The position numbers and the translations under genes were made by a program. The notes under the pieces were generated by a model. It was not told the origin of the DNA. It ran no database searches and was given only the letters and a program-made list of their open reading frames with translations. From Luteolibacter sp. LG18 (GTDB lineage: Bacteria; Verrucomicrobiota; Verrucomicrobiia; Verrucomicrobiales; Akkermansiaceae), in NCBI RefSeq assembly GCF_036322585.1, contig NZ_AP024600.1, forward strand, positions 1,550,001 to 1,614,000: a stretch of 64,000 nt of DNA, written 5' to 3'. This document shows positions 1 through 64,000 of the stretch, in pieces. Within the stretch, counting starts at the first letter, position 1. The number at the start of each line of letters is the position of its first letter.

Positions 1-1998
1 GTTGTTGGTCTGCATCGCGGCCACCTTGGTATCGGCCAGCGCGTAGGGCAGGAACTGGACGTCATCGAGGACACCGCCGAAATACGGGTCGCCGGTGAAC
101 TGGCTCTTGCCGAGGAAATTGGTGGTGGTGCCGAGGTCGACCGGATTGATCGTCATCCCGGTGTTGGTCGCCACCAGCGCGCCGTTCACGAACAGCTTGC
201 CGGTGTTGCCGCTGATGGTGACCGCCACGTGGGTCCAGGTGTTGGTGGGCAGCACCCCGGTGTTGAGCTGCTGCTCGCCGCCACCGTTCTTGATGGCAAA
301 GCGCATGTTGCCGCCGCCGCTCGGAGTGAGGAACATGTAGCTGTCCGTGCCATTGCCGAGATCGAAGATGCGCTGCCAGTTCGCACCTCCATTCCAGTAG
401 ACCCACGCGCCGAAGGTGAAGTCGGTGCTGTCACCGAGGCGGGAGGAAAGTTGCACATGGTCGGCGTTCGCGGCGTTGCCACTGAGCTTCACGCCCTGAC
501 CGTTTTTCCCCGCCGTAAAGGTCGCCTGGCCCTTGAGCATCGCGGCGTGGCCGTAGGCGAAGCTGTCGCTGGCATTGTTCTCGAAACGGTAGCAGGCCGC
601 GGGTAAGGTCGGCACCTCCGGAATCACCTGCGAGTAGGACAGCGACGACGCGTGGTCGCGGTACACCACCCCGGCCGCGGTGAGAGAGCCATCGTCCCAC
701 TTCACCCGCCGCACGTCCTCGACCCAGTTGTAGAGGGCGTAGCGTTCGACGAAGGGCGTGCTCTCCAGCATGTCCATCATCTTGCCCACCGTCGCCGCCT
801 GCTGCGCCGCGGTCGGATCGGGACCGGTGGTCCAGTTCGCGCCGTTGTTGAACTCGGTGACCCAGATCGGGCGCTTCGTGCGGTCGTAGACGTCCTTGAG
901 AAAATTGTAGAACTGGGTGGTCGCTCCATCCGGATCGGAGGCGCTCGAATAACTGCGGTAGTAGTGGACCGCCACGTAGTCGACCCGCAGGTCGCCCGCG
1001 TCCGCCTGGTTCATGAACGATTCCAGCCATGCCACGCCGCCATCGGTGGGCGCGGGCGAGCCGACGCGCAGACCGGTGTTCAGCAGGTCCGGCCACGACC
1101 AGATGGCATCGCCCACGGCGATGTTCGCCTGGTCCGCGGAGTTCGGCTCATTGTAACCGAGCAGGGTGTTCGCCCCGCGTGCCTTCCAGTCCTGGGCCAA
1201 GCTCGGCCAGTAGCGCTGGGCCCGGATCGGCACGTATTCGAGATCGAGCGATGAATTCTGGTCGATGTTCCAATTGTAGTACCAGCCGACGTCCAGGCCG
1301 GACGCGATGGCCCCGCCGATGCCCTTCTTGTTCACCCAGCGCCATGGGAAGATGCGGATGAAGCTGATGGAATCGTTCAACTCGTCCGGCAGCACGCTGA
1401 CCTCGATGTCACCGTCCTGCGCGACGTAGTTCCGGCTCACTCCCGTGCCGTCCGCGTTCTGCGCGACAGTGGCGGTGTAGCCGCGCTTCAGTTTGAACGA
1501 GCTGATGTTGTTCGCGTAAGTCGTCCCGAGATTGCTGTCGGAATACGACGTGTAGGTCGCGAGCGAGGTCGACGAGCCGGTAAAATGGCTGCCGGTGAAG
1601 ACCTGCATCGGCGTGAAGGTCGAGGCCTGCGGGATCACCACCGTGCCATCGCCGTATTGCACGATCCGGCAGTTGGTGTTCAGAACCGCGGCCGCGCCAT
1701 TGACCTTGATCTGGCCCAGATAGGTCGAGCTGACCACCGAGGGCTTGATCGCCGTCATGAAGAACCACGAGTCGGTGGAGTTCAGGTTGATCGTGCAACC
1801 GGACAGCGGGGTCGTCGCGCCGGTGATGCGCAGCTCCGAACGCCCGGTCATGGTCACCGTGGTGTTGGTGAGCGTGGCGTAGCTCTGCGAATCATTGGTC
1901 AGTGTCAGCGTCTGCGCGTGCGCGCTGGCGAGACACAGGGCCGCGAGCAGCCATCCCGCGGCGAAGCGGAGGCGCGGGCACACACGGTCCATCCACCG
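1..1998 (-). CDS. Secreted glycoside hydrolase (Asl1/GH128-like) with LamG domain, 3' end cut by window edge
   Basis: An uninterrupted minus-strand frame runs from about 2061 to base 1. No stop is present, so the C-terminus lies outside the window. No ATG opens it; GTG at 1998 or GTG at 1983 are the candidate starts, and both lead into a signal peptide (CPRLRFAAGWLLAALC, cleaved near AHA-QT). A beta-rich stretch of about 150 residues is followed by a clan-A type glycosidase core. It has GYNEPN, whose Glu at about residue 284 fits the acid/base, and WVTEFNNG, whose Glu at about 382 fits the nucleophile. The C-terminal part is a LamG/concanavalin-like fold (FTFGAWVYWNGG, TWTHVAVT). This arrangement matches Asl1-like glycosidases of the GH128 type that act on beta-1,3-glucans. 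The substrate is inferred. The protein is probably exported to degrade polysaccharide. Confidence 0.72.
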
Positions 1999-2517
1999 GC
2001 CCAGGGCAGGCCGGAAGGGGGTTCCAATCGTCACGGGTTTTCGAGTGGTGGGTTTTCTTTCAGGAGGGGGAAGGGGAAAGCCACGCCAACCGGCCAAGTT
2101 AACCTCCAAACCGGGGGTTCTCAACCGGGGTCGGCGACCGGCTCACGCGCGGCGGCGGCGGACCAGCGACAGGGCGATATCATTGGAACCCGCCACGAGC
2201 GTGGCGAATCCCCACAAGGAGGATTTGAGAAACAGGGAGCGTTGGGAGGGTTTCATGGACGATGCAATGCGCCGGGGGGCACCTCCCGTCGGGTCCACGG
2301 GAAACTCCCAGCCCGTCATTGCAGCCACGGAAAATGGCGTGAAACAAGGGCATTCGGCAAAACCCCCCGATCGGGGGGCTTCGCGGATCACTCAATTTGA
2401 ACGATCTACGACTCACTTGGACGAAGGATTCGCGGCGGATTCCTCCCCTCGCCACGGAAGCCACGGACCCGGTCTTCCCGCTCGATTTCGCTCCGGCGGT
2501 GGGGTACGGATGCGGCC
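1999..2517. other. Gene-free interval between the glycosidase and the DUF1003 gene
   Basis: No convincing gene is present in about 520 bases. Short open frames occur on both strands, but they lack a ribosome binding site or a recognisable product. The only clear structure is a 16-base perfect palindrome at 2363-2378, described separately. The glycosidase (minus) and DUF1003 (plus) genes diverge from here, so their promoters should lie in this interval. Confidence 0.5.
2359..2378 (-). terminator. GC hairpin with short T run on the minus strand
   Basis: CCCCCCGATCGGGGGG (2363-2378) is a perfect palindrome. Read on the minus strand it is followed by four T residues (2362-2359), the layout of a weak intrinsic terminator. 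There is no minus-strand gene directly upstream except the FGE-domain gene ending at 3073, so the role is uncertain. Confidence 0.35.
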
Positions 2518-3063
2518 ATGGAACAAGAATCCACGGCGGCTCCGACGGCGGCGTCCTCCAAGCACGGCCACCTGCGTTTCCATCTGCCGCACGCCCACCT
2601 GGCGGCCACCTTCGGCAACGATTGGTTCGGCCTGAAGGCGGAATCGTTCGCGCGGTTCTTCGGCACGCCGACCTTCCTCATCGGTCAGACGGTGATCGTG
2701 GGCGTGTGGATCGTAGCGAACCTGCTCGGCTGGTCGAAATTCGACGCCTATCCCTTCATCCTGCTCAACCTCGCCTTCAGCTTGCAGGCGGCCTATGCCG
2801 CGCCGCTGATCCTGCTGGCACAAACGCGGCAGGCGGAGCGGGACAAGACGACCTCCGACGCGGACGCGCAGCACCGCGAGGATCTGGCACGCATCTCCGC
2901 CGAGCGCCAGGCGACGGCGGCCGAACAGACCGCCCATCTGCTGGAACTGATGCGCCGCAATACCGAGCTGACGGAATTGACCAAGGCCCTCAGCGAGCGC
3001 ATCGAAACGCTCACCGAGGAAGTACACCGCCACATCCTGGCCACCGAGAGTCCCCAGCGGTAA
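2518..3063 (+). CDS. DUF1003 family membrane protein
   Basis: This 181-residue protein has the DUF1003 layout: a soluble N-terminus, two adjacent transmembrane helices (about residues 53-70 and 78-100, with FFGTPTFLIGQTVIVGVWI and FILLNLAFSLQAAYAAPLIL), then a long charged helix of about 80 residues rich in Glu, Arg and Ala that should form a coiled coil. Family members are inner-membrane proteins of unknown function, sometimes found beside ion transporters. It starts at ATG 2518 and ends 9 bases before the convergent FGE-domain gene. No neighbour suggests a specific role. Confidence 0.85.
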   Translation: MEQESTAAPTAASSKHGHLRFHLPHAHLAATFGNDWFGLKAESFARFFGTPTFLIGQTVIVGVWIVANLLGWSKFDAYPFILLNLAFSLQAAYAAPLILLAQTRQAERDKTTSDADAQHREDLARISAERQATAAEQTAHLLELMRRNTELTELTKALSERIETLTEEVHRHILATESPQR

Positions 3064-3072
3064 CGGCGCGTC

Positions 3073-4569
3073 TCAGCGCGCGTCGGTCGCGAGGCGGAAG
3101 CCGAGATCGGGTCGACGCAGGCCGCGCTCCTCCACCCACTCGCGGGCCTGGGCGCCATTGGCGGGGTTCAGGAACGAACCGCCGATGATCACCCACAGCT
3201 TTTCGCCGAGGGGATTGGCCGGGTTCACCGACTGGCTGCGGGTCCACTCCGCCACCGAGCCGGCCATGCCGAGCAGGCCGTTTGGCGTGCGGTCCGGCGT
3301 CTCGGCGGTGACCGGTAGCCAGTTCGACGGCTTCAGTGTGGCTGGCTGCTGGACGCCCACGCGCAGGGCGGCGAACCATTCCTCCTGGCTCGGCAGGCTG
3401 CCCTGCTTCCACTCGCAGAAGGCGGTGGCATCCCACCAATCGACGCCCACTACCGGGGTGTCCAGGGTGACGGGGCGGCCCTTCCAGGTGCCGTTCGTCT
3501 TGGCCGCGGTGCGGAGGGTTTCCCAATCGTCAGGGAGGTGATCGGTCTTGGTCGCGGGCTGGCCTTCGTGGTCAAAGGTGCGCTCGCGCTTGTCCTTCGC
3601 CAGCAGGGCGAGGGTTTCCAAAAACTCCGCGTACTCGCCGATGGTGACCTCGTGCGAGGCCAGACGGAACGCCCGCAAATCCTCGTCCAGGCCGTCCGGC
3701 GTGGGATGCTTCCCAGCGGGAATGAGCACGGCTCCGGGCAGCGACGCCTTCGGTGGACCGGCGGGCGGCTTCGGCTTCATCACCGACAGGCCGACTCCGG
3801 CCGCCGCGATCACCAGCGCGGCGACCCCGGCAATGGCGGCCACCGGCAGCTTCTTCGGCGCGGGCAGATGGGTGGTCGCCGGACCGGCACCGGCCGCGGG
3901 ATCGGCGAGCTGTTGCTCGATCTGACTGGCGTAAGCGCGGACCTGCTCCCAGGTGAGGGGAATCTCCAGCCCCTCGCCGCGCATCCACGCCAGCAGCGTG
4001 AGCATGCGCGAGGCCCCGGGGTGGCCATCCGCCACCAGCGGCACCAGGCGTTCGCCGAGGTTGACGATGTCCTGCACGGATCGCTCCGGCTCGCGCTCGC
4101 CAGCAACGGCGAGGTTCACCAGACGCACCACGCCGCTGTCTTCCAAGTGGATGTCCTCCGGATCGAGCTGGGCGGTGGCCTGGCCGCGGGATTCGAGATA
4201 CAGGTTCGCCTCCGCGACACGGCGGACGGCATGGGCCAACTCGGACGGGCGCATCGCCTCGGTGGCGTGGAGGCGCTCTTCCAAGGTGGCACCAGCCAGT
4301 TTCTCGCGGGCGAAAAAGCAGTGCTCGTCCTTCGCCACAGCCTCGTACACCGAACCGATCAGCGGGTGGTCCATCGCAGCCTTCGAGCGGATGTCCGCCA
4401 GGAACGACTCGCGGGCCTCCTCGGCCTCCGGACGGAGTTCATCGACGAGGACATTGCGGCGCACGGAAACCTGCTCCGCCAGCCACGTGCGGGTCAGAGG
4501 GCCTTCCGCCAGGAGTTCGATGAGCCGGTAATCGCCTAACAGGGTGGGTGCGTCGGAAGGGGAATCCAT
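3073..4569 (-). CDS. Pseudokinase-transmembrane-FGE/SUMF1 domain protein
   Basis: The roughly 498-residue protein has three parts. Residues 12-215 follow a Ser/Thr kinase-like layout, but the catalytic residues are gone: the VAIK lysine is Asp (VLVDELRP), the HRD loop reads QLDPEDIHL and no DFG is seen. One transmembrane helix spans about 243-264. Residues 280-498 form a formylglycine-generating-enzyme/SUMF1-like domain (LASHEVTIGEYAEFLE, PVVGVDWWDATAFCEW, GGSFLNPANG, LGFRLATD). In Verrucomicrobia such proteins usually act as membrane-bound sensors or binding proteins, with the FGE domain outside the cytoplasm. ATG 4569 is chosen. A TTG at 4590, whose bases overlap the upstream stop codon, is the alternative and would indicate translational coupling to the TPR gene. 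Confidence 0.8.
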   Translation of the reverse strand: MDSPSDAPTLLGDYRLIELLAEGPLTRTWLAEQVSVRRNVLVDELRPEAEEARESFLADIRSKAAMDHPLIGSVYEAVAKDEHCFFAREKLAGATLEERLHATEAMRPSELAHAVRRVAEANLYLESRGQATAQLDPEDIHLEDSGVVRLVNLAVAGEREPERSVQDIVNLGERLVPLVADGHPGASRMLTLLAWMRGEGLEIPLTWEQVRAYASQIEQQLADPAAGAGPATTHLPAPKKLPVAAIAGVAALVIAAAGVGLSVMKPKPPAGPPKASLPGAVLIPAGKHPTPDGLDEDLRAFRLASHEVTIGEYAEFLETLALLAKDKRERTFDHEGQPATKTDHLPDDWETLRTAAKTNGTWKGRPVTLDTPVVGVDWWDATAFCEWKQGSLPSQEEWFAALRVGVQQPATLKPSNWLPVTAETPDRTPNGLLGMAGSVAEWTRSQSVNPANPLGEKLWVIIGGSFLNPANGAQAREWVEERGLRRPDLGFRLATDAR

Positions 4570-4586
4570 GCGAAAGGGTGAAGCGC

Positions 4587-5771
4587 TCAATGGGAAGGCA
4601 GCGGCAGCAAGGGCGCGCCGGGATTGAAGTCCCGGGGCAGCTCCTCCTTGTTGAGGAACTCGGGCGGCACATCGCCGGGGCCGGGCAGGCCGTTCGGCTG
4701 CTGCTGCGGTTGTTGCGGCTGCTGGACCTGCTGGTTGCGGGCGGCCAGGTCGCGCGGCCAGGCCTGCACGTCGATGAGCTCGTTCTTGTAGTTCAGCTCC
4801 ACCGATTGGCCATAGTAGGCGCGGTGGCCGAAGAGGTGCTCGTCCTGCTCATCCTGGCGCGGGATGATGTAGGTCACGCGCAGCAGTTCCTCGCCGCCGG
4901 CCCAATCGATCGGCAGGCTGGCCCACTCGGTCTTCACGACGCTGGTGTCGCGGGCCGGGACCACTTCCTTGCCCTTCAGCGAATCGTAGAAGAGCACCTT
5001 CACGAAGAAATCTTCCGCCGCCACGCTGGTGCCGGGCGCGGCCTGGACCGGGATGGTGAGCACCACGCGCTCACCGTCCTGGTATTCCGCGTCCTTGAAG
5101 ATCCGGGTGCGGCCGAGCACCAGCTTGCCGCGGACGTCCGGCTCCTGGATGCCATCGCGGAGCTTACCGGCGGCCATTTCATAAAGCGTGCCAGCCTTCG
5201 AAGCCCCCATGCGGAAGACATTCTCGTAGTGCTCGGAGGCCTTGTCGTAGACGCCCATCGCCTCGTGGACGAGACCCAGCTCGTATTCCACGTTCGGTTC
5301 GTCGGGCGATTTCCGGGCGGCTTCCTCAAGCTTGATGATGGCGGCCCCCATGTCCTCGGCCACGCGGGCCTTGCGGGCCTCGGTGACGAGGCGCTCGACC
5401 ACCGGATCCGCGATCGGCGGGGTGGCCACCGGCGTGGGGGCAGGCCCCACCGGCGCGACGGGAAGAGGGTTCGCCGGCGGTTTTGCGACCACGCCGGAAT
5501 TGTCCGAGTCGGTCGGCAGCGTGGCCGAAATGGCCGAAATGGCCGGAATCCCCGGGCGGACGGCGGGATCGACCGCGGCCGGCACCGGAACGGCCACGAT
5601 CTTCGGCACCTCGACGATCTTCTCGACGATCCGGACCGGGCGGTTCGTCTCCAGGCGGGCAGCCAACGCCACGGCGGCGCTCATCACCTCCGCGAACGCG
5701 ATGACCCCGATCGTCCAGCAGGAGATGCGGAACGCGGTGAAACGGTGAGCGGAAGCGGAATGGCCTGCCAT
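4587..5771 (-). CDS. Membrane-anchored TPR-containing protein of unknown function
   Basis: This protein of about 394 residues has one N-terminal transmembrane segment (RISCWTIGVIAFAEVMSAAV), a proline/valine-rich linker of about 80 residues, and a tetratricopeptide-like helical repeat at about 125-190 (AAIIKLEEAARKSPDEPNVE, ELGLVHEAMGVYDKASEHYE). A beta-rich domain follows (about 200-340), then a Gln/Pro-rich tail. ATG 5771 is preferred to the in-frame TTG at 5807, because it directly precedes the membrane anchor. The stop codon abuts the following pseudokinase/FGE gene, so the two are probably one operon and may work together in the envelope. The beta-rich part was not recognised. Confidence 0.8.
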   Translation of the reverse strand: MAGHSASAHRFTAFRISCWTIGVIAFAEVMSAAVALAARLETNRPVRIVEKIVEVPKIVAVPVPAAVDPAVRPGIPAISAISATLPTDSDNSGVVAKPPANPLPVAPVGPAPTPVATPPIADPVVERLVTEARKARVAEDMGAAIIKLEEAARKSPDEPNVEYELGLVHEAMGVYDKASEHYENVFRMGASKAGTLYEMAAGKLRDGIQEPDVRGKLVLGRTRIFKDAEYQDGERVVLTIPVQAAPGTSVAAEDFFVKVLFYDSLKGKEVVPARDTSVVKTEWASLPIDWAGGEELLRVTYIIPRQDEQDEHLFGHRAYYGQSVELNYKNELIDVQAWPRDLAARNQQVQQPQQPQQQPNGLPGPGDVPPEFLNKEELPRDFNPGAPLLPLPSH

Positions 5772-5870
5772 TCTTTGGACACTGGTGAATCCACCGCGGG
5801 GTGTCAATCCAGCGGGGTGGTTGTTAGCAGGGGGATACGTGGAATCCGTCCGGTGGATTCCACGATCGGT

Positions 5871-6134
5871 CTACCCGAAGAAAAGTCCCCCAAGCCCCAG
5901 AATGGCGACGCCCAAGGCCACCTGGCACCATCTCAGCGCCCGCTTCGCCCCGGCATCACCCTCCTGCGCCAATTCGGCGCAGCGGGACAAATCCGCGAAG
6001 ATGACGCTGAAAAACGAGGTCGAGAAATTCCCCTGCCGTCCGGTCACCGGACGAACGAGCCAGAGCCAAGACAAGACCAGCATCGCGAGCCCGATGGGGA
6101 CCAGGAGGAATGCGCCGGACTGCATGCCGGGCAT
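5871..6134 (-). CDS. Small two-helix membrane protein
   Basis: The product has 87 residues and two predicted membrane helices: GAFLLVPIGLAMLVLSWLWL near the N-terminus and VALGVAILGLGGLFFG at the very C-terminus. About 35 polar residues lie between them. ATG 6134 or ATG 6125 could start it. It lies between the glycolate-oxidase-type gene and the TPR gene on the same strand. No family is recognised. It is considered real because of the clean hydrophobic profile and the lack of any competing gene. Confidence 0.6.
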   Translation of the reverse strand: MPGMQSGAFLLVPIGLAMLVLSWLWLVRPVTGRQGNFSTSFFSVIFADLSRCAELAQEGDAGAKRALRWCQVALGVAILGLGGLFFG

Positions 6135-6173
6135 TTTCGCACGCCCGGCATGGTTTTCAATCCAACGGATTCC

Positions 6174-7778
<1,605 letters not shown>

Positions 7779-7781
7779 GCC

Positions 7782-9488
7782 TCAAAGGACGCTGTGGGCC
7801 GGTGTCTGGTCAATCACCGGTTGCGCCGCCGAGGCGTAAATTTTCGTGTAGTACTCGCCCGCCATCCGGTCGGAGTCGAAGAAAGGCACGACCTCGTTCA
7901 TTGAGCGCAGCATCATCCGCGCCCAGCCTTCCGGATCGTCGTAGTAGAGCGGCAGCGCCTTTTCCTCCATCTGCTCGTAGAAGCCGAGGAGATCGTGGCG
8001 GTCCCGGGACTCCGGCGAGAGCGAGGGATCGGCCGGCGGGATGATGAAGCTGTTCGTGCCGGAGAAGTCCGCGAACTCGCAAACCCAGCCATCGTAGGTG
8101 GAAAGGTTCAGCGCGCCGTTCATGGCGGCGGTCATGCCGGAGGTGCCGGACGCCTCGCGGGTGACCACCGGGTTGTTCAGCCAGATGTCCGCGCCGTTCT
8201 TGAGGAAACGGGACAGCTCGAGCTCGTAGCCGACGAGCACCGCCGCGTTCGGGTGGTGGCGGCAGAGGCCGGCGAGCTTGTTGAAGGTCTCGATCGCGCC
8301 GAAGTCGAAGGGGAACGGCTTGCCGGCCCAGATGACCTGCACCGGGCGCTGGGTGTTCGAAAGCAGCTCGCGGAACAGGCGGATGTCCCGGGTGATGAGG
8401 TCCGGGCGCTTGTAGCCGGCGAAACGGCGCGCCCACACGATGGTCAGCACGTCCGGGCGGAAGATCTTGCCAGTCTGGTCGGCAACCACCCGGAACAGGC
8501 GCTCCTTCAGCTCGCGCTTGCGGTTGCGGAGCAACTCGGTGTCGCCATGGACACGCGCGGCTTCCAGACCGTGGTCCGCCCAGTATTTCTTGTTCTGGGC
8601 GTTGGTGACGTGGGTGATCGGGCAGAGGCCCTTGTGGCTCTTCCACATCTGGCGGGACACCTCGCCGTGGAGCTTCGAGACGCCATTGGCCACGTGCGCA
8701 AGGCGCAGCGCGGCCAGCGAGTGGTTGAACACCTCGCCCTCGATGCCGGTGATCTTGCGGACCTCGGCCTCCGGCACGCTGCCGAAGAAGGTGAAATCGT
8801 TCAGCAGCTTGAAGTCGTGCTTCTCGTTGCCCGCCTCTTCCGGCGTGTGGGTGGTGAAGACGAGGCGCTTCCGCACCTCTTCCACGCTGCGGTGCTTCTC
8901 ATACAGGCGGAAGGCCGCGGACAGCCCGTGGGCCTCGTTGAGGTGCCAGATCTCGGGATCGACGCCGAGTTCCTCCATCAACCGGGCACCGCCCGCGCCG
9001 AGGATCGTGTACTGGGCGATGCGGCGCAGCGGGTCGTTGTCGTAGAGGCGGTGGGTGATCGCGCGGGACAGCGGATCGTTCTCCTCCACGTCCGTGCTCA
9101 GGAAGAACATCGGCACCGTGGAGAAGGTCTCACCCGGCAGGTAGAGCGCCTTCACCCACACCGGATGGCCGTGGATCGGCACGGTGAAACGAATGCCGGT
9201 GTCCCGGAGGAACGCGTACTCGTTCTTCCGGAACTGGACCGCCATCTCGCCCTCGTCACCGCGGGTCTGGTTGTAGTAACCGTAGGACCAATAGATCCCC
9301 ACGCCGCACAGGTTCTGCTTCAGCGCCGCCGCCGATTTCATGTGCGAGCCCGCCAGGAACCCGAGCCCGCCCGAGTAGATCTTGAAGCTCTGGTCGAGGG
9401 CGAATTCGCAGGAGAAATACACCGCGCTCTTCGAATACTCGGGAGCGATCTCATACGAATGGGCGAACGGTTTCGGAAGGAAGGACAT
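7782..9488 (-). CDS. glgP: Alpha-glucan (glycogen) phosphorylase, short form
   Basis: This 568-residue enzyme of glycosyltransferase family 35 cleaves alpha-1,4-glucan with phosphate to give glucose-1-phosphate. Visible motifs are YFSCEFAL, YSGGLGFLAGSHMKSA, HLNEAHGLSA, FTTHTPEEAGNEKHDF, FAGYKRPDLI and EASGTSGMTAAMNGALNLST; the last is the PLP/glucan site region. The length and opening match the alternative short phosphorylase family rather than the 800-residue classical enzyme. It is transcribed before the FAD oxidase gene with a 3-base gap. No glgA, glgB or glgC is in the window. Confidence 0.92.
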   Translation of the reverse strand: MSFLPKPFAHSYEIAPEYSKSAVYFSCEFALDQSFKIYSGGLGFLAGSHMKSAAALKQNLCGVGIYWSYGYYNQTRGDEGEMAVQFRKNEYAFLRDTGIRFTVPIHGHPVWVKALYLPGETFSTVPMFFLSTDVEENDPLSRAITHRLYDNDPLRRIAQYTILGAGGARLMEELGVDPEIWHLNEAHGLSAAFRLYEKHRSVEEVRKRLVFTTHTPEEAGNEKHDFKLLNDFTFFGSVPEAEVRKITGIEGEVFNHSLAALRLAHVANGVSKLHGEVSRQMWKSHKGLCPITHVTNAQNKKYWADHGLEAARVHGDTELLRNRKRELKERLFRVVADQTGKIFRPDVLTIVWARRFAGYKRPDLITRDIRLFRELLSNTQRPVQVIWAGKPFPFDFGAIETFNKLAGLCRHHPNAAVLVGYELELSRFLKNGADIWLNNPVVTREASGTSGMTAAMNGALNLSTYDGWVCEFADFSGTNSFIIPPADPSLSPESRDRHDLLGFYEQMEEKALPLYYDDPEGWARMMLRSMNEVVPFFDSDRMAGEYYTKIYASAAQPVIDQTPAHSVL

Positions 9489-9536
9489 GCAGCGAGGGGA
9501 TGGTGTGTGGGGAGCAGGCGGTCACCCGCCTTCGGG

Positions 9537-10562
9537 TCACGTCCAATCCAGCACCACCTTGCCGGATTGGCCGGACATCATGGTCTCGAAGCCTTTCGCG
9601 TACTCAGTGTAGTGGAATCGATGCGTGATCACAGGCGAAATGTCCAAACCGGCACGAATCATGCTGCTCATTTTGTACCAAGTTTCGAACATTTCCCGAC
9701 CGTAAATGCCCTTGAGGATCAGGCCCTTGAAAATGACCTTGTCCCAATCGATGGCGATTTTTTCCGGGAAGATGCCGAGCAGCGAGACCTTGGCGCCGTT
9801 GGAGGTGTGTTGAAGGATGTCATTGAGGCCGGACGGGTGGCCGGACATTTCCAGCGCCACGTCGAAGCCTTCCTTCATCCCGAGCTCCTTCTTCACGTCT
9901 TCCAAGGTTTCATTGGCGACGTTCACGACACGCGTGGCGCCAAGTTTCTTGGCGAGCTCGAGGCGGTAGGGGTTCACGTCGGTGACGACCACGTGGCGGG
10001 CGCCGGCGAACTTCGCCACGGCGGCGGCCATGCAGCCGATCGGACCGGCGCCGGTGATCAGCACGTCCTCCGCCACCATGTCCCAGGACAGGGCGGTGTG
10101 GACGGCGTTGCCGAGCGGGTCGAAGGTCGAGATGACTTCCTCCGGGATGGAGGGGTCGACCTTGTAGACGTTGGTGTAGGGGATGGAGAGGTATTCGGCG
10201 AAGGCACCGGGACGGTTCACGCCCACGCCGAGCGTGTTCGGGCAGAGGTGGCGGCGGCCCGCCAGGCAATTGCGGCAGCGGCCGCAGACGATGTGGCCTT
10301 CACCGGAGACGAGCTCGCCCGGGACCACGTCGGTGACGCCGGAGCCCACGGCCTCGACGACGCCGCAGAACTCGTGGCCGACATGCATCGGCACGGGAAT
10401 GGTGCGCTGGGCCCACTTGTCCCATTTCCAGATGTGGACGTCCGTGCCGCAGATCGATGTCTTGCGGATTTTGATGAGCACGTCCTTCGGACCCACTTCG
10501 GGTTCCGGGACGTCCTGGAGCCACAAGCCCTCTTCCGCCTTTGCCTTGACCAATGCTTTCAT
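9537..10562 (-). CDS. tdh: L-threonine 3-dehydrogenase
   Basis: This 341-residue zinc-dependent medium-chain dehydrogenase oxidises threonine to 2-amino-3-ketobutyrate. Motifs include the catalytic zinc region [15 protein letters not shown] and [10 protein letters not shown], four structural-zinc cysteines in [15 protein letters not shown], and the Rossmann motif [10 protein letters not shown]. The length equals the usual Tdh length. Its normal partner, 2-amino-3-ketobutyrate CoA ligase (kbl), is not adjacent or elsewhere in the window. ATG 10562 is the only sensible start. Confidence 0.93.
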
Positions 10563-10630
10563 AAGTTACGCGGGGGATGGTGCATGGGCCGGGCCACGGG
10601 GCCACGAAAATCTTCCGCAGCATGCGGGAC

Positions 10631-11698
10631 TCAGGGATTCCGCGCCATACGTGCTTTTACTCCTTGGGCCGGAACCTCCAGCATACGCCAGGAAACCCAC
10701 GCCAGCGCCCAGGAAATCAGCGCGAACACCCCGAGCCGGGCGGCGAACCCGAGCCCGTGCTCGAACCGGCCATTCCACAGCCACGGGCAAATCCACCCGG
10801 CCGCCAGCGGCGCGAGGTTATGGAACAGGTAAAGCCCGTAGGACAATTTCCCGAGGTGCTGGATCGCCGGGTGCTCGAGCAGCAGCGCCCGCCAACCGCG
10901 GAATCCCACCGAGGCCGCCGCAATCAACCCACAGCAGGCCACGGTGAGGAAAGTCTGCTGGAACGCCCGCAGCACCGGCACCGGATGACCCGCTTGATCG
11001 AGCCCGTAGAGCGCGGCGTAGGCGAGGAAGGCCGCCACGCCCGCCCGCCGCAGGCCGGGATGGGAGAGGGGCAGGCCGCGGTGGACCGCCAGCGCCAGCA
11101 GGCTGCCCAGCCCGAGGTAATCGCAGGCCGCGAACGGCAGCAGGTCCGGCAGGACGAATCTCCCCGCCAGTTCGGTGTCAAACAACCGGAACGCCGGAGC
11201 GACCGCGGAGAATCCCACCAGTAGCGGCACCATCGCCCGCCGCGGCACCCACCAGATCACGAACGGCCACAGCACGTAGAACTGCTGCTGCACCGCCAGC
11301 GTCCAGAAGTGCGAGGTGAAATCCGCCCAGCCGTGCGCGGCCATGTGGAGGTTCGAGGTGTGGGTGAGGTACCAGCCCCACGCCTCCCGGATGTCCCGCG
11401 CGCCGAGCAGCAGCGCGAAGGCCGCCGCCGCATAATAGGGCGCGAGGATCCGTAGCCCGCGGCGCACTTGGAAATTCTTCAGCCCGTACGCCCGCCACGC
11501 CACGCCGGAGGCCTCGCCGCGGTCCCGCTCCCGCAGCAACACGCCCGTGATCAGGTAGCCGGTGAGCACCAGGAAGAAGAACAGACCGAGCTCAAACGGC
11601 ACCCAGCCGCGCGTTTCCCGCGGCAACCAATGCACGCACGCCACCCCGAGCATGCCGAACGCCCGGAGCCCGTCGATCTGCGTCGCGCGGCCTGCCAT
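10631..11698 (-). CDS. Acyltransferase-3 (OafA/YrhL-like) membrane enzyme
   Basis: This polytopic protein of about 355 residues has the acyltransferase-3 signature start MAGRATQIDGLRAFGMLGVA and about ten hydrophobic helices. Family members transfer acetyl or other acyl groups to extracellular sugars such as O-antigen or exopolysaccharide. ATG 11698 is preferred because it sits immediately before the family-typical RxxxIDGLRA. An upstream in-frame codon at 11737 would add only a non-conserved tail and would lie inside a palindromic repeat. The acceptor sugar cannot be deduced. Confidence 0.85.
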   Translation of the reverse strand: MAGRATQIDGLRAFGMLGVACVHWLPRETRGWVPFELGLFFFLVLTGYLITGVLLRERDRGEASGVAWRAYGLKNFQVRRGLRILAPYYAAAAFALLLGARDIREAWGWYLTHTSNLHMAAHGWADFTSHFWTLAVQQQFYVLWPFVIWWVPRRAMVPLLVGFSAVAPAFRLFDTELAGRFVLPDLLPFAACDYLGLGSLLALAVHRGLPLSHPGLRRAGVAAFLAYAALYGLDQAGHPVPVLRAFQQTFLTVACCGLIAAASVGFRGWRALLLEHPAIQHLGKLSYGLYLFHNLAPLAAGWICPWLWNGRFEHGLGFAARLGVFALISWALAWVSWRMLEVPAQGVKARMARNP

Positions 11699-11728
11699 GA
11701 AGGGAGAGAGATCACACGGGTAGACGAA

Positions 11729-11920
11729 GTAGCACAAGCATTCCTGCTTGTGGGTGGGGAGACTTGCATGAACCTTCGGATCTCCAGTCGTCCTTTTGAC
11801 ACGCTAATTGCCAAGGGGCGGAGCTCAACGGGAACAGCAAACGGGTTGCTTCCCGGTGGACTGGGCACGTGAGGCACGTCGCGGATACTCCCACTCACAA
11901 GCAAGAATGCTTGTGCTACA
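11729..11920. repeat. Inverted pair of REP-like hairpins, CACAAGCA family
   Basis: Two nearly identical 31-base units lie in opposite orientation at 11729-11760 and 11889-11920, about 130 bases apart. Each contains its own hairpin, stem CACAAGCA/TGCTTGTG with a TTCC or TTCT loop, flanked by GTAG and a G-rich end. The arrangement resembles REP doublets (REPINs). It fills the gap between the acyltransferase and the papain-like hydrolase genes, and no protein is encoded. Confidence 0.8.
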
Positions 11921-11921
11921 A

Positions 11922-12605
11922 TCAAAGCATCAACCCGCGGTTCAGCTTGCGCTTGATCTCCTTCAGCTTGCTGGTGGCGACCTCGCGCTTCAGCAGGTAG
12001 GTCGTGTGCGGCACGAGGGACCGCGCCAGGTCCTCCGGCGCGGTGTGTTTCACATCGAGATCCGGCGCGAGATCGACCCCGGCGGAGCGGAACAGATGCC
12101 GCACCAGCGCGGAGCAGAACATCGATTTCTCCCGCGAGAGGAGGTTGGTCTTACCGCGCAGGGTTTCACTCCGGATCGCCACCATCACACCGAGCAGCTC
12201 GCGCAACGAGTAGCGGGTGCGGTCCGCCACCAGATTGAGCCCCTCGGTGAGAATGGCGGTGGTCTGCTCCGGCGTCAGGCCGAAGTCGAGGATCGCCACC
12301 GTCGAGTAGAGATCCTCGTCGTGGTACTTCGAAACCCGGTTCTCCTGCACTCCGAGCCGGACGTGGCGGCGGTGGATGTCGAGGTCGGACTCGATGACCC
12401 AGTGGTGCCCATCGGCGCGCGGTCCTTGAAAAAAGAAGGCGTGGGAGAACCAGCTCCACGCGCCATCCGTCACATGACGCTGGGCACGGCAAATCGCGCG
12501 GTCGATGAGGGCGGTGCCGCCGACCAGCCCCACCCGGCCCGGAGCCGCGTGGGTGGCGAAGAATTCGGCATTGGTCAGGCCGCTCAGTTCGATGGTCTCG
12601 TGCAC
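11922..12605 (-). CDS. Permuted papain-like (YiiX/NlpC-P60 type) hydrolase
   Basis: The 227-residue protein fits the circularly permuted papain-like amidase fold. A His-containing segment (GAWSWFSHAFFFQGP) follows the strand GRVGLVGGTALIDRAI, and a catalytic Cys candidate lies late in SREKSMFCSALVRHLF. Relatives cleave amide or ester bonds in cell-wall or lipid substrates. The start is GTG 12605, preceded by a good Shine-Dalgarno (GAGGGA) 5-6 bases upstream. No signal peptide is seen, so it should be cytoplasmic. Family assignment comes from motif order, not from a search. Confidence 0.65.
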   Translation of the reverse strand: MHETIELSGLTNAEFFATHAAPGRVGLVGGTALIDRAICRAQRHVTDGAWSWFSHAFFFQGPRADGHHWVIESDLDIHRRHVRLGVQENRVSKYHDEDLYSTVAILDFGLTPEQTTAILTEGLNLVADRTRYSLRELLGVMVAIRSETLRGKTNLLSREKSMFCSALVRHLFRSAGVDLAPDLDVKHTAPEDLARSLVPHTTYLLKREVATSKLKEIKRKLNRGLML

Positions 12606-12638
12606 GAGTCCCTCTTAGCCAGCCGCGCTGGCGAACTC

Positions 12639-12880
12639 AAGGAGCAGGGACATTCCTGTCCCGTTCTTCAAAACGCCATAGGGTAGCCAGAAGAAGAAAT
12701 TCAACCGCAGATGAACGTTAAAAACGCAGATGGAAGAAGGGATGGCAGCGCTCGGATCTATTGGGGTGACCACCCGTTGATTCCTCTTATCTGTGTCCAT
12801 CCGTGTTCATCTGTGGTTGGATTTCTTCTTTTCGCTTCAACCCGTTTTTGAAGAACGGGACAGGAATGTCCCTGCTCCTT
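12639..12880. repeat. 242-bp nested palindrome, GGGACATTCCTGTCCC family
   Basis: The outer arms (12639-12675 and 12843-12880) are about 37 bases each and match in opposite orientation except for one indel. Each arm itself holds the hairpin GGGACA-TTCC-TGTCCC. Inside lies a second imperfect inverted pair built on AACCRCAGATGAACRC (12702-12732 and 12789-12818). The outer element is the same family as the repeat at 62325-62396. It fills most of the gap between the divergent papain-like hydrolase and flavoenzyme genes. Confidence 0.85.
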
Positions 12881-12918
12881 GCTTTCTCCCGGCCCCGGTG
12901 GAAACTGGCTGCTAGATC

Positions 12919-14316
12919 ATGAAAGCCTACGATCTCCTCGTCATCGGCGGTGGTTCCGCCGGGTATGCCGCCGCCCGCACCGCGGCCGATCTGGGCAAGC
13001 GCGTGGCGGTGGCCGATGGCGCGCGCGATCTCGGCGGACTCTGCATCCTGCGCGGCTGCATGCCCTCAAAGACCCTGCTCCATGCCACCGAGGTCCTGCA
13101 CCACGCGCGGAAGGGCAAGACCTTAGGCCTGCGCATCCCGGAGGCCTCGGTGGACATGAAGGCCCTCCACCGCTGGAAGGTGAAAACCATCCGCGAGTTC
13201 GCCGATTACCGCGTGCAGGGGCTGGAGAGCGGAAGGTTCGATCTCTACCGCGGCCACGCCCGCTTCACCGGGCCGAAGTCCGTGGAACTCACCGACGGCA
13301 CCACCCTCGAAGCGGAACGGATCTTCATCTCCACCGGCTCGAAGGTGAGCGTGCCGCCGATCCCCGGCCTGGCGGAAACGCCGCACTGGACCAGCGACGA
13401 CGTGCTCGATCTCGACTTCGTGCCCGAGAGCGTGATCGTGCTGGGCGGTGGCATCGTCGCCTGCGAGCTGGCCCAGTTCCTCCGCCGCATCGGTACGAAG
13501 GTGACGATCATCCAGCGCAGTCCACGCCTGCTGAAGGAGGTTTCCGAATCCGCCGCCGCGGTGGTCGAGCAAGCCTTCCGCGACGAAGGCATCCAGCTCC
13601 ACACCGGCACGAAGATCGAGAGGATCCGCGCCACCGCGGAAGGCGTGAGCGTGAAATTCACCCAGGACGGCAAGACCCTCGTGCGCCGCGCCGCGCATCT
13701 CTTCAATGCCCTCGGCCGCGAGCCGAACACCGCGGGCCTGAACCTCGACGCCGCCGGGGTGGACCTCAACGGGCAGGGCCGAGTCACCATCAACCGCTGG
13801 CAACAAACCAGCCGCCGCCACATCTACGCCGGCGGCGACGTCTGCGGGCCGCACGACATCGTCCACCTCGCCGTGGCCCAAGGCGAACTCGCCGCGCGCC
13901 ATGCCTTCGGCGTCAAGGGCCTCAAGGCCATCGATCCCGATCTGCTCCTGAGCGTGGTCTTCACCGATCCGCCGCTGGCCACGCTCGGCCTCCAGGAAAA
14001 GGAGCTCACCGAACGGAACATTCCCTTCCTCTCCGCCAGCTATCCCTTCGACGACCACGGCAAGTCGATCCTGATGGATGCGACGTACGGCTACGTGAAG
14101 CTCTTCGCCACGGCCGACACCGGCCGCCTGCTCGGCGCGGAGATCGCGGGCACCCACGCCGACTCGCTAATCCACTGCCTCACCGGCCCGCTGGCGATGA
14201 AGGCCACCGTCCACGATCTACTACGCGCGCCGTGGTACCATCCCACGCTGGCGGAGATCCTCACCTATCCATTGGAGGAGATCGCGGAGCTGCTCGCGGC
14301 CCGGCCCCGGAAGTGA
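12919..14316 (+). CDS. Dihydrolipoyl dehydrogenase-family flavoenzyme (class I disulfide reductase)
   Basis: This 465-residue pyridine-nucleotide disulfide oxidoreductase shows an FAD motif VIGGGSAGYAAARTAADLG at the start, the redox-active pair in GGLCILRGCMPSK, a NAD(P) motif VLGGGIVACELAQFL, IYAGGDVCG, and the C-terminal WYHPTLAEILTYPLEE, whose His-Pro and Glu form the proton relay. It may be the E3 subunit for the pyruvate dehydrogenase encoded at 36.9-41.2 kb, but it is 24 kb away. The active-site spacing CxxxxC is standard, yet CILRGC departs from the usual CxNxGC. It may therefore be a mercuric-reductase- or soluble-transhydrogenase-like relative rather than true Lpd. Confidence 0.85.
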   Translation: MKAYDLLVIGGGSAGYAAARTAADLGKRVAVADGARDLGGLCILRGCMPSKTLLHATEVLHHARKGKTLGLRIPEASVDMKALHRWKVKTIREFADYRVQGLESGRFDLYRGHARFTGPKSVELTDGTTLEAERIFISTGSKVSVPPIPGLAETPHWTSDDVLDLDFVPESVIVLGGGIVACELAQFLRRIGTKVTIIQRSPRLLKEVSESAAAVVEQAFRDEGIQLHTGTKIERIRATAEGVSVKFTQDGKTLVRRAAHLFNALGREPNTAGLNLDAAGVDLNGQGRVTINRWQQTSRRHIYAGGDVCGPHDIVHLAVAQGELAARHAFGVKGLKAIDPDLLLSVVFTDPPLATLGLQEKELTERNIPFLSASYPFDDHGKSILMDATYGYVKLFATADTGRLLGAEIAGTHADSLIHCLTGPLAMKATVHDLLRAPWYHPTLAEILTYPLEEIAELLAARPRK

Positions 14317-14348
14317 ACAAGGCCCCCGGTCGCCCGGGAGCCTTGTTC
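14315..14348. terminator. Bidirectional terminator hairpin between convergent genes
   Basis: GAACAAGGC at the left pairs with GCCTTGTTC at the right around a GC-rich centre (CCCCGG...CCCGGG). The hairpin begins on the final bases of the flavoenzyme gene's stop region and serves the convergent OmpA-family gene on the other strand. T runs are short. Confidence 0.65.
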
Positions 14349-14377
14349 AGTCTTTGGGGTTCCGTGTTGGGGGGAAA

Positions 14378-15397
14378 TCACATCTTCACGATCTCGACGC
14401 GGCGGTTCTTCGCGCGGCCCGTTTCCTCGGTGTTCGGGGCGACCGGTGCGGCCATGCCGACCCCGACCGGCACGAGGCTGGCGGACGGAATGCCATACTG
14501 GCTGGAAAGCGCGGCGGTCACCGCGGCGGCCCGTTTCATCGAAAGCGTCTGGTTGTGGGCGTACTCGCCCTGGTTGTCGGTATGGCCGACGATGAGATAG
14601 CGGCCGCCGCCTTCCTTGATCGCCTTCGCCATCTCCGTGAGCGAGTCGGCGGAGTCCGGCTTGATCTCGGCCTTGTCGGTGTCGAAGTGCACACCGTAGA
14701 TCGCTATGCGGCCGGTGGTGGTGATGGAGGAGGTGATTTCCGCGGCCTTCACCACTTCCATCCGCGCTTCCATCGGGGTGGTTTCGAGAATGTCGACCCG
14801 CACCACGGTCTGGCCCTTCGCCAGCTTGTGGTTGTCCACCAGCTTCTGGAAGCCGGTGGAAACGTCCTTCAGCACGAAGGCATAAAGCGAGACGTAGACG
14901 TCGCCGCCGTTCTTCGCCTTGCCCTTCAGGACCGAGTAGCGCTGCTCCTCGTGGTTGAACTCATGCAGGTACTGGAGCTGCTCGGTTTTCAACGCGGTGG
15001 GGAAGATGCGCTCGACGAAGCGGTTGTAGCCGTCGTCCAGCTCGTCATTCGCGGCGGTGAAGCTCACCGTGAAACCCGCGGCCTTCAACTCCTGCTCATA
15101 CTGGCGGTTTGCCTCCAGCGTGGAGACGTCCCCGGGCAGGCGGTAGTAGAGGGTGGTACGGGCGCCCTCGGCGGACTCCTGCTTGGTCGCCTTGAATGCC
15201 TGGGTGCCGTAGTCGTACTGGATCTTCTCCAGCGCGATCTTCATCTCGTCGAACTTCGCGGACTTCGCCCAGATGATCTCGGAGCCGGTGACGCGCTTGA
15301 GCATCGGGTGGTCCTTCGCCCCGGGTTCATCGGCGGCGGAGAGCGGTGAGGCAAGGAGCACGCACAGGGCGGCGGGCAGAAGCAGGCGGGATTTCAT
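14378..15397 (-). CDS. OmpA-family outer-membrane/peptidoglycan-associated protein
   Basis: This protein of about 339 residues has an N-terminal signal peptide (MKSRLLLPAALCVLLASPLS, cleaved near SAA). A unique region of about 210 residues resembles DUF4892-type OmpA relatives (GTQAFKATKQESAEGARTTL, QKLVDNHKLAKGQTVVRVDI). A C-terminal OmpA domain shows IYGVHFDTDKAEIKPDS, IVGHTDNQG and RAKNRRVEIV, which bind diaminopimelate in peptidoglycan. ATG 15397 directly precedes the signal peptide and is preferred over an upstream in-frame codon at 15436. It is expected in the periplasm or outer membrane. Confidence 0.85.
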   Translation of the reverse strand: MKSRLLLPAALCVLLASPLSAADEPGAKDHPMLKRVTGSEIIWAKSAKFDEMKIALEKIQYDYGTQAFKATKQESAEGARTTLYYRLPGDVSTLEANRQYEQELKAAGFTVSFTAANDELDDGYNRFVERIFPTALKTEQLQYLHEFNHEEQRYSVLKGKAKNGGDVYVSLYAFVLKDVSTGFQKLVDNHKLAKGQTVVRVDILETTPMEARMEVVKAAEITSSITTTGRIAIYGVHFDTDKAEIKPDSADSLTEMAKAIKEGGGRYLIVGHTDNQGEYAHNQTLSMKRAAAVTAALSSQYGIPSASLVPVGVGMAAPVAPNTEETGRAKNRRVEIVKM

Positions 15398-15500
15398 GGG
15401 GATCAGGGTGCGCTCGCCGCCGACCCAACAGGCCACGGCTCATCGTCCCGAGTCTCCACGCAATCCGCGTGCGTGAAAATACTTAGAACCGCGTATCTTT

Positions 15501-16253
15501 TCAGACCCCGTCCGGCTTCCAGCGGGCGGCGGCGGTGCGCGTTTCGGTGGCGGTCTTCGCCAGGATGCGCTGGACGTGCTTGTCCACGGTGCGCGGCGAG
15601 CAGCCGAGGATCTTCGCGATCTCGCCGTTGCGCTTGCCCTGGCGGAGCCAGTCGAAGACCTCGCGCTCGCGCGGCGTGAAGGTCGGCGGCGGATCGGACG
15701 GCTGGGCGATCACCGGCTTCAGCGCCTGCATGAGGCTGGCATTGCGATGGGCGATCTGGATGTGCGGGGCGGCCAGCTCGAGGATGATGGCCGTTTCCCG
15801 GGAGATCGGGCGATCGCGGTTCACCGTCATCGAGTGAATCCACCCCGGGCGGTTCATCAGCACGTTCACCTGGTGCTCGAGCCCGATGGGCCGGAAGACA
15901 TCCTGGTAGAAGTCGGTCTTGCGGAACTGCCGGCGCGGCATCAGGTCGGCGATGTCGATCACCGGACCGGTGCCGCCCGACTGGATGTAGCTGTAGATCG
16001 GGTTCTGCTGATAGAGCACCCGCAGCCGGTTGAATATCTTCTCCTCCTCGTCCGCGGACATCTGAAAATTGTGTTCCAGCGAGTAGAAGCCGGTCGATTC
16101 CTCGATCTGATCGAAGGACACCGTGAGGCCCGGCAGCAGGCCGGAGGTGAGGCGGACCAAGTGCTCTCCGAACGCGGTGAAGGGCACGGCTTCGTGCAAC
16201 CCGGCGATGAAGTCGAGCAGCCGGGCATAGTCCGCGTGGGGGAGGCGTTCCAT
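15501..16253 (-). CDS. LuxR-family transcriptional regulator
   Basis: The protein of about 250 residues ends in a LuxR/GerE helix-turn-helix (FTPREREVFDWLRQGKRNGE, IAKILGCSPRTVDKHVQRIL), the DNA-binding module of NarL/FixJ and quorum-sensing regulators. The N-terminal 170 residues have no receiver Asp pattern and may be a ligand-sensing domain; no signal was recognised. ATG 16253 is used; a TTG at 16274 would add seven residues. Its target is unknown. The OmpA-family gene just downstream, in the same direction after about 100 bases, is a candidate. Confidence 0.82.
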   Translation of the reverse strand: MERLPHADYARLLDFIAGLHEAVPFTAFGEHLVRLTSGLLPGLTVSFDQIEESTGFYSLEHNFQMSADEEEKIFNRLRVLYQQNPIYSYIQSGGTGPVIDIADLMPRRQFRKTDFYQDVFRPIGLEHQVNVLMNRPGWIHSMTVNRDRPISRETAIILELAAPHIQIAHRNASLMQALKPVIAQPSDPPPTFTPREREVFDWLRQGKRNGEIAKILGCSPRTVDKHVQRILAKTATETRTAAARWKPDGV

Positions 16254-16338
16254 GATGGAACGCACGCTAGGCAAGTCCCCGCCGGAAAAGCAACTTCAAC
16301 GCGGCATCATGCGGATTGCATGATGACCGGAGCCGGGA

Positions 16339-17439
16339 TCATTCCTTCGGCGCGGTGGCCGCCTTCCGATCCTCGGAAACCCAGCCGAAGAACTGGCTGG
16401 CAGTGGGAATCGTTCCCTGGGCCACCGCCGCGGCGTAACGCTCCATCGGCCCTTTCGGGGCTTCGCCGGGACTGGCAATGAGGGCCTTCGCGGTTGCCAG
16501 CGCGCCGTCCTTGTCACCCGCTTTCGCCTGGAGGGCTGCGAGCGGCACCATCTCGTAGTAGCGGCCGGGCTTGCCGCCCTGGGCCTTGATCATTTTCGCC
16601 GCGACCGCGAGGCGGAGCTCATCCGGCGCGCCCGGGGCACGGGCGTCATCGCAGAGCGCCCCCGCGAACTGGGTGAGGGGCATCAGCGCGGTGGCGTCGT
16701 CCGGCAGACCGGCGAGCGCGGTCTTCACCTCGTTCCAGTCGCCCTTGGCCTGGGCCAGCTCGAATTTCAGCGAGGGCACGGCGCGGCTGCCGGATTTCTC
16801 CAGGGCCTCGATCTTCTCCGCCATCACGGCCGTGTCCTTCTTCGCCTGAGCCGCGCGGTAGTCCTTGAAGAGCTGCGTCTCCGCGGCGCGGTCCGCCTTC
16901 TGCTTCGCGATCACGCCGAGCGCCTGGGTCTCTCCGTCGCCACCGGCGAGCAGCTTTTCGATCACCTCGTCGGTGAGCTGTCCCGGATGCTGGGTGGCGA
17001 GCAGCTTGCCGTCCCGCACCAGGAAGGTGTGGGGGATGCCGGTGACGCCCGCGAGCTTCAGCCAGGCGGTTTCAAATGCGCCGCCCTTGCCGACGAAGGC
17101 CACCGGGTAGGACATGCCCTCGCCCTTGGCCTTCACGAATTTCTCGACCTTCTCGTACGGGCCGTCGTCCCAGACATTGAGGCCGATCACCCGCAGGCCC
17201 TTGTCGGCATATTTCTTGTGCAGCTCGTTGACGTGCGGGATCGAGGCGATGCACGGACCGCACCAGGTGGCCCAGCATTCGATGAAGTAGAGCTTGCCGG
17301 GTTCCCACGCGGCGGGCGCGGTGCCTTGCACGAACTTCGCCTGGCCGAAGGCCTCCGGGGTGACGGCGTCGCCCGCCTGGAGCGCGAAAACTTGGGACAC
17401 CATCGCGATGGCGGAGCCGAGGATGAGGAGCGGTTTCAT
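16339..17439 (-). CDS. TlpA/ResA-like secreted thioredoxin-fold protein with C-terminal extension
   Basis: This 366-residue protein has a signal peptide (PLLILGSAIAMVSQVFA), then a thioredoxin fold with the redox motif ATWCGPC (Cys60 and Cys63) and the cis-proline loop VTGIPHTFLV. About 200 Ala/Lys-rich helical residues follow and look like TPR or helical-bundle sequence. TlpA-like proteins reduce or isomerise disulfides outside the cytoplasm. A TGCTCA-N7-TGAACA palindrome lies 56-74 bases upstream of the start. It matches palindromes in front of the adjacent surface-protein and chitinase genes, which suggests shared control. Confidence 0.86.
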   Translation of the reverse strand: MKPLLILGSAIAMVSQVFALQAGDAVTPEAFGQAKFVQGTAPAAWEPGKLYFIECWATWCGPCIASIPHVNELHKKYADKGLRVIGLNVWDDGPYEKVEKFVKAKGEGMSYPVAFVGKGGAFETAWLKLAGVTGIPHTFLVRDGKLLATQHPGQLTDEVIEKLLAGGDGETQALGVIAKQKADRAAETQLFKDYRAAQAKKDTAVMAEKIEALEKSGSRAVPSLKFELAQAKGDWNEVKTALAGLPDDATALMPLTQFAGALCDDARAPGAPDELRLAVAAKMIKAQGGKPGRYYEMVPLAALQAKAGDKDGALATAKALIASPGEAPKGPMERYAAAVAQGTIPTASQFFGWVSEDRKAATAPKE

Positions 17440-17494
17440 GGACTGGAATGTATCGCCAGGCGCCGGGCGGACAATCGTCCGGCCCGGCGCGATT

Positions 17495-17513
17495 TGCTCA
17501 AACGGATTGAACA
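17495..17513. promoter_or_regulatory. Candidate operator TGCTCA-N7-TGAACA
   Basis: A 6-7-6 palindrome with one mismatch (TGCTCA, spacer AACGGAT, TGAACA) lies 56 bases upstream of the TlpA-like start codon. It shares arms and spacer length with the sites at 21114-21132 and 24951-24969. The regulator is probably the GntR/LacI-type protein at 24996, by inference from proximity. Confidence 0.55.
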
Positions 17514-17520
17514 GGAGGCC

Positions 17521-20500
17521 TCACGGAGCGGTGACGCGGAGGCGGGTGAAGAGCTTTTCGAACGAACCCGCCGGAACGGTGACGGTGACCTTCCGGAAAG
17601 TCCCGTGGTCCTCGAAGGAATACATCTCCGGACCCACGGGATACCATTCCCCGGTCGCCATCGTCGGCGAATATTCCATCACGGGAACGTAACCGCCGTC
17701 CTCCGCTTCCTTCTGAAAGTCGAAGGTGATCGTGAAATTCGAGCCCGAGCGCACGGCGGTGGGTCGCTTTCCGGAAACGCCGGAAGCGGGATTCGCTCCC
17801 AGCACGTATTCCACCAGGTTCGCCAACCCGTCCTTGTCCGGATCGGCGGAGCCCCCGAGCACGACCGCACCGCCGCTGCCGGCATGGTAACCGAGGATCC
17901 AGGTATCATAGGCCGTAGCCGCGGTGAGCGTGACGTTCTTGCCGCCGTCGGCGTAGCGGATCAGGTAGTTCGTACCGCCCAGGGCGAAAGCGGCGCCCTC
18001 CGGCAGACCGGCGAAGGTGCCGGTAAGCGTGCCGGTGTAGGTGAGCAGGGTGAACTTCGTGCCCGGGGCGGGTGCCACGGTGCCGAGGTTCGAAACGGAC
18101 AGCGCCCCGCTGAGCGTGAGATTGCCTGCGCCGGTGCCCAACACCGCGATCTTGTCGGCCGTGGTGTCGTCGGTATTGATCTGCGCCTCATAGATACCGG
18201 CGGCAGCGATATTCAGATTCGCCGCGGTGCCCGCCACCGTGATCGTGCCGATCGGAGCGGACGGCGTGCCCGGAGCGAGGATACCGCTGATGGCCGTGTT
18301 TCCGAAGGTGCCCGTCGCCGCGATGCGGGTGCCCGCGGAACCGGAAAGCGTGCCACTGCTGTGCGTGGGGTTCAGCAATTGCAAGCTGCCCGCGGACACC
18401 GTGGTGGAGCCGGAATAGGTGCTGTCCGCGGAAAGCGTGACCGCCGCCGTGCCGGTGAGGTTGAGGCTGCCCGCCCCGTTGATCGCGCTGCCGAAGGTGA
18501 ACGTGCCGCTCCGGAACAGATTCAACGTGGCCCCGCTGGAGATGGTCACCGGAGCACTACCGAAAGAGCCGGTGCTGCCGCCCGTGCCCAGCAGCAGGAT
18601 GCCGCCGGTGACGCTCACCGCGCCGGTCACCGGCACATCGCCGTAAAGGGTCACCGTGCCATTGCCGCTCTTCGTCAGGTTTCCGGGAACCGAGAAACCC
18701 TGCACCACCGTCAGCGAGGTGCCGGTGGTGTTGTTGCAGGAGAGCTCCGCGTTTCCGGTGGCGGTGAACGCACCGGTCCACAACGACTCGGTGCCGATGG
18801 TGTGCTGGAGAATGCCGCCCGATTCGAGCGTCACCTGCGACGAGTAGGTGCCCGGGTTCGCCGCCTGCGCCGTGCCACCCGCCTTGATGCGGAGCGTGGC
18901 TCCGAATGGATCCGGGCCGTAACCGGCGAGGCTACCGCCCTCGACCACGGTGTGGAGGTTCTTCGAGACGCCGAGCAGATACACTTGGCTGGTACCGGTC
19001 TTGGTAAGGGTGAAGCCGTCGCCGTCCAGCACCCCGCTGCTGCCGATGTCGAAATTGCGCGGGCCACCGATCGTCGCGTCTCCCGCGAGCGTCACGTTGC
19101 GGATGCCCGCCGCGGCCACGCCGGTGAAAGTGATGTCGGCGCTGCTGTTGGCGAGCGCGGGCAGGGAACCATCCCCCGTGCCCGAGATCGTGAGGTCCAC
19201 CATCCGCGAAACCGCGGTCATGCCCTTGCCATTCAGGTCCAGCGAGGCCCCGGAGGCGACGGTCACGCCGGAAGTGAAACCGAGCGCCTGCGCGGTGCCG
19301 AGGATCAATCGCCCGGCGTTCACGGCGACGGGGCCGACGAACGTGTTGGTCCCGCCGAGCGTGACATTGCCGGTGCCGGACTTGGTGATGCCCGCGCCCG
19401 CTCCATCGATGGCGCCGCCGGTGAGCGTGTAGTCATTGCCAGCGAGGTTGGTGAAGGTCACCGAATGCGGGGTCATGGTACCTGCCAGCGTCACCGTTCC
19501 CGCGACACCATCGCCGAAGACCACCGCATCGGCGTTGAAATACCGGTTGTCACCGCCATCCCAGTTCGCGGAGCCGTTGATGTCCCACGTTCCGTTGGCC
19601 GAGGCGTTGAGCCAGGTGCGGGTCTGGCCGTCGAGACCGGTGATCTGGGCGGAGGTGGCCCCCACCGTGAGCGAAGGCGTGCCGCGGTAGTTCGCGGGAT
19701 TGAAGCTCAGCGTGCCCGCGCCGCTCTGCGAGGCATAGGTCATCAGCGTGAGCGTGCCGGTGCCCGGCGCGGGAAACATCGAGGGTGAAACCACCGTGCT
19801 GCCGGTGAGGTTCAATGCGCCGCCGATGGCGAGGGTGCCGTGGGCATTCCTGTAGGTGATCGCGGCATTGGTCGAATCCAGCGTCAGATTGCCCGCCACC
19901 GAGGTCCCGGCCCCGAGGGTGGTGGTGGCACCGGCGGCGGTGGCGACCGACATCGAACCGCCGAGGGCACCGGGGAAATTGAAATTGCCGCGCGCCAGGC
20001 TGAGGGTGCCCGTGTAACCGGCGGCGCTGCCGAGCAGCGACACGGTGCCGGTGGTCGTGGCCGGGCTGTTGATCTCCAGATTGCCGGTGCCCAAGAGGTT
20101 CCCGCCGATGAAACCCGCGGCGGTGGTATTCACGCCGAGCCGTGCTCCCGCGGCGGCGACGGTGACATGGCCCATCACACCGCGGTTGTTTTCCAGACGG
20201 ATGGCGCCCGTTTGTGCGGCGGTGTCGGCGCTGTTGGTGTAGCCGGTTCCCGCGATGGTGAAGGAATTGCAGACGCCGGTGGAGTTCAGATACGCCTGGC
20301 CTCCGGAAGCGACGGTCACGGGCCCCGCGCCGAAGGCCATCACGTAGCTGTTGGCGTTCACACGGCCACCGTTGATGGCGAGACCGCCCTTGTAGCTGTT
20401 GGACCCCTGAAGCACCAGGATGCCGGGGCCCTCCTTGGTGATGCCGAAGGTGCCACTGCCATCGGTGACCGGAGAGGAGATCGAAAGCTGGGTGGTGCCG

Positions 20501-20958
20501 CTGTTCGGAAAGGCGGTGGTGACCACCAGGTTGTCCTTCAGGAGCACCGAGCCGGGGCTGATGTTGTTGGTGGCCACTCCACCGGCGTTCGGCACCGTGA
20601 TCGTGGCATCGGCAGTACCGGTCTGGTCGAAGATGAGCTGGGAAGTGCCCGGCGTGCCGGCGTTGACGGTGAATCCCAGGTAGCTCGTCGCCGAGTCCCC
20701 GATGTTCAGCGCGCCGAGCGTGCGGTTGCCCGCGAGGCTGATGGAGCGCGCGACGGTGATGTTGTTGGTGAGGTTGGCGATGTCACCGACACCGTTGGGC
20801 ACGCCTCCGGTCCAACTGGAAGTGGTGCCCCACGTGCCCGCGGCATCGACATTCCAACTGCCGGCGACAGCGGTGGCCGGAGTGGCGGTGGAGGCGAGGA
20901 AGACGGCGGACGCCAGCGGACGGGCGATGGCAAGACGGAGGAATGCTTTGGGTTTCAT
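17521..20958 (-). CDS. Large secreted autotransporter-type beta-strand-repeat protein
   Basis: This protein of about 1145 residues starts with a signal peptide (RLAIARPLASAVFLAS, cleaved near ATA-VAG) and the repeat-opening GTWGTTSSWTGGVPNGVGD. Many Gly/Thr/Ser-rich strands follow, of the autotransporter-associated repeat type (ITKSGTGNVTLGGTNTF, LTKSGNGTVTLYGDVPV, GITKEGPGILVLQGSNSYKG), which should fold as a long beta-helix. The C-terminus has no beta-barrel. It carries the linker SADPDKDGLANLVEYVLGAN and a small beta domain typical of Verrucomicrobia surface proteins, so export or anchoring is not by a classical autotransporter barrel. ATG 20958 directly precedes the signal peptide. It is probably an adhesin or surface-layer component. 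Confidence 0.82.
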   Translation of the reverse strand: MKPKAFLRLAIARPLASAVFLASTATPATAVAGSWNVDAAGTWGTTSSWTGGVPNGVGDIANLTNNITVARSISLAGNRTLGALNIGDSATSYLGFTVNAGTPGTSQLIFDQTGTADATITVPNAGGVATNNISPGSVLLKDNLVVTTAFPNSGTTQLSISSPVTDGSGTFGITKEGPGILVLQGSNSYKGGLAINGGRVNANSYVMAFGAGPVTVASGGQAYLNSTGVCNSFTIAGTGYTNSADTAAQTGAIRLENNRGVMGHVTVAAAGARLGVNTTAAGFIGGNLLGTGNLEINSPATTTGTVSLLGSAAGYTGTLSLARGNFNFPGALGGSMSVATAAGATTTLGAGTSVAGNLTLDSTNAAITYRNAHGTLAIGGALNLTGSTVVSPSMFPAPGTGTLTLMTYASQSGAGTLSFNPANYRGTPSLTVGATSAQITGLDGQTRTWLNASANGTWDINGSANWDGGDNRYFNADAVVFGDGVAGTVTLAGTMTPHSVTFTNLAGNDYTLTGGAIDGAGAGITKSGTGNVTLGGTNTFVGPVAVNAGRLILGTAQALGFTSGVTVASGASLDLNGKGMTAVSRMVDLTISGTGDGSLPALANSSADITFTGVAAAGIRNVTLAGDATIGGPRNFDIGSSGVLDGDGFTLTKTGTSQVYLLGVSKNLHTVVEGGSLAGYGPDPFGATLRIKAGGTAQAANPGTYSSQVTLESGGILQHTIGTESLWTGAFTATGNAELSCNNTTGTSLTVVQGFSVPGNLTKSGNGTVTLYGDVPVTGAVSVTGGILLLGTGGSTGSFGSAPVTISSGATLNLFRSGTFTFGSAINGAGSLNLTGTAAVTLSADSTYSGSTTVSAGSLQLLNPTHSSGTLSGSAGTRIAATGTFGNTAISGILAPGTPSAPIGTITVAGTAANLNIAAAGIYEAQINTDDTTADKIAVLGTGAGNLTLSGALSVSNLGTVAPAPGTKFTLLTYTGTLTGTFAGLPEGAAFALGGTNYLIRYADGGKNVTLTAATAYDTWILGYHAGSGGAVVLGGSADPDKDGLANLVEYVLGANPASGVSGKRPTAVRSGSNFTITFDFQKEAEDGGYVPVMEYSPTMATGEWYPVGPEMYSFEDHGTFRKVTVTVPAGSFEKLFTRLRVTAP

Positions 20959-21113
20959 GATGCAGACAGACAGAACAGGGGTTGTCGGACATGCCCGGTG
21001 AAACGGCGGCTTCGCTGCGTTGGAACGCTCGCGCCACCGGTTCACGGGGATTTCTCAACCTCACGCCCTAAAGCACTCTCCAAGCCGCCGCGATGAATTC
21101 CATGCAACGGCAT

Positions 21114-21132
21114 TGTTCAAGATACTTGAACA
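21114..21132. promoter_or_regulatory. Candidate operator TGTTCA-N7-TGAACA
   Basis: This perfect 6-7-6 palindrome (TGTTCA, spacer AGATACT, TGAACA) lies about 155 bases upstream of the beta-strand-repeat protein start and 45 bases beyond the chitinase stop codon. It is identical in arms and spacing to the site at 24951-24969. Confidence 0.6.
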
Positions 21133-21177
21133 CGAATGCGCAGTATTCCGCTGCAAGTAATGATGATCTAACATCCA

Positions 21178-24100
21178 TCACTTCACCCGTATCTCGATCC
21201 GCGCGAAGGCCGCGGGCCGGGATGACATGGGGACGGTGTCCCGCCACACCGCCTCGAGCTTGCCGCCGCCGAGATCGACGGTCTGATGGAGGACCATCAG
21301 TCGGGACGGGGTGAAGGACGGGGTGGTGGAGGCGAGAACGCGGTACTCCACGTTGTTCGCGGTGGTGTCCGCGGGAACGACCACGCAGAAGTAGCCGGCG
21401 GTGGTGCCGGAAACCGTGAGGGTTCGTTTCTCGCTACGAGGTCCGCCGTAGTTCGTGGTTTGCGGGGCGGTACCGTTGAGGAACTCCAGCAGGTTCGAGC
21501 GGCCGTCGCCGTCCGGGTCCGCGGCGTAAGCGGTGGTGGCGAGGCCCTTGGCCGCGGCCCAGCTGGCGAACGAGCTGCCACCGGAGCCGACCGTCTGGCC
21601 GTTGAGCTTGAGATTCACGGGCTGGGACGGCGTGCCCGAACCGATGATGCCGATCGTGCCGGTGGTGTTATTCGCCAAGGTGTAGCCTCCCCAGGTGGGA
21701 TTGGTGGCGGTGTGGGTGCTGCCGCTCTTGCCGCCGTACACACCATCCCACATCGAGGACACGGTCCACGCGGCATCGAACTGGAGGTTCCAGGTGCTGA
21801 GCGCCGCGCCGGTCTGATTGGTAAAGCGCAGCTCGCCCTGGAACCCGCCGGCCCACGAATCGGTGACCACCAGCGAGAGCGCGGCTCCGGCCGCTGCGGC
21901 GTGGGACGTCCAGCCGTCCTCCGAGCTGGGGCCGCTGCTGTCGTCGTTGGTGATGGTGCCGGTGGCCGTAGCGGTACCGAGCGTCGCGCCGGTGGGATTG
22001 GAAAGCGCGAGCGTGAAGGTCTCGTCCGCTTCCACGGTTTCATCGCCGTCGATGGTCACCGCGACCGTCTTCGAGGTTTCGCCCGCGGCGAAGACCAGCG
22101 TACCGCTACGGGAAACGTAGTCGCTGTCCGCGGTGGCGGTGCCGTTCGCCGTGGCGTAGTCCACGCTCACGGAGGTAGCCGCGGCCTTGGAGAGCGAGAC
22201 GGTGAAGTTCAGCACGCTGGTGCCCGCATTGCCTTCCATCATGCTACCACCGGTCACGGACACCACCGGAGGCCCGCTGGTCGATCCGGCGATCCATTCC
22301 GCGAAGGCATTCGAGAGATCCGGGTGTGAAGCGTGTTCGTGGCCGATCTCCCAGCAGCCGACGCCGCGCACCGTCGCGCCACCCGCCAGCACGGTGCCGG
22401 TGGAGGACAGCAAGCCGTCCATCTTCCGCTTCATCGCGTCCGGCGGCGTGAACCACTCGCCGTTGATCTGCACCTCCAGTGCATTCGGATCGATGGCCGC
22501 GGTGTAGGCCACCTGGTTCGCGGCCCAGGTGTCCCGTACCGAGGACCACGAGTGGTTGCCGGAGCCATAGAACGGCAGGCCGACGATCACCTTCGATGCC
22601 GGGAACCCCTTGCCCAACACGTAATCGACGCCGCCCTTCACCGAAGCCTCGGGAAGCTGGTCGTTCGCCAGCGTCCACTGGGTGGAGCCCGGCTTGCGCA
22701 GCGGACCGTTCGCCGGGTTCTTCCAATCGTAGCCGAAGTAGAAGAAGAAGTCGGTGCAGTTCCCGAGCGTGGCGAAATCGAAGCCGCCGAGGTACCAGCC
22801 CGGACCGCTGCCGAACATGACGATGTAGCGGGAATCCGCCGCCTTCACCGTGGCGTGGAGCGTCTGCATCAGCGCGGTGAAGTTCGCACGCGAGGTGCCG
22901 GCATCGGCGGGGAACTCGTAATCGATGTCGACACCGTCGAGGTGGTTCGCCTGCAGGAACGCGACCACGTTGTTCGCGAAGGTCTGCCGCAGCGCGGGGC
23001 TGGCGGCGATGGTGGCGTACTGATCCGCGAGCGCTGCCGGATATGCGCCGCCGATGCTCACGATCACGGATTTCCCGAGCGTGTGACCCTCGTTCACCAC
23101 CGCGGGCAGGTACGAGGAGAACGATCCCAAGGTGGTGCCGATGGTGCCGTCCGCCTTCGGCTCGGCAAAGGCGGTGACGATCACGTCGTAGGCCTCCAGG
23201 TTCGCGGCCTGCAACGCGGCGGGATAGTCGGCGATGACCTGGTCCTGACCCTGCGCGTTGCGGAGGCCATTGAGATACCCCATCACCAGCGGATGCGAGG
23301 GCAGCGTGTTCAAACCCCGCTGCGGTCCCGTGGCGGGGGAGGGGCCCTCGGTGCCATCGGCGGGCACGGCGTCGCCAGCGAGCACGGAATTGACCACGTT
23401 CACCAGCGGGGAGTCTGTGGAGGGGCTGTAGGGCAGCTTCGCGGAGTTGTCCTGGATGGTTCCGGCGCGCAGGTCGCCGTAGGCATGCCAGACAATGACG
23501 CCGCCAAGGTTCTGCGTGCGGGCGTATTCCACCTTCAAGCCGATGCTACGGGAATCATCGTAGCTGAGGAACGAGGTCCCCTTGATCAGGTACGGTACCT
23601 TCGCCACGTCATCCCAATGGCGGGTCCAGCCGGTGAGATTCTGGCGGATGTACTCGTAGTTCGGCGTGGCGTCGTAGTCGCCCCACGTGGCGAAGTCCGC
23701 GCAGGTGGTGATCGGGCCATCCGGCTGCACGGTTTTCTGGACCTTCACGGTGGTGCCACCCAGCGCCGCGGTGCCGGAGCAGATCACGCCGCGGCCGTAG
23801 AACGGCAGGCCGAGCGCGATCTTCCCCCGCGGCACCCCCTTCCCGATCAAGAACTGCACGGCGGTGTCGCACGAGGCCGCGCCGCCTTCTTCATCCGGAT
23901 ACGCGTACAGCGGGGCATTGTGTCCGGCCTTGTCCGACCAGCCGCCTTGGACATCGTAGGTCATCAGGTCGATGGAATCGAGCAGGCCCGCCACCGCCAC
24001 CCAATCGAAGCCCGCGAGCTTGGCGGGCGCGCAGCTCAGGGCCGCACTCATCTGTTTGCCCGAGCCGATCGCGGCGCGCACCTCCTGCATCAGCGTGACG

Positions 24101-24852
24101 AAATTCGCGTAGTCCGCCTGGGTGCCGGTGAAATTCATGCCGCCGGAGGTACCGGGATATTCCCAGTCGAAATCGATGCCATCGAAGCCGAGCGCGATCA
24201 GGCGCTGGCAGTCCGCGACGAAGCGCGCGCGCTTCACCGGATCCGCGGCCATCGCGCCGTAGTGCTTGCACATGCTCCAGCCGCCGATGCTGGCCATCAC
24301 CTTCACCCCCTTCGCGTGGGCCAGCTCCAGGACCCCCGGCATGGTGCCCGGCACGTGGTAGGGCACCGGCATCGGCCCGGTCAGGCCGCTCGGCACGTGC
24401 CGCCAACCGCCGTTGTAGGACTCGAAACCCGCCGCCGTGACCTGCGCGGTGAAATTCCACTGCGGGCTCAGCTCGCCCCATACCAGGTAGTAGTCCCAGG
24501 ATGAATAGACATCTCCGTTCAACAACGGCGCGGGAGCCTGGACCTGCCCGGCTTGGTAGATGTTCGGATTCCGGAAATCGCCGCTGTGCAGCGAGCCATC
24601 CTCCGCCACGCCGAAGAACGAGAAGTTCAGGTGGGTGTACTGGGAGTAGTCGAGGTTGAGGTGGTTGAGAAAGCCCTGCTTCGGAAGGCCCGCGGTGGTG
24701 CCTTTCCATGCGTCCCACTGGGTGATGTAGCCGATCACGCGCTTGCCATGGCTGGCGGTGGTGCGGGTCGGCAACGAGTCCGCGCCGCCCGCCGCGTAGG
24801 CGCAGAGGGGGAGGAACGGCAGCAGGCCGCCGAGCAGAAGGGTCCGGAACAT
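21178..24852 (-). CDS. Secreted two-domain GH18 chitinase with Calx-beta and CBM2-like domains
   Basis: The product of about 1224 residues begins with a signal peptide (MFRTLLLGGLLPFLPLCAYA). The first GH18 catalytic domain carries DGIDFDWE (Glu about 231). The second carries DGVDIDYE (Glu about 646). Both therefore keep the DxxDxDxE catalytic motif. A Calx-beta domain (about 862-968), a CBM2-like chitin/cellulose-binding domain (about 980-1087, WNLQFDAAWTVSSMWDGVYG) and a DPDGDGRSNLLEF linker with a C-terminal beta domain follow. GH18 enzymes hydrolyse chitin; two catalytic domains on one chain suggest complementary endo and exo action. ATG 24852 is preferred over an upstream in-frame codon at 24987. 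A divergent GntR-type regulator and a shared palindrome lie upstream. Confidence 0.92.
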   Translation of the reverse strand: MFRTLLLGGLLPFLPLCAYAAGGADSLPTRTTASHGKRVIGYITQWDAWKGTTAGLPKQGFLNHLNLDYSQYTHLNFSFFGVAEDGSLHSGDFRNPNIYQAGQVQAPAPLLNGDVYSSWDYYLVWGELSPQWNFTAQVTAAGFESYNGGWRHVPSGLTGPMPVPYHVPGTMPGVLELAHAKGVKVMASIGGWSMCKHYGAMAADPVKRARFVADCQRLIALGFDGIDFDWEYPGTSGGMNFTGTQADYANFVTLMQEVRAAIGSGKQMSAALSCAPAKLAGFDWVAVAGLLDSIDLMTYDVQGGWSDKAGHNAPLYAYPDEEGGAASCDTAVQFLIGKGVPRGKIALGLPFYGRGVICSGTAALGGTTVKVQKTVQPDGPITTCADFATWGDYDATPNYEYIRQNLTGWTRHWDDVAKVPYLIKGTSFLSYDDSRSIGLKVEYARTQNLGGVIVWHAYGDLRAGTIQDNSAKLPYSPSTDSPLVNVVNSVLAGDAVPADGTEGPSPATGPQRGLNTLPSHPLVMGYLNGLRNAQGQDQVIADYPAALQAANLEAYDVIVTAFAEPKADGTIGTTLGSFSSYLPAVVNEGHTLGKSVIVSIGGAYPAALADQYATIAASPALRQTFANNVVAFLQANHLDGVDIDYEFPADAGTSRANFTALMQTLHATVKAADSRYIVMFGSGPGWYLGGFDFATLGNCTDFFFYFGYDWKNPANGPLRKPGSTQWTLANDQLPEASVKGGVDYVLGKGFPASKVIVGLPFYGSGNHSWSSVRDTWAANQVAYTAAIDPNALEVQINGEWFTPPDAMKRKMDGLLSSTGTVLAGGATVRGVGCWEIGHEHASHPDLSNAFAEWIAGSTSGPPVVSVTGGSMMEGNAGTSVLNFTVSLSKAAATSVSVDYATANGTATADSDYVSRSGTLVFAAGETSKTVAVTIDGDETVEADETFTLALSNPTGATLGTATATGTITNDDSSGPSSEDGWTSHAAAAGAALSLVVTDSWAGGFQGELRFTNQTGAALSTWNLQFDAAWTVSSMWDGVYGGKSGSTHTATNPTWGGYTLANNTTGTIGIIGSGTPSQPVNLKLNGQTVGSGGSSFASWAAAKGLATTAYAADPDGDGRSNLLEFLNGTAPQTTNYGGPRSEKRTLTVSGTTAGYFCVVVPADTTANNVEYRVLASTTPSFTPSRLMVLHQTVDLGGGKLEAVWRDTVPMSSRPAAFARIEIRVK

Positions 24853-24950
24853 GGGAGCTGTGTTTGGGGAATCCGGGAGGAGAATCCACCGAATCCATTC
24901 ATCCCTGAAGATCCCGGAATCCATTGGCAATGCGTGATTCCGGCGTGATC

Positions 24951-24969
24951 TGTTCAATCGCCTTGAACA
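24951..24969. promoter_or_regulatory. Candidate operator TGTTCA-N7-TGAACA
   Basis: This perfect 6-7-6 palindrome (TGTTCA, spacer ATCGCCT, TGAACA) lies in the 143-base gap between the divergent chitinase and GntR-type regulator genes. It is 27 bases from the regulator start, a position fit for autoregulation, and about 100 bases from the chitinase start. Confidence 0.65.
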
Positions 24970-24995
24970 AAATTCCGGTAATTGCATGCTGAATC

Positions 24996-26090
24996 ATGAC
25001 CCCGGTGAAGCGTGCCCTGCTGGTCGACGATACCGCCGCCCACCTGCGGCGGCAGATCGGCGCGGGCGCGTTTTCGGGTGAGCTTCCATCATGCCGCCAG
25101 CTCGCGCGATCCCTGCAGGTGAGCGTGCCAACGGTGCTGCTGGCGTTGGAGCGGCTCACCGACGAGGGCCTGCTGCTGCGGGGAAAATCGCGGCGGCCTT
25201 ACCAGCTCGCGGCGCAGCCGGGGAAACCGTCGAAAGTTGACCAACGGCGGCGGCTGATCTTGGTGATTAGCGCGAAGCCGCTCGGCGAGTTCGAGGCGAA
25301 CAGCCGCGCGGCGGTAGACCGGGTGATGTCCGACTGCATGCAGCATGGCTGGGAGTTCCAGCACCGCTTGATCCCGTATTCCGATGCCCGGCGGTCGAGC
25401 CCGCGCTGGGATGAAATGCTCGACGACATCCGGCCCTCGATGCTGGTGGCGCTGGCGGGCAACAAGGTGCTGGCGGAGTGGGCGGTGCGGCGGGGAGTGC
25501 CCACGCTTTTCGTCGGCGGGGTGCCGGGCGAACACGCCGTCACCGCCATCGGGGTGAGCCTGCGCGACCGCCTGGAGGTGGCGATCGATTCGCTGCTGCG
25601 GCTCGGCCACCGCCACATCTGCCTGCCCATCTGCGGCCTGCAGGAGTACTTCATCCAGGCGATGCGCCAGCAGCTCGAGGAAGCGCTGGCCGCGCGTGGG
25701 ATTCCCTTCGTGCCGATGTACCACGCCCCCGGCACCCCCCACCGCAGTCCCACGGCGATGGTCTCGCTGCTGGGCAAGGTGTTCGCGGCGCGGGTGCCCA
25801 CGGCGATCATCCTGGTCGAGTGGATCGATTTCGTCTCCGCCTCGGCGCTGCTGGCAAAGCATGGGCTGGCCTTCGGCAAGGACGTGGTGGGGGTGGTGCT
25901 CACCTACGAGCCCCATCTCGAGTGGTTCCAACCGCGGCCCGCCCATTTCCGGCTGCCCTTGCAGCGGTTGCAGCGCACGCTGAGTGAGTGGCTGAAGAAC
26001 CCGAACGCCCCGCGCTTCCGGAAGGGCGGCCTGATGCTCCAGCCGTGCCGCTTTTACGAAGGCGATGCCTTCCGCGGGCCCGCCGCCTGA
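24996..26090 (+). CDS. GntR-type HTH regulator with LacI/PBP-like sensor domain
   Basis: This 364-residue regulator has an N-terminal winged helix of the GntR type (about residues 10-68: SGELPSCRQLARSLQVSVPT, VLLALERLTDEGLLLRGKSR). A periplasmic-binding-protein-like effector domain follows (about 85-345), as in LacI/XylR sugar regulators (RLILVISAKPLGEFEANSR, DDIRPSMLVALAGNKVLAEW). Such proteins sense a sugar. Divergence from the GH18 chitinase suggests a chitin oligosaccharide. It starts at ATG 24996, 27 bases after a palindromic site also found in front of two nearby genes. Confidence 0.85.
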   Translation: MTPVKRALLVDDTAAHLRRQIGAGAFSGELPSCRQLARSLQVSVPTVLLALERLTDEGLLLRGKSRRPYQLAAQPGKPSKVDQRRRLILVISAKPLGEFEANSRAAVDRVMSDCMQHGWEFQHRLIPYSDARRSSPRWDEMLDDIRPSMLVALAGNKVLAEWAVRRGVPTLFVGGVPGEHAVTAIGVSLRDRLEVAIDSLLRLGHRHICLPICGLQEYFIQAMRQQLEEALAARGIPFVPMYHAPGTPHRSPTAMVSLLGKVFAARVPTAIILVEWIDFVSASALLAKHGLAFGKDVVGVVLTYEPHLEWFQPRPAHFRLPLQRLQRTLSEWLKNPNAPRFRKGGLMLQPCRFYEGDAFRGPAA

Positions 26091-26130
26091 GCGGCTTGCA
26101 CCCGGCCCGTGATCCCACTACGAAACGATC

Positions 26131-27213
26131 ATGGATGCATGGTACTACGGCAAGGACGGCAGACAGGGAGGCCCGGTCACTTGGGACGCCTTGAGAGGAC
26201 TGGCAGCCTCCGGGCAACTCGCACCCGGTGACCTGGTGTGGACCTCGTCCATGAAGGATTGGAAACCCGCCGCGGAAATCCCCGGTTTGTCTTCCACTCC
26301 GCCTTCCCCGATCTCCGGAGCTGAGGCGAGCAGCCCCTATGCCGCGCCTCCCTCCACGTGGAACCCGGCACCGGCGGTAGCCCCCATCGAAGGAGAACCA
26401 CTCCCCGAGGTCGCCCCCGGCAGCGTCCAAATCGGCGTGGGCGAATGCATCTCGCGGGCGTCCACCTTGGTGCTGCGGCATTTTGGAACCATCCTGCTCG
26501 TGGGAGTGGTGTATGTGGCGCTGACCTTCGCCGTGGGGTTCGCGCTGGGACTCGTCGACACCGCGCTGGGCCTGAAGCCGGTGAACACGATGGTCCACTT
26601 CGACCCCACCCACATGCGGGTCGGACCAACGGGCACCCAGGCGGAGGAGGAGCCGTCGAACGAGTTCCCGACCACCCACCGAACCCGCGTCTCTACCTTC
26701 AACCGCTCCTCGGACGGCGGACTCCTGAGCCAGATAGGCGGACAAATCCTGAGCGTCTTCCTCTCGCTCGGCTGCGCCCGCATCGGCCTGAATCTGGTGG
26801 ACGGCAAGGAAGCCGATGTCGGAATGATGTTCGGCGAGGGGCGGAAGCTGCTCCGAGCCATCGGGGCCTCGATCCTCTACCTCCTGATGGTCGGCCTCGG
26901 GTTGATCTGCCTGCTCGTGCCCGGCATCTATCTGGCGATGAGGTTCGGCCTCTACCGCAAGGCGATCGTCGACCGCGACCTGGGGATCATGGACGCGTTC
27001 CGCTACAGCTCGGACCTGACCACGAACAACCGCATGAACCTCTTCGGACTGGCGGTGCTGTGCTTCCTGATCACGATCGCCGGTGCCATCGCGCTGTGCG
27101 TGGGCCTCCTCTACGCGGTCCCGCTGGTGTGGCTGGCCGAGCTGGTGGCCTACCGCTGGCTGCAACGCGGACCGCAGGTGCTTCAGGACCGGCTGCGGTT
27201 TCCGTGGCGGTGA
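26131..27213 (+). CDS. GYF_2 (DUF4339) domain multi-pass membrane protein
   Basis: The 360-residue product opens with a GYF_2/DUF4339 domain (MDAWYYGKDGRQGGPVTWDA, with GQLAPGDLVWTSSMKDW), a small fold thought to bind proline-rich peptides. A Pro/Ser/Ala-rich linker (to about 90) and five to six membrane helices follow (IAVGV-type segments such as AIGASILYLLMVGLGLICLL, VLCFLITIAGAIALCVGLLY). The membrane part resembles DUF975/YciC-like helices. The function is unknown. It is a single gene between the regulator and a convergent secreted DUF3472 gene. Confidence 0.82.
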   Translation: MDAWYYGKDGRQGGPVTWDALRGLAASGQLAPGDLVWTSSMKDWKPAAEIPGLSSTPPSPISGAEASSPYAAPPSTWNPAPAVAPIEGEPLPEVAPGSVQIGVGECISRASTLVLRHFGTILLVGVVYVALTFAVGFALGLVDTALGLKPVNTMVHFDPTHMRVGPTGTQAEEEPSNEFPTTHRTRVSTFNRSSDGGLLSQIGGQILSVFLSLGCARIGLNLVDGKEADVGMMFGEGRKLLRAIGASILYLLMVGLGLICLLVPGIYLAMRFGLYRKAIVDRDLGIMDAFRYSSDLTTNNRMNLFGLAVLCFLITIAGAIALCVGLLYAVPLVWLAELVAYRWLQRGPQVLQDRLRFPWR

Positions 27214-27269
27214 AACCCCGCCATCCGCACCCACGCGCCAGCGGGGTGCGGTCGTAGCTTCGCGCGACC

Positions 27270-28523
27270 TCAAATCCCCGGCAGCGGCGGCAGCTTCAGG
27301 TCGCTCGGCGGAGTCTTGGTGGCCGGGCGGTCGAAGGGCGTGCCGTATTTCACGGACGGCTCGAGGAAGCCGCCGTTGCTGAGGAAGAAGCGGCCGTGCT
27401 CGACGCCCATGTAACGGTCGAGGCGGTCCTCCTTGCCGGTGCCGTCGTGGCTGAAGCTGGCGCGGGTGATTTCGATCCACTCGCCCTTGTCGGTGCGGAC
27501 CCACTGGTTGCCGTAGTAGCACTTCCGCTGGAGCTGGCCGTTCGAGCCGCCGAAGTTCTCGCTGAAGCTGTAGAGGCCCTTCAGCCAGTCGCCGGTCTTC
27601 GGGGCCTTCCAGCTGGAAATGAGCATCCACTTCTTCTGCTCGGGGTGGAACCAGAAGCCGGAGTACACGGTGTGGCTGGCATCCAGCACCTTCGCGGTGA
27701 CCACGAAGCGCTGGGTCGAGCCGGTCTTCCAATTGTAGACGAGGTGGCTGTGGCCGCCGGTGCCTTCGTTGCCAAAGTCACCGCTGTCCACGCCCTCGCC
27801 CTTCGCGATGAGACTCGTGCGGTTGTCCGCCTCGACCTTGGAGCGGTCCTTGGCCTCGCCGCCCGCGTCCCACACCGAGAAGATGATGCGGCGCTCGGTG
27901 GGGCTGTTCACCTGCATGCCGAAGTAGCCGCGGTTCCAACCGCAGACCATGTAGTAGCTCGCCACCGGATCGGTGGCGGCGGTGGCCTCGCAGTAGAAGG
28001 CCTCGACGTTCACGTCCTTCGGGTTCGGGTAGGACAGGTGAACCGACGCGGCGTTGCGGCGCTCCTTCACGTTGAAATGCGCGTCCTTCGCAGCCGGGCC
28101 ATCGAGCACCAGATCGCCGACATCGCCGTTCGTTTCACCGGGGCGGTTCAGCGACTCCAGCAGGAAGCGCTGGTAGCCGGTGGCGCGGGTGATCGTGAAG
28201 CTGCCGAACGGGACCGCCACCGGGCTGCCGGTGCCTTTCACGGTGGCCTCGCGGCTCTTGCCTTCAACCGTCAGGCGCAGGCGCGATTCCTTGCCCGCGG
28301 GCAGGTTCACCTCCACCGAGCAATCCAATTTCCCGGCGGTCTTGATCTGGCCGAACCATTCGATCTTCAGCTCCGGCTTGGTCCAGCCGGTGATCGGTTT
28401 GTTCTCGGAAATCCGCGCGCCATTCGCCTCGGGCTCGAGGTAGGCGCTGTGGGCGGGAATGCGGAGCGGGTCGGCATGGAGGCCGCCCGCCATGACAAGC
28501 AAGGCGAGGATCGCGGGTTTCAT
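27270..28523 (-). CDS. Secreted DUF5077-DUF3472 protein
   Basis: This protein of about 417 residues begins with a signal peptide (MKPAILALLVMAGGLHA). A beta-sandwich of the DUF5077 type (about 20-145; IPAHSAYLEPEANG) and a DUF3472 domain (about 165-400) follow, with the conserved YYMVCGWNRGYFGMQVNS, FSVWDAGG and YSGFWFHPEQKKWMLISSW. Proteins of this layout are exported by Bacteroidota, Planctomycetota and Verrucomicrobiota and are thought to bind or process carbohydrates, but no activity is established. ATG 28523 is chosen because it precedes the signal peptide. Confidence 0.82.
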   Translation of the reverse strand: MKPAILALLVMAGGLHADPLRIPAHSAYLEPEANGARISENKPITGWTKPELKIEWFGQIKTAGKLDCSVEVNLPAGKESRLRLTVEGKSREATVKGTGSPVAVPFGSFTITRATGYQRFLLESLNRPGETNGDVGDLVLDGPAAKDAHFNVKERRNAASVHLSYPNPKDVNVEAFYCEATAATDPVASYYMVCGWNRGYFGMQVNSPTERRIIFSVWDAGGEAKDRSKVEADNRTSLIAKGEGVDSGDFGNEGTGGHSHLVYNWKTGSTQRFVVTAKVLDASHTVYSGFWFHPEQKKWMLISSWKAPKTGDWLKGLYSFSENFGGSNGQLQRKCYYGNQWVRTDKGEWIEITRASFSHDGTGKEDRLDRYMGVEHGRFFLSNGGFLEPSVKYGTPFDRPATKTPPSDLKLPPLPGI

Positions 28524-28608
28524 GATGCGGACAAACGAATGACAAACGAGAGCCACCAGAACGGAGGCAGCCCGTCCACCTCTTTCACCCGGGACCTGGT
28601 CCAGGCCG

Positions 28609-29313
28609 TCAACCGTCGGTGGGCTCGTGGAGGCGGCGACGGATCTTCGCCTCCGGGCCCTCTTCCTGGATCAGCAGCAGGCCCTTGAAGATGTCGATCA
28701 GGCCGCCGGTGCGGTGCTTGTCCCGCTGGAACTGCTGGAACGCGCGCTCGTACTCGTCGGAAAAGCGGTCGGAATCCTCCAGCGAGGAATCCGCCGGCAG
28801 GTGGCTGAGGACTTCCTGGTGGAGGCGCTGGGCCTCGGCTTCGCCGTGTTTCCGGCGTGTCTCGACGCGGGTGCGCGCCGCCGCGAGGTAGGCGCGGATG
28901 ACATCGAGTTGGCCTTCGACCGATTGCCACAGTTCGCGCCAATCGGCACGGTCGTCGAGGTCGAGCGAGCTATCGAGCCGGGACGAGAGACCGTGCAGGG
29001 TTTCATGCAGCGCTTCATCGCGGGCGACCACCACATCGAATCCGACGAGCGGGGAGGTGGACTCGCTTTCGAGCTCCTCTCCCAAGCGCCCGGTGTAGAG
29101 GCGGATCTCGGAAAGCAACGACTCCGCCTTTTCCCAGCCGGAGCGCCAGGCGGCGTCCGAAGCCACGGACGGGAGCGCCCGTTCCCCGAACGCGCGGGTT
29201 TCCCCGAGCATGGCGTGGAGGTCGGAGTCAGCCTCGGTGAGGTGCTGGAAGTCCGCCCGCAGGGCCTTGTTGATCCGCGACAGGACGAACACGTTCGAAA
29301 TGGAATCGCTCAT
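28609..29313 (-). CDS. Hypothetical helical cytoplasmic protein
   Basis: The 234-residue protein is strongly charged, Glu/Arg/Leu-rich and predicted to be almost wholly alpha-helical, possibly coiled coil (GLSSRLDSSLDLDDRADWRE, RTRVETRRKHGEAEAQRLHQ). There is no signal peptide or membrane segment, and no family is recognised. It starts at ATG 29313 and ends about 85 bases before the DUF3472 start codon on the same strand, so it could share transcription with it. Confidence 0.65.
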   Translation of the reverse strand: MSDSISNVFVLSRINKALRADFQHLTEADSDLHAMLGETRAFGERALPSVASDAAWRSGWEKAESLLSEIRLYTGRLGEELESESTSPLVGFDVVVARDEALHETLHGLSSRLDSSLDLDDRADWRELWQSVEGQLDVIRAYLAAARTRVETRRKHGEAEAQRLHQEVLSHLPADSSLEDSDRFSDEYERAFQQFQRDKHRTGGLIDIFKGLLLIQEEGPEAKIRRRLHEPTDG

Positions 29314-29492
29314 GGCTGGAAATGGTTGGTGATGATGGACGGGCCGCGATCACACGGCATGGATACCATTCCAACATACGCCCAACCCCGGCCAGGTGCA
29401 AACCTGCTCCGCGGGAACCGGGAGATTTCGGGGGTGAATAGGCCGGGAGGGGGAGTCGTCCAAGGGGACGTAAACCACAACCACCCACTGCC

Positions 29493-29831
29493 ATGAAACG
29501 CATCGCAATCTCCCTTGCCGCCGCCGCGCTCGCGTTCTTCGGTGCGACCCCGAACGCGGAGGCCCGCCACTACAGCAGCAGCTCCCGGGTCTACGTCAGC
29601 AGCTACGCCCGCTGCGGTTGCCCGATTTACGTCCAGCGCTACGTCGCCTTCTACGACGGCTGGGGCCGCCCGGTCTGGCGCACCCGTATCCTGCCGATCC
29701 GCCACACCTGCGGCTGGGGCCGCCCGGCTCCGTACTACGGCAGCTATAGCCGGTCCTACACGCCCTACTATGGCGGCTACACGTACGGAGGCTACGGCTA
29801 CCGCCGCCCCGGCATCGTGATCCGGTTCTGA
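29493..29831 (+). CDS. Small secreted Tyr/Gly/Arg-rich protein
   Basis: This 112-residue protein has a clean signal peptide (RIAISLAAAALAFFGATPNAEA). A short mature chain with three Cys (YARCGCPIYVQRYV and HTCGWG) ends in a Tyr/Gly-rich tail (YYGSYSRSYTPYYGGYTYGG). Low-complexity Tyr/Gly tails occur in exported structural or adhesive proteins. No function is known. A Shine-Dalgarno-like AAGGGGA lies about 25 bases upstream, too far to be decisive. ATG 29493 is used because the signal peptide follows at once. Confidence 0.7.
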   Translation: MKRIAISLAAAALAFFGATPNAEARHYSSSSRVYVSSYARCGCPIYVQRYVAFYDGWGRPVWRTRILPIRHTCGWGRPAPYYGSYSRSYTPYYGGYTYGGYGYRRPGIVIRF

Positions 29832-29837
29832 TCCCGG

Positions 29838-30941
29838 CTAACCCCGGACGACCGGCGCGCGCATCCGCACGTCATCGCCGATGCGCTCGTAGGTGACGTC
29901 CGCCAGTTCCAAGGGCACGGGCAATCCCGCGCCCGCGAGCGCCGGAACATCCCCGCCACACAGCAGCGGCGCGAGGTAAACGACGATCTCGTCGACGCAC
30001 CCAGCCTCGAACAAGGCGGCGGAAAACAGCCCGCCGGCCTCGACCAGGACGCTGAGCACGCCCTGTTCCGCCGCGAGGCGGCGCAGGGTGTCCGGTAGAT
30101 CCGCGACGGGGCGCACCAGGGTGCGGTCCCGCCATTCGTCGGTGAAAAGGTCCGCGTCCCGCGGCAACGAATCCGGCTGGCCGGTGACCACCACCCGCCA
30201 CGGTTGGTTCCGGCCCTCAAGCAGACCGGGTTCCCGGATGGTGAGCTTCGGCCGGTCGCGGCGCACGGTTTCACCGGAGGTGAGGATCGCATCGACCTCG
30301 CCGCGCAGCCGCTGGACATCCGCCCGCGAGGCCGGGCTGCTGAGCCACTGGCCCTCGCCCGGCGGGCGGGTCAGGCGGCCGTCCAGGCTCATGGCGGTCT
30401 TCCAGATCACCCACGGGCGGCCGGTTTCCTGGACTTGGAAAAACGATCGCAAGAGGGCGGTGGCCTCCGCTTCCCGGACTCCGGCGAGCACCTCGATCCC
30501 GGCCTCGCGGAGCAGGGCATCGGCGCGGCCAACGTGGGCCGGATTCCTGTCGGTGACGGCGTAAACCACGCGCGCCACCCCGGCCTCGATGAGCCCCACG
30601 GTGCACGGCGGCGTGCGGCCATAGGTGGAGCAGGGCTCCAGGGTGACATAGGCGGTGGACCCGCGGATCGCTTCCGCGCCCGCGTTCCGCAGCGCGTCCG
30701 CGAGGGCTTCCCGTTCGGCGTGGGGACGGCCTGCGGCCCGGTGCCAGCCGCGCCCGATGAGCGTGCCATCCTTCACCAAAACAGCCCCCACCGGGGGATT
30801 CGGTGCCGTGCGGCCCACTCCCTTCGCAGCTTCCTCCAGGGCGAGGCCCATCCAATGCGCGTCATCCACGCCGCCAGCTTCCGCGTTCCCGCCGCCGGCG
30901 GCAAGCCCGGCCACGGAATCCCAGTTGAAACCCGCCCTCAT
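29838..30941 (-). CDS. ribD: Riboflavin biosynthesis deaminase/reductase
   Basis: The 367-residue bifunctional enzyme performs the second and third steps of riboflavin synthesis. The N-terminal deaminase domain carries the zinc motifs PHAEREAL and LEPCSTYGRTPPC. The C-terminal reductase domain carries KTAMSLDGRL, SGETVRRDRP and LVEAGGLFSAALFEAGCVDE. Other rib genes are not in the window. ATG 30941 gives a 24-residue Gly/Ala-rich lead. GTG at 30869 (VDDAHWMGLAL) would match the usual RibD start better and may be the true start. Confidence 0.92.
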   Translation of the reverse strand: MRAGFNWDSVAGLAAGGGNAEAGGVDDAHWMGLALEEAAKGVGRTAPNPPVGAVLVKDGTLIGRGWHRAAGRPHAEREALADALRNAGAEAIRGSTAYVTLEPCSTYGRTPPCTVGLIEAGVARVVYAVTDRNPAHVGRADALLREAGIEVLAGVREAEATALLRSFFQVQETGRPWVIWKTAMSLDGRLTRPPGEGQWLSSPASRADVQRLRGEVDAILTSGETVRRDRPKLTIREPGLLEGRNQPWRVVVTGQPDSLPRDADLFTDEWRDRTLVRPVADLPDTLRRLAAEQGVLSVLVEAGGLFSAALFEAGCVDEIVVYLAPLLCGGDVPALAGAGLPVPLELADVTYERIGDDVRMRAPVVRG

Positions 30942-30981
30942 CTCCTACATGGTGCAGGAGTTGTAGGAACCTCCACACACC

Positions 30982-31539
30982 ATGAAAACCCCGCTCGTCC
31001 TCCTGCCGGTGGCTTGTCTCGCGTTCCAATTCGCCGCCGCCGCGGATTCCGCGCCACCCGCACCCGCCAAACCCGCCGCCACGCTCACTCCCTACCAGGA
31101 AGGCATGGCCGCCGTCGCCGCGGGCGATCCCGTCCTCGCCGAGGCCAGCTTCAACAAGGCCCTCAAGCAGGATCCCAACAACGCCAATGCCCGCTTCCAG
31201 CTCGGCGAGGTGCAACGCAACGCCGCCTCCATCGCCGCCAAGGGCCGCGAGATGAAATTCGGCAGCGTGATGATCGAGAAAATCCAACTCGACAAGGCCA
31301 AGCCCCAGGAGGCCCTCGACTACCTCGGCACCCTCGTCGGCAAGGGATCGAAGGACACGATCGCCGCCAACTTCATCCTGGATGATCCGAAGAGCATGCT
31401 CGCGACCAAGGAGATCACCCTCAAGCTGGCCAACCTGCCCGCGCGCGCGGTGCTGGACTACATCCTCGGCCAGATCGGCGCGAAAGCCCGCTTCGACGAG
31501 CACGCGATCGTGGTGACCCCGAAGCCGGGCGCTTCGTAA
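30982..31539 (+). CDS. Secreted TPR protein with STN-like C-terminal domain
   Basis: This 185-residue protein has a signal peptide (PLVLLPVACLAFQFAAAADS) and a TPR-like helical pair at about 38-75 (YQEGMAAVAAGDPVLAEASF, KALKQDPNNANARFQLGEVQ). The C-terminal segment (about 138-180; TLKLANLPARAVLDYILGQI) resembles the secretin/TonB short N-terminal (STN) beta-alpha fold. STN domains pass substrates or signals in secretins and TonB receptors. Here it stands alone in a small exported protein, so its partner is unknown. Confidence 0.7.
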   Translation: MKTPLVLLPVACLAFQFAAAADSAPPAPAKPAATLTPYQEGMAAVAAGDPVLAEASFNKALKQDPNNANARFQLGEVQRNAASIAAKGREMKFGSVMIEKIQLDKAKPQEALDYLGTLVGKGSKDTIAANFILDDPKSMLATKEITLKLANLPARAVLDYILGQIGAKARFDEHAIVVTPKPGAS

Positions 31540-31546
31540 CGGGGCT

Positions 31547-32563
31547 TCACACTCCGACCATCATCGAGACATGGGCGGCCGTCAGCTCGCCCATGGTCTT
31601 GCAGTCTCCGAAGCCGCTGGTCTGGTGCATCTTGTCGAGGTCCCGGGCCAGCGTTCCCACATGGGAGCGCGGCGCCAGTTCCTCGCGCCGCATGATACCG
31701 AGCAGCGCCTTGAGCCGGCTGGCCTCGACCTTGGCGCGGCGCGCCATCTGGGCGTGCTCCTCGGCCACGTACTGGTCGATGGTCTTCCGGTTCAGCACCT
31801 CGAAGGCGAGCTTGGTGATGCTGCGGTTCGAATCGAAACGGTAGGCGAGGTAGATCTTGCCGCGGCTCTCGTACGACTGCTGGTCGAAGTCGATCGGCCG
31901 CACCCGGTACTGGACCTCCTCGAAGTCCGGGGTGATGTCCACGACGTAGTTCACGCTGCGCATGTCCCCGAGCAGGCGGATGAAGCAGCGCTCGTTGAAC
32001 TTGGTGAACTCCTTCGCGATGCGGACCTTGTTCAGGCCGGGGCGGTTCAGGTAGTCGTTGAGGAAGACGTTTCCCGGCACGCCGGCGATGTGCTCCTCGA
32101 TCAGCGTGTTGCCGTTGACGAAGTAGTTGATGCGGTTCGGCGACAGGATGTGCTCGAGCTCCAGGCCGTAGATGCGGGAGGCGTCCGCGATCTTGACGTA
32201 GAAGTAGTCCGAGTTGTCGTTGAAGAGGTTCGTGATCCGGACCCGGAACGGGCGCGAGTTTCCGAAATCGCCGAAGTCGATGCGGTCCACGCTGAGGTGC
32301 TCGTGGTGCTCGACCTCGCCGCCGATCTTCAGCTCGGCGTAGATCTGGGTGAGCTTCGGCTTCAGGTCGGCGAAGACCTCGGGCGGATACATCACCGTGA
32401 GCCACAGGGTTTCCTTGCCCTGCGGGTCGTCGTACGGGATCGCCCCGGTGAAACGGCAGAGGTCGTTGTAGACCTGCGGGATCTCCCGGTAGCGGTCGAA
32501 GTGGTACAGGTACTGCCGCAACGGGCCGGAAACCGGGTACTGGATCTTGCGCCGGGAAATCAT
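31547..32563 (-). CDS. Conserved hypothetical cytoplasmic protein
   Basis: This 338-residue soluble protein is rich in Tyr, Phe and charged residues (PLRQYLYHFDRYREIPQVYN, FNDNSDYFYVKIADASRIYG, INYFVNGNTLIEEHIAGVPG). No signal peptide or membrane helix is present. The C-terminal 70 residues look helical. No family was recognised. It is a well-formed gene with consistent codon use and converges with the secreted TPR/STN gene at a spacing of 7 bases. Confidence 0.7.
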   Translation of the reverse strand: MISRRKIQYPVSGPLRQYLYHFDRYREIPQVYNDLCRFTGAIPYDDPQGKETLWLTVMYPPEVFADLKPKLTQIYAELKIGGEVEHHEHLSVDRIDFGDFGNSRPFRVRITNLFNDNSDYFYVKIADASRIYGLELEHILSPNRINYFVNGNTLIEEHIAGVPGNVFLNDYLNRPGLNKVRIAKEFTKFNERCFIRLLGDMRSVNYVVDITPDFEEVQYRVRPIDFDQQSYESRGKIYLAYRFDSNRSITKLAFEVLNRKTIDQYVAEEHAQMARRAKVEASRLKALLGIMRREELAPRSHVGTLARDLDKMHQTSGFGDCKTMGELTAAHVSMMVGV

Positions 32564-32628
32564 GGGTGGAGGGACAGTCTAGCGGGCGGGACCGCGGGGT
32601 CGAGACATTCACGGTCCCAGGGGCCGCG

Positions 32629-33195
32629 TCACGCCTCGTCGAGGAGGGTCTTGCGCGTGAAGAGCGTGAGCACCGGGATGCCGCGCGCCTCGATCGCCTC
32701 GCGGCCGCCTTCCTGGCGGTCCACCAACACCAGCGCGAACGCCACCTTGCCGCCCTCGCGCTCGATCACGTCGATGGCCTTGATGGTGGAGCCGCCGGTG
32801 GTGATCACATCATCCACGACGATCACCGTACTTCCTTCCTTGAAGTTGCCTTCGATCTGCTTGCCGCGGCCGTGGCCCTTCGGCTCCTTGCGCACGGTGA
32901 AGACCTGCAGGGCCTCCGCCGGGTGTTGCTTCGCGGAGGTCATGCCCACGGCCAGCGAGATCGGGTCCGCGCCGAGGGTCATGCCGCCGATGGCATCGAT
33001 CTGGAGGCCTTCCGCCGCGATGCGCTCGCGTACCGCCGCCCAGCCGAGCTCGCCGATCAGGTTCGCGCCGAAGGGATCGAGGGCCGTCACGCGGCAGTCG
33101 ATGTAGAGATCGCTCTCCTTGCCGGAGGCGAGGGTGAAGGTTCCGGTGCGGACGGACTTTTCGAGGAGGAGGGACTTGAGCGCGGCGGCGGACAT
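32629..33195 (-). CDS. pyrE: Orotate phosphoribosyltransferase
   Basis: This enzyme of about 188 residues makes orotidine-5'-phosphate from orotate and PRPP in pyrimidine synthesis. Motifs are FTLASGKESDLYIDCR, the Lys loop VRKEPKGHGRGKQIEG and the PRPP-binding VIVVDDVITTGGSTIKAI. ATG 33195 (MSAAALKSLL) fits the family start; the frame stays open upstream to 33351 but is not conserved-looking. It is isolated from other pyr genes. Confidence 0.93.
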   Translation of the reverse strand: MSAAALKSLLLEKSVRTGTFTLASGKESDLYIDCRVTALDPFGANLIGELGWAAVRERIAAEGLQIDAIGGMTLGADPISLAVGMTSAKQHPAEALQVFTVRKEPKGHGRGKQIEGNFKEGSTVIVVDDVITTGGSTIKAIDVIEREGGKVAFALVLVDRQEGGREAIEARGIPVLTLFTRKTLLDEA

Positions 33196-33281
33196 GGGGA
33201 AAAGACTCAAGAATCCAGAATCCAGAAGCAAGAGTGGAGAAGCGCCTTGCGGGGCAGCCCAGCGGCGGCTAAATTCGATGC

Positions 33282-33617
33282 GTGGACACGGAACCACTCG
33301 ATCGTTCCGGCCGGACCGTGAGCGTGGAACGGAAGAGCTTCCGCTGGGCAATCGCAGGTTGCCTGTTGATTTTGCTAGGAGGAGCTTCCTTTCTCTTCGG
33401 GCAACTGTGGGGGATGGACCTGATTCACCGGATGACGACTTCCAAGCTCGGCCTGGTGGAGTATTCGGCTGAACTCAACCGGATTTCCCGAATGTGCGGT
33501 CCATTTATCTGGGGTGGATTGATCGCGGGCGGCATGGGTGCTTTGGTGTTTCTCATTTCCTTCATCATGTGGTTGGCAGCTGTGCTGGACCGGCGAAGCG
33601 GAAACCCACCGCAATAG
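33282..33617 (+). CDS. Small two-helix membrane protein, first of a tandem pair
   Basis: The 111-residue protein starts at GTG 33282 (MDTEPLDRSG). It has a basic patch RKSFRW, a first membrane helix (IAGCLLILLGGASFLFGQLW), about 25 linker residues, a second helix (GLIAGGMGALVFLISFIMWL) and a DRRSG tail. The next gene has the same length and layout, so the two look like diverged copies. No family is recognised. Confidence 0.6.
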   Translation: MDTEPLDRSGRTVSVERKSFRWAIAGCLLILLGGASFLFGQLWGMDLIHRMTTSKLGLVEYSAELNRISRMCGPFIWGGLIAGGMGALVFLISFIMWLAAVLDRRSGNPPQ

Positions 33618-33666
33618 CGAGGCTGGCGCTTGCCTAGACGGGAGTCGGGCCATTACATGCGGAGGC

Positions 33667-34002
33667 ATGGGAACCGCACCAGACACCGCCTTGACGGAAG
33701 CCCGTGAGATGGAACGGAAATGGTTTTTCCGCACATTGCTTTCGTCGCTCGCCACCCTACTCGCGTACGGAACCGGGCTTGGCATCGGTTGGTGGGGCAA
33801 CAAGCTGACCGCGGAAGCGAACCTGGCCTTGGCCAATGGCCATCCGGAGGTGCTCGAACAAACGGGCGCCCGGATGCAGCCGCTCTTCACCGCCTACAAA
33901 ATCTCGCTGGTGACGCTGCTGTTCGCCGGCCTGCTGTTTCTCGTGTCGCTGGTGTTCTGGCTGCTTTCGATGCGGCAGCGGCGCGGGTTGAAAGGGAGTT
34001 GA
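33667..34002 (+). CDS. Small two-helix membrane protein, second of a tandem pair
   Basis: The 111-residue protein has a basic patch RKWFFRTLL, helix one (SSLATLLAYGTGLGIGWWG), a linker, helix two (LVTLLFAGLLFLVSLVFWLL) and a MRQRRG tail. This parallels the preceding gene almost position for position. ATG 33667 is preceded by GGAGG at a tight spacing of one base. The last bases of the gene overlap the start of a palindromic repeat at 33999-34136. Confidence 0.62.
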   Translation: MGTAPDTALTEAREMERKWFFRTLLSSLATLLAYGTGLGIGWWGNKLTAEANLALANGHPEVLEQTGARMQPLFTAYKISLVTLLFAGLLFLVSLVFWLLSMRQRRGLKGS

Positions 34003-34136
34003 GCCTTCAGGCGAGGAAGGTCTTCCGGGGGGCGGAGTCTCGAGTGTTTCGAAATCCTCTTGGGTTACGTTGTCCACCGAGCGGGATTGGTCTGGACATC
34101 GCCGCTCCATCTCACCCTCCTGAAGGCTCGACTCCG
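33999..34136. repeat. Inverted repeat element, GAGCCTTCAGG family (short, degraded copy)
   Basis: The left arm (33999-34028) carries GAGCCTTCAGGCGAGGAAGG. The right arm (34115-34136) is a partial inverse copy ending in CTGAAGGCTCGACTCCG. The left arm is near-identical to the arms of the 224-bp element at 54366-54589. The stop codon of the preceding membrane-protein gene lies in the left arm. Confidence 0.7.
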
Positions 34137-34141
34137 TACAC

Positions 34142-34176
34142 GAAAAAGCCGCTGCCCTTGCGGGAAGCGGCTTTTG
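34142..34176 (-). terminator. Intrinsic terminator of the rplU-rpmA operon
   Basis: Read on the minus strand, AAAGCCGCTT and AGCGGC form a stem around CCCGCAAGGGC, followed directly by a run of five T residues. It lies about 20 bases after the rpmA stop codon. Confidence 0.85.
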
Positions 34177-34197
34177 GAAATTTTCGCAGCGGATCGC

Positions 34198-34461
34198 TCA
34201 GTTGGCGGCGGCAGCCACCGGCTGGCCGACGTTCACGCGGCGGCCATCGCGGTCGAAGAACACGCGGCCATCGGTGACGGCGAAGATGGTGTGGTCGCGG
34301 CCGATGCCGACGCCCACGCCCGGGTGCCACTTGGTGCCACGCTGGCGGATGATGATGTTGCCGGCGATGACAGCCTGACCGCCGAACTTCTTCACGCCGA
34401 GGCGCTTGGAGCGGGAGTCGCGACCGTTCTTGACGGAACCTTGTCCTTTCTTATGGGCCAT
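34198..34461 (-). CDS. rpmA: 50S ribosomal protein L27
   Basis: This 87-residue protein is full length and has the canonical start [16 protein letters not shown] and [21 protein letters not shown]27 sits at the peptidyl-transferase centre. It begins directly with AHKKG, so the N-terminal cleavage extension found in Firmicutes is absent. It follows rplU by 21 bases in the standard rplU-rpmA order. Confidence 0.98.
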
Positions 34462-34482
34462 GTCAGTGGGGAGGTATCGGGA

Positions 34483-34794
34483 TTAGACGCCAACGGCGGT
34501 GATCTCGAGCTTCGTCAGGTGGCGACGGAAGCCCTTGGTCTTGTGGAAGCCCTTGCGGCGCTTGAACTTGAAGGCAACGCCCTTCTTGCCACGGAACTGC
34601 TCGACCACCTTGGCGGTGACGGACGCGCCCGCCACGGTCGGCGCACCGATCTTGACGGATTCGCCTTCGCCGACGAGGAGCACGTCGAAAGTGAGTTCGG
34701 AATCGACTTCGGCGTCGAGCTTCTCGACGTCGATTTTGTCGCCTTGCTGAACGCGGTATTGCTTACCGCCGGTTTTGATCACTGCGTAGGCCAT
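34483..34794 (-). CDS. rplU: 50S ribosomal protein L21
   Basis: This 103-residue protein begins [20 protein letters not shown] and ends with the 23S rRNA-binding motif [20 protein letters not shown]. The length is standard. ATG 34794 is chosen; the frame stays open upstream but is not conserved. It is the first gene of rplU-rpmA. The promoter should lie in the 127-base gap shared with the divergent tsaE gene. Confidence 0.98.
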
Positions 34795-34921
34795 GGCCGT
34801 ATAAGGAGAGGGTTGCCGCCTTTTCGGGCGGGCGGGGAGAACAACACGGGTGGGCTCAAGCGGCAAGAAATTTTTTTAGAAACGAGATTGGCAGGTGCTT
34901 TAGGTTTCCCAAGTATCGGAA

Positions 34922-35332
34922 ATGACCTCGCGCGCGCCCACCCCGGAAGCCATGGCAGCCCTCGGACGGGAAGCCGCGGCGCGCGCGGTGCCCGGTCAGG
35001 TCTTCGCGCTGGTGGGGGACCTGGGAGCCGGGAAAACGCATTGGACGAAGGGCTTGGCGGACGGCCTCGGATTCGCCGGTGAGGTGACCAGCCCGACCTT
35101 TTCGCTGGCCCACGAGTACCGCGGCGGACGCCTGCCCGTGTTCCATTTCGATTTTTACCGGATCGAAACGGCCGACGAGCTTTTCGGGATGGGTTGGGAC
35201 GAGTACCTCGACGAAGGCGGGGTGATCGTCGCCGAGTGGGCGGACAAATTCCCCGAAGTCCTGCCGCCGGACACCCGCTGGTACCATTTCCACCTGCTGG
35301 CGGACGGCTCGCGGGAGATCACCGCGGGGTGA
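34922..35332 (+). CDS. tsaE: tRNA threonylcarbamoyladenosine biosynthesis ATPase TsaE
   Basis: This 136-residue P-loop ATPase has Walker A LVGDLGAGKTHWTKGL, the switch region TSPTFSLAHEY and HFDFYRIETADELF, and WADKFPEVLP at the C-terminal side. TsaE works with TsaB and TsaD to make the t6A base of ANN-decoding tRNAs. It is divergent from rplU. The other tsa genes are absent. Confidence 0.95.
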   Translation: MTSRAPTPEAMAALGREAAARAVPGQVFALVGDLGAGKTHWTKGLADGLGFAGEVTSPTFSLAHEYRGGRLPVFHFDFYRIETADELFGMGWDEYLDEGGVIVAEWADKFPEVLPPDTRWYHFHLLADGSREITAG

Positions 35333-35335
35333 TCC

Positions 35336-35467
35336 TCAGTGGGCGATCATCCGGCCGACCGAATCGGCGGTGGCCATGGCCGTTTCCCCCAGACCCTGCG
35401 CGATTCCGCAGGACGTGGAGAGGGCGCAGGCCGCAAGCACGGCAAGCTGGAGGAGGATCCGGAGCAT
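35336..35467 (-). CDS. Entericidin-like mini lipoprotein
   Basis: This 43-residue gene reads MLRILLQLAVLAACALSTSC followed by GIAQGLGETAMATADSVGRM and ends IAH-stop. A hydrophobic leader ends at a Cys, then comes a short Gly/Ala helix, the pattern of entericidin A/B peptides (leader, Cys, a G-x-G-E/D segment). The lipobox (STSC) is imperfect. Entericidins are small envelope lipoproteins linked to stress. It converges with tsaE with only 3 bases between stop codons. Confidence 0.65.
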   Translation of the reverse strand: MLRILLQLAVLAACALSTSCGIAQGLGETAMATADSVGRMIAH

Positions 35468-35535
35468 GGCACGGACACTGACGGGTCCCGGGCCGGAGTC
35501 AAGCAGGCGGGGAAGCTGTTAGTGGCCCGGTGGCG

Positions 35536-36183
35536 TCAGGCGACGCGGCTATCGAGCTGGAAGATCTGGCCGGAAGTGTGGGGCAGGCCTTCTTCCAGCG
35601 TCCGGATGAACCGCGCCACCGCCCCGGGAGTATTGAAGCGCCCAAGGGTGTGCTCCGTCAGGACCTCGTCCCGCCGCTCCGGCGACACTCCGGTGGTCAT
35701 GCGGGTCTCGAGGAAGCCCGGCAGCACAACATTGATGCGGACCCCGGCACGGCCCACTTCCCGGGCCAGCGACTTGCCCAATCCGATCAGACCGGCTTTC
35801 GCAGCGGCGTACGCGGCCTGGCCCGCCGGTGGATGGAGGGCGGAGAAGCTCGAGATGAAAACCACGTGTCCCGTACGGCGCTTCACCATGCCCCGCAGGG
35901 CGGCTTTGGCGCAGCGGGCGGCCCCATGGAGATTCGTTTGCAAAACGGCGTCCCAATCAGCCTCCGAGAGCTTCACCAGGGGAACGTCCCGGGTGAGCCC
36001 GGCATTGCAAACGAGCAGGTCGGTTTCCCGGTCCTTGAAAAACGCGGCGACGGAACCCGGAGAGGCCACGTCGAGGTCCACCCGGCCCGGTGCGGCCACC
36101 TCCCAACCGGCCACCCGGAACTCACCGGCGATCGCCTGCCCGAGGCCGCCCTCTCCACCCGTGATGATGATCCTGCCCGGCAC
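35536..36183 (-). CDS. Short-chain dehydrogenase/reductase, FabG-like
   Basis: The 215-residue Rossmann enzyme has a TGGEGGLG nucleotide motif, LVCNAGLTRD and the catalytic Ser-Tyr-Lys set in ISSFSA and AAYAAAKAG, followed by NVVLPGFLETRM. This is closest to 3-oxoacyl-ACP reductases, although the nucleotide motif has GL instead of GI and the chain is about 30 residues shorter than FabG. The substrate is unknown. No acyl-carrier-protein or fab genes are nearby. Confidence 0.82.
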   Translation of the reverse strand: MPGRIIITGGEGGLGQAIAGEFRVAGWEVAAPGRVDLDVASPGSVAAFFKDRETDLLVCNAGLTRDVPLVKLSEADWDAVLQTNLHGAARCAKAALRGMVKRRTGHVVFISSFSALHPPAGQAAYAAAKAGLIGLGKSLAREVGRAGVRINVVLPGFLETRMTTGVSPERRDEVLTEHTLGRFNTPGAVARFIRTLEEGLPHTSGQIFQLDSRVA

Positions 36184-36377
36184 CCCTGAGAGCTACGCCA
36201 CTGGTCCAGTACGGACAACCCCCAAGCAACCTGCGAATAACTTGGGCAAAGACCGGGAGAACAGGAGGGGTTCGGGACCGGGAACGCTTCAGGTTCACGA
36301 AGGGCAACGTACCGTGCCCAGGTTTTTCCCACCGTGGAACCCGCTTGGTAGAGGCGAGGAACGGTCGAAATCGGGAG

Positions 36378-36386
36378 TTATCCACA
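36378..36386 (+). promoter_or_regulatory. DnaA-box match TTATCCACA
   Basis: A perfect match to the consensus 9-mer lies in the 206-base gap between the SDR and SRPBCC genes. No second clear box was found nearby, so it may be chance or an isolated DnaA site. Confidence 0.35.
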
Positions 36387-36389
36387 CGG

Positions 36390-36905
36390 TTAAGAAGAAG
36401 ATTCTATGGAGTTCAAAAGGAAGAATTCTTCAGAGAGGAAGCGTTCCCACTCGTTGGATTCCGCCACGCGTTTGATCCACCCGTTCCGTTCTTCCAACAG
36501 GGCGAGCAAATGGGGCCTGAGCAACGCACGATCCACCAGGAGGCCTCCGAACGGGCCAAGCGGGGATGTGAACCGGAACGTGTCGTGCATGAGCGTGGCG
36601 CTGCCCTGGGGCTCGAACACGTGATCGTGCTCCATTTTCTGGAACGGCCCGCGGAGCATCTCGTCGCGGAAGTGGTGCGGTCGGTCGTACCCGGTGATGC
36701 CCACGGTCATGCGGAAGCGGATCCCGAAGTGGCGGGCGCTCCAAGTGACCTCCTCGTTCAGCCCGATCAGGCCGCGGGTCACACCGGCGATGGCCCGCTC
36801 ACCGGTGTGGGCGGTGGAGGCCAGGTGCAGGTCGATGCTGCGCGAGAGGTCGAAAACGCGGTCGACCGGTGCCTCGATCCGCGTGGTTAGCTGGATCGTG
36901 GTCAC
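36390..36905 (-). CDS. SRPBCC (START-like) ligand-binding family protein
   Basis: The 171-residue protein begins TTIQLTTRIEAPVDRVFDLS and continues with FRMTVGITGYDRPHHFRDEM and HDTFRFTSPLGPFG, the beta-alpha pattern of SRPBCC/polyketide-cyclase proteins that hold hydrophobic ligands. The start is GTG 36905. It follows pdhC by about 40 bases on the same strand and may be co-transcribed. There is no signal peptide and the ligand is unknown. Confidence 0.82.
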   Translation of the reverse strand: MTTIQLTTRIEAPVDRVFDLSRSIDLHLASTAHTGERAIAGVTRGLIGLNEEVTWSARHFGIRFRMTVGITGYDRPHHFRDEMLRGPFQKMEHDHVFEPQGSATLMHDTFRFTSPLGPFGGLLVDRALLRPHLLALLEERNGWIKRVAESNEWERFLSEEFFLLNSIESSS

Positions 36906-36945
36906 CGGTCGGGAAGAGTTCCGGGGTGTTGGAAACCGCGGGGGC

Positions 36946-38247
36946 TTAGATCAGCATCAGAGCGGGTTGCTCGATGAGCTTCTTGACCTCGGCGAGGAAC
37001 TTGGCGGCCACGGCACCATCGACGACGCGGTGGTCGCAGGACAGGCCGAGGTTCATGCGGATGCCGGGGACGATCTGGCCGTTCTTGACGACGGGCTTCT
37101 CGATCGCGGCACCCACCGAGAGGATGGCGGCCTGCGGCGGGTTGACGATGGCATCGAAGGACTCGACGCCCCAGGCACCGAGGTTCGACACGGTGATGGT
37201 GCCGCCGTCGAATTCGTCGGGCTTGAGCTTCTTGTCCTTGGCGCGGGCGGCGAAGTCCTTCACGGCGCGGGAGATGGCCAGCAGGGACTTGCTTTCCGCC
37301 TGCTTGATGACCGGGGTCACCAGACCGTCTTCCACGGCGATCGCCACGGACAGGCCGACGTGCTTGAAGTTGATGATGTGATCGCCGGCGTAGGAGGCGT
37401 TCACGGCGGGCACGGCCTGGGCGGCGCTGATCACGGCCTTCAGGATGAAATCGTTGACCGAGTACTTGTTGCCGTGGGTCTTCTCGGCTTGGTCGTTGAC
37501 CTGCTTGCGGATCGCCATCAGCGGGGCGGCGTCGACTTCCACGTGGAGGTAGAAGTGCGGGATGGTGACCTTCGAGGTGAGCAGGCGGGAGGCGATGACC
37601 TTCCGCATCGAGGAAAGCTGGACGATCTCGTCGCCTTCCTTGGCCACCGGGAGGATGGCATTGACGGAGGGAGCGGCGGCCGGTGCGGCGGCGGTGGCCT
37701 TCGATTTCACCGAGGCGGCGAGGGCGGCGGCGGCGGAAGCGGTGCTGGACGGAGCGGGCTTCTTCGAGGCGGCTTCGACGTCGGCGCGGACGATGCGGCC
37801 GGCCGGGCCGGAACCGGTGACACCGGCGAGGTTCACGCCGAGTTCGGCGGCGACCTTGCGGGCGAGCGGGGAAGATTTGAGGCGGTCACCGCTTTCGGAG
37901 ACCGGGGCGGCGGGAGCCGGGGTGGAGGTGGCGGCGGCCTGTTGGACAGGAGCAGCGGCCACAGTGGCGGCTGCCGCGGTAGCGGCGCTGGCCGGGGCGG
38001 CGGCACCGTCTTCGCCATCGAGCACGGCGAGGACCCCGCCGACTTCGAGCTTTTCCCCTTCCTGGATCAGGATCTGGGTGATGGTGCCTTCGTCGAAGGC
38101 TTCCATTTCCATCGTGGCCTTGTCGGTTTCGACTTCGGCGATGACATCGCCGATCTCGACGTGGTCACCGACCTTCTTGTGCCATTTGATGAGGGTGCCC
38201 TCGGTCATGGTATCCGAGAGCTTGGGCATTTCGATGTTTACAGGCAT
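36946..38247 (-). CDS. pdhC: Pyruvate dehydrogenase E2, dihydrolipoamide acetyltransferase
   Basis: This protein of about 433 residues is the core of the pyruvate dehydrogenase complex and transfers acetyl groups to CoA. It has one lipoyl domain (start MPVNIEMPKLSDTMTEG; lipoylated Lys43 in ETDKATME), an Ala/Pro linker, a peripheral-subunit-binding domain (PLARKVAAELGVNLAGVTGS), a second linker and the catalytic domain ending LSCDHRVVDGAVAAKF, with His406 and the DG motif. ATG 38247 is chosen. It is separated from pdhB by two small lipoprotein genes and a terminator, so it probably has its own promoter. Confidence 0.95.
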   Translation of the reverse strand: MPVNIEMPKLSDTMTEGTLIKWHKKVGDHVEIGDVIAEVETDKATMEMEAFDEGTITQILIQEGEKLEVGGVLAVLDGEDGAAAPASAATAAAATVAAAPVQQAAATSTPAPAAPVSESGDRLKSSPLARKVAAELGVNLAGVTGSGPAGRIVRADVEAASKKPAPSSTASAAAALAASVKSKATAAAPAAAPSVNAILPVAKEGDEIVQLSSMRKVIASRLLTSKVTIPHFYLHVEVDAAPLMAIRKQVNDQAEKTHGNKYSVNDFILKAVISAAQAVPAVNASYAGDHIINFKHVGLSVAIAVEDGLVTPVIKQAESKSLLAISRAVKDFAARAKDKKLKPDEFDGGTITVSNLGAWGVESFDAIVNPPQAAILSVGAAIEKPVVKNGQIVPGIRMNLGLSCDHRVVDGAVAAKFLAEVKKLIEQPALMLI

Positions 38248-38336
38248 GGCAGGGAGGGGGCTTGGAAGCCGCGGCGAGGATTGGGAGAATGACGGTCCTT
38301 TTCCAGATTTTTCTCGGTCGCGGTGGTGACCGGCAC

Positions 38337-38371
38337 GAAAAACGGCGGTGACCCGGAGGCCGCCGCCGTTG
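38337..38371 (-). terminator. Intrinsic terminator between the lipoprotein gene and pdhC
   Basis: Read on the minus strand, AACGGCGG pairs with CCGCCGTT around a GC-rich loop and is followed by five T residues (38342-38338). It should end the pdhA-pdhB-lipoprotein transcript before pdhC. Confidence 0.75.
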
Positions 38372-38399
38372 TTGGATGGAAGAATGATGGGAGAAGGGC

Positions 38400-38771
38400 T
38401 CAGGGAGCGAGGGTCTCCATGCTCGGAACGAGGCCCAGGTTCGGGCTGCCGATCATGGAACCGCTGACGCTGGCGAGCTTCTTGACCTTCGGGCCGGTGC
38501 TGCCGCAGCAGTCGTGGTCCGGGCAGTAGTAGCGGACGCAGCGGCCGCAATAGACGACGTGCTTCACCTTCTTGAAGCGCGGCACCTTGGTGGTGACGGT
38601 CTGGGTCAGGCCGCCCTTGGAACCCGCGACGGGGACTTCCTGGGTGACGGTGTCATAGCCGCAGGTGCGGACGGTCTCGGTGCGGTACTGGGCCGGAGCG
38701 AGGCCACCGAACATCGAGCAGCAGGACGAGAAGCCGAGGGAAACGGCGGCGAGCAGGAGCAGGTTTTTCAT
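38400..38771 (-). CDS. Cys-rich putative lipoprotein
   Basis: This protein of about 123 residues has a leader MKNLLLLAAVSLGFSSCCSM, so lipidation at the first Cys of SSCC is possible. The mature part has several further Cys: TVRTCGYDTV and VYCGRCVRYYCPDHDCC, a spacing that suggests a small metal- or disulfide-stabilised knot. No family is recognised. It lies between pdhB and pdhC on the same strand, just after a 24-residue gene that repeats its leader. Confidence 0.75.
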   Translation of the reverse strand: MKNLLLLAAVSLGFSSCCSMFGGLAPAQYRTETVRTCGYDTVTQEVPVAGSKGGLTQTVTTKVPRFKKVKHVVYCGRCVRYYCPDHDCCGSTGPKVKKLASVSGSMIGSPNLGLVPSMETLAP

Positions 38772-38787
38772 GACAGGACGGGAGTTT

Positions 38788-38862
38788 TCAGAACATGCAG
38801 CAGCAGGAAGTCGCGGCCAGGCACATCCCGGCGACGGAGGCGGCAAGAAGAAGCTTCATCAT
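38788..38862 (-). CDS. 24-residue Cys-terminated leader-like peptide
   Basis: The gene begins MMKLLLAASVAGMCLAATSC and ends CCMF-stop, so it consists of a signal-peptide-like helix and a CCC cluster. It resembles the leader of the next gene (MKNLLLLAAVSLGFSSCCSM), with 16 bases between them. It may be a minimal lipoprotein or the remains of a duplicated lipoprotein gene. It is far shorter than normal gene-calling limits. The start could be ATG 38862 or ATG 38859. Confidence 0.45.
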   Translation of the reverse strand: MMKLLLAASVAGMCLAATSCCCMF

Positions 38863-38969
38863 GGTGTCACCAATGTTAGGACGGACCCCCGCGCTGGCAA
38901 CGAAAAACCGCGGTGGACGGGGAAGTTCGGGAGGTGTTCGAGGGGAATGATGCGGGGCCCATCACGACG

Positions 38970-38999
38970 ATGGGCCGGCTCCTGTTGGAACCGGCCCAT
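38970..38999. terminator. Hairpin downstream of pdhB
   Basis: ATGGGCCGG and CCGGCCCAT form a perfect 9-bp stem around a 12-base loop, 29 bases after the pdhB stop codon. There is no T run, so it may be a processing or attenuation hairpin rather than a full terminator. Confidence 0.5.
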
Positions 39000-39027
39000 G
39001 CGATCGGAAACGGGAGGGTGAAGCGGA

Positions 39028-40014
39028 TCAGCGCATCGAGAGGACCTTCTCGACGATCCGGCCCGGATTCGGAAGCTGCTGGTTCTCAATGTGCGGCGAG
39101 TAGATCGCCGGGGCATCGATGGTGCAAACGCGCTTCACCGGGGCATCGAGGTAATCGAAGGCGTGCTCTTGGATCAGGGTCGCAACCATGGCGGAGACGC
39201 CGCCGAAGGGCTTCGATTCGTCGACGAGCACCACGCGGTTGGTCTTGCGGACGGTGGCGAGGATGGCGTCGACGTCGAGCGGGCGGATCGAGCGGAGGTC
39301 GAGGACCTCGGCGGAGATGCCGTGCTCGGCTTGGAGGGTTTCCGCGGCGGCGAGGGCGTGGATGACCGAGCGGCCGTGGGCGATGAGGGAGATGTCGGTG
39401 CCCTCGCGCTTCACATCGGCCTTGCCGAGCGGGACGACATGGTCGCCTTCCGCCGGATCCGGCACTTCACCGGTGGTACCGTAGAGGAGGGTGTTCTCCA
39501 TGACGTAGACCGGGTCGTTGTCACGGATGGCGGCCTTGATCAGGCCCTTGGCATCCGCCGGGGTGGCCGGGGCGCAGACCTTGAGACCCGGGAAGGCGGC
39601 GAAGAGGCCCTCGGGAATGTGGGAGTGGGTGGCGCCGACATTGGTGCCGCCGTTGGCCGGGCCGCGCATCACGATCGGGCAGTTGATGAGACCGCCGGAC
39701 ATGTAGCGGACGCAGGCGGCGTTGTTGACGAGCTGGTCGAAGGCCACGGAGTGGAACGACCAGAACATCAGCTCCATCACCGGGCGGACACCGAGCATCG
39801 AGGCGCCGATGCCCATGCCGATGAAACCGGCCTCGGAGATCGGGGTGTCGACGATGCGTTTGTCGCCCCATTTCTTCCAAAGGCCTTCGGTGACCTTGTA
39901 GGCGCCGTTGTACTGGGCGACCTCCTCGCCCATCAGGACGACGTTGGGATCGCGGGCGAGTTCCTCATCGAGGCCTTCGCGGAGGGCTTCACGGTAGGTG
40001 AGGGTACGAGACAT
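39028..40014 (-). CDS. pdhB: Pyruvate dehydrogenase E1 beta subunit
   Basis: The 328-residue transketolase-like subunit begins SRTLTYREALREGLDEELAR and has VVLMGEEVAQYNGAYKVTEG, TPISEAGFIGMGIGASMLG, HSHIPEGLFAAFPGLKVCAP, VLDLRSIRPLDVDAILATVR and the C-terminal domain VDESKPFGGVSAMVATLIQE. With PdhA it binds thiamine diphosphate and decarboxylates pyruvate. It starts 56 bases after the pdhA stop on the same strand. Confidence 0.96.
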   Translation of the reverse strand: MSRTLTYREALREGLDEELARDPNVVLMGEEVAQYNGAYKVTEGLWKKWGDKRIVDTPISEAGFIGMGIGASMLGVRPVMELMFWSFHSVAFDQLVNNAACVRYMSGGLINCPIVMRGPANGGTNVGATHSHIPEGLFAAFPGLKVCAPATPADAKGLIKAAIRDNDPVYVMENTLLYGTTGEVPDPAEGDHVVPLGKADVKREGTDISLIAHGRSVIHALAAAETLQAEHGISAEVLDLRSIRPLDVDAILATVRKTNRVVLVDESKPFGGVSAMVATLIQEHAFDYLDAPVKRVCTIDAPAIYSPHIENQQLPNPGRIVEKVLSMR

Positions 40015-40070
40015 GGAGATAAAGCTGGGAGAGTGGATGAATTACTAGAGTTACCGTAGGTGGGCGGGCT

Positions 40071-41153
40071 TCAGTCGTTGAAGAAGTGCCAGCCGGTCTT
40101 CGAAGCCTCGGTGTTGTTGTCGGACTCCCAGTAGACATCGGTCATGATGTCGGCGACGGTCGGGGCGGGGGATTCCTCGGCGAATTTGGCGGAAGCGGCG
40201 GCCTCGTCGGCGGCTTCCTTCGAGATCTGGTCGGCCTGCTCTTCGGTGAAGATGCCCTCGGCCACCAGACGGCGGCGGAACAAGGTGATCGGGTCGTGGT
40301 TCTGCTTGTAGTTCTCGATTTCCTCCGGGGTGCGGTACTTCTTGGCGTTGGCGTCGGCGACGCTGTGGCCGTAGTAGCGGTAGGTGGAAATCTCGAGGAT
40401 GGCGGGCTTCTGCTCCTTGCGGGCGCGCTCCATCGCGATGTGGGTCTTGGCGCGGACCTCGTAGATGTCGGAGCCGTCGATCACGTCCCACTCCATGTCG
40501 TAACCCTCGGCGCGCTGCGCGAGGCAGCCGCGGTAGGAGGACGAGCGCTTCTGGGAGGTGCCCATCGAGTAGCCGTTGTTCTCGATCACGTAGATGACCG
40601 GGAGGTTGAAGAGCGCGGCGATATTGAGGGACTCGTGGAAGGCACCCTGGTTGACGGCGCCGTCACCGAGGTAGCAGAGGCAGCAGCCTTCCTTCTCAAG
40701 GTACTTCAGACCGTAGGCGAGGCCGAGGCCGAGCGGGGTCTGGCCGCCGACGATGCCGTGGCCGCCCCAGTAACCCTTGTCCGGAGCGAAGAAGTGCATC
40801 GAGCCACCTTTGCCCTTCGAGCAACCGGTCTGCTTGCCGTACATCTCGGCCATGCACTCGTTCATGCCCATGCCGACGGACAGGGCGTGGCCGTGGTCGC
40901 GGTAGGCGGTGATGAAGTGGTCGTTCTCCAGCTTGAGGGAAATGGTGCCGACGGCGACCGCTTCCTGGCCGATGTAGAGGTGGAGGAAGCCACCCATCTT
41001 GCCGGCGTTGTAGTACTTGAGCGCGGTCTGTTCGAAGCGACGGATGCGGACCATCTGTCGGAACAGGTCGATCTTTTGGTCCGGGGTCAGGTCCCGGTTG
41101 ATCGGTGAACCGGCGAAATCGAGGCGGGGCGTGTCAAGTTGAGCGGTCGACAT
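40071..41153 (-). CDS. pdhA: Pyruvate dehydrogenase E1 alpha subunit
   Basis: The 360-residue subunit carries the thiamine diphosphate motif GDGAVNQGAFHESLNIA through VIYVIENNGYSMGTS, the phosphorylation-loop-like YRYYGHSVADANAKKYRTPE, and MGGFLHLYIGQEAVAVG near the N-terminus. Length and organisation match the heterotetrameric E1 type, not the homodimeric AceE. It leads the pdhA-pdhB cluster. Confidence 0.96.
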   Translation of the reverse strand: MSTAQLDTPRLDFAGSPINRDLTPDQKIDLFRQMVRIRRFEQTALKYYNAGKMGGFLHLYIGQEAVAVGTISLKLENDHFITAYRDHGHALSVGMGMNECMAEMYGKQTGCSKGKGGSMHFFAPDKGYWGGHGIVGGQTPLGLGLAYGLKYLEKEGCCLCYLGDGAVNQGAFHESLNIAALFNLPVIYVIENNGYSMGTSQKRSSSYRGCLAQRAEGYDMEWDVIDGSDIYEVRAKTHIAMERARKEQKPAILEISTYRYYGHSVADANAKKYRTPEEIENYKQNHDPITLFRRRLVAEGIFTEEQADQISKEAADEAAASAKFAEESPAPTVADIMTDVYWESDNNTEASKTGWHFFND

Positions 41154-41209
41154 GGGTACTACGGGAGAGGGGACTGCGACTTATGTTCGGGGCAATGAGC
41201 TAGCAAGTC

Positions 41210-41779
41210 TTATCTGACAGCCGCGGATTCGGCGGCAGAGGCGGCTTGCGGGAGCGAATGACGGGAGAGCAGGAACAGGCCGGAGAACAGGACGTTCGCG
41301 GCGACCAGATTGCGGAGGAAGATCCAGGTGGGCATGCCGGTCTCGGGACCAGTCCACTGGGCGCGGACGAAGCCGTCGAAGGTCTTCGCGTAGAGCGGAT
41401 CGACCGCGAAGGAGAGCGTGTTCGTCACGAAGTAGAACACCAGCGCTGCGACCAGGGAGGACGCCAGGACTGGCAGGACGGTGGCATGGCGACGGGTCCA
41501 GAGGGCGATGCCGAGGGTGGCGGCGACCCCGAGCAGCACGCCGAGGAGATCCCAGCCGAAGACCGGGTAACCCTGGGCCACGCTGGTGGCGGGGTAGGTG
41601 ATTACCCAGGCGGCGAGCGGCAGCAGCCAGCGCTGGGCACCCTTCAGGAACACCATGCCGCAGAGCAGCAACGCGGGCAGCGGCTGGAAGTTTGGCAACG
41701 TCGTCGGAAACAACCCGCCGAGGATCCGGAAGACCACGAGCAGGGCGACGATGAGGAGGGCAGGGAGCCAGCGCTTCAT
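41210..41779 (-). CDS. DUF6580-like multi-pass membrane protein
   Basis: This protein of about 189 residues has five or six membrane helices (LLIVALLVVFRILGGLFPTT, LLGVAATLGIALW, VLASSLVAALVFYFVTNTLS) and a conserved-looking FPTTLPNFQPLPALLLCGMV. It resembles DUF6580/ECF-like putative transport proteins with a single short gene. ATG 41779 is used. It lies 56 bases upstream of pdhA on the same strand, but nothing links it to pyruvate metabolism. Confidence 0.72.
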   Translation of the reverse strand: MKRWLPALLIVALLVVFRILGGLFPTTLPNFQPLPALLLCGMVFLKGAQRWLLPLAAWVITYPATSVAQGYPVFGWDLLGVLLGVAATLGIALWTRRHATVLPVLASSLVAALVFYFVTNTLSFAVDPLYAKTFDGFVRAQWTGPETGMPTWIFLRNLVAANVLFSGLFLLSRHSLPQAASAAESAAVR

Positions 41780-41845
41780 GGGCGTAGATTGAAAGATCCC
41801 GGGGCCACGGGCGAGGGGAAATTTCTCCATCAAATGGGGGGTTCG

Positions 41846-41861
41846 TGTTCCACGTGGAACA
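41846..41861. promoter_or_regulatory. parS-like ParB binding site 1 (perfect)
   Basis: TGTTCCACGTGGAACA is a perfect 16-base palindrome in the gap before mnmG. It is the GC-rich form of the chromosomal parS consensus, which ParB/Spo0J binds. Two further copies lie inside mnmG. Confidence 0.8.
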
Positions 41862-42025
41862 AATCGCGCGCAGCGCGCTGACACAGAAGTCGGGAGATCT
41901 GGGAAGGCATTACGTTTCTCTTTCTTCTCTTTCTGGACTCTGGGTTCTGGATTCTTGTGTCTGAGGGACCTCCGGTCCCTCTAGCGGTACTTGTGGGTGG
42001 GGTGGGCCTAGGTTACACGATCCCC

Positions 42026-43897
42026 GTGTTCCGCTACCCGAAGTCCTACGATGTCCTTGTGATCGGTGCCGGCCATGCCGGAGTCGAGGCCGCGCTGGCG
42101 GCTGCCCGCCTCGGTTGCGAGGTGGCGGTGCTGACCCAGAATCTGGACACCGTCGGGCAGATGTCCTGCAACCCCGCCATCGGCGGGCTGGCCAAGGGCC
42201 ACATGGTCCGGGAGATCGATGCCCTCGGCGGGGCGATGGGCCTGAACACCGATGCCACCGCTATCCAGTGGCGGATGCTGAATGCCTCGAAGGGCCCCTC
42301 GGTCCGCGCGCCCCGGGCCCAGTGCGACAAGAAGGCCTACCAGTTCCGCATGAAGTGGGTGCTGGAGGGCACGCCGGGTCTCGACCTCCATCAGGGGAAC
42401 GTGGCCGAGCTGTTGGTCGAAAACGACCGCATCACCGGCATCCGGACCTCTTTGGGGATGGAAATCACCGCCCGCTCGGTGGTGCTGTCGGCCGGGACCT
42501 TCATGCGCGGCCTGATGCACGTGGGCCTGCGCAACGAGAAGGGCGGGCGGATGGGGGACGCCATTTCCACCGTGTCGGACTCTCTCAAGCACCTCGGCTT
42601 CCAGGTGGAACGCTTCAAGACCGGCACCCCGTGCCGCCTCAACGGCCGTTCGCTGGACCTCTCGGTGTGCGAGCGCCAGGATGGCGATACTCCGGTGCCG
42701 AAGTTCAGTTTCCTCGCCGACACCCTTCACAAAGGCCCGGATGACCTCTTCACCCTGAATCCCTGGGGGGACAAAACGTTCCACGTGGAACAAATGCCGT
42801 GCTGGGTGACCTACACCACCCCGGCCACCCACGACATCATCCGCGACAATCTCGACCAATCCCCGATGTATTGCGGGGTGATCGAGGGGGTGGGACCTCG
42901 TTATTGCCCCTCGATCGAGGACAAAGTCGTCCGTTTCGCCGAAAAGGAGCGCCACCAGGTGTTCCTTGAACCGGAAGGCCGCCACACCCACGAGTACTAC
43001 GTCAACGGGGTCTCGACCTCGCTGCCCTACGACGTCCAGCTCGCCTTTCTACGCACCATTCCCGGTCTGGAGAAGTGCGAGATCCTGCGCCCGGGCTATG
43101 CCGTGGAGTATGATTACTGCCCGCCGACCCAGCTCCACTCCACCCTGGAGACCAAACTGGTGGAGGGACTCTACTTCGCGGGCCAGATCAACGGCACCTC
43201 GGGCTACGAGGAAGCCGCCGGCCAGGGCCTCCTCGCCGGGGCGAATGCCGCGCTCAAGGTGCTCGGAAAACCGGAGTTCGTCCTCCGCCGCGACGAGGCC
43301 TACCTGGGCGTGATGGTCGATGACCTGGTCACCAAGGGCTGCACCGAGCCCTACCGCATGTTCACCTCGCGGGCGGAATACCGCCTCCTGCTCCGCCAGG
43401 ACAATGCCGACCTGCGCCTGACTCCCCGCGGGGTCGAAGCCGGGCTGGTGTCCGGGGAACGGGCCGAGCGGGTGGGGGAGAAGCAGGCGAAGCTGGAGGA
43501 AGCCCTTGCCTGGGGTCGGAAGACCAACCACGAGGGCGTGAAGCTCGACCACTGGTTCCGCCGCAGCGACACCTGCTGGGAAACCCTGCCGGATGACCTC
43601 CGCGAAATGTTCCACGTGGAACTTTGGCCGATGATCGAGACCGAGTTCCGCTACGAGGGCCACCTCAACCGCCAGCAGACCCAGATCGACCGGATGTCCC
43701 GCCAGGAGTCGAAGAAGCTGCCCGCCGACCTCGATTTCAGCGCCATCCCGGGCCTCAAGCAGGAGGCCAAGACCCGCTTCACCCAGATCCGCCCGGCTAC
43801 CCTCGGCCAGGCGGGCCGGATCTCCGGCATCACCCCGGCGGACATCGCCGTGCTGGCGGTATGGCTGGAGAAGCGCGAGCGGGAAGTGTCGGCGTGA
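42026..43897 (+). CDS. mnmG: tRNA U34 carboxymethylaminomethyl-modification enzyme MnmG (GidA)
   Basis: This FAD enzyme of about 623 residues, together with MnmE, makes cmnm5U at the wobble position of tRNA. It shows [88 protein letters not shown], the signature [20 protein letters not shown] and [20 protein letters not shown]. The start is GTG 42026 ([13 protein letters not shown]); no ATG is suitable, and the longer open frame lies in repeat sequence. It is the first plus-strand gene after a long minus-strand block. Two parS-like sites lie inside it, encoding FHVE. Neither mnmE nor rsmG is present. Confidence 0.97.
42777..42792. promoter_or_regulatory. parS-like ParB binding site 2 (inside mnmG)
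   Basis: CGTTCCACGTGGAACA matches 15 of 16 bases of the perfect site at 41846. It lies in the coding region and encodes FHVEQ. Confidence 0.72.
43608..43623. promoter_or_regulatory. parS-like ParB binding site 3 (inside mnmG)
   Basis: TGTTCCACGTGGAACT matches 15 of 16 bases of the perfect site at 41846. It lies in the coding region and encodes FHVEL. Confidence 0.72.
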
Positions 43898-43962
43898 ACC
43901 GCGCGGCTGAACTGATCGGGAAATCCATCGCATTCCGGCGGTGGGTTTTCTAAGGATCGTCC

Positions 43963-44463
43963 ATGCCAATCCCACAAGCTGATCGGGATCCCTGGCGGAG
44001 GTCGCGGGCCTTCGGACTCGGGGCCGTGGGCCTGATGGCGCTGGTGGGTGGGTGGGCTACGACCCGCGGTCAGACGGCGTACCTGAGCTTCCGGAGTTCT
44101 TCCGGGGTGAAGATTTGGTTCAGTTCCGGGAAGGCGCTGGGCTTCGCACGTGTGGACGTCAAGAGCCGGGCGGCGTGGTGTGCTTCGATGGGTGGGGTGT
44201 CGACGATCAACGGCCCGTGCGGTTCCATTGACTTTGATCCGGGGACGGTGTGCCTCGCCGCCATGCTTCCGCCTCCGGGCGAGAGGATGGCCAGCGGTTG
44301 GCATGGAGGGATTCCTTTCGAGGCGGAGCAGGCTGAATCGAACGGTATCATCCGCCTTCCGTATGCTTGGCTGATGTTGGGTTACACGGGACTCTGGTTG
44401 GGCTTCTGCGGCTGGTGGCAGGCAAGGAAACGGAGGTGGGTCCGGTCCATGGCGGGAGCATGA
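43963..44463 (+). CDS. Hypothetical membrane protein
   Basis: The 166-residue protein has an N-terminal hydrophobic helix (FGLGAVGLMALVGGWATTRG), about 100 residues of probably extracytoplasmic sequence with three Cys, a second helix (LPYAWLMLGYTGLWLGFCGW) and a basic tail KRRWVRS. The last bases overlap the next gene by 4 (ATGA), so the two are translationally coupled. No family is recognised. It follows mnmG after 65 bases. Confidence 0.6.
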   Translation: MPIPQADRDPWRRSRAFGLGAVGLMALVGGWATTRGQTAYLSFRSSSGVKIWFSSGKALGFARVDVKSRAAWCASMGGVSTINGPCGSIDFDPGTVCLAAMLPPPGERMASGWHGGIPFEAEQAESNGIIRLPYAWLMLGYTGLWLGFCGWWQARKRRWVRSMAGA

Positions 44464-44933
44464 AAGCGGGCCGGAGAGACAGGATCTTTCGTCCTTGGTG
44501 GCGCACGAGGTTCGTCGTCCCCTTGGGAATCGGGTGGCTGTTGCTGGCAGGCATGTGGATCCACTCGATGCGTTACCGGGATCAGGGATGGTGGATGAGG
44601 GGGATGACCTTGGTTGCCATCGCGAGCGACCGAGGGTCCGCGGAACTCATTCGCGTGAGCGGAAACTATTCCGAACCCGTTTTCATTTCGGGGACGGAGC
44701 TTAACCTCCTATGGGCCATTCATGCTTCGGAAAACTCTCCCGAGGAGAGGGTCACCAGCCATTTCAGCCAGCGTCCCGTCTCACTCGGGCCGGGGAGAGG
44801 AACAGGGTGGGGAGGCTACCATGGGGACGAGGGGATGGCCGTGAAGGATCGGAATCCCACCGTCCGGATTCTGCGGATTTCCTATGCCCTCGTCGGCGTG
44901 GTCTTCACCTTGGCTTGGGCGGCCATGGCTTGA
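44460..44933 (+). CDS. Hypothetical membrane protein, coupled to the preceding gene
   Basis: The protein of about 157 residues has the same plan as its upstream partner: an N-terminal helix (FVVPLGIGWLLLAGMWIHSM), an extracytoplasmic loop and a C-terminal helix (RISYALVGVVFTLAWAAM). ATG 44460 overlaps the preceding stop codon. The two may be diverged duplicates forming a complex. No family is recognised. Confidence 0.6.
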   Translation: MKAGRRDRIFRPWWRTRFVVPLGIGWLLLAGMWIHSMRYRDQGWWMRGMTLVAIASDRGSAELIRVSGNYSEPVFISGTELNLLWAIHASENSPEERVTSHFSQRPVSLGPGRGTGWGGYHGDEGMAVKDRNPTVRILRISYALVGVVFTLAWAAMA

Positions 44934-45572
44934 TGGTGGGAGAGGAGACGCCGCGTGATCCGGATGAATGAGGGGATGGTGGAACCGTAGGGCGCTGTTG
45001 AAGGAGCCTCCTTGTCCCAACGGGACGACCCATACCAGATCGTAGACCCTGGGTGAGGACCCGGTGATTCCCGCATGCTGAAGGCATGCCTCATGGAATG
45101 GGAGTTGCTCGTATCCCGGAGCCGCTTGCGGCATGGGCCTACACCCCATGGCTTACCCGGCGTCTGTGGACCTGATCCATATACGCATCTCGGAGTCTGT
45201 ATCCCCGAAGGGGATGGCAGCCCAAGTAGCCGGAGGTTGAGGAGCCTAGGCGACGACACCTCCGGTCCAGGCGGAAAGCTCATTCGATCCCGAAGGCGAT
45301 CGCAGCCGGGTTCATGGCCTGTGGAACTCCGTTGCTCATTTTACGCGCGGAGTCGGGGCACGCTTCTCGCACGCCCTCCGGGGTGCCGTGGCTGGTCCTT
45401 GGGTCACCCGGTGGCGGTGTCGCTACGCTCCTTGCCGACCGGCTAATTTCTCATGCCCCTGCCGGAGCGAAAGAGTGCCCGCCCCATCCCTTCGTCGGAT
45501 GGAAAAGGCGTCCCGAACTCCCCGGCGGGGCGGCTCCGCCGGATGGCCATTTGTTACTAGAACACTAGTAAA
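44934..45572. repeat. Palindrome-dense non-coding region
   Basis: These 640 bases lack a credible gene but contain many short hairpins. Examples are GTCCC-AAC-GGGAC (about 45015), GCATGC-TGAAG-GCATGC (45074-45090), GCCGC-TT-GCGGC (about 45121), ATCCCC-GAA-GGGGAT (about 45201), CCGGAGGT...ACCTCCGG (45230-45265) and TTACTAG-AACA-CTAGTAA (45554-45571). Several share a GAAG or AACG loop. The texture resembles the repetitive palindromic elements that produce spurious small ORFs in Planctomycetota and Verrucomicrobiota genomes. That comparison is from memory, not from a search. Confidence 0.65.
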
Positions 45573-45980
45573 TCAACCCCACTGCTCCAGCCATTCCGCG
45601 GGCAGGCGGGCGGGCTTGCCCTCCGGCATCTGGACCAGCGCCAGGCCCTGGCGGGCGGTGACGAGCAGCAGGCCGTCGCTTTCCCGGACCAGCTCGAACT
45701 CGCAGATGAACCGCGCGCGGCTGAGTTCGGCCAGCCGGCCGCGGATCACGATCCAGTCGCCGAGCTTCGCCGGACGCTTGTAGTCCACCTCGGTGCGGGT
45801 GAGCACGGGGAAGAGGTGGGTGGAGGCCATTTCGAGGAGCTTCATGCCCATCAGCGCCGCCAGCCGGGTGCGGCAGGTTTCGATCATGCGGAGGTAGGCG
45901 ATGTTGTGGACCACGCCACCGCAATCGGTGTCGAAGAACATCACTTCCTCACGGGTCTCGAAGGTCGGTCGGTCGGACAT
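45573..45980 (-). CDS. Acyl-CoA thioesterase, YbgC/4-hydroxybenzoyl-CoA thioesterase family
   Basis: The hotdog-fold protein of about 135 residues opens MSDRPTFETREEVMFFDTDC and carries FFDTDCGGVVHNIAYLRMIE, with the catalytic Asp of the DxDxxGxVxHxxY motif, and RTEVDYKRPAKLGDWIVIRG. It hydrolyses acyl-CoA thioesters; YbgC members associate with the Tol-Pal envelope system. ATG 45980 is chosen; ATG 45992 is possible. The stop codon abuts the palindrome TTACTAG-AACA-CTAGTAA. Confidence 0.88.
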   Translation of the reverse strand: MSDRPTFETREEVMFFDTDCGGVVHNIAYLRMIETCRTRLAALMGMKLLEMASTHLFPVLTRTEVDYKRPAKLGDWIVIRGRLAELSRARFICEFELVRESDGLLLVTARQGLALVQMPEGKPARLPAEWLEQWG

Positions 45981-46101
45981 GGGCGGGACCATCGGGAATC
46001 CTGGCGCGGGAATCCAGAGCAACCCGTCTTGTGGTCCGCTGATTCTCCATGCAATGTGCGCTTGAGAGAGGACGTAGCGGAAAGGTAAACCTTTTGGGAC
46101 A

Positions 46102-47853
46102 ATGCGAACGGGGATCACCAGATGCGTGGGTGGGTGGGTCATGTCGGCCGCGCTGGCGTGTGCCGCAGGGCCGTTCGCGGCCCCGGCCGAGGGACCGGTG
46201 CCATTCCGCCGCGACCGCGTGCCGCTGGATGTGGGCACCATGACCGGCCTGTCCCGTGAGCTCACCCTGCTGGTTCCCGCACTGGGAACCGAGGAACCGG
46301 CGGACCGCCGCCGGATTGCCCAGGCCTTGGCCCTCGCCTTGGCGCTCGATCCGGCCAACCGCGAGGCCCGCGAACTGTTGGCCACTGTCGGGGCGGGACG
46401 CGAATTGGACCCACTGGATGATTCCAAGGCCGAAGATGCACGGGCGGGCCTCTGGAAGCTGCTGGAGTGGCTGGGCTCGACGGAGGCCGGCCAGGACGGT
46501 CAGGCGCTGGCAGCGTGCCTTCTGGACGTCGCCGCGGCCGTGGATCCGTTCCATGAGAACGCACGCGATCACAAGCAGGACGGCGGCGCGTGGAACGGCT
46601 GGATTCCGGCATTGGCCTCCTATCAACCGAAGGAGGTGACTCCGGTGGAGCCTCTGATCCCGGATACGCCCAAAACGACCGCTCCCGTTTTTGCACGGAC
46701 ACAGGCGACCGTGACCACGCCGCTGTGGATGCTGGAGAAGGACGCCCTCAATGGCGGCGATCACTATGTGATGCGGCCCCGCGTCATCAACATGCGCGCC
46801 GCGATCTCCCAGCGCGAGAACGGCGACGATGCCAACGGCTTCCGTTTCATCCTTCAGAACACCCAGAACCACCGCGCCCAGGACCGCACCAGCGACACCG
46901 TCACGAAGGCCCTGAAGGCGATGGGCGACACTTTCCCGACGGGCGGGCGCGCCAATCTCGATTGCAGCGGTGACTACCTGGTGGACGCGAACCGCAAGTC
47001 GATCTCCGCGGCGGCGGCGGTGCTGATGGATGCGGCCGTGAGCGGCCGTGAGCCGCACGCCACCGTGATGGGGGTCATCGGCGAGGACGGCTCGTTCAAG
47101 CTGCCCACGCGCGCCTGGGACCGCCTGCGCGCGCTTTCCAATGGCCCCGGCGGCCGCCTAGTGCTGCCGCGCGAGGCGGAGCCGATGATGTCCGCCATCC
47201 TGGTGATGGAGGATCCGGCCTTCTTCATGAAGTACGAGGTGATCCTCGCCGGATCGCTGAAGGAGCTGGTCGAACGCTCGGCGAAGGAGAGCCAGGGTAC
47301 CTTGGCGGATGTCTCCGCGCGCTTTGCCGAGGTGCGCTCGAAGCAAGGTACCATGGCCGTAGGTCAGTACGCCGCGAATCGTTTCGTGCGCCAGCGCCTG
47401 ACCGATATCGCGCAGGCCTATCCCGACCACGCCTCGGCGCGCATGCTCGACCTCCAGGGTGCCGGCAAGCGCCCGACCTGGCTGCCGCGGCCCTACCTTG
47501 CCTCCGAGATCCGCCGCGCCATGGAGCCGATCGGCGGCATGGTCACGAACCAAGGTTTCCAGAACATCGACGTCGACACCATCGAGAAGGTTCTTGAGGC
47601 CAGTCGCCCCGCGCTGGAATCGCTGGAGCGCTACGTCGACATGCGCGATCGCGATCTCACCGCGCACGGCAAGGACGTGCTCACGGCGGTGCGGAACCTG
47701 ATCAAGGCCCGCCGCACCCGCGACGAGGACAACGGCTACCAGCGTTTCCAGACCGCCAGGGACGCGGTGAAGGGAGCTTATGAATCCTTCAAGCGGGAGC
47801 TGGACGCGGTGACGGCCGAGGAGGAGGCGCTGCCGGGTTCCGAGAACCGCTGA
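46102..47853 (+). CDS. Secreted protein with degenerate Lon-protease-like domain
   Basis: The 583-residue protein has a signal peptide (GGWVMSAALACAAGPFAAPA). An Ala/Leu-rich helical region (40-150) resembling TPR is followed by a region (about 280-390) that lines up with the Lon catalytic domain: KSISAAAAVLMDAAVSGREP, VMGVIGEDGSFKLP and RLVLPREAEPMM. The Ser of the dyad is kept (about Ser302), but the Lys position reads Trp in TRAWDRL, so it is probably inactive. The C-terminus is helical. It is the first gene of a plus-strand group with an HtrA protease and an OmpA protein, which suggests envelope quality control. Domain assignment is by eye. Confidence 0.65.
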   Translation: MRTGITRCVGGWVMSAALACAAGPFAAPAEGPVPFRRDRVPLDVGTMTGLSRELTLLVPALGTEEPADRRRIAQALALALALDPANREARELLATVGAGRELDPLDDSKAEDARAGLWKLLEWLGSTEAGQDGQALAACLLDVAAAVDPFHENARDHKQDGGAWNGWIPALASYQPKEVTPVEPLIPDTPKTTAPVFARTQATVTTPLWMLEKDALNGGDHYVMRPRVINMRAAISQRENGDDANGFRFILQNTQNHRAQDRTSDTVTKALKAMGDTFPTGGRANLDCSGDYLVDANRKSISAAAAVLMDAAVSGREPHATVMGVIGEDGSFKLPTRAWDRLRALSNGPGGRLVLPREAEPMMSAILVMEDPAFFMKYEVILAGSLKELVERSAKESQGTLADVSARFAEVRSKQGTMAVGQYAANRFVRQRLTDIAQAYPDHASARMLDLQGAGKRPTWLPRPYLASEIRRAMEPIGGMVTNQGFQNIDVDTIEKVLEASRPALESLERYVDMRDRDLTAHGKDVLTAVRNLIKARRTRDEDNGYQRFQTARDAVKGAYESFKRELDAVTAEEEALPGSENR

Positions 47854-47916
47854 TGGTTTTCCCCTTGCAAATCGCCTTCTGAAAGCCGCCAGTGGGGGTG
47901 CGTTCCCCTCCCACCC

Positions 47917-49443
47917 ATGAATGCCGGATTCCGAAGGTTGCTTGCCCTGGTCGTGGTGTTTGCCACGGCCTTCGTCGCCGTTTCCGCGCTCCGCCACTGG
48001 CGCACGGGCGGTTCATGGAAGGATCTTTTCGGCGGCTCGTCGGCCGGGGAATTCCGCCCCGAGAAATTCACTCTCGCCGACAAAGCTCCGCTCGAAACCG
48101 ACGATGTCGAGTTGCTGTCCCGCCTCAATGGCGAGTACGCGCGGCTGACCAAGGCGGTGACGCCGTCGGTGGTCAGCATCGGCACGGAGGGCGTCCGCAC
48201 CGAGCGCTTGCTGGACAATCTCGGTCGGGCCCGCATCCGGCAGTATCCGACCCAGGGCCAGGGTTCCGGCGTGATCGTGAGCCAGGAAGGCCACGTGGTG
48301 ACGAACCACCACGTCATCGCCGGCCAGCAGCAGATCCAGGTGACCTTGCACGACGGCAAGACCTACCCGGCCACACTGATCGGCGAGGATGCCTTGCTCG
48401 ACATCGCGGTGCTCAAAATCGAGGGCGCGCGCGAGGTGCAGCCGCTGAAGTTCGGCGATTCCTCGGCGGTCGAGGTGGGCCAGCTCGTGTTCGCGGTCGG
48501 CAATCCCTTTGGCCTCGGCGAGACCGTGACCCAGGGCATCATTTCGGCGAAGGAGCGCTCCATTTCCGACAACCAGCGCGACCTGTTCCAGACCGATGCC
48601 GCGATCAACCCGGGCAACTCCGGCGGCCCGCTGGTGAACCTGCGCGGCGAGATCATCGGCATCAATGCCGCGATCTTCTCGTCGAACCGCGAGAACCCCG
48701 GCTTCCAAGGGGTGGGCTTCTCGATCCCGTCGAACGACGTGAAGGACGCCATTTCCCAGATCCTGGAACGTGGCCGCCCGGTGCGCGGGTTCCTCGGCGT
48801 GCAGATGGCGGACCTCGACACCCGCCTGCGCGGCATCCTCCAATACACCGGCAAGGAAGGCGCGGTGGTGGGCGCGGTCACTCCCGGCTCGCCCGCGGAA
48901 ACCGCCGGCCTGCAACCGAAGGACGTGGTGCAGTCCTACAACGGTGAGGCCATCCATTCGATGAACCAGCTCTTCACCCTGGTGCAGCGCAGCCGCAATG
49001 GCCAGGAAGTGCCGATCGGGATCTGGCGTGCCGGGCAGGCACTCACGTTGAAGGCGGTGATCGTCGAAAGCGGTGCGGGCACCGCCGCGGCTCCGGTCCA
49101 GACTCCGCCGCAGGGACGCACCCGCGATCCGGAGGAGGTGCTGGCGGCGCTCGGCATCCAGGTGCGGGACCTCAGCGTGCAGGAGCGCATGCGGGGCTTC
49201 CGTGGGGTGGTCGCCACTGAATTGCTGGCCGAAGGGACGGCCGTGGAGCGGGTCAAGGCCGGTGACCTGATCGTCGCGGTGAACAACGCTCGCGTCGGCA
49301 GCGCGAATGAGTTTTACATGAACCTCGCGGCCTCCGCGGCGGTGCAGACCACCACCCTTTATCTGGTGCGGGATGGCAAGCAACTGCGGGTCGACCTGCC
49401 AGCGGTTCCGCGTCAGGAGGAGACTCCCGCGTCTGGTCGCTGA
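47917..49443 (+). CDS. HtrA/DegP-type serine protease with two PDZ domains
   Basis: The 508-residue protein has an N-terminal anchor or signal (LLALVVVFATAFVAVSAL). The trypsin-like domain carries the triad His132 (VVTNHHVIAG), Asp162 (ALLDIAVLKIEG) and Ser235 (NPGNSGGPLVN). PDZ domains lie at about 283-360 (VRGFLGVQMADLDTRLRGIL) and about 395-490 (FRGVVATELLAEGTAVERVK). DegP/DegQ proteins degrade or refold misfolded envelope proteins. It starts 63 bases after the Lon-like gene and precedes an OmpA-family gene by 95 bases. Confidence 0.93.
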   Translation: MNAGFRRLLALVVVFATAFVAVSALRHWRTGGSWKDLFGGSSAGEFRPEKFTLADKAPLETDDVELLSRLNGEYARLTKAVTPSVVSIGTEGVRTERLLDNLGRARIRQYPTQGQGSGVIVSQEGHVVTNHHVIAGQQQIQVTLHDGKTYPATLIGEDALLDIAVLKIEGAREVQPLKFGDSSAVEVGQLVFAVGNPFGLGETVTQGIISAKERSISDNQRDLFQTDAAINPGNSGGPLVNLRGEIIGINAAIFSSNRENPGFQGVGFSIPSNDVKDAISQILERGRPVRGFLGVQMADLDTRLRGILQYTGKEGAVVGAVTPGSPAETAGLQPKDVVQSYNGEAIHSMNQLFTLVQRSRNGQEVPIGIWRAGQALTLKAVIVESGAGTAAAPVQTPPQGRTRDPEEVLAALGIQVRDLSVQERMRGFRGVVATELLAEGTAVERVKAGDLIVAVNNARVGSANEFYMNLAASAAVQTTTLYLVRDGKQLRVDLPAVPRQEETPASGR

Positions 49444-49538
49444 TTGGCGAAACATCGGGGTCGCCACCACCGTTCCAGCGGCAGGTACATCGCGGGGCTT
49501 TCACCGGCCGCCGGATGCCGCTATCCTGCCGCCCGATC

Positions 49539-50864
49539 ATGGCCGAGTCCCGCTCCAAGCTTCCTTACGTTTTCCTGTCCGCCACCCTTGTGCTCTCCGG
49601 CATCGTGGCCGTGGTGTTGGCCCTGCGCCATCGCCAGACCGAGATCCCGGCGGGCAACACCGAGCCGAAGGTGACCGCCGTGGATCTGAAGCCGAAGCCG
49701 GTGATTCCGACCCTCGACGGCCGCCCGCCAGGGGCCGATCCGGCGACGAAGCCCGGTGACCTCGGGCTGGGCCCGGTGGCCGCCGATCCCGCCGCGCTGG
49801 TCGCGCGAATCGGCAAGGCGCTCGAAGCCGGCGATCTCGAAACCGCTGCCAAGCTCATCGGCAAGGACGCCCTCGACGCCCACACCGCCGAGCGGCTGAA
49901 AGCGCTGGTGGGGGGATCGAATTTCAAGCTGCGCCAGCCGCCGGTCCGCGAGGTGGGCGAGCTGGAGCGCAACGAGCTCATCCGCTGGGCGCTGGAGCTC
50001 GATGGTGCCGATTTGGGGCGCGACCGCATCTACCTCGACCTCCGCCGCAAGGACGGCCAGTGGCTCGTTGAGAAGCTCGCTCTACCGCCGGGCAAGGAGG
50101 AGGGCGTGCCGAAGGCCGTGCTCGTCGACTCGCTCGGCATCGCCGACGCCTTCCTGCAGGCCGCGCTGCACCAGAACTTCCAGCTCGCGAAGGAGTTCGT
50201 CGATCCCTCCACCGTGTCCGATGCGAAGATCGCGGGCCTGTGCATTCTCTTCGAAGAGGGGAACTACCGCCTGCGCGCCGAGAAGCCGCTGCGCTCGCTG
50301 TTGAACAAGCCCGGTGCCGCCGGTTACCTTGCGAACGTGGAGACCGCCGATGGCAAGCAGGCCGCGCAGTTCTCGCTGATGCTCGGCCAGTCTTCTCCGA
50401 CCGCCAGTTGGAAGGTCGGTGAGGTGAACCTCGATCAACTTCTCGACGACTACGCCAAGCGTTTCGCGGGTGGTGATGTCTACTACACGCCGCTGGTGAA
50501 GAACCCGCGCGGCGGGGACACGCTGGTGCTTTACTTTGAGTTCAACGAGGACCAGCTGGGCGAGCGCACCCGCCGCCAGCTTGAGATCGTTGCCCAGATC
50601 CTCCGCACCGATGCCGGGAAAAAACTCACCATCAGCGGCCACACCGACGCTCTCGGCAGCAAGGGCTACAACGACACGCTTTCCGAAAAGCGCGCCGACG
50701 TCGTCCGCGATTTCCTCGCCACCAAGGGGGTCGCGAGGAAGCAGATCGTGACCGAGGCGAAGGGGATGACCCAGCCGCGCCGCCCGAACTTCACCGAGTC
50801 CGGCGCCGACAATCCGGAAGGCCGCCGCGCCAACCGCCGCACCGAGATCTATCTGGATTTCTAA
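49539..50864 (+). CDS. OmpA-family membrane-anchored protein
   Basis: This protein of about 441 residues has an N-terminal transmembrane anchor (LPYVFLSATLVLSGIVAVVL), a central region of about 270 residues with two alpha/beta units resembling NTF2/SnoaL-like modules (ETAAKLIGKDALDAHTAERL, ELIRWALELDGADLGRDRIY), and a C-terminal OmpA domain (YFEFNEDQLGERTRRQLEIV, TISGHTDALGSKGYND, EGRRANRRTEIYLDF) that binds peptidoglycan. ATG 49539 (MAESRSKL) is preferred over an in-frame codon at 49515. It is the last gene of the Lon-like/HtrA/OmpA group. Confidence 0.85.
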   Translation: MAESRSKLPYVFLSATLVLSGIVAVVLALRHRQTEIPAGNTEPKVTAVDLKPKPVIPTLDGRPPGADPATKPGDLGLGPVAADPAALVARIGKALEAGDLETAAKLIGKDALDAHTAERLKALVGGSNFKLRQPPVREVGELERNELIRWALELDGADLGRDRIYLDLRRKDGQWLVEKLALPPGKEEGVPKAVLVDSLGIADAFLQAALHQNFQLAKEFVDPSTVSDAKIAGLCILFEEGNYRLRAEKPLRSLLNKPGAAGYLANVETADGKQAAQFSLMLGQSSPTASWKVGEVNLDQLLDDYAKRFAGGDVYYTPLVKNPRGGDTLVLYFEFNEDQLGERTRRQLEIVAQILRTDAGKKLTISGHTDALGSKGYNDTLSEKRADVVRDFLATKGVARKQIVTEAKGMTQPRRPNFTESGADNPEGRRANRRTEIYLDF

Positions 50865-51221
50865 TCGACCCAAGGAGTGGCGGATTTCGATCCGCCATTG
50901 TGAGAAGCGACGTCCATCCGCTTCGCGATCATCGGAATCGTGAGGGACTCGATCGTTGCCGGGCGATGAGTGTCTCTTGAACCATGGCTCCTCGAAAGGA
51001 GCCACTCCTTGAAAACAAAAAGTGCTGCCAGGGAATCCGCGGCAAGCCCGGACAAACTACCGTTGCTCCGATCAAGGCCTGGCGGGGTTCGCTTGCCGGA
51101 CCTCCACGGCCCCTGACAGCGGCGGAAGCAAACAACCTCCCGGCCCCGCGTGCAACCGCGAAGTTTGGGGCTGAAACGATGGGATTCTTGAAACCGCGGG
51201 GAGGATTGGTAGAAGACGGGA
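50865..51221. other. Gene-free interval downstream of the envelope cluster
   Basis: There are 357 bases with no credible gene. The first part holds the inverted hairpin pair at 50870-51011 (described separately). The rest (51012-51221) shows no repeat or hairpin of note and should contain the promoter of the small PLDc_N gene. Confidence 0.5.
50870..51011. repeat. Inverted pair of REP-like hairpins with compensatory stems
   Basis: Units at 50870-50901 and 50981-51011 lie in opposite orientation about 80 bases apart. Both begin CAAGGAGTGGC, then have a stem-loop with a TTCG loop, then GCCAT. The inner stems differ but both pair: GGAT-TTCG-ATCC in one and TCCT-TTCG-AGGA in the other. The layout is that of a REP doublet (REPIN). 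Confidence 0.82.
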
Positions 51222-51422
51222 ATGGGTGCTCCTGAATTGCTTTTTATCTTCCTCGGTGTCCTGCCGCTGATCCTGTCCATCATCGCGTTGGTGCAGTGTT
51301 TGGGCGCGGAGTTCCGTGATCCGAACAACAAGATCATTTGGGTGCTCGTGATCCTGTTGGCTCCGATCGTGGGCTCGATCCTGTGGTGGGCGATCGGCAG
51401 GAACCAGCGGCGGCTGGGTTGA
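51222..51422 (+). CDS. Small PLDc_N domain membrane protein
   Basis: The 66-residue protein has two membrane helices (LLFIFLGVLPLILSIIALVQ and IIWVLVILLAPIVGSILWWA) with AEFRDPNNK between them and a GRNQRRLG tail, the PLDc_N (phospholipase D-nuclease N-terminal) module. Stand-alone PLDc_N proteins are common small membrane proteins without the catalytic domain; the function is unknown. It converges with queA with a spacing of 8 bases. Confidence 0.85.
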   Translation: MGAPELLFIFLGVLPLILSIIALVQCLGAEFRDPNNKIIWVLVILLAPIVGSILWWAIGRNQRRLG

Positions 51423-51430
51423 GGGTTTCT

Positions 51431-52426
51431 TTACACCAGCAGCATGCAGTCGCCGTAGCTGTAGAAGCGGTATTTCTCCTCCACCGCCTTGCGGTAGGCC
51501 TCCAGCACCAGCTCGCGGCCGGCGAAGGCGCTCACCAGCATGATGAGCGTGCTTTCCGGCAGGTGGAAGTTCGTCAGCAGCGCACCGATCACCCGGAAGT
51601 CGTACGGCGGGTAGATGAAGATGTCCGTCTCGCCGCGCTGGTCGGTTGCCGCCAGCCGCTGGCCTTCCGGGGCGGTCCGGCCGAGGTGCTCCAGCACGCG
51701 GGTCACGGTGGTGCCCACCGCCAGCACGCGGCCCGCGGCGTTGATTTTCCCCGCGGTGGCTCCGTCGATGGCGTAGCGCTCGGAGTGCATCTCGTGTTCC
51801 TCCGGGCGGTCCACCTGCACCGGGCGGAAGGTGCCCACGCCGACGTGGAGCGTCAGGAAATCATGCGGCACCCGCGCCAGTAGCTCCGGCGTGAAATGCA
51901 GCCCGGCGGTCGGCGCGGCGATCGCGCCCTCCTCCTTCGCGAACACCGTCTGGTAACGCTCGCGGTCGGAGATCTCGTCGTCGCGGTTCATGTAGTGCGG
52001 CAGCGCGAGGTGGCCGTGGGCGTCGAGGTCCACCGGCTCCGACCAGCGGATCAGGCGGTCGCCGTTCGGGAACACTTCTACGACGGTCCCAGTAGTTCCG
52101 CCGACCTCGACGACGCGGCCGATCCTCATCTTCTTGCCGGGGCGGACCAGGCAGCGCCATTCGACGGGCGAGAGCCGGTCGAGGCACAGCAGCTCGATGC
52201 TCCCGTCGTCCGAGAACACGCGGGCCGGGATGACGCGGGTGTTGTTGAGCATCACCAGGTCGTCCGGCCGCAGGTGGGATTCGAAGTCCCGGAACATCCC
52301 GTGCGTGATCGTGCCCTTCGCGCGGTCGATCACCATCATCCGGGAATCGGCGCGGCGCTCCAGTGGCCGGGAAGCGATCAGCTCCGGGGGAAGGTCGTAG
52401 TGGAAGTCGGACGTGCGCAGGCTCAC
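51431..52426 (-). CDS. queA: S-adenosylmethionine:tRNA ribosyltransferase-isomerase
   Basis: The 331-residue enzyme makes epoxyqueuosine from 7-aminomethyl-7-deazaguanine in tRNA during queuosine synthesis. Motifs are FHYDLPPELIASRPLERRAD, DDLVMLNNTRVIPARV, YQTVFAKEEGAIAAPTAGLH, LHVGVGTFRPV and TNFHLPESTLIMLVSAFAGR. The start is GTG 52426. The other que genes are elsewhere. Confidence 0.97.
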   Translation of the reverse strand: MSLRTSDFHYDLPPELIASRPLERRADSRMMVIDRAKGTITHGMFRDFESHLRPDDLVMLNNTRVIPARVFSDDGSIELLCLDRLSPVEWRCLVRPGKKMRIGRVVEVGGTTGTVVEVFPNGDRLIRWSEPVDLDAHGHLALPHYMNRDDEISDRERYQTVFAKEEGAIAAPTAGLHFTPELLARVPHDFLTLHVGVGTFRPVQVDRPEEHEMHSERYAIDGATAGKINAAGRVLAVGTTVTRVLEHLGRTAPEGQRLAATDQRGETDIFIYPPYDFRVIGALLTNFHLPESTLIMLVSAFAGRELVLEAYRKAVEEKYRFYSYGDCMLLV

Positions 52427-52492
52427 GCCGACGATGTAGACCCGCTACCCGGGAAGGGCAAGGGCTCCCTGTTCCCCGCCATCCTCCTTGGG

Positions 52493-52579
52493 AAACCACG
52501 AAATTCACGAAGGGGCACGAAACGGGAAGAGCAGGCCTCTCCTCAATGTCGTGAATCTTCGTGTCTTTCGTGGTTGAAG
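52493..52579. repeat. Inverted repeat of ACCACGAA type
   Basis: AACCACGAAATTCACGAAG at 52494-52512 and its inverse at 52550-52575 (CTTCGTGTCTTTCGTGGTT) flank about 40 bases. Repeats of this ACGAA-heptamer type are widespread between genes in several phyla, as far as I recall. It lies upstream of the queA start and just before the decarboxylase stop. Confidence 0.7.
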
Positions 52580-52593
52580 ACGGGGGTGATCCA

Positions 52594-54273
52594 TCATCCG
52601 TGCAGCCGCGCCAGGAAGGCGTCGATGTGGCAGGGATCGGTCAGCGGGTTGAAGAACACCGCCTTCTCACCCGGGATCGGCTCCCACTTGTCGGTCTCGT
52701 CGTAGTTGGTATGGGTGGCGAACTGGACCCAGTTGGTGTAGAGCCCGCGCTTGCCGCGGCGCAGGAAGACCTCGCGGTGGTAGGCGTTGTGCTGCTGGAT
52801 GCGGCGGCGCCAGGCCGGGTCGGCGGAGATCTCCTTGTCCCGCGCCAGTTCCGCCACCGGGTCCTTCACTCGTGCCGGATCGTAGAGTCGGAAGGCTACG
52901 GACGGGCCGTGGTTCTTCGGCGCGATCACGCACGCGCCCTTCGTTTCGTTCAGGCGGCGGCGCAGGTGGTTCGCGTTCTGCAGGCTGTTCGCGATCAGGA
53001 TCCGGTAGCCGCGCTTGCCGAGGTACTGCATCGCCGAATACGCGCCGAACAGGCCGGCCGCGCCGCGCGAGCACTCGATCGTGCTCTGGAGGTGGGTCTG
53101 GCCCTGGATGTCCTTTTCGAAGTACGAGAAGTTCTCCGGGTCGTGCTCCAGCGCCTTCATCGAGTCGCGGTGCTTCACCATCACCAGGCTGGAAGTGTAG
53201 GGGACGTAGCCCCATTTCTGGAAATCCACGGTGAAGGAGTCGGCGTAGCGCAGCTCGCGGAAGCGGTCGACGTTCGCGCGCAGGCCTTCGAGCGTGGAGT
53301 CGTCGATCTCCAGCGGGTTCGCGTCGAAGTCGTAATCGAGGAAATAGATCAGCGGCCAGCCGACCGCGGCATCGACGTGGATGTGCGGCGGGGTGGTGAC
53401 GCCGAAGCGCTTGCACAGCCGCTGCGAAAGATCGTGCACCGGCTTCACGCGGTCCACGCCGAAGGTGTCGGTAGTGCCCATCGTCAGCATGATGGTCGGC
53501 ACCACGCAGCCGAGGCGGAAACAGGCGGTGAGCTGGCTTTCCAGGTCCTCCAGGTCGATGTCGTGGTCGTCGGTGACCTGGATGCGGATGGTTTTCTTCG
53601 CGAGGTTCACGCCGAGCAGCGACAGGTTCGTCGTGTTCGAATAGTGGCCGCCCTGCGAGTTGATCATGCGGTAGTCCTGGCCGTACTCGAGGCCGAGGTG
53701 CAGCGACTCCGGCATCGTCTTGCGGATGCCGAAGAGGTAGCCGTAGAGGTTACAAAACGTGCCGCCCTGGGTGAAAATGCCGGTCGCTTCCTCCGGATCG
53801 TAGCCCACGAGATTCGCGACCTGGCGAACCACCGTGCGCTCCAGTTCATCGGCCATCTCGCTGTATTCGCGGTAGACCAGGTTCGGGTTCGCGAGCGCGC
53901 CCACCATCGCGCCATGGATGGCGGGATCGCAGGGCATGGTCACCACGTTCTCGACGCTGGCCGGATCCTCCCAGGCCTTGGAAAGCGCGGCCGCGAACAC
54001 GAGGCGCTCGTGCAGCGCCCCCGGGGCCAGGCTGTCCTCCGGCACGTGGTCGTCGGCGCGGAGTTGGCCGAGCAGGTCCGGGCCGTTGGGGTAGATCCCG
54101 AGGCGGTCGGCGGGCGGCACGTGGTGCTTGCGGACCTCGATGATGCGGGCCATCGCCGGATCGCGGAACACCGGCCACAGCTCGGGATCGCGGGAGAAAT
54201 AGCGCGCGCGGACCTCCTCCAGTTGCTGGCGGAACACGGGCGACGCGGTAGGCGTGAGGACACTCGATTTCAT
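52594..54273 (-). CDS. Pyridoxal-phosphate-dependent group II decarboxylase family protein
   Basis: The 559-residue fold-type-I enzyme carries HVDAAVGWPLIYF (cofactor Asp) and the Schiff-base Lys in SFTVDFQKWGYVPYTSSLVM. EEATGIFTQGGTFCNLYGYL and QSTIECSRGAAGLFGAYSAM are also typical of glutamate/tyrosine/aromatic amino-acid decarboxylases. The amino-acid substrate cannot be told from sequence alone. An unusually long N-terminal region of about 120 residues precedes the family core. It may make GABA, tyramine or a related amine. No transporter is adjacent. Confidence 0.85.
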   Translation of the reverse strand: MKSSVLTPTASPVFRQQLEEVRARYFSRDPELWPVFRDPAMARIIEVRKHHVPPADRLGIYPNGPDLLGQLRADDHVPEDSLAPGALHERLVFAAALSKAWEDPASVENVVTMPCDPAIHGAMVGALANPNLVYREYSEMADELERTVVRQVANLVGYDPEEATGIFTQGGTFCNLYGYLFGIRKTMPESLHLGLEYGQDYRMINSQGGHYSNTTNLSLLGVNLAKKTIRIQVTDDHDIDLEDLESQLTACFRLGCVVPTIMLTMGTTDTFGVDRVKPVHDLSQRLCKRFGVTTPPHIHVDAAVGWPLIYFLDYDFDANPLEIDDSTLEGLRANVDRFRELRYADSFTVDFQKWGYVPYTSSLVMVKHRDSMKALEHDPENFSYFEKDIQGQTHLQSTIECSRGAAGLFGAYSAMQYLGKRGYRILIANSLQNANHLRRRLNETKGACVIAPKNHGPSVAFRLYDPARVKDPVAELARDKEISADPAWRRRIQQHNAYHREVFLRRGKRGLYTNWVQFATHTNYDETDKWEPIPGEKAVFFNPLTDPCHIDAFLARLHG

Positions 54274-54590
54274 GGGCGGCTGCGAATGGAACGGCCCCAG
54301 TGTTTCAGAAAGCCGCGGCGCTGTCTTGACCGATGTGCGCGCCGAACCCGCGGAGAACGGGCAAAGGAGTCGAGCCTTCAGGCGAGGAAGGTCTTTAGAG
54401 GGAGGCGGAGGCCTGAAGAGTTTGCTGGTTTGCAGTGTTCAGTTTTCAGGAAGAGAAGACTGGCGTCCCCGAATCTTTTTCATGGCATCCGGCTCTTCCC
54501 TTTTGCGCTTCGTGCGCCTTTTTGCGGCGAAGCACATCGAGAGCCTCCGCCTCCCTCTAAAGACCTTCCTCGCCTGAAGGCTCGACTCCC
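54274..54590. other. Gene-free interval containing the 224-bp repeat element
   Basis: There are 317 bases without a credible gene. About 224 of them are the inverted-repeat element at 54366-54589. The remaining left part (54274-54365) is the leader of the decarboxylase gene and shows no distinctive site. Confidence 0.5.
54366..54589. repeat. 224-bp MITE-like element with perfect 47-bp inverted repeats
   Basis: The arms at 54366-54412 and 54543-54589 are perfect inverse copies over 47 bases, beginning GGAGTCGAGCCTTCAGGCG. The 130-base centre encodes nothing and includes TTTGCGCTTCGTGCGCC followed by TTTTTGCGGC, reminiscent of other widespread repeats. A shorter, diverged relative lies at 33999-34136. 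No transposase is encoded and no clear target duplication was found. Confidence 0.85.
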
Positions 54591-56645
54591 TCAGAGACGG
54601 AACTCCGGGGTCAGCTCGCCCCAGATCCGCACCAGCGTGCGTTTGCCGGGGCCGTCGCCGGATTCGGTGGCGAGCAGCAGGCGGGTGCCGTCCTTCTCCA
54701 CGTCCCAGTCATCGGTCGCGCCGCCGGGTTTCCAGCCTTCGGCAAGGAGGTCGCGGAGAAACGCATCGCGGGTCTTGCCGGATTCCGACCACAGCTCGAT
54801 CTCGCGGCCCGGTTCCGGGGCTCGGCGGCAGGTCCATGGCGAGCGCCACGTCCACGTCCGCCGGCGTTCCCAGGCGCGCACGCGCGGTTGCAGCCACGTC
54901 AGCATGGCCAGTTGGCAGCGGGCCCGTGTGGAGTCGAACCGCGGCTCGATCCCGCGCAGCGGCATCATCCGGTCGATCACCGATTGGTAGCCCGCCTGGC
55001 CCATCGGCCCGTGGTAGATGATCGAGTCGGTCCCGGCGCGGAGCGGCCCGCCGTTGTAAACGAAGCCGTGCCAGATCGCCTCGCCAGTCGCAGTGAAGCG
55101 CCGCGGGTGTTTCTCCAGCAGCAGCTTCTCGGCCCGGCCGTAGCCGCGTTGCTGGCGCAGGAACGCGCGGAACGACGGCCGCCGCCAATGCCACACGAAG
55201 GCTCCCGGGGCGAACCCGAGGCGGTAGCCGGCATCGCGCAGCCGCCAGCAGAAATCGACATCGTCGCCCGCCGTGCGGAACCGTGGATCGAAGCCGCCGA
55301 TGGCATCGAATGCCTCCTTCGTCACCGCGATGTTGCAACCGGGCAGGTGCTCCGCTTCCTCGTCATCGAGCATCACGTGGCTCGGCGCGCCGGGCGCGGC
55401 GGAGACCACGGCCTCGGTGCGGGTGCGCGCAGGCGGCGGCAAATTCGGCCCTCCCGCTGCGGCGAAACGCCCGGAAGCAAAGGTCCGGCGCAGCCGGGTG
55501 ACCCACTCGCGGTCCGGTTCGCAATCGTCGTCGGTGAAGGCGAGGATCGTGCCGGTGGCGGCGGCGGCTCCCGCGTTGCGCGCCGCGCTCAGGCCGCCGG
55601 GAGACAGCCGCAGCAGCGTCACTTCCGGGAACCAACGAGCTACGAAGTCTCCCGTACCATCTTCGGAACCATCGTCCACCACGATCGTTTCGAAGTCGGA
55701 ATCCGTCATCCGGGCGATCGCTTCCAGGCAGCCGCCGATGCGCTCGCGGCCATTGCGGGTGCACACGATCACCGAGATCCGCGGCATGCCGCGGGGCGGG
55801 GCGGGGGAGTGGGCGAAGGCTTCGGTCACCGCGGCGAGCGCCGGTTTCTCCGTGCCATCGCGCCGGACCAGGCCGAAATCCCAGTCCATCACCTCCGCGC
55901 CCGCGTTCCACCAGCGGTCGCTCCATGCATAGGCGGTGAAGCCGGCGAGCTCCTCCTCCCGCGCCAGCCGGATCGCCTGGCCCAGCAGCTCCGCCTGGCG
56001 GTCCTCGCCGTTGCGGCGCGTGTCCAGGCCGAACTCCGAGACCACCACCGGCCGGTCGCCCGCGATGTGGTGGAGCCGCCGCAGGTAGCGCCGCAGCGCG
56101 GGCTCGTTTTCCAGATAGACGTTGAAGGCGGTGAAATCGGCGTTTTCCGGCTCCAGGTACTCGGTGCTCGGATAGTTGCCGTAGGCGAAAAGCAGGTGCG
56201 GCCCCAGCGAGCGGCCCAGCGTGATGAGGTCCTCCAGCGCGTGGCGCACCTTGGCCGGGCCCATCCAGCGGGCGAGGTCGGCGGGCACCTCGTTGCCGAT
56301 GTAAACCCCGGCCAGCGCCGGGTGGCCGCTGGTGTCGCGCAACCCCTCCGCGAGATCCACCCGCGCGGAGGCCAGCAGCTCGGGGCGGCGGAAGAAGTCC
56401 ATCGAGGACGCCCATTTCAAGCCGCCGAAGACCCGCAGGCCGTGCCGCAGCGCCGCGTCCAGCAGGTGGGCCGGCGGCATCTGATAGAGCCGCAGCGCGT
56501 TGAAACCGGCCGCCGCGATCCGCGCGAAATCCGGCTCGAACACCGTGGGCCAACCGCCCGGAAACGGCCCGTAGGTCACCGCCCGGACGTGGACACGATC
56601 CTCCCCGGCGCGGAAGAATTTCCCGTCGGTTTGGAGGCGTTCCAT
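54591..56645 (-). CDS. Glycoside hydrolase-glycosyltransferase family 2 fusion
   Basis: A protein of about 684 residues joins two enzymes. Residues 10-300 form a TIM-barrel glycosidase of clan-A type, with the acid/base candidate Glu in VYIGNEVPADLARW and the nucleophile Glu in RPVVVSEFGLDTRR. Residues about 315-545 are a GT2 glycosyltransferase: ISVIVCTRNGRERIGGCLEA, VVDDGSEDGTGDF, DXD-like AFTDDDCEPDREW, and GDDVDFCWRLRDAGYRLG. The last 140 residues were not recognised. There is no signal peptide or membrane helix. ATG 56645 starts directly before the glycosidase; the frame stays open to 56723. Fusions of this kind are known in glucan synthesis and remodelling, but the product here is unknown. 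Confidence 0.82.
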   Translation of the reverse strand: MERLQTDGKFFRAGEDRVHVRAVTYGPFPGGWPTVFEPDFARIAAAGFNALRLYQMPPAHLLDAALRHGLRVFGGLKWASSMDFFRRPELLASARVDLAEGLRDTSGHPALAGVYIGNEVPADLARWMGPAKVRHALEDLITLGRSLGPHLLFAYGNYPSTEYLEPENADFTAFNVYLENEPALRRYLRRLHHIAGDRPVVVSEFGLDTRRNGEDRQAELLGQAIRLAREEELAGFTAYAWSDRWWNAGAEVMDWDFGLVRRDGTEKPALAAVTEAFAHSPAPPRGMPRISVIVCTRNGRERIGGCLEAIARMTDSDFETIVVDDGSEDGTGDFVARWFPEVTLLRLSPGGLSAARNAGAAAATGTILAFTDDDCEPDREWVTRLRRTFASGRFAAAGGPNLPPPARTRTEAVVSAAPGAPSHVMLDDEEAEHLPGCNIAVTKEAFDAIGGFDPRFRTAGDDVDFCWRLRDAGYRLGFAPGAFVWHWRRPSFRAFLRQQRGYGRAEKLLLEKHPRRFTATGEAIWHGFVYNGGPLRAGTDSIIYHGPMGQAGYQSVIDRMMPLRGIEPRFDSTRARCQLAMLTWLQPRVRAWERRRTWTWRSPWTCRRAPEPGREIELWSESGKTRDAFLRDLLAEGWKPGGATDDWDVEKDGTRLLLATESGDGPGKRTLVRIWGELTPEFRL

Positions 56646-56701
56646 CGCCGCCAAGCTAGGGGGGCATTGGCCGGGGGCGCAAACCCCATCTTCGCGTGGG
56701 G

Positions 56702-56926
56702 TCATGCCGCCAGCACGCCGCACAGCGCGGCCAGCAGCAGCATGCCGCAGAACCGGTCATAGCGCTCCCGCAGCTCCGGCTGGGGCTGGCACTCCGCCAT
56801 GATCCCCAGGACGACCGCCGCCACCAGACAGAGGACCGCGCCCCCGTAGCCGATGGCCTTCTCGACGGGATGATCCCGCGTGCAGGAACAGGCGAGGAGG
56901 GCGACGACCACGGACAGCGGACGCAT
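56702..56926 (-). CDS. Small membrane or secreted hypothetical protein
   Basis: The protein of about 74 residues has a leader (RPLSVVVALLACSCTRDHPV) that could be a lipoprotein signal with Cys in ACSC, then a membrane helix (GYGGAVLCLVAAVVLGIMAE) and a C-terminal helix (FCGMLLLAALCGVLAA). ATG 56926 is used. It lies just upstream of the fusion gene on the same strand, with a gap of 56 bases. No family is recognised. Confidence 0.55.
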   Translation of the reverse strand: MRPLSVVVALLACSCTRDHPVEKAIGYGGAVLCLVAAVVLGIMAECQPQPELRERYDRFCGMLLLAALCGVLAA

Positions 56927-57095
56927 GGGTTGCTTTATGCGCGATCGGATGCCGGAGCGCGACTTTTTACGGGGTTGGCATGCCGGGCGTTCCTTCACCT
57001 TGGGGTCTGTTGGTGTCCAATCAGGAGTTTCCGAGGCTGGAAGGTTTCCGCCACGATTCGATTGCGTCGGAATGAGGCTCGTTCATACAAGAACC

Positions 57096-58358
57096 ATGCG
57101 ACAAGAACTGCTCCAGAACCCCGTGTTCTCGATGGCCGCCGCCCAGTTCGACCGGGTGGCGGACTTCCTCAACCTCAACGACGAGCTGCGCGAGCGGTGC
57201 AAATGGCCGAAACGCCTGATCAGCGTGACCATGCCGGTGAAGCTGGATTCCGGCGAGGTGAAGGTGTTCTTCGGCCACCGCGTGCAGCATCACCTCACCC
57301 GCGGCCCGGTGAAGGGCGGCCTGCGCTACCACCCGGCGGTCGATCTCGGCGAGGTCGCGGCGCTGGCGATGTGGATGAACTGGAAGTGCGCGCTGATGGA
57401 CCTGCCGTACGGCGGCGGCAAGGGCGGCATCACCTGCGACCCGCGCTCAATGAGCATCGGCGAGCTGGAGCGCCTGACGCGCCGCTTCACCATGGAGATC
57501 CTGCCGTTCATCGGTCCGGAGATCGATGTGATGGCGCCGGACATGGGCACCAACGAGCAGACCATGGCGTGGATCACCGACACCTACTCGACCCACGCCG
57601 GCTACCTGGTGCCGTCCATCGTCACCGGCAAGCCGCTCGGCCTCCAGGGCTCCGCGGGCCGTGCCCAGGCCACCGGCCACGGTGTCGCCTTCCTCGCCTC
57701 CAGCGCGCTCCACAAGAACAACCTGCCGGTCGAGGGTGCCACCGCGGTGGTCCAGGGCTTCGGCAACGTGGGCTCGCACACCGTCTACACGCTGGCCAGC
57801 TACGGCGTGAAGGTCCGCGGTATCTCCGACGTCCAGGGCGCGATCTGGAACGACCGCGGCCTCGATGTCCACGCGCTGCGCGAGCACGTCGCGAAGACCG
57901 GCTCCGTGGTCGGGTTCGCCAACGCCGAGCCGATCGATCCCGAGCAGCTCCTCTGTCAGCCCTGCGATGTCCTCGCGCCCTGCGCGCTCGACCGCGTGAT
58001 CCACGGCGACAATGCCGCGAAGCTCCAGTGCAAGATCCTCGCCGAGGGCGCGAACGGCCCGACTACCCCGGAGGCGGACGCCATCCTCGACCAGCGCGGC
58101 GAGATCCACGTGATCCCGGACATCCTGTGCAACGCCGGTGGCGTCACGGTCTCGTACTTCGAGTGGGTGCAGAACTTCCAGCACTTCCAGTGGAGCGAGC
58201 GCGAGGTGCTCTCGAAGCTGGAAACCATGCTCCAGCGCTCCTTTGAGAAGGTCACGTCGTTCGCGGCGCGGCAGGGTGTTTCCCAGCGGGTGGCCGCGCA
58301 GGCAATCGCGATCAAGACGGTGGCGGACGCCAAGGCGCAGCGCGGGATGTTCCCGTGA
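57096..58358 (+). CDS. gdhA: Glutamate dehydrogenase (Glu/Leu/Phe/Val family)
   Basis: The 420-residue enzyme interconverts glutamate and 2-oxoglutarate plus ammonia. Motifs are HHLTRGPVKGGLRYHP, the catalytic Lys109 in PYGGGKGGITCDPRSMS, DVMAPDMGTNEQTMAWITDT, the dinucleotide motif VVQGFGNVGSHTVY, and LAEGANGPTTPEADAIL. Length and sequence fit the hexameric GDH of the short class. ATG 57096 (MRQELLQNPVF) is chosen; the frame stays open upstream without conservation. It diverges from the small membrane protein gene. Cofactor specificity is not evident. Confidence 0.93.
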   Translation: MRQELLQNPVFSMAAAQFDRVADFLNLNDELRERCKWPKRLISVTMPVKLDSGEVKVFFGHRVQHHLTRGPVKGGLRYHPAVDLGEVAALAMWMNWKCALMDLPYGGGKGGITCDPRSMSIGELERLTRRFTMEILPFIGPEIDVMAPDMGTNEQTMAWITDTYSTHAGYLVPSIVTGKPLGLQGSAGRAQATGHGVAFLASSALHKNNLPVEGATAVVQGFGNVGSHTVYTLASYGVKVRGISDVQGAIWNDRGLDVHALREHVAKTGSVVGFANAEPIDPEQLLCQPCDVLAPCALDRVIHGDNAAKLQCKILAEGANGPTTPEADAILDQRGEIHVIPDILCNAGGVTVSYFEWVQNFQHFQWSEREVLSKLETMLQRSFEKVTSFAARQGVSQRVAAQAIAIKTVADAKAQRGMFP

Positions 58359-58396
58359 TGGCTTGCTACCCGCCTGTTTGCAGCTAGGGTGTTCCC

Positions 58397-58927
58397 GTGA
58401 GCTTCGCCATCCAGCTCCCGGTCCGCGACGACCAGACCGCGTTCAACCTGCGCGTCTGGGAAGCGGTGCTTGCCGATCCTTCGCTGGAGCGGTTGGAGCA
58501 GCGCATCGAAACGGACCGGCACGGCCATATCATCATGACTCCTCCTCCCGGTCCGGCGCATGGCAGCCGCCAGTTCACCATCGGTTTCGAACTCCGCACC
58601 CGCCTCGGCGGCCGTGTCATCACGGAATGCCCCCTCACCACCTCGGACGGGGTGAAGGCGATCGACGTGGGCTGGTATTCGGACACGCGCCATGCCCGCG
58701 CCTACGACAAGCGCTGTTTCCTGGAAGCCCCGGAGATCTGCGTGGAGGTGCTTTCACCCTCCAACACCGTCGCCGAGATGGAGGAGAAGAAGGCCCTGTA
58801 TTTCGATGCGAACGCGTCCGAGGTGTGGTTCTGCGAGGAAGATGGGAGCATGGTCTTCCACACCGCCGCCGGTCAGGTAGCGGATTCCCCGTTGTGCCCG
58901 GGCTTCCCGCCGCGCATCGACGCCTGA
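58397..58927 (+). CDS. Uma2 family (DUF820) putative endonuclease
   Basis: The 176-residue protein has the PD-(D/E)xK-type pattern of Uma2 proteins: IIMTPPPGPAHGSRQFTIGF, VKAIDVGWYSDTRH, APEICVEVLSPSNTVAEMEE, KKALYFDANASEVWFCEED. Such genes are abundant in cyanobacteria and some other phyla, often of unknown role. It starts at GTG 58397 and ends 6 bases before the reductase gene, so the two may be transcribed together with gdhA. Confidence 0.85.
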   Translation: MSFAIQLPVRDDQTAFNLRVWEAVLADPSLERLEQRIETDRHGHIIMTPPPGPAHGSRQFTIGFELRTRLGGRVITECPLTTSDGVKAIDVGWYSDTRHARAYDKRCFLEAPEICVEVLSPSNTVAEMEEKKALYFDANASEVWFCEEDGSMVFHTAAGQVADSPLCPGFPPRIDA

Positions 58928-58933
58928 TCCATC

Positions 58934-59905
58934 ATGCACCGCCTCGCCTTCTCCCGTTTCGGTCCACCCGCGGAAGTACTGGAACTTCAGTCGCTCGAAC
59001 TCCCGCCTCTGGCGGAGGGCGAGGTGCGCCTGAGGATACTGGCCGCGCCGGTGAATCCGGCGGACCTGAACTTCATCGAGGGCACCTACGGCATCAAGCC
59101 GGAGCTGCCCGCCGTCTCCGGCATCGAGGGTTGCGGCGAGGTGACCGAGAGCGGCGACCCTCGTTTCGCTCCGGGCGACCTCGCGGTCTTCCTGAAACGC
59201 TCCGCCACCTGGGCCAGCCATGTGCAGGTGCCGGGGGACATCCTGTTCAAGCTGCCCGCCGGGATCGACCCGCGGCAGGCGGCGATGCTGAAGGTGAACC
59301 CGGCCACCGCCTGGCAGCTCCTCACCGGCTTCCGCCGCCCGGAGCCGGGCTCGTGGATCGTCCAGAACGCCGCGAACTCCGGCGTGGGCCGCTGCGTGAT
59401 CCGGCTGGCGAAATCGATCGGGGTTCGTACGATGAACTTCGTACGTCGCGCCGAGCTGGTGGACGAACTGAAGGCGCTCGGAGCCGACCACGTCGCGGTC
59501 GATGGCGAGGAGGGATTCCAGGAGGCGAAACAGGTGATCGGCAAGCCCGGCGCGGCGCTCGGCTTCAACGCGGTTGGCGGCGAGAGCGCGCTGCGCGTGA
59601 TGAACCTGCTGGCCCCGCACGCCGTCCACATCACCTTCGGCGCGATGGCGCGGCGTCCGCTGACGATTCCGAACGGCCTGCTCATCTTCAAGGACCTCCA
59701 GTTCCGCGGCCTGTGGATCACCAAGTGGATCGAACAGGCCTCGGAAGCCGAGATCGCGGAAACCTACGGCCGCCTGGCGGAGATGGTGGTTTCCGGGGAA
59801 CTGGTCCAGCCGGTGGACGCGGAGTTCCCGCTGGCGGAGTTCCAGGCCGCGCTGGTCCGCGCGGGCGAGGGCAGTCGCTCCGGCAAAGTACTATTTGTGC
59901 CGTAG
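58934..59905 (+). CDS. MECR/trans-2-enoyl-thioester reductase-like medium-chain dehydrogenase
   Basis: The 323-residue zinc-free medium-chain reductase carries VNPADLNFIEGTYGIKPELP and AVSGIEGCGEV near the N-terminus, as in trans-2-enoyl-CoA/ACP reductases of the MECR/Etr type. It also has VQNAANSGVGRCVIRLAKSI at the nucleotide fold and VAVDGEEGF. The enzyme probably uses NADPH to saturate an enoyl thioester. It follows the Uma2 gene with a 6-base gap. Confidence 0.83.
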   Translation: MHRLAFSRFGPPAEVLELQSLELPPLAEGEVRLRILAAPVNPADLNFIEGTYGIKPELPAVSGIEGCGEVTESGDPRFAPGDLAVFLKRSATWASHVQVPGDILFKLPAGIDPRQAAMLKVNPATAWQLLTGFRRPEPGSWIVQNAANSGVGRCVIRLAKSIGVRTMNFVRRAELVDELKALGADHVAVDGEEGFQEAKQVIGKPGAALGFNAVGGESALRVMNLLAPHAVHITFGAMARRPLTIPNGLLIFKDLQFRGLWITKWIEQASEAEIAETYGRLAEMVVSGELVQPVDAEFPLAEFQAALVRAGEGSRSGKVLFVP

Positions 59906-60020
59906 CGGCCCGCTTGTATCGTTGCGACGTCGCATTCCTACACGTGCGGCGGTTCGGTCGTTTTGAATAGCCGCAGGTGCTTGTGGGTCGGCGTGGATTG
60001 TGGTCGGGATGGAGGTCTGC

Positions 60021-62324
60021 ATGAAGACGTCCATCCTGCCGCTCCTGGTTCTGGCCAGCCACGTTTCCGCCGCACCGCTTTCGAAGCACGTGGTCGGAAA
60101 CGTGAACCGCTACCTGGCGAACTCGGCACGCACCGATCTCATTGGCCCGGAGATGTGGACCTGCCCGAAGGAGGTGAGCGACGAGCGGGTGTCGAAGCCG
60201 GACCAGAAGGACGGCACCGTGGTCGGCCCGCAGTTGCCGGGCGAGAACTGGGGCCCGCCGGGCTTCGGATTGCAGGGCGTCTTCTGCGCCGGCCATCAGA
60301 CCGGGTTGCAGGATCTCATCGGGCTCGCCGCCAGCGAGACGCGGGATGGCAAGACGGTGACGCTGGAGTTCGTGCCGACCCGCCACCAGTGGACGCCCGC
60401 CTGGGAGGTGAGCAGCTACCGGCCGCTGCCCACCGGGGCGGCGGGCACTTCGCCGCTGGCGGGAAATCTTTCGATCAAGGAGACGAAGTGCATCACGCCG
60501 GAGAACGTCTTCGTCGCCGAGCTGGAGATTCTCAACGACCAGCGCGAAGCCGGCACCTTCGATTTCGAACTCGTCGCTCCGGATCTCAAAATGAGCGGTG
60601 AAGGAGCCGTGACCTTCACCGCCATCACCAATGCCGGTGGCATCGCCCGCGAGGTGCCGGGGCAGAAGGAGCGCCAGGGTTGGCCGGTCCATGGCAGCGG
60701 CTGGCTCGCGGCAAAAGGGGATCTCACTTTCGGAGAAGGTGTCCAGCTCCCACCACAGCGCACGGTGAAACTCCGATACGCCTTCGCCATCGACGAAGTG
60801 GGCACCACCAACGCGCGGGCGCGGGTCGAGGCGGTGCTGGCGGAGGCCAATCCCTTCCAGCGGAGCGAGACCGCCTTCAACGCGTGGTATGCCGCGAACG
60901 TGCCCGCGTTCCAATGCGGCGATCCCGACCTGCTGAAGCTTTACTACTACCGCTGGCTGGTGGTGAAGCGATCGGTCCACGATCCCAAGAAGTTCATCGC
61001 CGGGCATCCTTACAAGCGGCCCGCGATCTACGAGAGCCCGGTGGGCGATTGGTTCTGCGCGGTGATCGGCCTGCCCATCCCGGTGCAGATCGAGGAGATC
61101 CGCTGGTGCCGCGACATCACGCCGGGCAAGAACCAGATTCTGAACTGGGTGGACAACGTCCATTACCAGTACCGCGACTACCTCCAGTTCACACCCGCCG
61201 CGATGTGGAACTTCTACAAGCTCCACCCCGATCCGGAGATCCGCGCCGCGGTGGCGCAGCCCGCGACCGATTACGCGTGGAAGGACGTGCCGGTCCATGG
61301 TCAGCCGCAGCTCCCGGTGCAGGAGGGGAGCTGGCCGACCGGCGCGGAGTACCAGCCGAACTTCTACCAGTTCACCAAGCCGGAGCCGTGGGACTGGCGG
61401 CACGACGTGGAAGGCCACAAGCAGGGCTTCCCGTACGCGAAATCGATCCGCCTCGACAAGGCCAGCTTCACCATCGCGAACCTCTACGGTGCCGCCCATT
61501 TCATGGAGGAGCTGGGGAACGTGAAGAGCTTCACCGATTCCCGCAACCAGGCCGACCGGATGCTCAGGACCATCGAGGACAGGCACTGGAAGGACGGCTT
61601 CTTCTACGCCGCCGATCCCGAGACGTACGCGCTCGCCGACCAGGCCGCGTGTTACGACGGCTTCCTGCCGTTCTTGTTCGGCATGATACGGGATCCGCAG
61701 TATTTCCGCGCCTTCGACCGCTTCTTCGATCCCGCGTGGTTCTGGACCGAGTACCCCATCACCACCGTGGCGCGGACGAATCCGATGTACTGGAGCGGCA
61801 ATGCCATCGCCGGTCCCACAGCCTCCAGCGTGTCCCAGCCGCACGGCTACCCGTGTTCCTGGAACGGCCCGATGTGGAACTACAACAACAGCGCGATGTG
61901 CGAGGCGCTCGGTTCGGTGGCGTCGTCACCGGGCGGCGAGCGCTATCGCGACGGCTGGCTCGAATTCCACCGCCGCTGGTCGGACAGCCACTTCATCTAC
62001 GGCGACCGCTCGGTGCCGTGCGCGATGGAGCACCTGCGCCCCACCGACGCGGCGAACTTCCGCCGCCGGGTGGTGGACTATTTCCACAGCGCGTGGCTGG
62101 ACTCCACCTTCAGCTACTGGGCGGGGATCCGCGTCACGGACGACCGGAAGGCGGTGGTGTTCGATCCGTTCACGAAGGAGGACTTCCGGTTGGAGAACGT
62201 CCCGGCGGGCGGGCGGGAGCTGACCTTCGTGCAGGAGGATGGGAGGAAGCGCGTGCTCGATGCCTCGGGCAAGGTGCTTGCGGAGGGGCCGGCGGGGAAG
62301 GCGCTGGAGGTAAGCGCGAAGTAA
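60021..62324 (+). CDS. Secreted MGH1/GH63-like glycosidase
   Basis: This exported protein of about 767 residues has a signal peptide (SILPLLVLASHVSAAPLSKH), a beta-rich N-terminal domain of about 260 residues and an (alpha/alpha)6 barrel with ESPVGDWFCAVIGLPIPVQI, CSWNGPMWNYNNSAMCEALG and YWAGIRVTDDRKAVVFDPFT. This matches the mannosylglycerate-hydrolase/GH63-type fold of inverting glycosidases. ATG 60021 has a strong ribosome binding site, GGAGGT, five bases upstream, which settles the start against an upstream in-frame ATG at 60000. The substrate is unknown. It is followed directly by the palindromic repeat at 62325-62396. Confidence 0.82.
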   Translation: MKTSILPLLVLASHVSAAPLSKHVVGNVNRYLANSARTDLIGPEMWTCPKEVSDERVSKPDQKDGTVVGPQLPGENWGPPGFGLQGVFCAGHQTGLQDLIGLAASETRDGKTVTLEFVPTRHQWTPAWEVSSYRPLPTGAAGTSPLAGNLSIKETKCITPENVFVAELEILNDQREAGTFDFELVAPDLKMSGEGAVTFTAITNAGGIAREVPGQKERQGWPVHGSGWLAAKGDLTFGEGVQLPPQRTVKLRYAFAIDEVGTTNARARVEAVLAEANPFQRSETAFNAWYAANVPAFQCGDPDLLKLYYYRWLVVKRSVHDPKKFIAGHPYKRPAIYESPVGDWFCAVIGLPIPVQIEEIRWCRDITPGKNQILNWVDNVHYQYRDYLQFTPAAMWNFYKLHPDPEIRAAVAQPATDYAWKDVPVHGQPQLPVQEGSWPTGAEYQPNFYQFTKPEPWDWRHDVEGHKQGFPYAKSIRLDKASFTIANLYGAAHFMEELGNVKSFTDSRNQADRMLRTIEDRHWKDGFFYAADPETYALADQAACYDGFLPFLFGMIRDPQYFRAFDRFFDPAWFWTEYPITTVARTNPMYWSGNAIAGPTASSVSQPHGYPCSWNGPMWNYNNSAMCEALGSVASSPGGERYRDGWLEFHRRWSDSHFIYGDRSVPCAMEHLRPTDAANFRRRVVDYFHSAWLDSTFSYWAGIRVTDDRKAVVFDPFTKEDFRLENVPAGGRELTFVQEDGRKRVLDASGKVLAEGPAGKALEVSAK

Positions 62325-62396
62325 CAAGGAGCAGGGACATTCCTGTCCCGTTCTGAAGAGAGAAGATGACGGGACAGGAATGTCCCTGCTCCTTGG
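62325..62396. repeat. Inverted-repeat hairpin, GGGACATTCCTGTCCC family
   Basis: 28-base arms, CAAGGAGCAGGGACATTCCT and its continuation at 62325-62353, and their inverse at 62369-62396 flank about 15 bases. The family is the same as the arms at 12639-12880. It sits exactly between two convergent genes, starting one base after the stop codon of the plus-strand gene, and may serve as a bidirectional terminator. Confidence 0.85.
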
Positions 62397-62403
62397 GGGC
62401 TAC

Positions 62404-63582
62404 TTATTTCATCGCCTCGCGGCACCACGCCAGCGCCATCAGCGCGTAGCCGGTGCCGTAGGGCTTGTGGTAGTTGTAGAGCGGGTAGTCCCACCACGAG
62501 CCGTCCTTCTGCTGGCGGGTGAGGATCAGCGCGGCGAGGCGTTTCGCGTAGGCGGCCTGCTTGTCTTTCGGCAGGTGCTTCGCGGACTCGGTGAAGTAGT
62601 AGATGCCGTAGTAGTAGAAGTAACCGGCGATCTGGAACTGCGCCTCGTGCGGTACCGGGCGCTCGCGGCCGTGGTCGAGGAATCCCTGGCGGTCGAGGAA
62701 GCGTTCGGCCCAGGTGTCCAGCACGGCGTTGGTCACCAGCTTGTCGCCGTCGAACGCGCGCAGCGCGGCGTTGCAGGCCTGCGAGCGGGCGAGCGAACCG
62801 GCCGGGCGGTTGATCGGCACCCGCGGGCGGTAGACGAAGCTCAGCGAGTAGAGGTAGGAGAAATCCGGCGTGCGCTGGCGGCGCAGCGAGACCAGCGCGT
62901 GCTCGACGAGCTTGTCGTCCAGCTTCACGCCCATCGTGTCCCGGGCTTCCGCCATCGAGAGAAGTACGGTGGCCGTCGTAAATGACGTCGGGACGCCCGA
63001 GGGCTTCTTCGTCGTCAGGTCGTCGTGCATGTCAAGATAGCCCCAGCCGCCGTTGACGTCCTCGGAGCGGCCGACGAGTTCGATCTGCTCCTGTCCCAGC
63101 TTCTGCCACTCCGCTTTTTTCACGGGATCGGTCTCGTGCTCCCAGAAGCGCGTCATCGCACGCAGCCCGTAGGCGTGGCCCCACACGTTGTAGGTGGTCG
63201 TCTGGTCGGCGCGGCGCAGCTTCGGCAGGTTCTCGCGGGTCCACGCGGCGGCCTTGTCGAGTGCGGCCTTCACCTCGGGTCGGGTATCGTGGCAATCCAG
63301 CAGCCCGGACATCGCCAGGCCGGAAGCCCCGGCGCGGAAGGCGTGGTGGGCGCCCGGCAGCGGCGCGTAGATGTTGAGGTCCTTGGTCAGGGTGGGGCCG
63401 CCCCACGAACCGTTGGGGTTCTGGTTCGCCACTAGGAAATCGACGCCGCGGCGGATGGCGGTCTCGATGTTCTCTGCGGTGGCGGGCACCGGCACGAGCT
63501 CCTTCACCGGGTCGCGCGGGGTCTCGTCCTGGCCGCGGGCGCAGGCGAGCAACAGCGCCGAGATGACCAGCGGGCGGATCAC
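62404..63582 (-). CDS. Secreted protein of squalene-cyclase/prenyltransferase (alpha/alpha)6 fold
   Basis: The 392-residue protein has a signal peptide (IRPLVISALLLACARGQ) and a helical barrel with repeated QW-type motifs: DFLVANQNPNGSWGGPTLTK, EDVNGGWGYLDMH and ILTRQQKDGSWWDYPLYNYH. The catalytic DxDD of squalene-hopene cyclase is not seen, so enzymatic activity is doubtful. The GTG start overlaps the stop codon of the upstream efflux-adaptor gene by 4 bases (GTGA). Relatives are common exported proteins in Planctomycetota and Verrucomicrobiota. Confidence 0.8.
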   Translation of the reverse strand: MIRPLVISALLLACARGQDETPRDPVKELVPVPATAENIETAIRRGVDFLVANQNPNGSWGGPTLTKDLNIYAPLPGAHHAFRAGASGLAMSGLLDCHDTRPEVKAALDKAAAWTRENLPKLRRADQTTTYNVWGHAYGLRAMTRFWEHETDPVKKAEWQKLGQEQIELVGRSEDVNGGWGYLDMHDDLTTKKPSGVPTSFTTATVLLSMAEARDTMGVKLDDKLVEHALVSLRRQRTPDFSYLYSLSFVYRPRVPINRPAGSLARSQACNAALRAFDGDKLVTNAVLDTWAERFLDRQGFLDHGRERPVPHEAQFQIAGYFYYYGIYYFTESAKHLPKDKQAAYAKRLAALILTRQQKDGSWWDYPLYNYHKPYGTGYALMALAWCREAMK

Positions 63583-64000
63583 GGCACGACGACCTGGCCG
63601 GCTTCGAGACCGGAGAGGATTTCGGTTTGCTCGCCGGACACGCGGCCGCGTTTCACCGGGCGCGGGGCGGTCTTGCCGTCGGCGAGCTTCACCGTCACGG
63701 TCCAGCCGTCCTTGGAGGCTTTCAGAGCGGAAACGGGGAGCGCGATGGCGGACGGGTTCTCGTACGAGATGATGCGTACTTGGGCGGTGGCACCGGGGAC
63801 CGGCGGGGCCTCGGCGGGCCAGTTGCCGGCGAGGTCCACGCGGTAGCGGCCGTCGGTGCCGGGCGTGTCCGCCACCTGTTTCACGGTGGCGGTGGCGGCG
63901 AGATCCTCGCGGCCCGGCAGGGTGGCGGCACCGGTGGCGTCCTTCGGCAGCGAGCGGGCGGTGGCCTCGTCGGCGAAGGCGACCAGGCCGAGCGGCGTGC
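63579..64000 (-). CDS. Efflux RND/HlyD-type periplasmic adaptor subunit, 5' end cut by window edge
   Basis: The open minus-strand frame enters from base 64000 and ends at 63579. It encodes the last 140 residues of a membrane-fusion-type adaptor: a beta-barrel part (GNWPAEAPPVPGATAQVRII) and a membrane-proximal part (ALPVSALKASKDGWTVTVKL, RGRVSGEQTEILSGLEAGQV) ending VVVP. Such adaptors link an inner-membrane pump to an outer-membrane channel. The pump gene is presumably outside the window. The stop overlaps the following gene by 4 bases. Confidence 0.75.
   Translation of the reverse strand, partial: TPLGLVAFADEATARSLPKDATGAATLPGREDLAATATVKQVADTPGTDGRYRVDLAGNWPAEAPPVPGATAQVRIISYENPSAIALPVSALKASKDGWTVTVKLADGKTAPRPVKRGRVSGEQTEILSGLEAGQVVVP

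Follow-up and report, generated by a model that had tools for sequence, protein, structure and literature searches.

Palindromic sites in three successive gaps of a Luteolibacter gene cluster: probable operators of a GntR/LacI-type regulator partnered with a beta-strand-repeat surface protein

The window analysed here is a 64,000-nucleotide stretch of the Luteolibacter sp. LG18 genome (NZ_AP024600.1, positions 1,550,001 to 1,614,000), and it contains the cluster listed in Table 1: genes for an exported chitinase, a beta-strand-repeat (PATR) surface protein and a TlpA-like protein form a co-directional row, divergent from a regulator gene. The N-terminus of the regulator matches Pfam GntR (PF00392; E 6.6e-7, 29.3 bits against a cut-off of 27), which places it in the GntR superfamily. 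Its C-terminal part matches no Pfam family. In an AlphaFold2 model made with 30 homologues (mean pLDDT 87.6), the best PDB folds found by Foldseek were the sensor domains of LacI, CcpA and PurR (E ~1e-14), and the modelled domain has the LacI/GalR periplasmic-binding-protein-like form of an AraR-type chimera. The chitinase probably starts at 24852 rather than at the longer open reading frame's start at 24987, in agreement with its orthologue in a sister species. Relatives of its GH18 part (~53-57% identical) are widespread in Chitinophaga-type Bacteroidota (Niastella, Chitinophaga, Longitalea and others), and sequence similarity of this kind suggests a transfer between phyla.

Table 1. Genes, palindromes and hairpin of the cluster (window coordinates)
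Feature	Coordinates	Strand	Remarks
TlpA/ResA-like thioredoxin-fold protein	16339..17439	-	start 17439; N-terminal signal-like stretch
GC-rich RNA hairpin	17460..17490	-	no T run; between O3 and TlpA-like start
O3, putative operator	17493..17515 (core 17495-17513)	.	one mismatch; surface-protein/TlpA-like gap
Beta-strand-repeat (PATR) surface protein, 1145 aa	17521..20958	-	start 20958; PF12951, TIGR02601
O2, putative operator	21112..21134 (core 21114-21132)	.	between chitinase stop and surface-protein start
Exported chitinase	21178..24852	-	two GH18, Calx-beta, CBM2
O1, putative operator	24949..24971 (core 24951-24969)	.	TCTGTTCAATCGCCTTGAACAAA, 23 bp; regulator/chitinase divergent gap
GntR/LacI-type regulator, 364 aa	24996..26090	+	N-terminal winged helix-turn-helix, C-terminal LacI/PurR-like sensor

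Each of the three successive gaps between these genes holds a copy of TGTTCA-N7-TGAACA, perfect at O1 and O2 and with one mismatch at O3, exactly as the preliminary description had located them. That description gave every copy the same arms and spacer, and so they have, but the arms are of 7 nt and the spacer of 5 nt rather than 6 and 7: the next base inward agrees in all three sites, making the true form TGTTCAA-N5-TTGAACA (19 bp, or 23 bp with outer contacts). The site said to lie 27 bases before the regulator is there, with 26 bases between its core and the ATG. The centre of O2 is ~165 bases upstream of the surface-protein ATG, and O3 lies 7 bases past the stop codon of the surface gene, ~55 bases ahead of the TlpA-like ATG. 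Placement in a promoter gap, claimed for every copy, thus holds for O1 and O2 and is least certain for O3, the weakest of the three sites, which follows a stop codon and has a conserved hairpin between it and the TlpA-like start. The heptamer TTGCATG flanks O1 (~24982-24988, 12 bases off) and O2 (~21101-21107, 6 bases off) both here and in the sister species, and is possibly a second element.

The palindrome is rare. Across the single-contig 5.8-Mb genome, TGTTCA-N7-TGAACA has two perfect places, both in the window, and five with one mismatch, one of them in the window; at up to one mismatch the longer form TGTTCAA-N5-TTGAACA occurs at the three window sites and nowhere else in the genome. Were the other two sites placed at random, both would be found within 8 kb of the first with a probability of ~8e-6. 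Shuffling the window is a weak test on its own (at 2 mismatches, 4 matches were reached in 4 of 100 shuffles), and the signal therefore draws its strength from the scan of the whole genome and from conservation.

Conservation was found in a sister species of the same genus (G059), which keeps the gene order with 71% identity in the regulator, 89% in the chitinase, 77% in the surface protein and 79% in the TlpA-like protein. Ten places in its genome match the motif with at most 2 mismatches, and three of the ten are in the three orthologous gaps, an outcome with an estimated chance of ~1e-10. The counterpart of O1, before the regulator, has the core TGATCAAGCTGCTTGAACA (in 23-bp form CCTGATCAAGCTGCTTGAACAGC, which contains CTG-N15-CAG). 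The counterpart of O2, TGTACAATATCCTTGTACA, before the surface gene, reads TGTACAA-N5-TTGTACA: one position in each arm differs from the window, a compensatory change that preserves the dyad. The counterpart of O3, TGATCAATTGATTTGAGCA, occupies the orthologous place before the TlpA-like gene and overlaps the stop codon of the surface gene, which explains part of its left arm. Throughout the aligned gaps the arms are kept and the spacers and much of the flanks have diverged. The dyads stand, then, before the regulator and its presumed targets, are rare elsewhere and are retained in orthologous gaps, the pattern of a local operator and regulon. The preliminary description had proposed such a regulon, with an operator shared by the genes next to the regulator, and rarity and three-gap conservation support it; the findings it had named as evidence against one, frequent sites elsewhere or loss from orthologous gaps, were not made.

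We consider it likely that the palindromes serve the adjacent GntR/LacI-type regulator as operators, that the regulator controls itself, and that regulator and surface protein form the core of the system; that this protein is what binds them is something we infer from sequence comparison. It very probably binds before its own gene, the chitinase gene and the surface-protein gene, and less certainly before the TlpA-like gene. Of the proposed targets, the chitinase and the surface protein remain probable, and control of the TlpA-like (disulfide-handling) protein hangs on O3, with its mismatch and its place after a stop codon, and is the weakest part of the prediction. By analogy with AraR, LacI and PurR, the protein would most likely act as a dimeric repressor. 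Ligand-free regulator on O1 would hold two promoters off, its own and that of the divergent chitinase, regulator on O2 would keep the surface-protein gene off, and regulator on O3 might, more weakly, affect transcription into the TlpA-like gene. A small ligand, presumably an oligosaccharide, would bind the LacI-like domain and release the regulator. The cluster showed no recognisable sigma-70-like promoter, so that repression by promoter overlap is an assumption.

In a more distant genome (G012), a 44% identical regulator homologue is directly divergent from the surface protein's homologue (51% identical), and the gap between the two holds one site, TGTTCAATTCCGTTGATCA (the contigs are short and the regulator is split between them). 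The chitinase homologue of that genome (74%) is on another contig with no site at 2 mismatches; a PATR-like repeat is found just upstream of it. Over three other genomes, of which this is one, chitinase homologues (~74%) sit away from the regulator and without such a site nearby; neither regulator nor site was present within the available flanks of the chitinase homologues of G187 and G379 (1.5 kb searched) and of three Verrucomicrobiota MAG contigs (one, JAIYDT010000245.1, probably the same record as the G012 contig). Since the G012 pair carries the site and chitinases elsewhere lack it in the flanks searched, the site is associated with regulator and surface protein. These comparisons support the surface protein as the core partner, constant in the regulator's lineage. 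Judged from few genomes, the chitinase appears to be a later recruit in the lineage of Luteolibacter sp. LG18 and its sister species; here it sits between regulator and surface protein, with putative operators on both sides. The locus appears to be a clear example of an existing regulon that took in an enzyme gene along with operator copies.

The label "chitin-responsive" given in the preliminary description is accordingly not borne out: the constant partner is the beta-strand-repeat protein, and chitinases elsewhere have no site within the flanks searched. A chitin regulon, with GlcNAc or chitobiose as ligand and the chitinase, surface and TlpA-like proteins as a chitin-use unit, is possible but doubtful. 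It would account for a GH18-GH18-CBM2 chitinase between two operators, it suits the LacI-type sugar-sensor fold of the regulator, and the PATR-like repeat next to the G012 chitinase homologue is in its favour. The more distant G012 pair, however, consists of regulator and surface protein without a chitinase, members of the regulator's subfamily partner PATR proteins and not chitinases, and a scan of the eight neighbouring proteins identified none for chitin uptake or GlcNAc catabolism.

The regulator belongs to a family that is large in Verrucomicrobiota, with many members in relatives; no plasmid relatives were found. Among 120 distinct family members with usable upstream DNA, perfect dyads with 7-nt arms have mostly spacers of 5 (10 members) and 7 (8 members), compared with ~0.6 in shuffles. 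Odd-centred dyads with at least 8 of 9 pairs occur in 12 of the 120 upstreams against 0.7 in shuffles, 2 even-centred and 4 inside gene starts, some of these palindromic upstreams being mutual orthologues and hence not independent. In the nearest subfamily, 12 of 40 members have WCTG-N15-CAGW, a 23-bp site laid out in the same way, within 100 bp upstream, where the background is 0.2 and other spacings of WCTG and CAGW from 5 to 25 give 0-3 members each (Poisson P ~1e-17 with no correction for relatedness; the 12 include several orthologues, and reducing them by eye to 9 groups leaves an excess that is still extreme). A clear 23-bp site is lacking in over half of the 40 upstreams. In O1 of the window the outer bases are TCTG on one side and CAAA on the other, and O1 does not itself match WCTG-N15-CAGW. 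As a stand-alone predictor of targets, TCTG-N15-CAGA was rejected as unspecific: the Luteolibacter sp. LG18 genome (G000) has it at 39 places, and the reversed control at 15. When palindromic motifs were sought freely (EM) in the upstream DNA of the whole family, the search locked on to a shared T-rich promoter-like stretch at about -45, and the geometry tests were used in its place. A GCAA...TTTTTTGACA-like stretch recurs ~45 bases before many of the regulator genes and may be a promoter element common to the lineage.

These upstream sites also bear on whether the palindromes are bound by a different, unlinked regulator, the neighbouring GntR/LacI gene being just one target. We regard this as unlikely. 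The genome has 13 members of the regulator family, LacI- and other HTH-family proteins bind 19-bp dyads as well, and the assignment to the neighbouring protein is itself a prediction; but the sites are confined to the cluster genome-wide, the site travels with the regulator gene and not with the chitinase, and sister regulators carry their own, different dyads at a similar distance from the start and with the same 23-bp geometry.

Could the palindromes instead act as RNA, as terminators or mRNA-stability hairpins at gene ends? O3 invites the question: it lies past a stop codon, its RNA in the window can fold into a 7-bp stem, and after it comes a second hairpin (17460-17490), which is kept in the sister species with compensating changes in the alignment (folding z -3.0 and -3.9). 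That hairpin is possibly an attenuator or 3'-end stabiliser, and its conservation between O3 and the TlpA-like start means that transcription into the gene may follow from read-through and not from a separate promoter. For the palindromes themselves an RNA role is very improbable: O1 lies between divergent starts and not at a gene end, none of the three sites is followed by a T run, the sister species' O3 does not form the stem of the window O3, and the same dyad stands before the G012 regulator and, with changed letters, before many paralogues. On folding and T-run checks it was rejected for O1 and O2. Chance, or a leftover of a repeat element, can be practically dismissed: the motif is short and the window shuffle weak, but genome-wide rarity, clustering and a compensatory change amid diverging flanks speak against it.

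Returning to the reading in which the regulator and surface protein are the core, we find the same pairing in many members of the subfamily. Pfam PATR was present in 16 of 20 scanned divergent neighbours (at least 16 of the 40 members paired), these 20 having been chosen because most looked like secreted repeat proteins; family-wide it was present in 19 of 91 divergent neighbours, many of them incomplete. The calls are from Pfam scans, which replaced a PATR model of our own that gave few repeats. Since PATR genes make up around 1-2% of the genes in the genome (~49 open frames by eye among the top of the list), the pairing is well above background. The genome encodes very many PATR beta-strand-repeat proteins, many longer than 1500 aa. 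A distinct group of regulators in genus g21 (L187-L194) is divergent from an aminotransferase-like gene (starting ...VCDLVAYEPGKPIDETARELGL, HisC-like by eye) and not from a surface protein, and has upstream at most a half-site, TCTGTACTA. We tentatively suggest, giving it somewhat less than even chances, that the expanded GntR/LacI-type repressors of Verrucomicrobiota are private, autoregulated switches for single giant beta-strand-repeat proteins, each with a 23-bp operator of one shared geometry (outer TCTG...CAGA, variable inner arms), and that the window shows one such switch that captured a chitinase. If this is true, a cell could choose its surface repertoire by the ligand that it senses.

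No paper on the control of Verrucomicrobiota PATR surface proteins was found in the open-access literature searched (a limited library), and the control of these very numerous proteins appears to be unstudied. Nor, in the limited set of open papers searched, does there appear to be a description of a family of repressors that share an operator geometry and often pair with giant surface-repeat proteins. An operator geometry predicted for a regulator family would give a testable handle on the timing of PATR proteins and on the ligands sensed. A close known parallel in architecture is the GntR/LacI chimera AraR of Bacillus subtilis (PMC4218819): both combine a GntR winged helix with a GalR/LacI sensor, and both go with palindromic operators (putative ones here) in several promoters, in AraR those of a carbohydrate regulon. 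In AraR the operator, AtWtGTaCGTAcaaWT (PMC4218819), is an even palindrome of 16 bp with close GT..AC half-sites, whereas the sites described here are odd-centred, with a 5-nt spacer, arms of 7-9 nt and distant half-sites over 23 bp (TCTGnnnAA-N5-TTnnnCAGA type). The genes under AraR serve the uptake and catabolism of sugars; those chiefly paired with the present regulators encode giant beta-strand-repeat surface proteins. AraR was not among the phmmer PDB matches at E <= 1, nor among the best 50 Foldseek matches listed. Half-sites far from the centre, in motifs longer than those of other GntR subfamilies, are also known from the YtrA subfamily (PMC4494728), but in that subfamily the C-terminal domains are short, the genes controlled are those of ABC transporters and divergons are rare (PMC4494728), in contrast to the LacI-type sensor and divergent gene pairs seen here. 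LacI, PurR and CcpA share the C-terminal sensor fold, while the DNA-binding domain here is of the GntR and not the LacI type. As in GntR divergons such as those of FadR and HutC (PMC4494728), the regulator is divergent from a predicted target and the gap between them holds a shared site; here, however, O1 is near the regulator start (36 bp) and not in mid-gap, and extra putative operators are found downstream between the co-directional genes.

Follow-up and report, generated by a model that had tools for sequence, protein, structure and literature searches.

A glycosidase-glycosyltransferase fusion protein of the Verrucomicrobiia with a possible role in cytoplasmic glycan assembly

In Luteolibacter sp. 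LG18, a single gene encodes a polypeptide that combines a clan-A glycosidase-like barrel, a complete GT2 glycosyltransferase domain and a small C-terminal domain. The gene lies in a window of 64,000 nucleotides, the whole stretch of DNA that was analyzed, and its relatives are found throughout the class Verrucomicrobiia, with the predicted active sites of both domains intact. Our preferred reading, to which we assign a probability of roughly 45%, is that the fusion is a cytoplasmic enzyme of glycan or glycolipid assembly, in which the glycosidase (GH) domain processes the product of the GT2 domain. The original prediction for this locus had recognized a clan-A glycosidase with both catalytic glutamates, fused to a GT2 domain with DDD and GDDVD motifs, and this is borne out by a structural model, by its superposition on solved enzymes and by conservation in 164 of 164 relatives. 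In the open-licence literature of PubMed Central, we found no description of this GH-GT2 fusion family.

The coding sequence runs on the minus strand from an ATG at position 56645 to a stop codon ending at 54591 (Table 1). An alternative GTG start at 56723 would add 26 residues to the protein; we kept the ATG, because several relatives have a methionine at the same place. The AlphaFold2 model of the fusion protein has a pLDDT of 87.4 and a pTM of 0.86.

Table 1. Features of the fusion gene and its downstream neighbors, in window coordinates
Feature	Position	Strand	Basis or remark
GH-GT2 fusion CDS, 684 aa	54591..56645	-	Open frame and full-length relatives
N-terminal clan-A TIM barrel, residues 1-283, GH2/GH157-like	55797..56645	-	AlphaFold2 model; VIA-align Z ~29-30; GH157 profile E 9e-19
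N118-E119, predicted acid/base of the glycosidase	56289..56294	-	Invariant in 164/164; aligned with NEP of LaGH157
E204, predicted nucleophile	56034..56036	-	Invariant in 164/164; aligned with LaGH157 E224
GT2 (GT-A) domain, ~residues 288-535	55041..55784	-	PF00535, 90.9 bits; Foldseek GT-A matches
D372-D373-D374 (DXD)	55524..55532	-	D372 and D374 invariant in 164/164; position 373 varies
GDDVD, residues 460-464	55254..55268	-	Invariant in 164/164
C-terminal helix and small alpha/beta domain, residues 566-684	54594..54950	-	Alignment; AlphaFold2 pLDDT 86.6
Pyridoxal-dependent decarboxylase gene	52594..54273	-	Between fusion gene and queA
queA	51431..52426	-	Downstream, same strand as fusion

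A Pfam scan of the LG18 protein returned GT2-type families only, with no GH family reaching its cut-off. We therefore base the assignment of the N-terminal domain on a profile match to GH157, on Pfam matches in two long relatives and on the AlphaFold2 model. When a profile built from 39 sequences (A1) was compared with solved structures, the best GH match was the endo-beta-1,3-glucanase LaGH157 (PDB 9fz9; E 9e-19), followed by weaker matches to GH158 (3.4e-4) and to GH2 proteins (1.1e-3 and worse). Of the long relatives, L131 and L132 were scanned, and both exceed the threshold for PF02836, the GH2 TIM barrel (31.8 and 28 bits against 21); L131 does so for PF03198 as well (GH72; 33.1 bits against 25.9). 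Among the 39 A1 members, PF02836 had no match at E<=0.01. The modelled barrel superposes on GH2 beta-glucuronidase/galacturonidase chains with a Z-score of 29.9 (rmsd 2.6-3.1 A over 271-273 residues) and, in what amounts to a tie, on GH157 with a Z-score of 29.4 (rmsd 2.4 A, 290 aligned). Since GH2 enzymes of the uronic-acid type and GH157 superpose equally well, the fold is no guide to the sugar. Enzymes of family GH2 have a TIM barrel that is preceded by a sugar-binding and an immunoglobulin-like beta domain. We rejected membership in this family, given that the barrel of the fusion starts at residue 1 and that the A1 members lack a PF02836 match.

Retaining glycosidases of clan GH-A are TIM barrels with an asparagine-glutamate pair after strand beta-4 and a second glutamate after beta-7. 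In the fusion, E204 (motif VVSEFG) lies opposite E224 of LaGH157, which carries a mutation in PDB 9g4n, and the direct alignment places N118-E119 (motif VYIGNEV) on the corresponding NE pair, at an identity of ~17-18%. The N-terminal domain thus has the modelled barrel, the two predicted glutamate sites and the conservation expected of clan GH-A. That the modelled domain superposes on active GH barrels also speaks against a refuting outcome named with the original prediction, an N-terminal domain without a catalytic groove. The family assignment proposed there is clear for the GT2 part, by PF00535; the GH part can be placed, by profile, nearest to GH157 among solved structures, at the low identity just given. 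The GH157 structures include complexes with laminari-oligosaccharides, and one study describes a GH157 enzyme as active on linear beta-1,3-glucan (PMC10229575). A beta-glucan is therefore our best guess at the substrate, and it is so only because the nearest GH relatives act on such a glucan.

The GT2 domain is assigned more directly: PF00535 scores 90.9 bits against a cut-off of 23.3, the DXD motif is present, and the Foldseek matches other than GH157 include many GT-A enzymes (GalNAc-T2, WrtF, 6p61). Its best NCBIfam match is MftF, the mycofactocin glycosyltransferase, at 167.6 bits. A mycofactocin role was rejected, as this score falls below the cut-off of 280 and MftC exceeds its own cut-off in none of seven genomes; moreover, the annotation of the single MftF locus inspected shows no GH domain, whereas the LG18 protein has one fused to its GT2 part.

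Both predicted active sites are strictly conserved. In 164 distinct sequences (84 close-type and 80 class-level, left from 182 collected proteins after removal of 18 duplicates), N118, E119, N175, E204, W245, W255, D372, D374 and the GDDVD motif are invariant, where up to three retained sequences read as gaps at some columns, and R52 is kept in 162, the other two having gaps. This invariance of the predicted catalytic residues argues that the combination of domains and motifs is no chance observation.

The fusion is also widespread. Of 113 genomes sampled within the class Verrucomicrobiia, 73 have a match at E<=1e-40, covering 52 of 70 genera; 71 of the 73 have a single match, G158 has two copies, and the two rows of G080 are pieces of one frame. 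A draw of 194 genomes across the phylum gave 14 matches at E<=1e-30, all of them from the same class, and a draw of relatives gave matches in 59 of 59 genomes at E<=0.001, many of which cover GT2 only. Among 72,556 plasmid records, 79 had a match and none reached 80% query coverage; the 40 plasmid matches listed all fall on the GT2 part alone. To judge from this distribution, the fusion is old within the Verrucomicrobiia. It appears to be dispensable, because genus g18 of the same family does without it: the gene is absent from the 15 listed g18 genomes of the class draw and from two more, G309 and G316, listed in the phylum draw. The g18 genomes without the fusion are up to 100% complete, and one of them, G077, has LpxK.

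Two further checks proposed at the outset concerned the integrity of the fusion. Among the full-length matches listed, none has a frameshift between the domains or an internal stop; the one broken frame, which spans just a portion of the match and lies in a locus of a low-coverage metagenome-assembled genome (L066, ~2.5x), is most simply an assembly error. As for organisms with the two domains as separate neighbors, GH and GT2 were never found apart among the relatives examined.

The highest mean hydropathy (Kyte-Doolittle) over 19 residues in the LG18 protein is 0.96, from which we conclude, on a plain hydropathy scan rather than a topology predictor, that it has neither a transmembrane segment nor a signal peptide, as originally stated. 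By the same count, hydrophobic segments follow the GDDVD motif in 79 of 80 class-level relatives, which are mostly 800-940 residues long, compared with 0 of 101 close, Akkermansiaceae-type proteins. According to the alignment, the GT2 domain of the long relatives is followed by a hydrophobic hairpin, the small alpha/beta domain and a second hairpin. The class-level exception, L211 (G041, family f6), adjoins the Akkermansiaceae type in the tree, and its position together with its lack of hydrophobic segments suggests, most simply, that both hairpins disappeared a single time, in the lineage ancestral to f1, the family of LG18, and its neighbor f6. That the LG18 protein lacks a membrane helix, which the original prediction had found odd, is confirmed, and it ceases to be a puzzle: judged from these sequences, the soluble state of the LG18 lineage is a derived one. 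Ahead of GDDVD, hydrophobic segments are missing from 77 of the 80 class-level proteins and from 98 of the 101 close ones, and the segments found there (in class-level and listed proteins) are marginal, at 1.61-1.69. An even number of membrane passes would keep both catalytic domains of the long form on the cytoplasmic side. The C-terminal alpha/beta domain, which has no PDB match at E<=0.001, is conserved and was retained although the hairpins flanking it were lost.

A second feature of many relatives is a transporter gene. Among 80 class- and order-level loci, a chosen subset of the matches from which two with <300 bp of downstream sequence were left out, 21 of 78 have a co-oriented ABC exporter gene directly downstream of the fusion gene, and these 21 span 10 of the 37 families in the sample. 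The gap between the two genes is between -54 and +80 bp in 16 of the 21 loci; the other five overlap more, which we put down to over-long frames, as gaps were taken from the earliest start codon. Three linked exporters were scanned and carry PF00664 and PF00005 (ABC_membrane and ABC_tran) in one chain, the domain content of an MsbA-type ABC exporter. A tree rooted at the midpoint was built from 33 exporters of 26 genomes, and some of its inner splits are weakly supported; all 13 linked exporters that it includes share one side of a split that has a support of 0.99. Six unlinked orthologs (G065, G093, G102, G133, G151 and G166) group with them, apart from the other paralogs. Identity to the exporter of L141 is 40-65% for other linked exporters, 49-57% for the six unlinked orthologs and 30-44% for other exporters. 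No adjacent exporter is present in 57 of the 78 loci, and in the LG18 genome we found no close ortholog of the linked exporter, the best matches having 32-38% identity and none lying near the fusion gene; in G163, G083 and the Verrucomicrobiales checked, the best matches also reach only 32-38%. Based on the exporter tree, we infer that the pairing of fusion and exporter is ancestral, that it was broken up in several lineages and that the exporter was lost or replaced in the Verrucomicrobiales. The neighbors of non-adjacent exporters, of which seven of ten proteins were scanned, have no common theme.

The resemblance to MsbA raises the best of the alternatives, namely that the fusion decorates lipid A-core or another inner-leaflet glycolipid, that the neighboring ABC protein is an MsbA-like flippase and that the task of the GH domain is to take off misplaced or temporary sugars ahead of the flipping step. 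The three exporters scanned do score 378, 450 and 395 bits with TIGR02203 (MsbA), and G163 has LpxK and a lipid A acyltransferase gene at ~4 kb from the fusion (L133 2064-4189). These scores remain below the equivalog cut-off of 602, however, so that an identity of the linked exporter as the MsbA lipid A flippase is unsupported. The idea that it could be the sole MsbA of small genomes is likewise weakened, as the linked genomes checked have further PF00664 proteins. LpxK, moreover, is present in 28 of 28 genomes and lies within 10 kb of the fusion in only two of them (G163 and G043). As the 28 include G077 and G073, which have no fusion, lipid A synthesis does not depend on it. On balance, we regard a lipid A-type role as unlikely, if still the strongest competitor.

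Slightly less probable again is a role for the GH barrel as a proofreading or recycling hydrolase, which would degrade the GT2 product, a storage or osmoregulatory glycan, in the cytoplasm, the soluble form being export-free. The solubility of all 101 close relatives and the missing exporter ortholog in LG18 would fit such a role, whereas the ancestral form was probably membrane-bound and exporter-linked, and to keep a synthesizing and a degrading site under strict conservation would be wasteful unless the product is processed. Finally, cytoplasmic glycosidases fused to glycosyltransferases are unusual, which might suggest a catalytically silent GH domain serving the GT2 domain as an acceptor-binding module, yet R52, N118, E119, N175, E204 and W245 are kept to the extent described above, which is unexpected of a silent barrel and makes this improbable.

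We thus favor an assembly enzyme, and known systems offer two models for how it may work. GH17 is a family of clan GH-A. Proteobacterial GH17-GT2 proteins (Glt1/Glt3/Glt7 and the pseudomonad 'Orphan'/NdvB) have, like the fusion, an N-terminal clan-A GH and a C-terminal GT2 domain on one chain; according to two studies, their GH17 part is a characterized beta-1,3-glucan transglycosylase (PMC11005184, PMC10237404), and one proposal is that it cleaves and cyclizes the GT2 product (PMC10237404). In these proteins, the GH17 domain is predicted to be periplasmic, and a transmembrane region connects it to GT2. By contrast, relatives of the fusion mostly have no hydrophobic segment between GH and GT2, and their hairpins, if any, come after GT2. 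As there is no GH17 domain either, with no GH17 Pfam match in the 39 A1 members at E<=0.01, we rejected membership in the Glt/NdvB type.

The second model is Cgs of Agrobacterium, the product of which is reportedly exported by an ABC transporter. Like the long relatives of the fusion, Cgs unites a glycosyltransferase, chain-processing domains and membrane helices in a single protein. The domains themselves differ: Cgs carries GT84, a GH144-like cyclase and GH94, the fusion a GH2/157-like barrel and a plain GT2. GH94 was found in none of the 39 A1 members, and the LG18 protein has no family over the cut-off other than GT2. GH17 and GH94 are also absent from the Foldseek and VIA matches listed, which we do not count as evidence. 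All soluble domains of Cgs are reported to lie in the cytoplasm (PMC10901819), so a cytoplasmic location, which the original prediction had considered odd for a pair of polysaccharide-handling enzymes, has a precedent and need not be viewed as such. LaGH157 shares the barrel fold and both glutamate positions with the fusion (9fz9/9g4n/9g5g); its solved chain of 537 residues contains no glycosyltransferase. By analogy, we read the fusion as resembling Cgs and the GH17-GT2 proteins in logic while belonging to a different family.

The GT2 domain would add sugars from a nucleotide-sugar donor, and the fused retaining barrel would cut the growing chain or, more likely, transfer pieces of it, thereby controlling how long or branched the chain becomes or whether it is closed. 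Ancestrally, the C-terminal hairpins may have held the enzyme on the inner membrane, from where the product would be handed to the MsbA-type exporter encoded by the following gene. That both domains act on the same glycan or glycolipid, as originally suggested, gains from the joint conservation of their sites, from the domains never being apart and from the adjacent exporter in many relatives; between trimming and transglycosylation, we can only infer a preference. A chain with two invariant sites, in a protein that was probably once tied to the membrane and to an exporter, is more in keeping with assembly than with the digestion of food. The export step cannot be directly transferred to LG18, where the closest exporters, at 32-38% identity, are unlinked. 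There, with the hairpins lost (f1, f6) and no close exporter ortholog, the enzyme presumably works in soluble form, either on a lipid-linked substrate, which a different transporter would export, or on a glycan of the cytosol.

The genes around the fusion in LG18 give no functional clue. Of 80 loci from close relatives, 41 also contain the downstream gene queA, in most cases a short way behind the fusion, and it is probably a positional neighbor that takes no part in the function of the fusion; the decarboxylase gene is found in 0 of these 80 loci, and an upstream glutamate dehydrogenase gene is kept in 12. No biosynthetic cluster was recognized among the neighbors scanned within the window. 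The gap between the decarboxylase and fusion genes holds an inverted repeat whose arms of 47 bp match perfectly and are separated by 130 bp (54366-54589), and which looks like a MITE-type repeat. Counting this copy, the LG18 genome has 21 places where 195 or more of the element's 233 bases are covered at >=74% identity, next to many partial copies. Farther away, the plus-strand product of 60000-62324 carries a GH domain resembling mannosylglycerate hydrolase (PF22422, 7.4e-16).

More tentatively, and with the odds clearly against so specific a picture, the Verrucomicrobiia may have in common an exported oligosaccharide or glycolipid that is so far undescribed. A GT2-transglycosidase would make it on the cytoplasmic face of the membrane and a dedicated ABC exporter would move it, as an independent counterpart of the cyclic-glucan systems, and the enzyme would have become soluble in the LG18 lineage. 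A mostly single-copy protein with two invariant sites in many of the sampled families points to a glycan that has apparently not yet been sought, in bacteria that are common in soil and water. The fusion gene, which the sampled g18 genomes lack, is also a marker gene, and the soluble two-site enzyme of the LG18 lineage could allow the coupling of sugar addition and chain remodeling to be studied without membranes.
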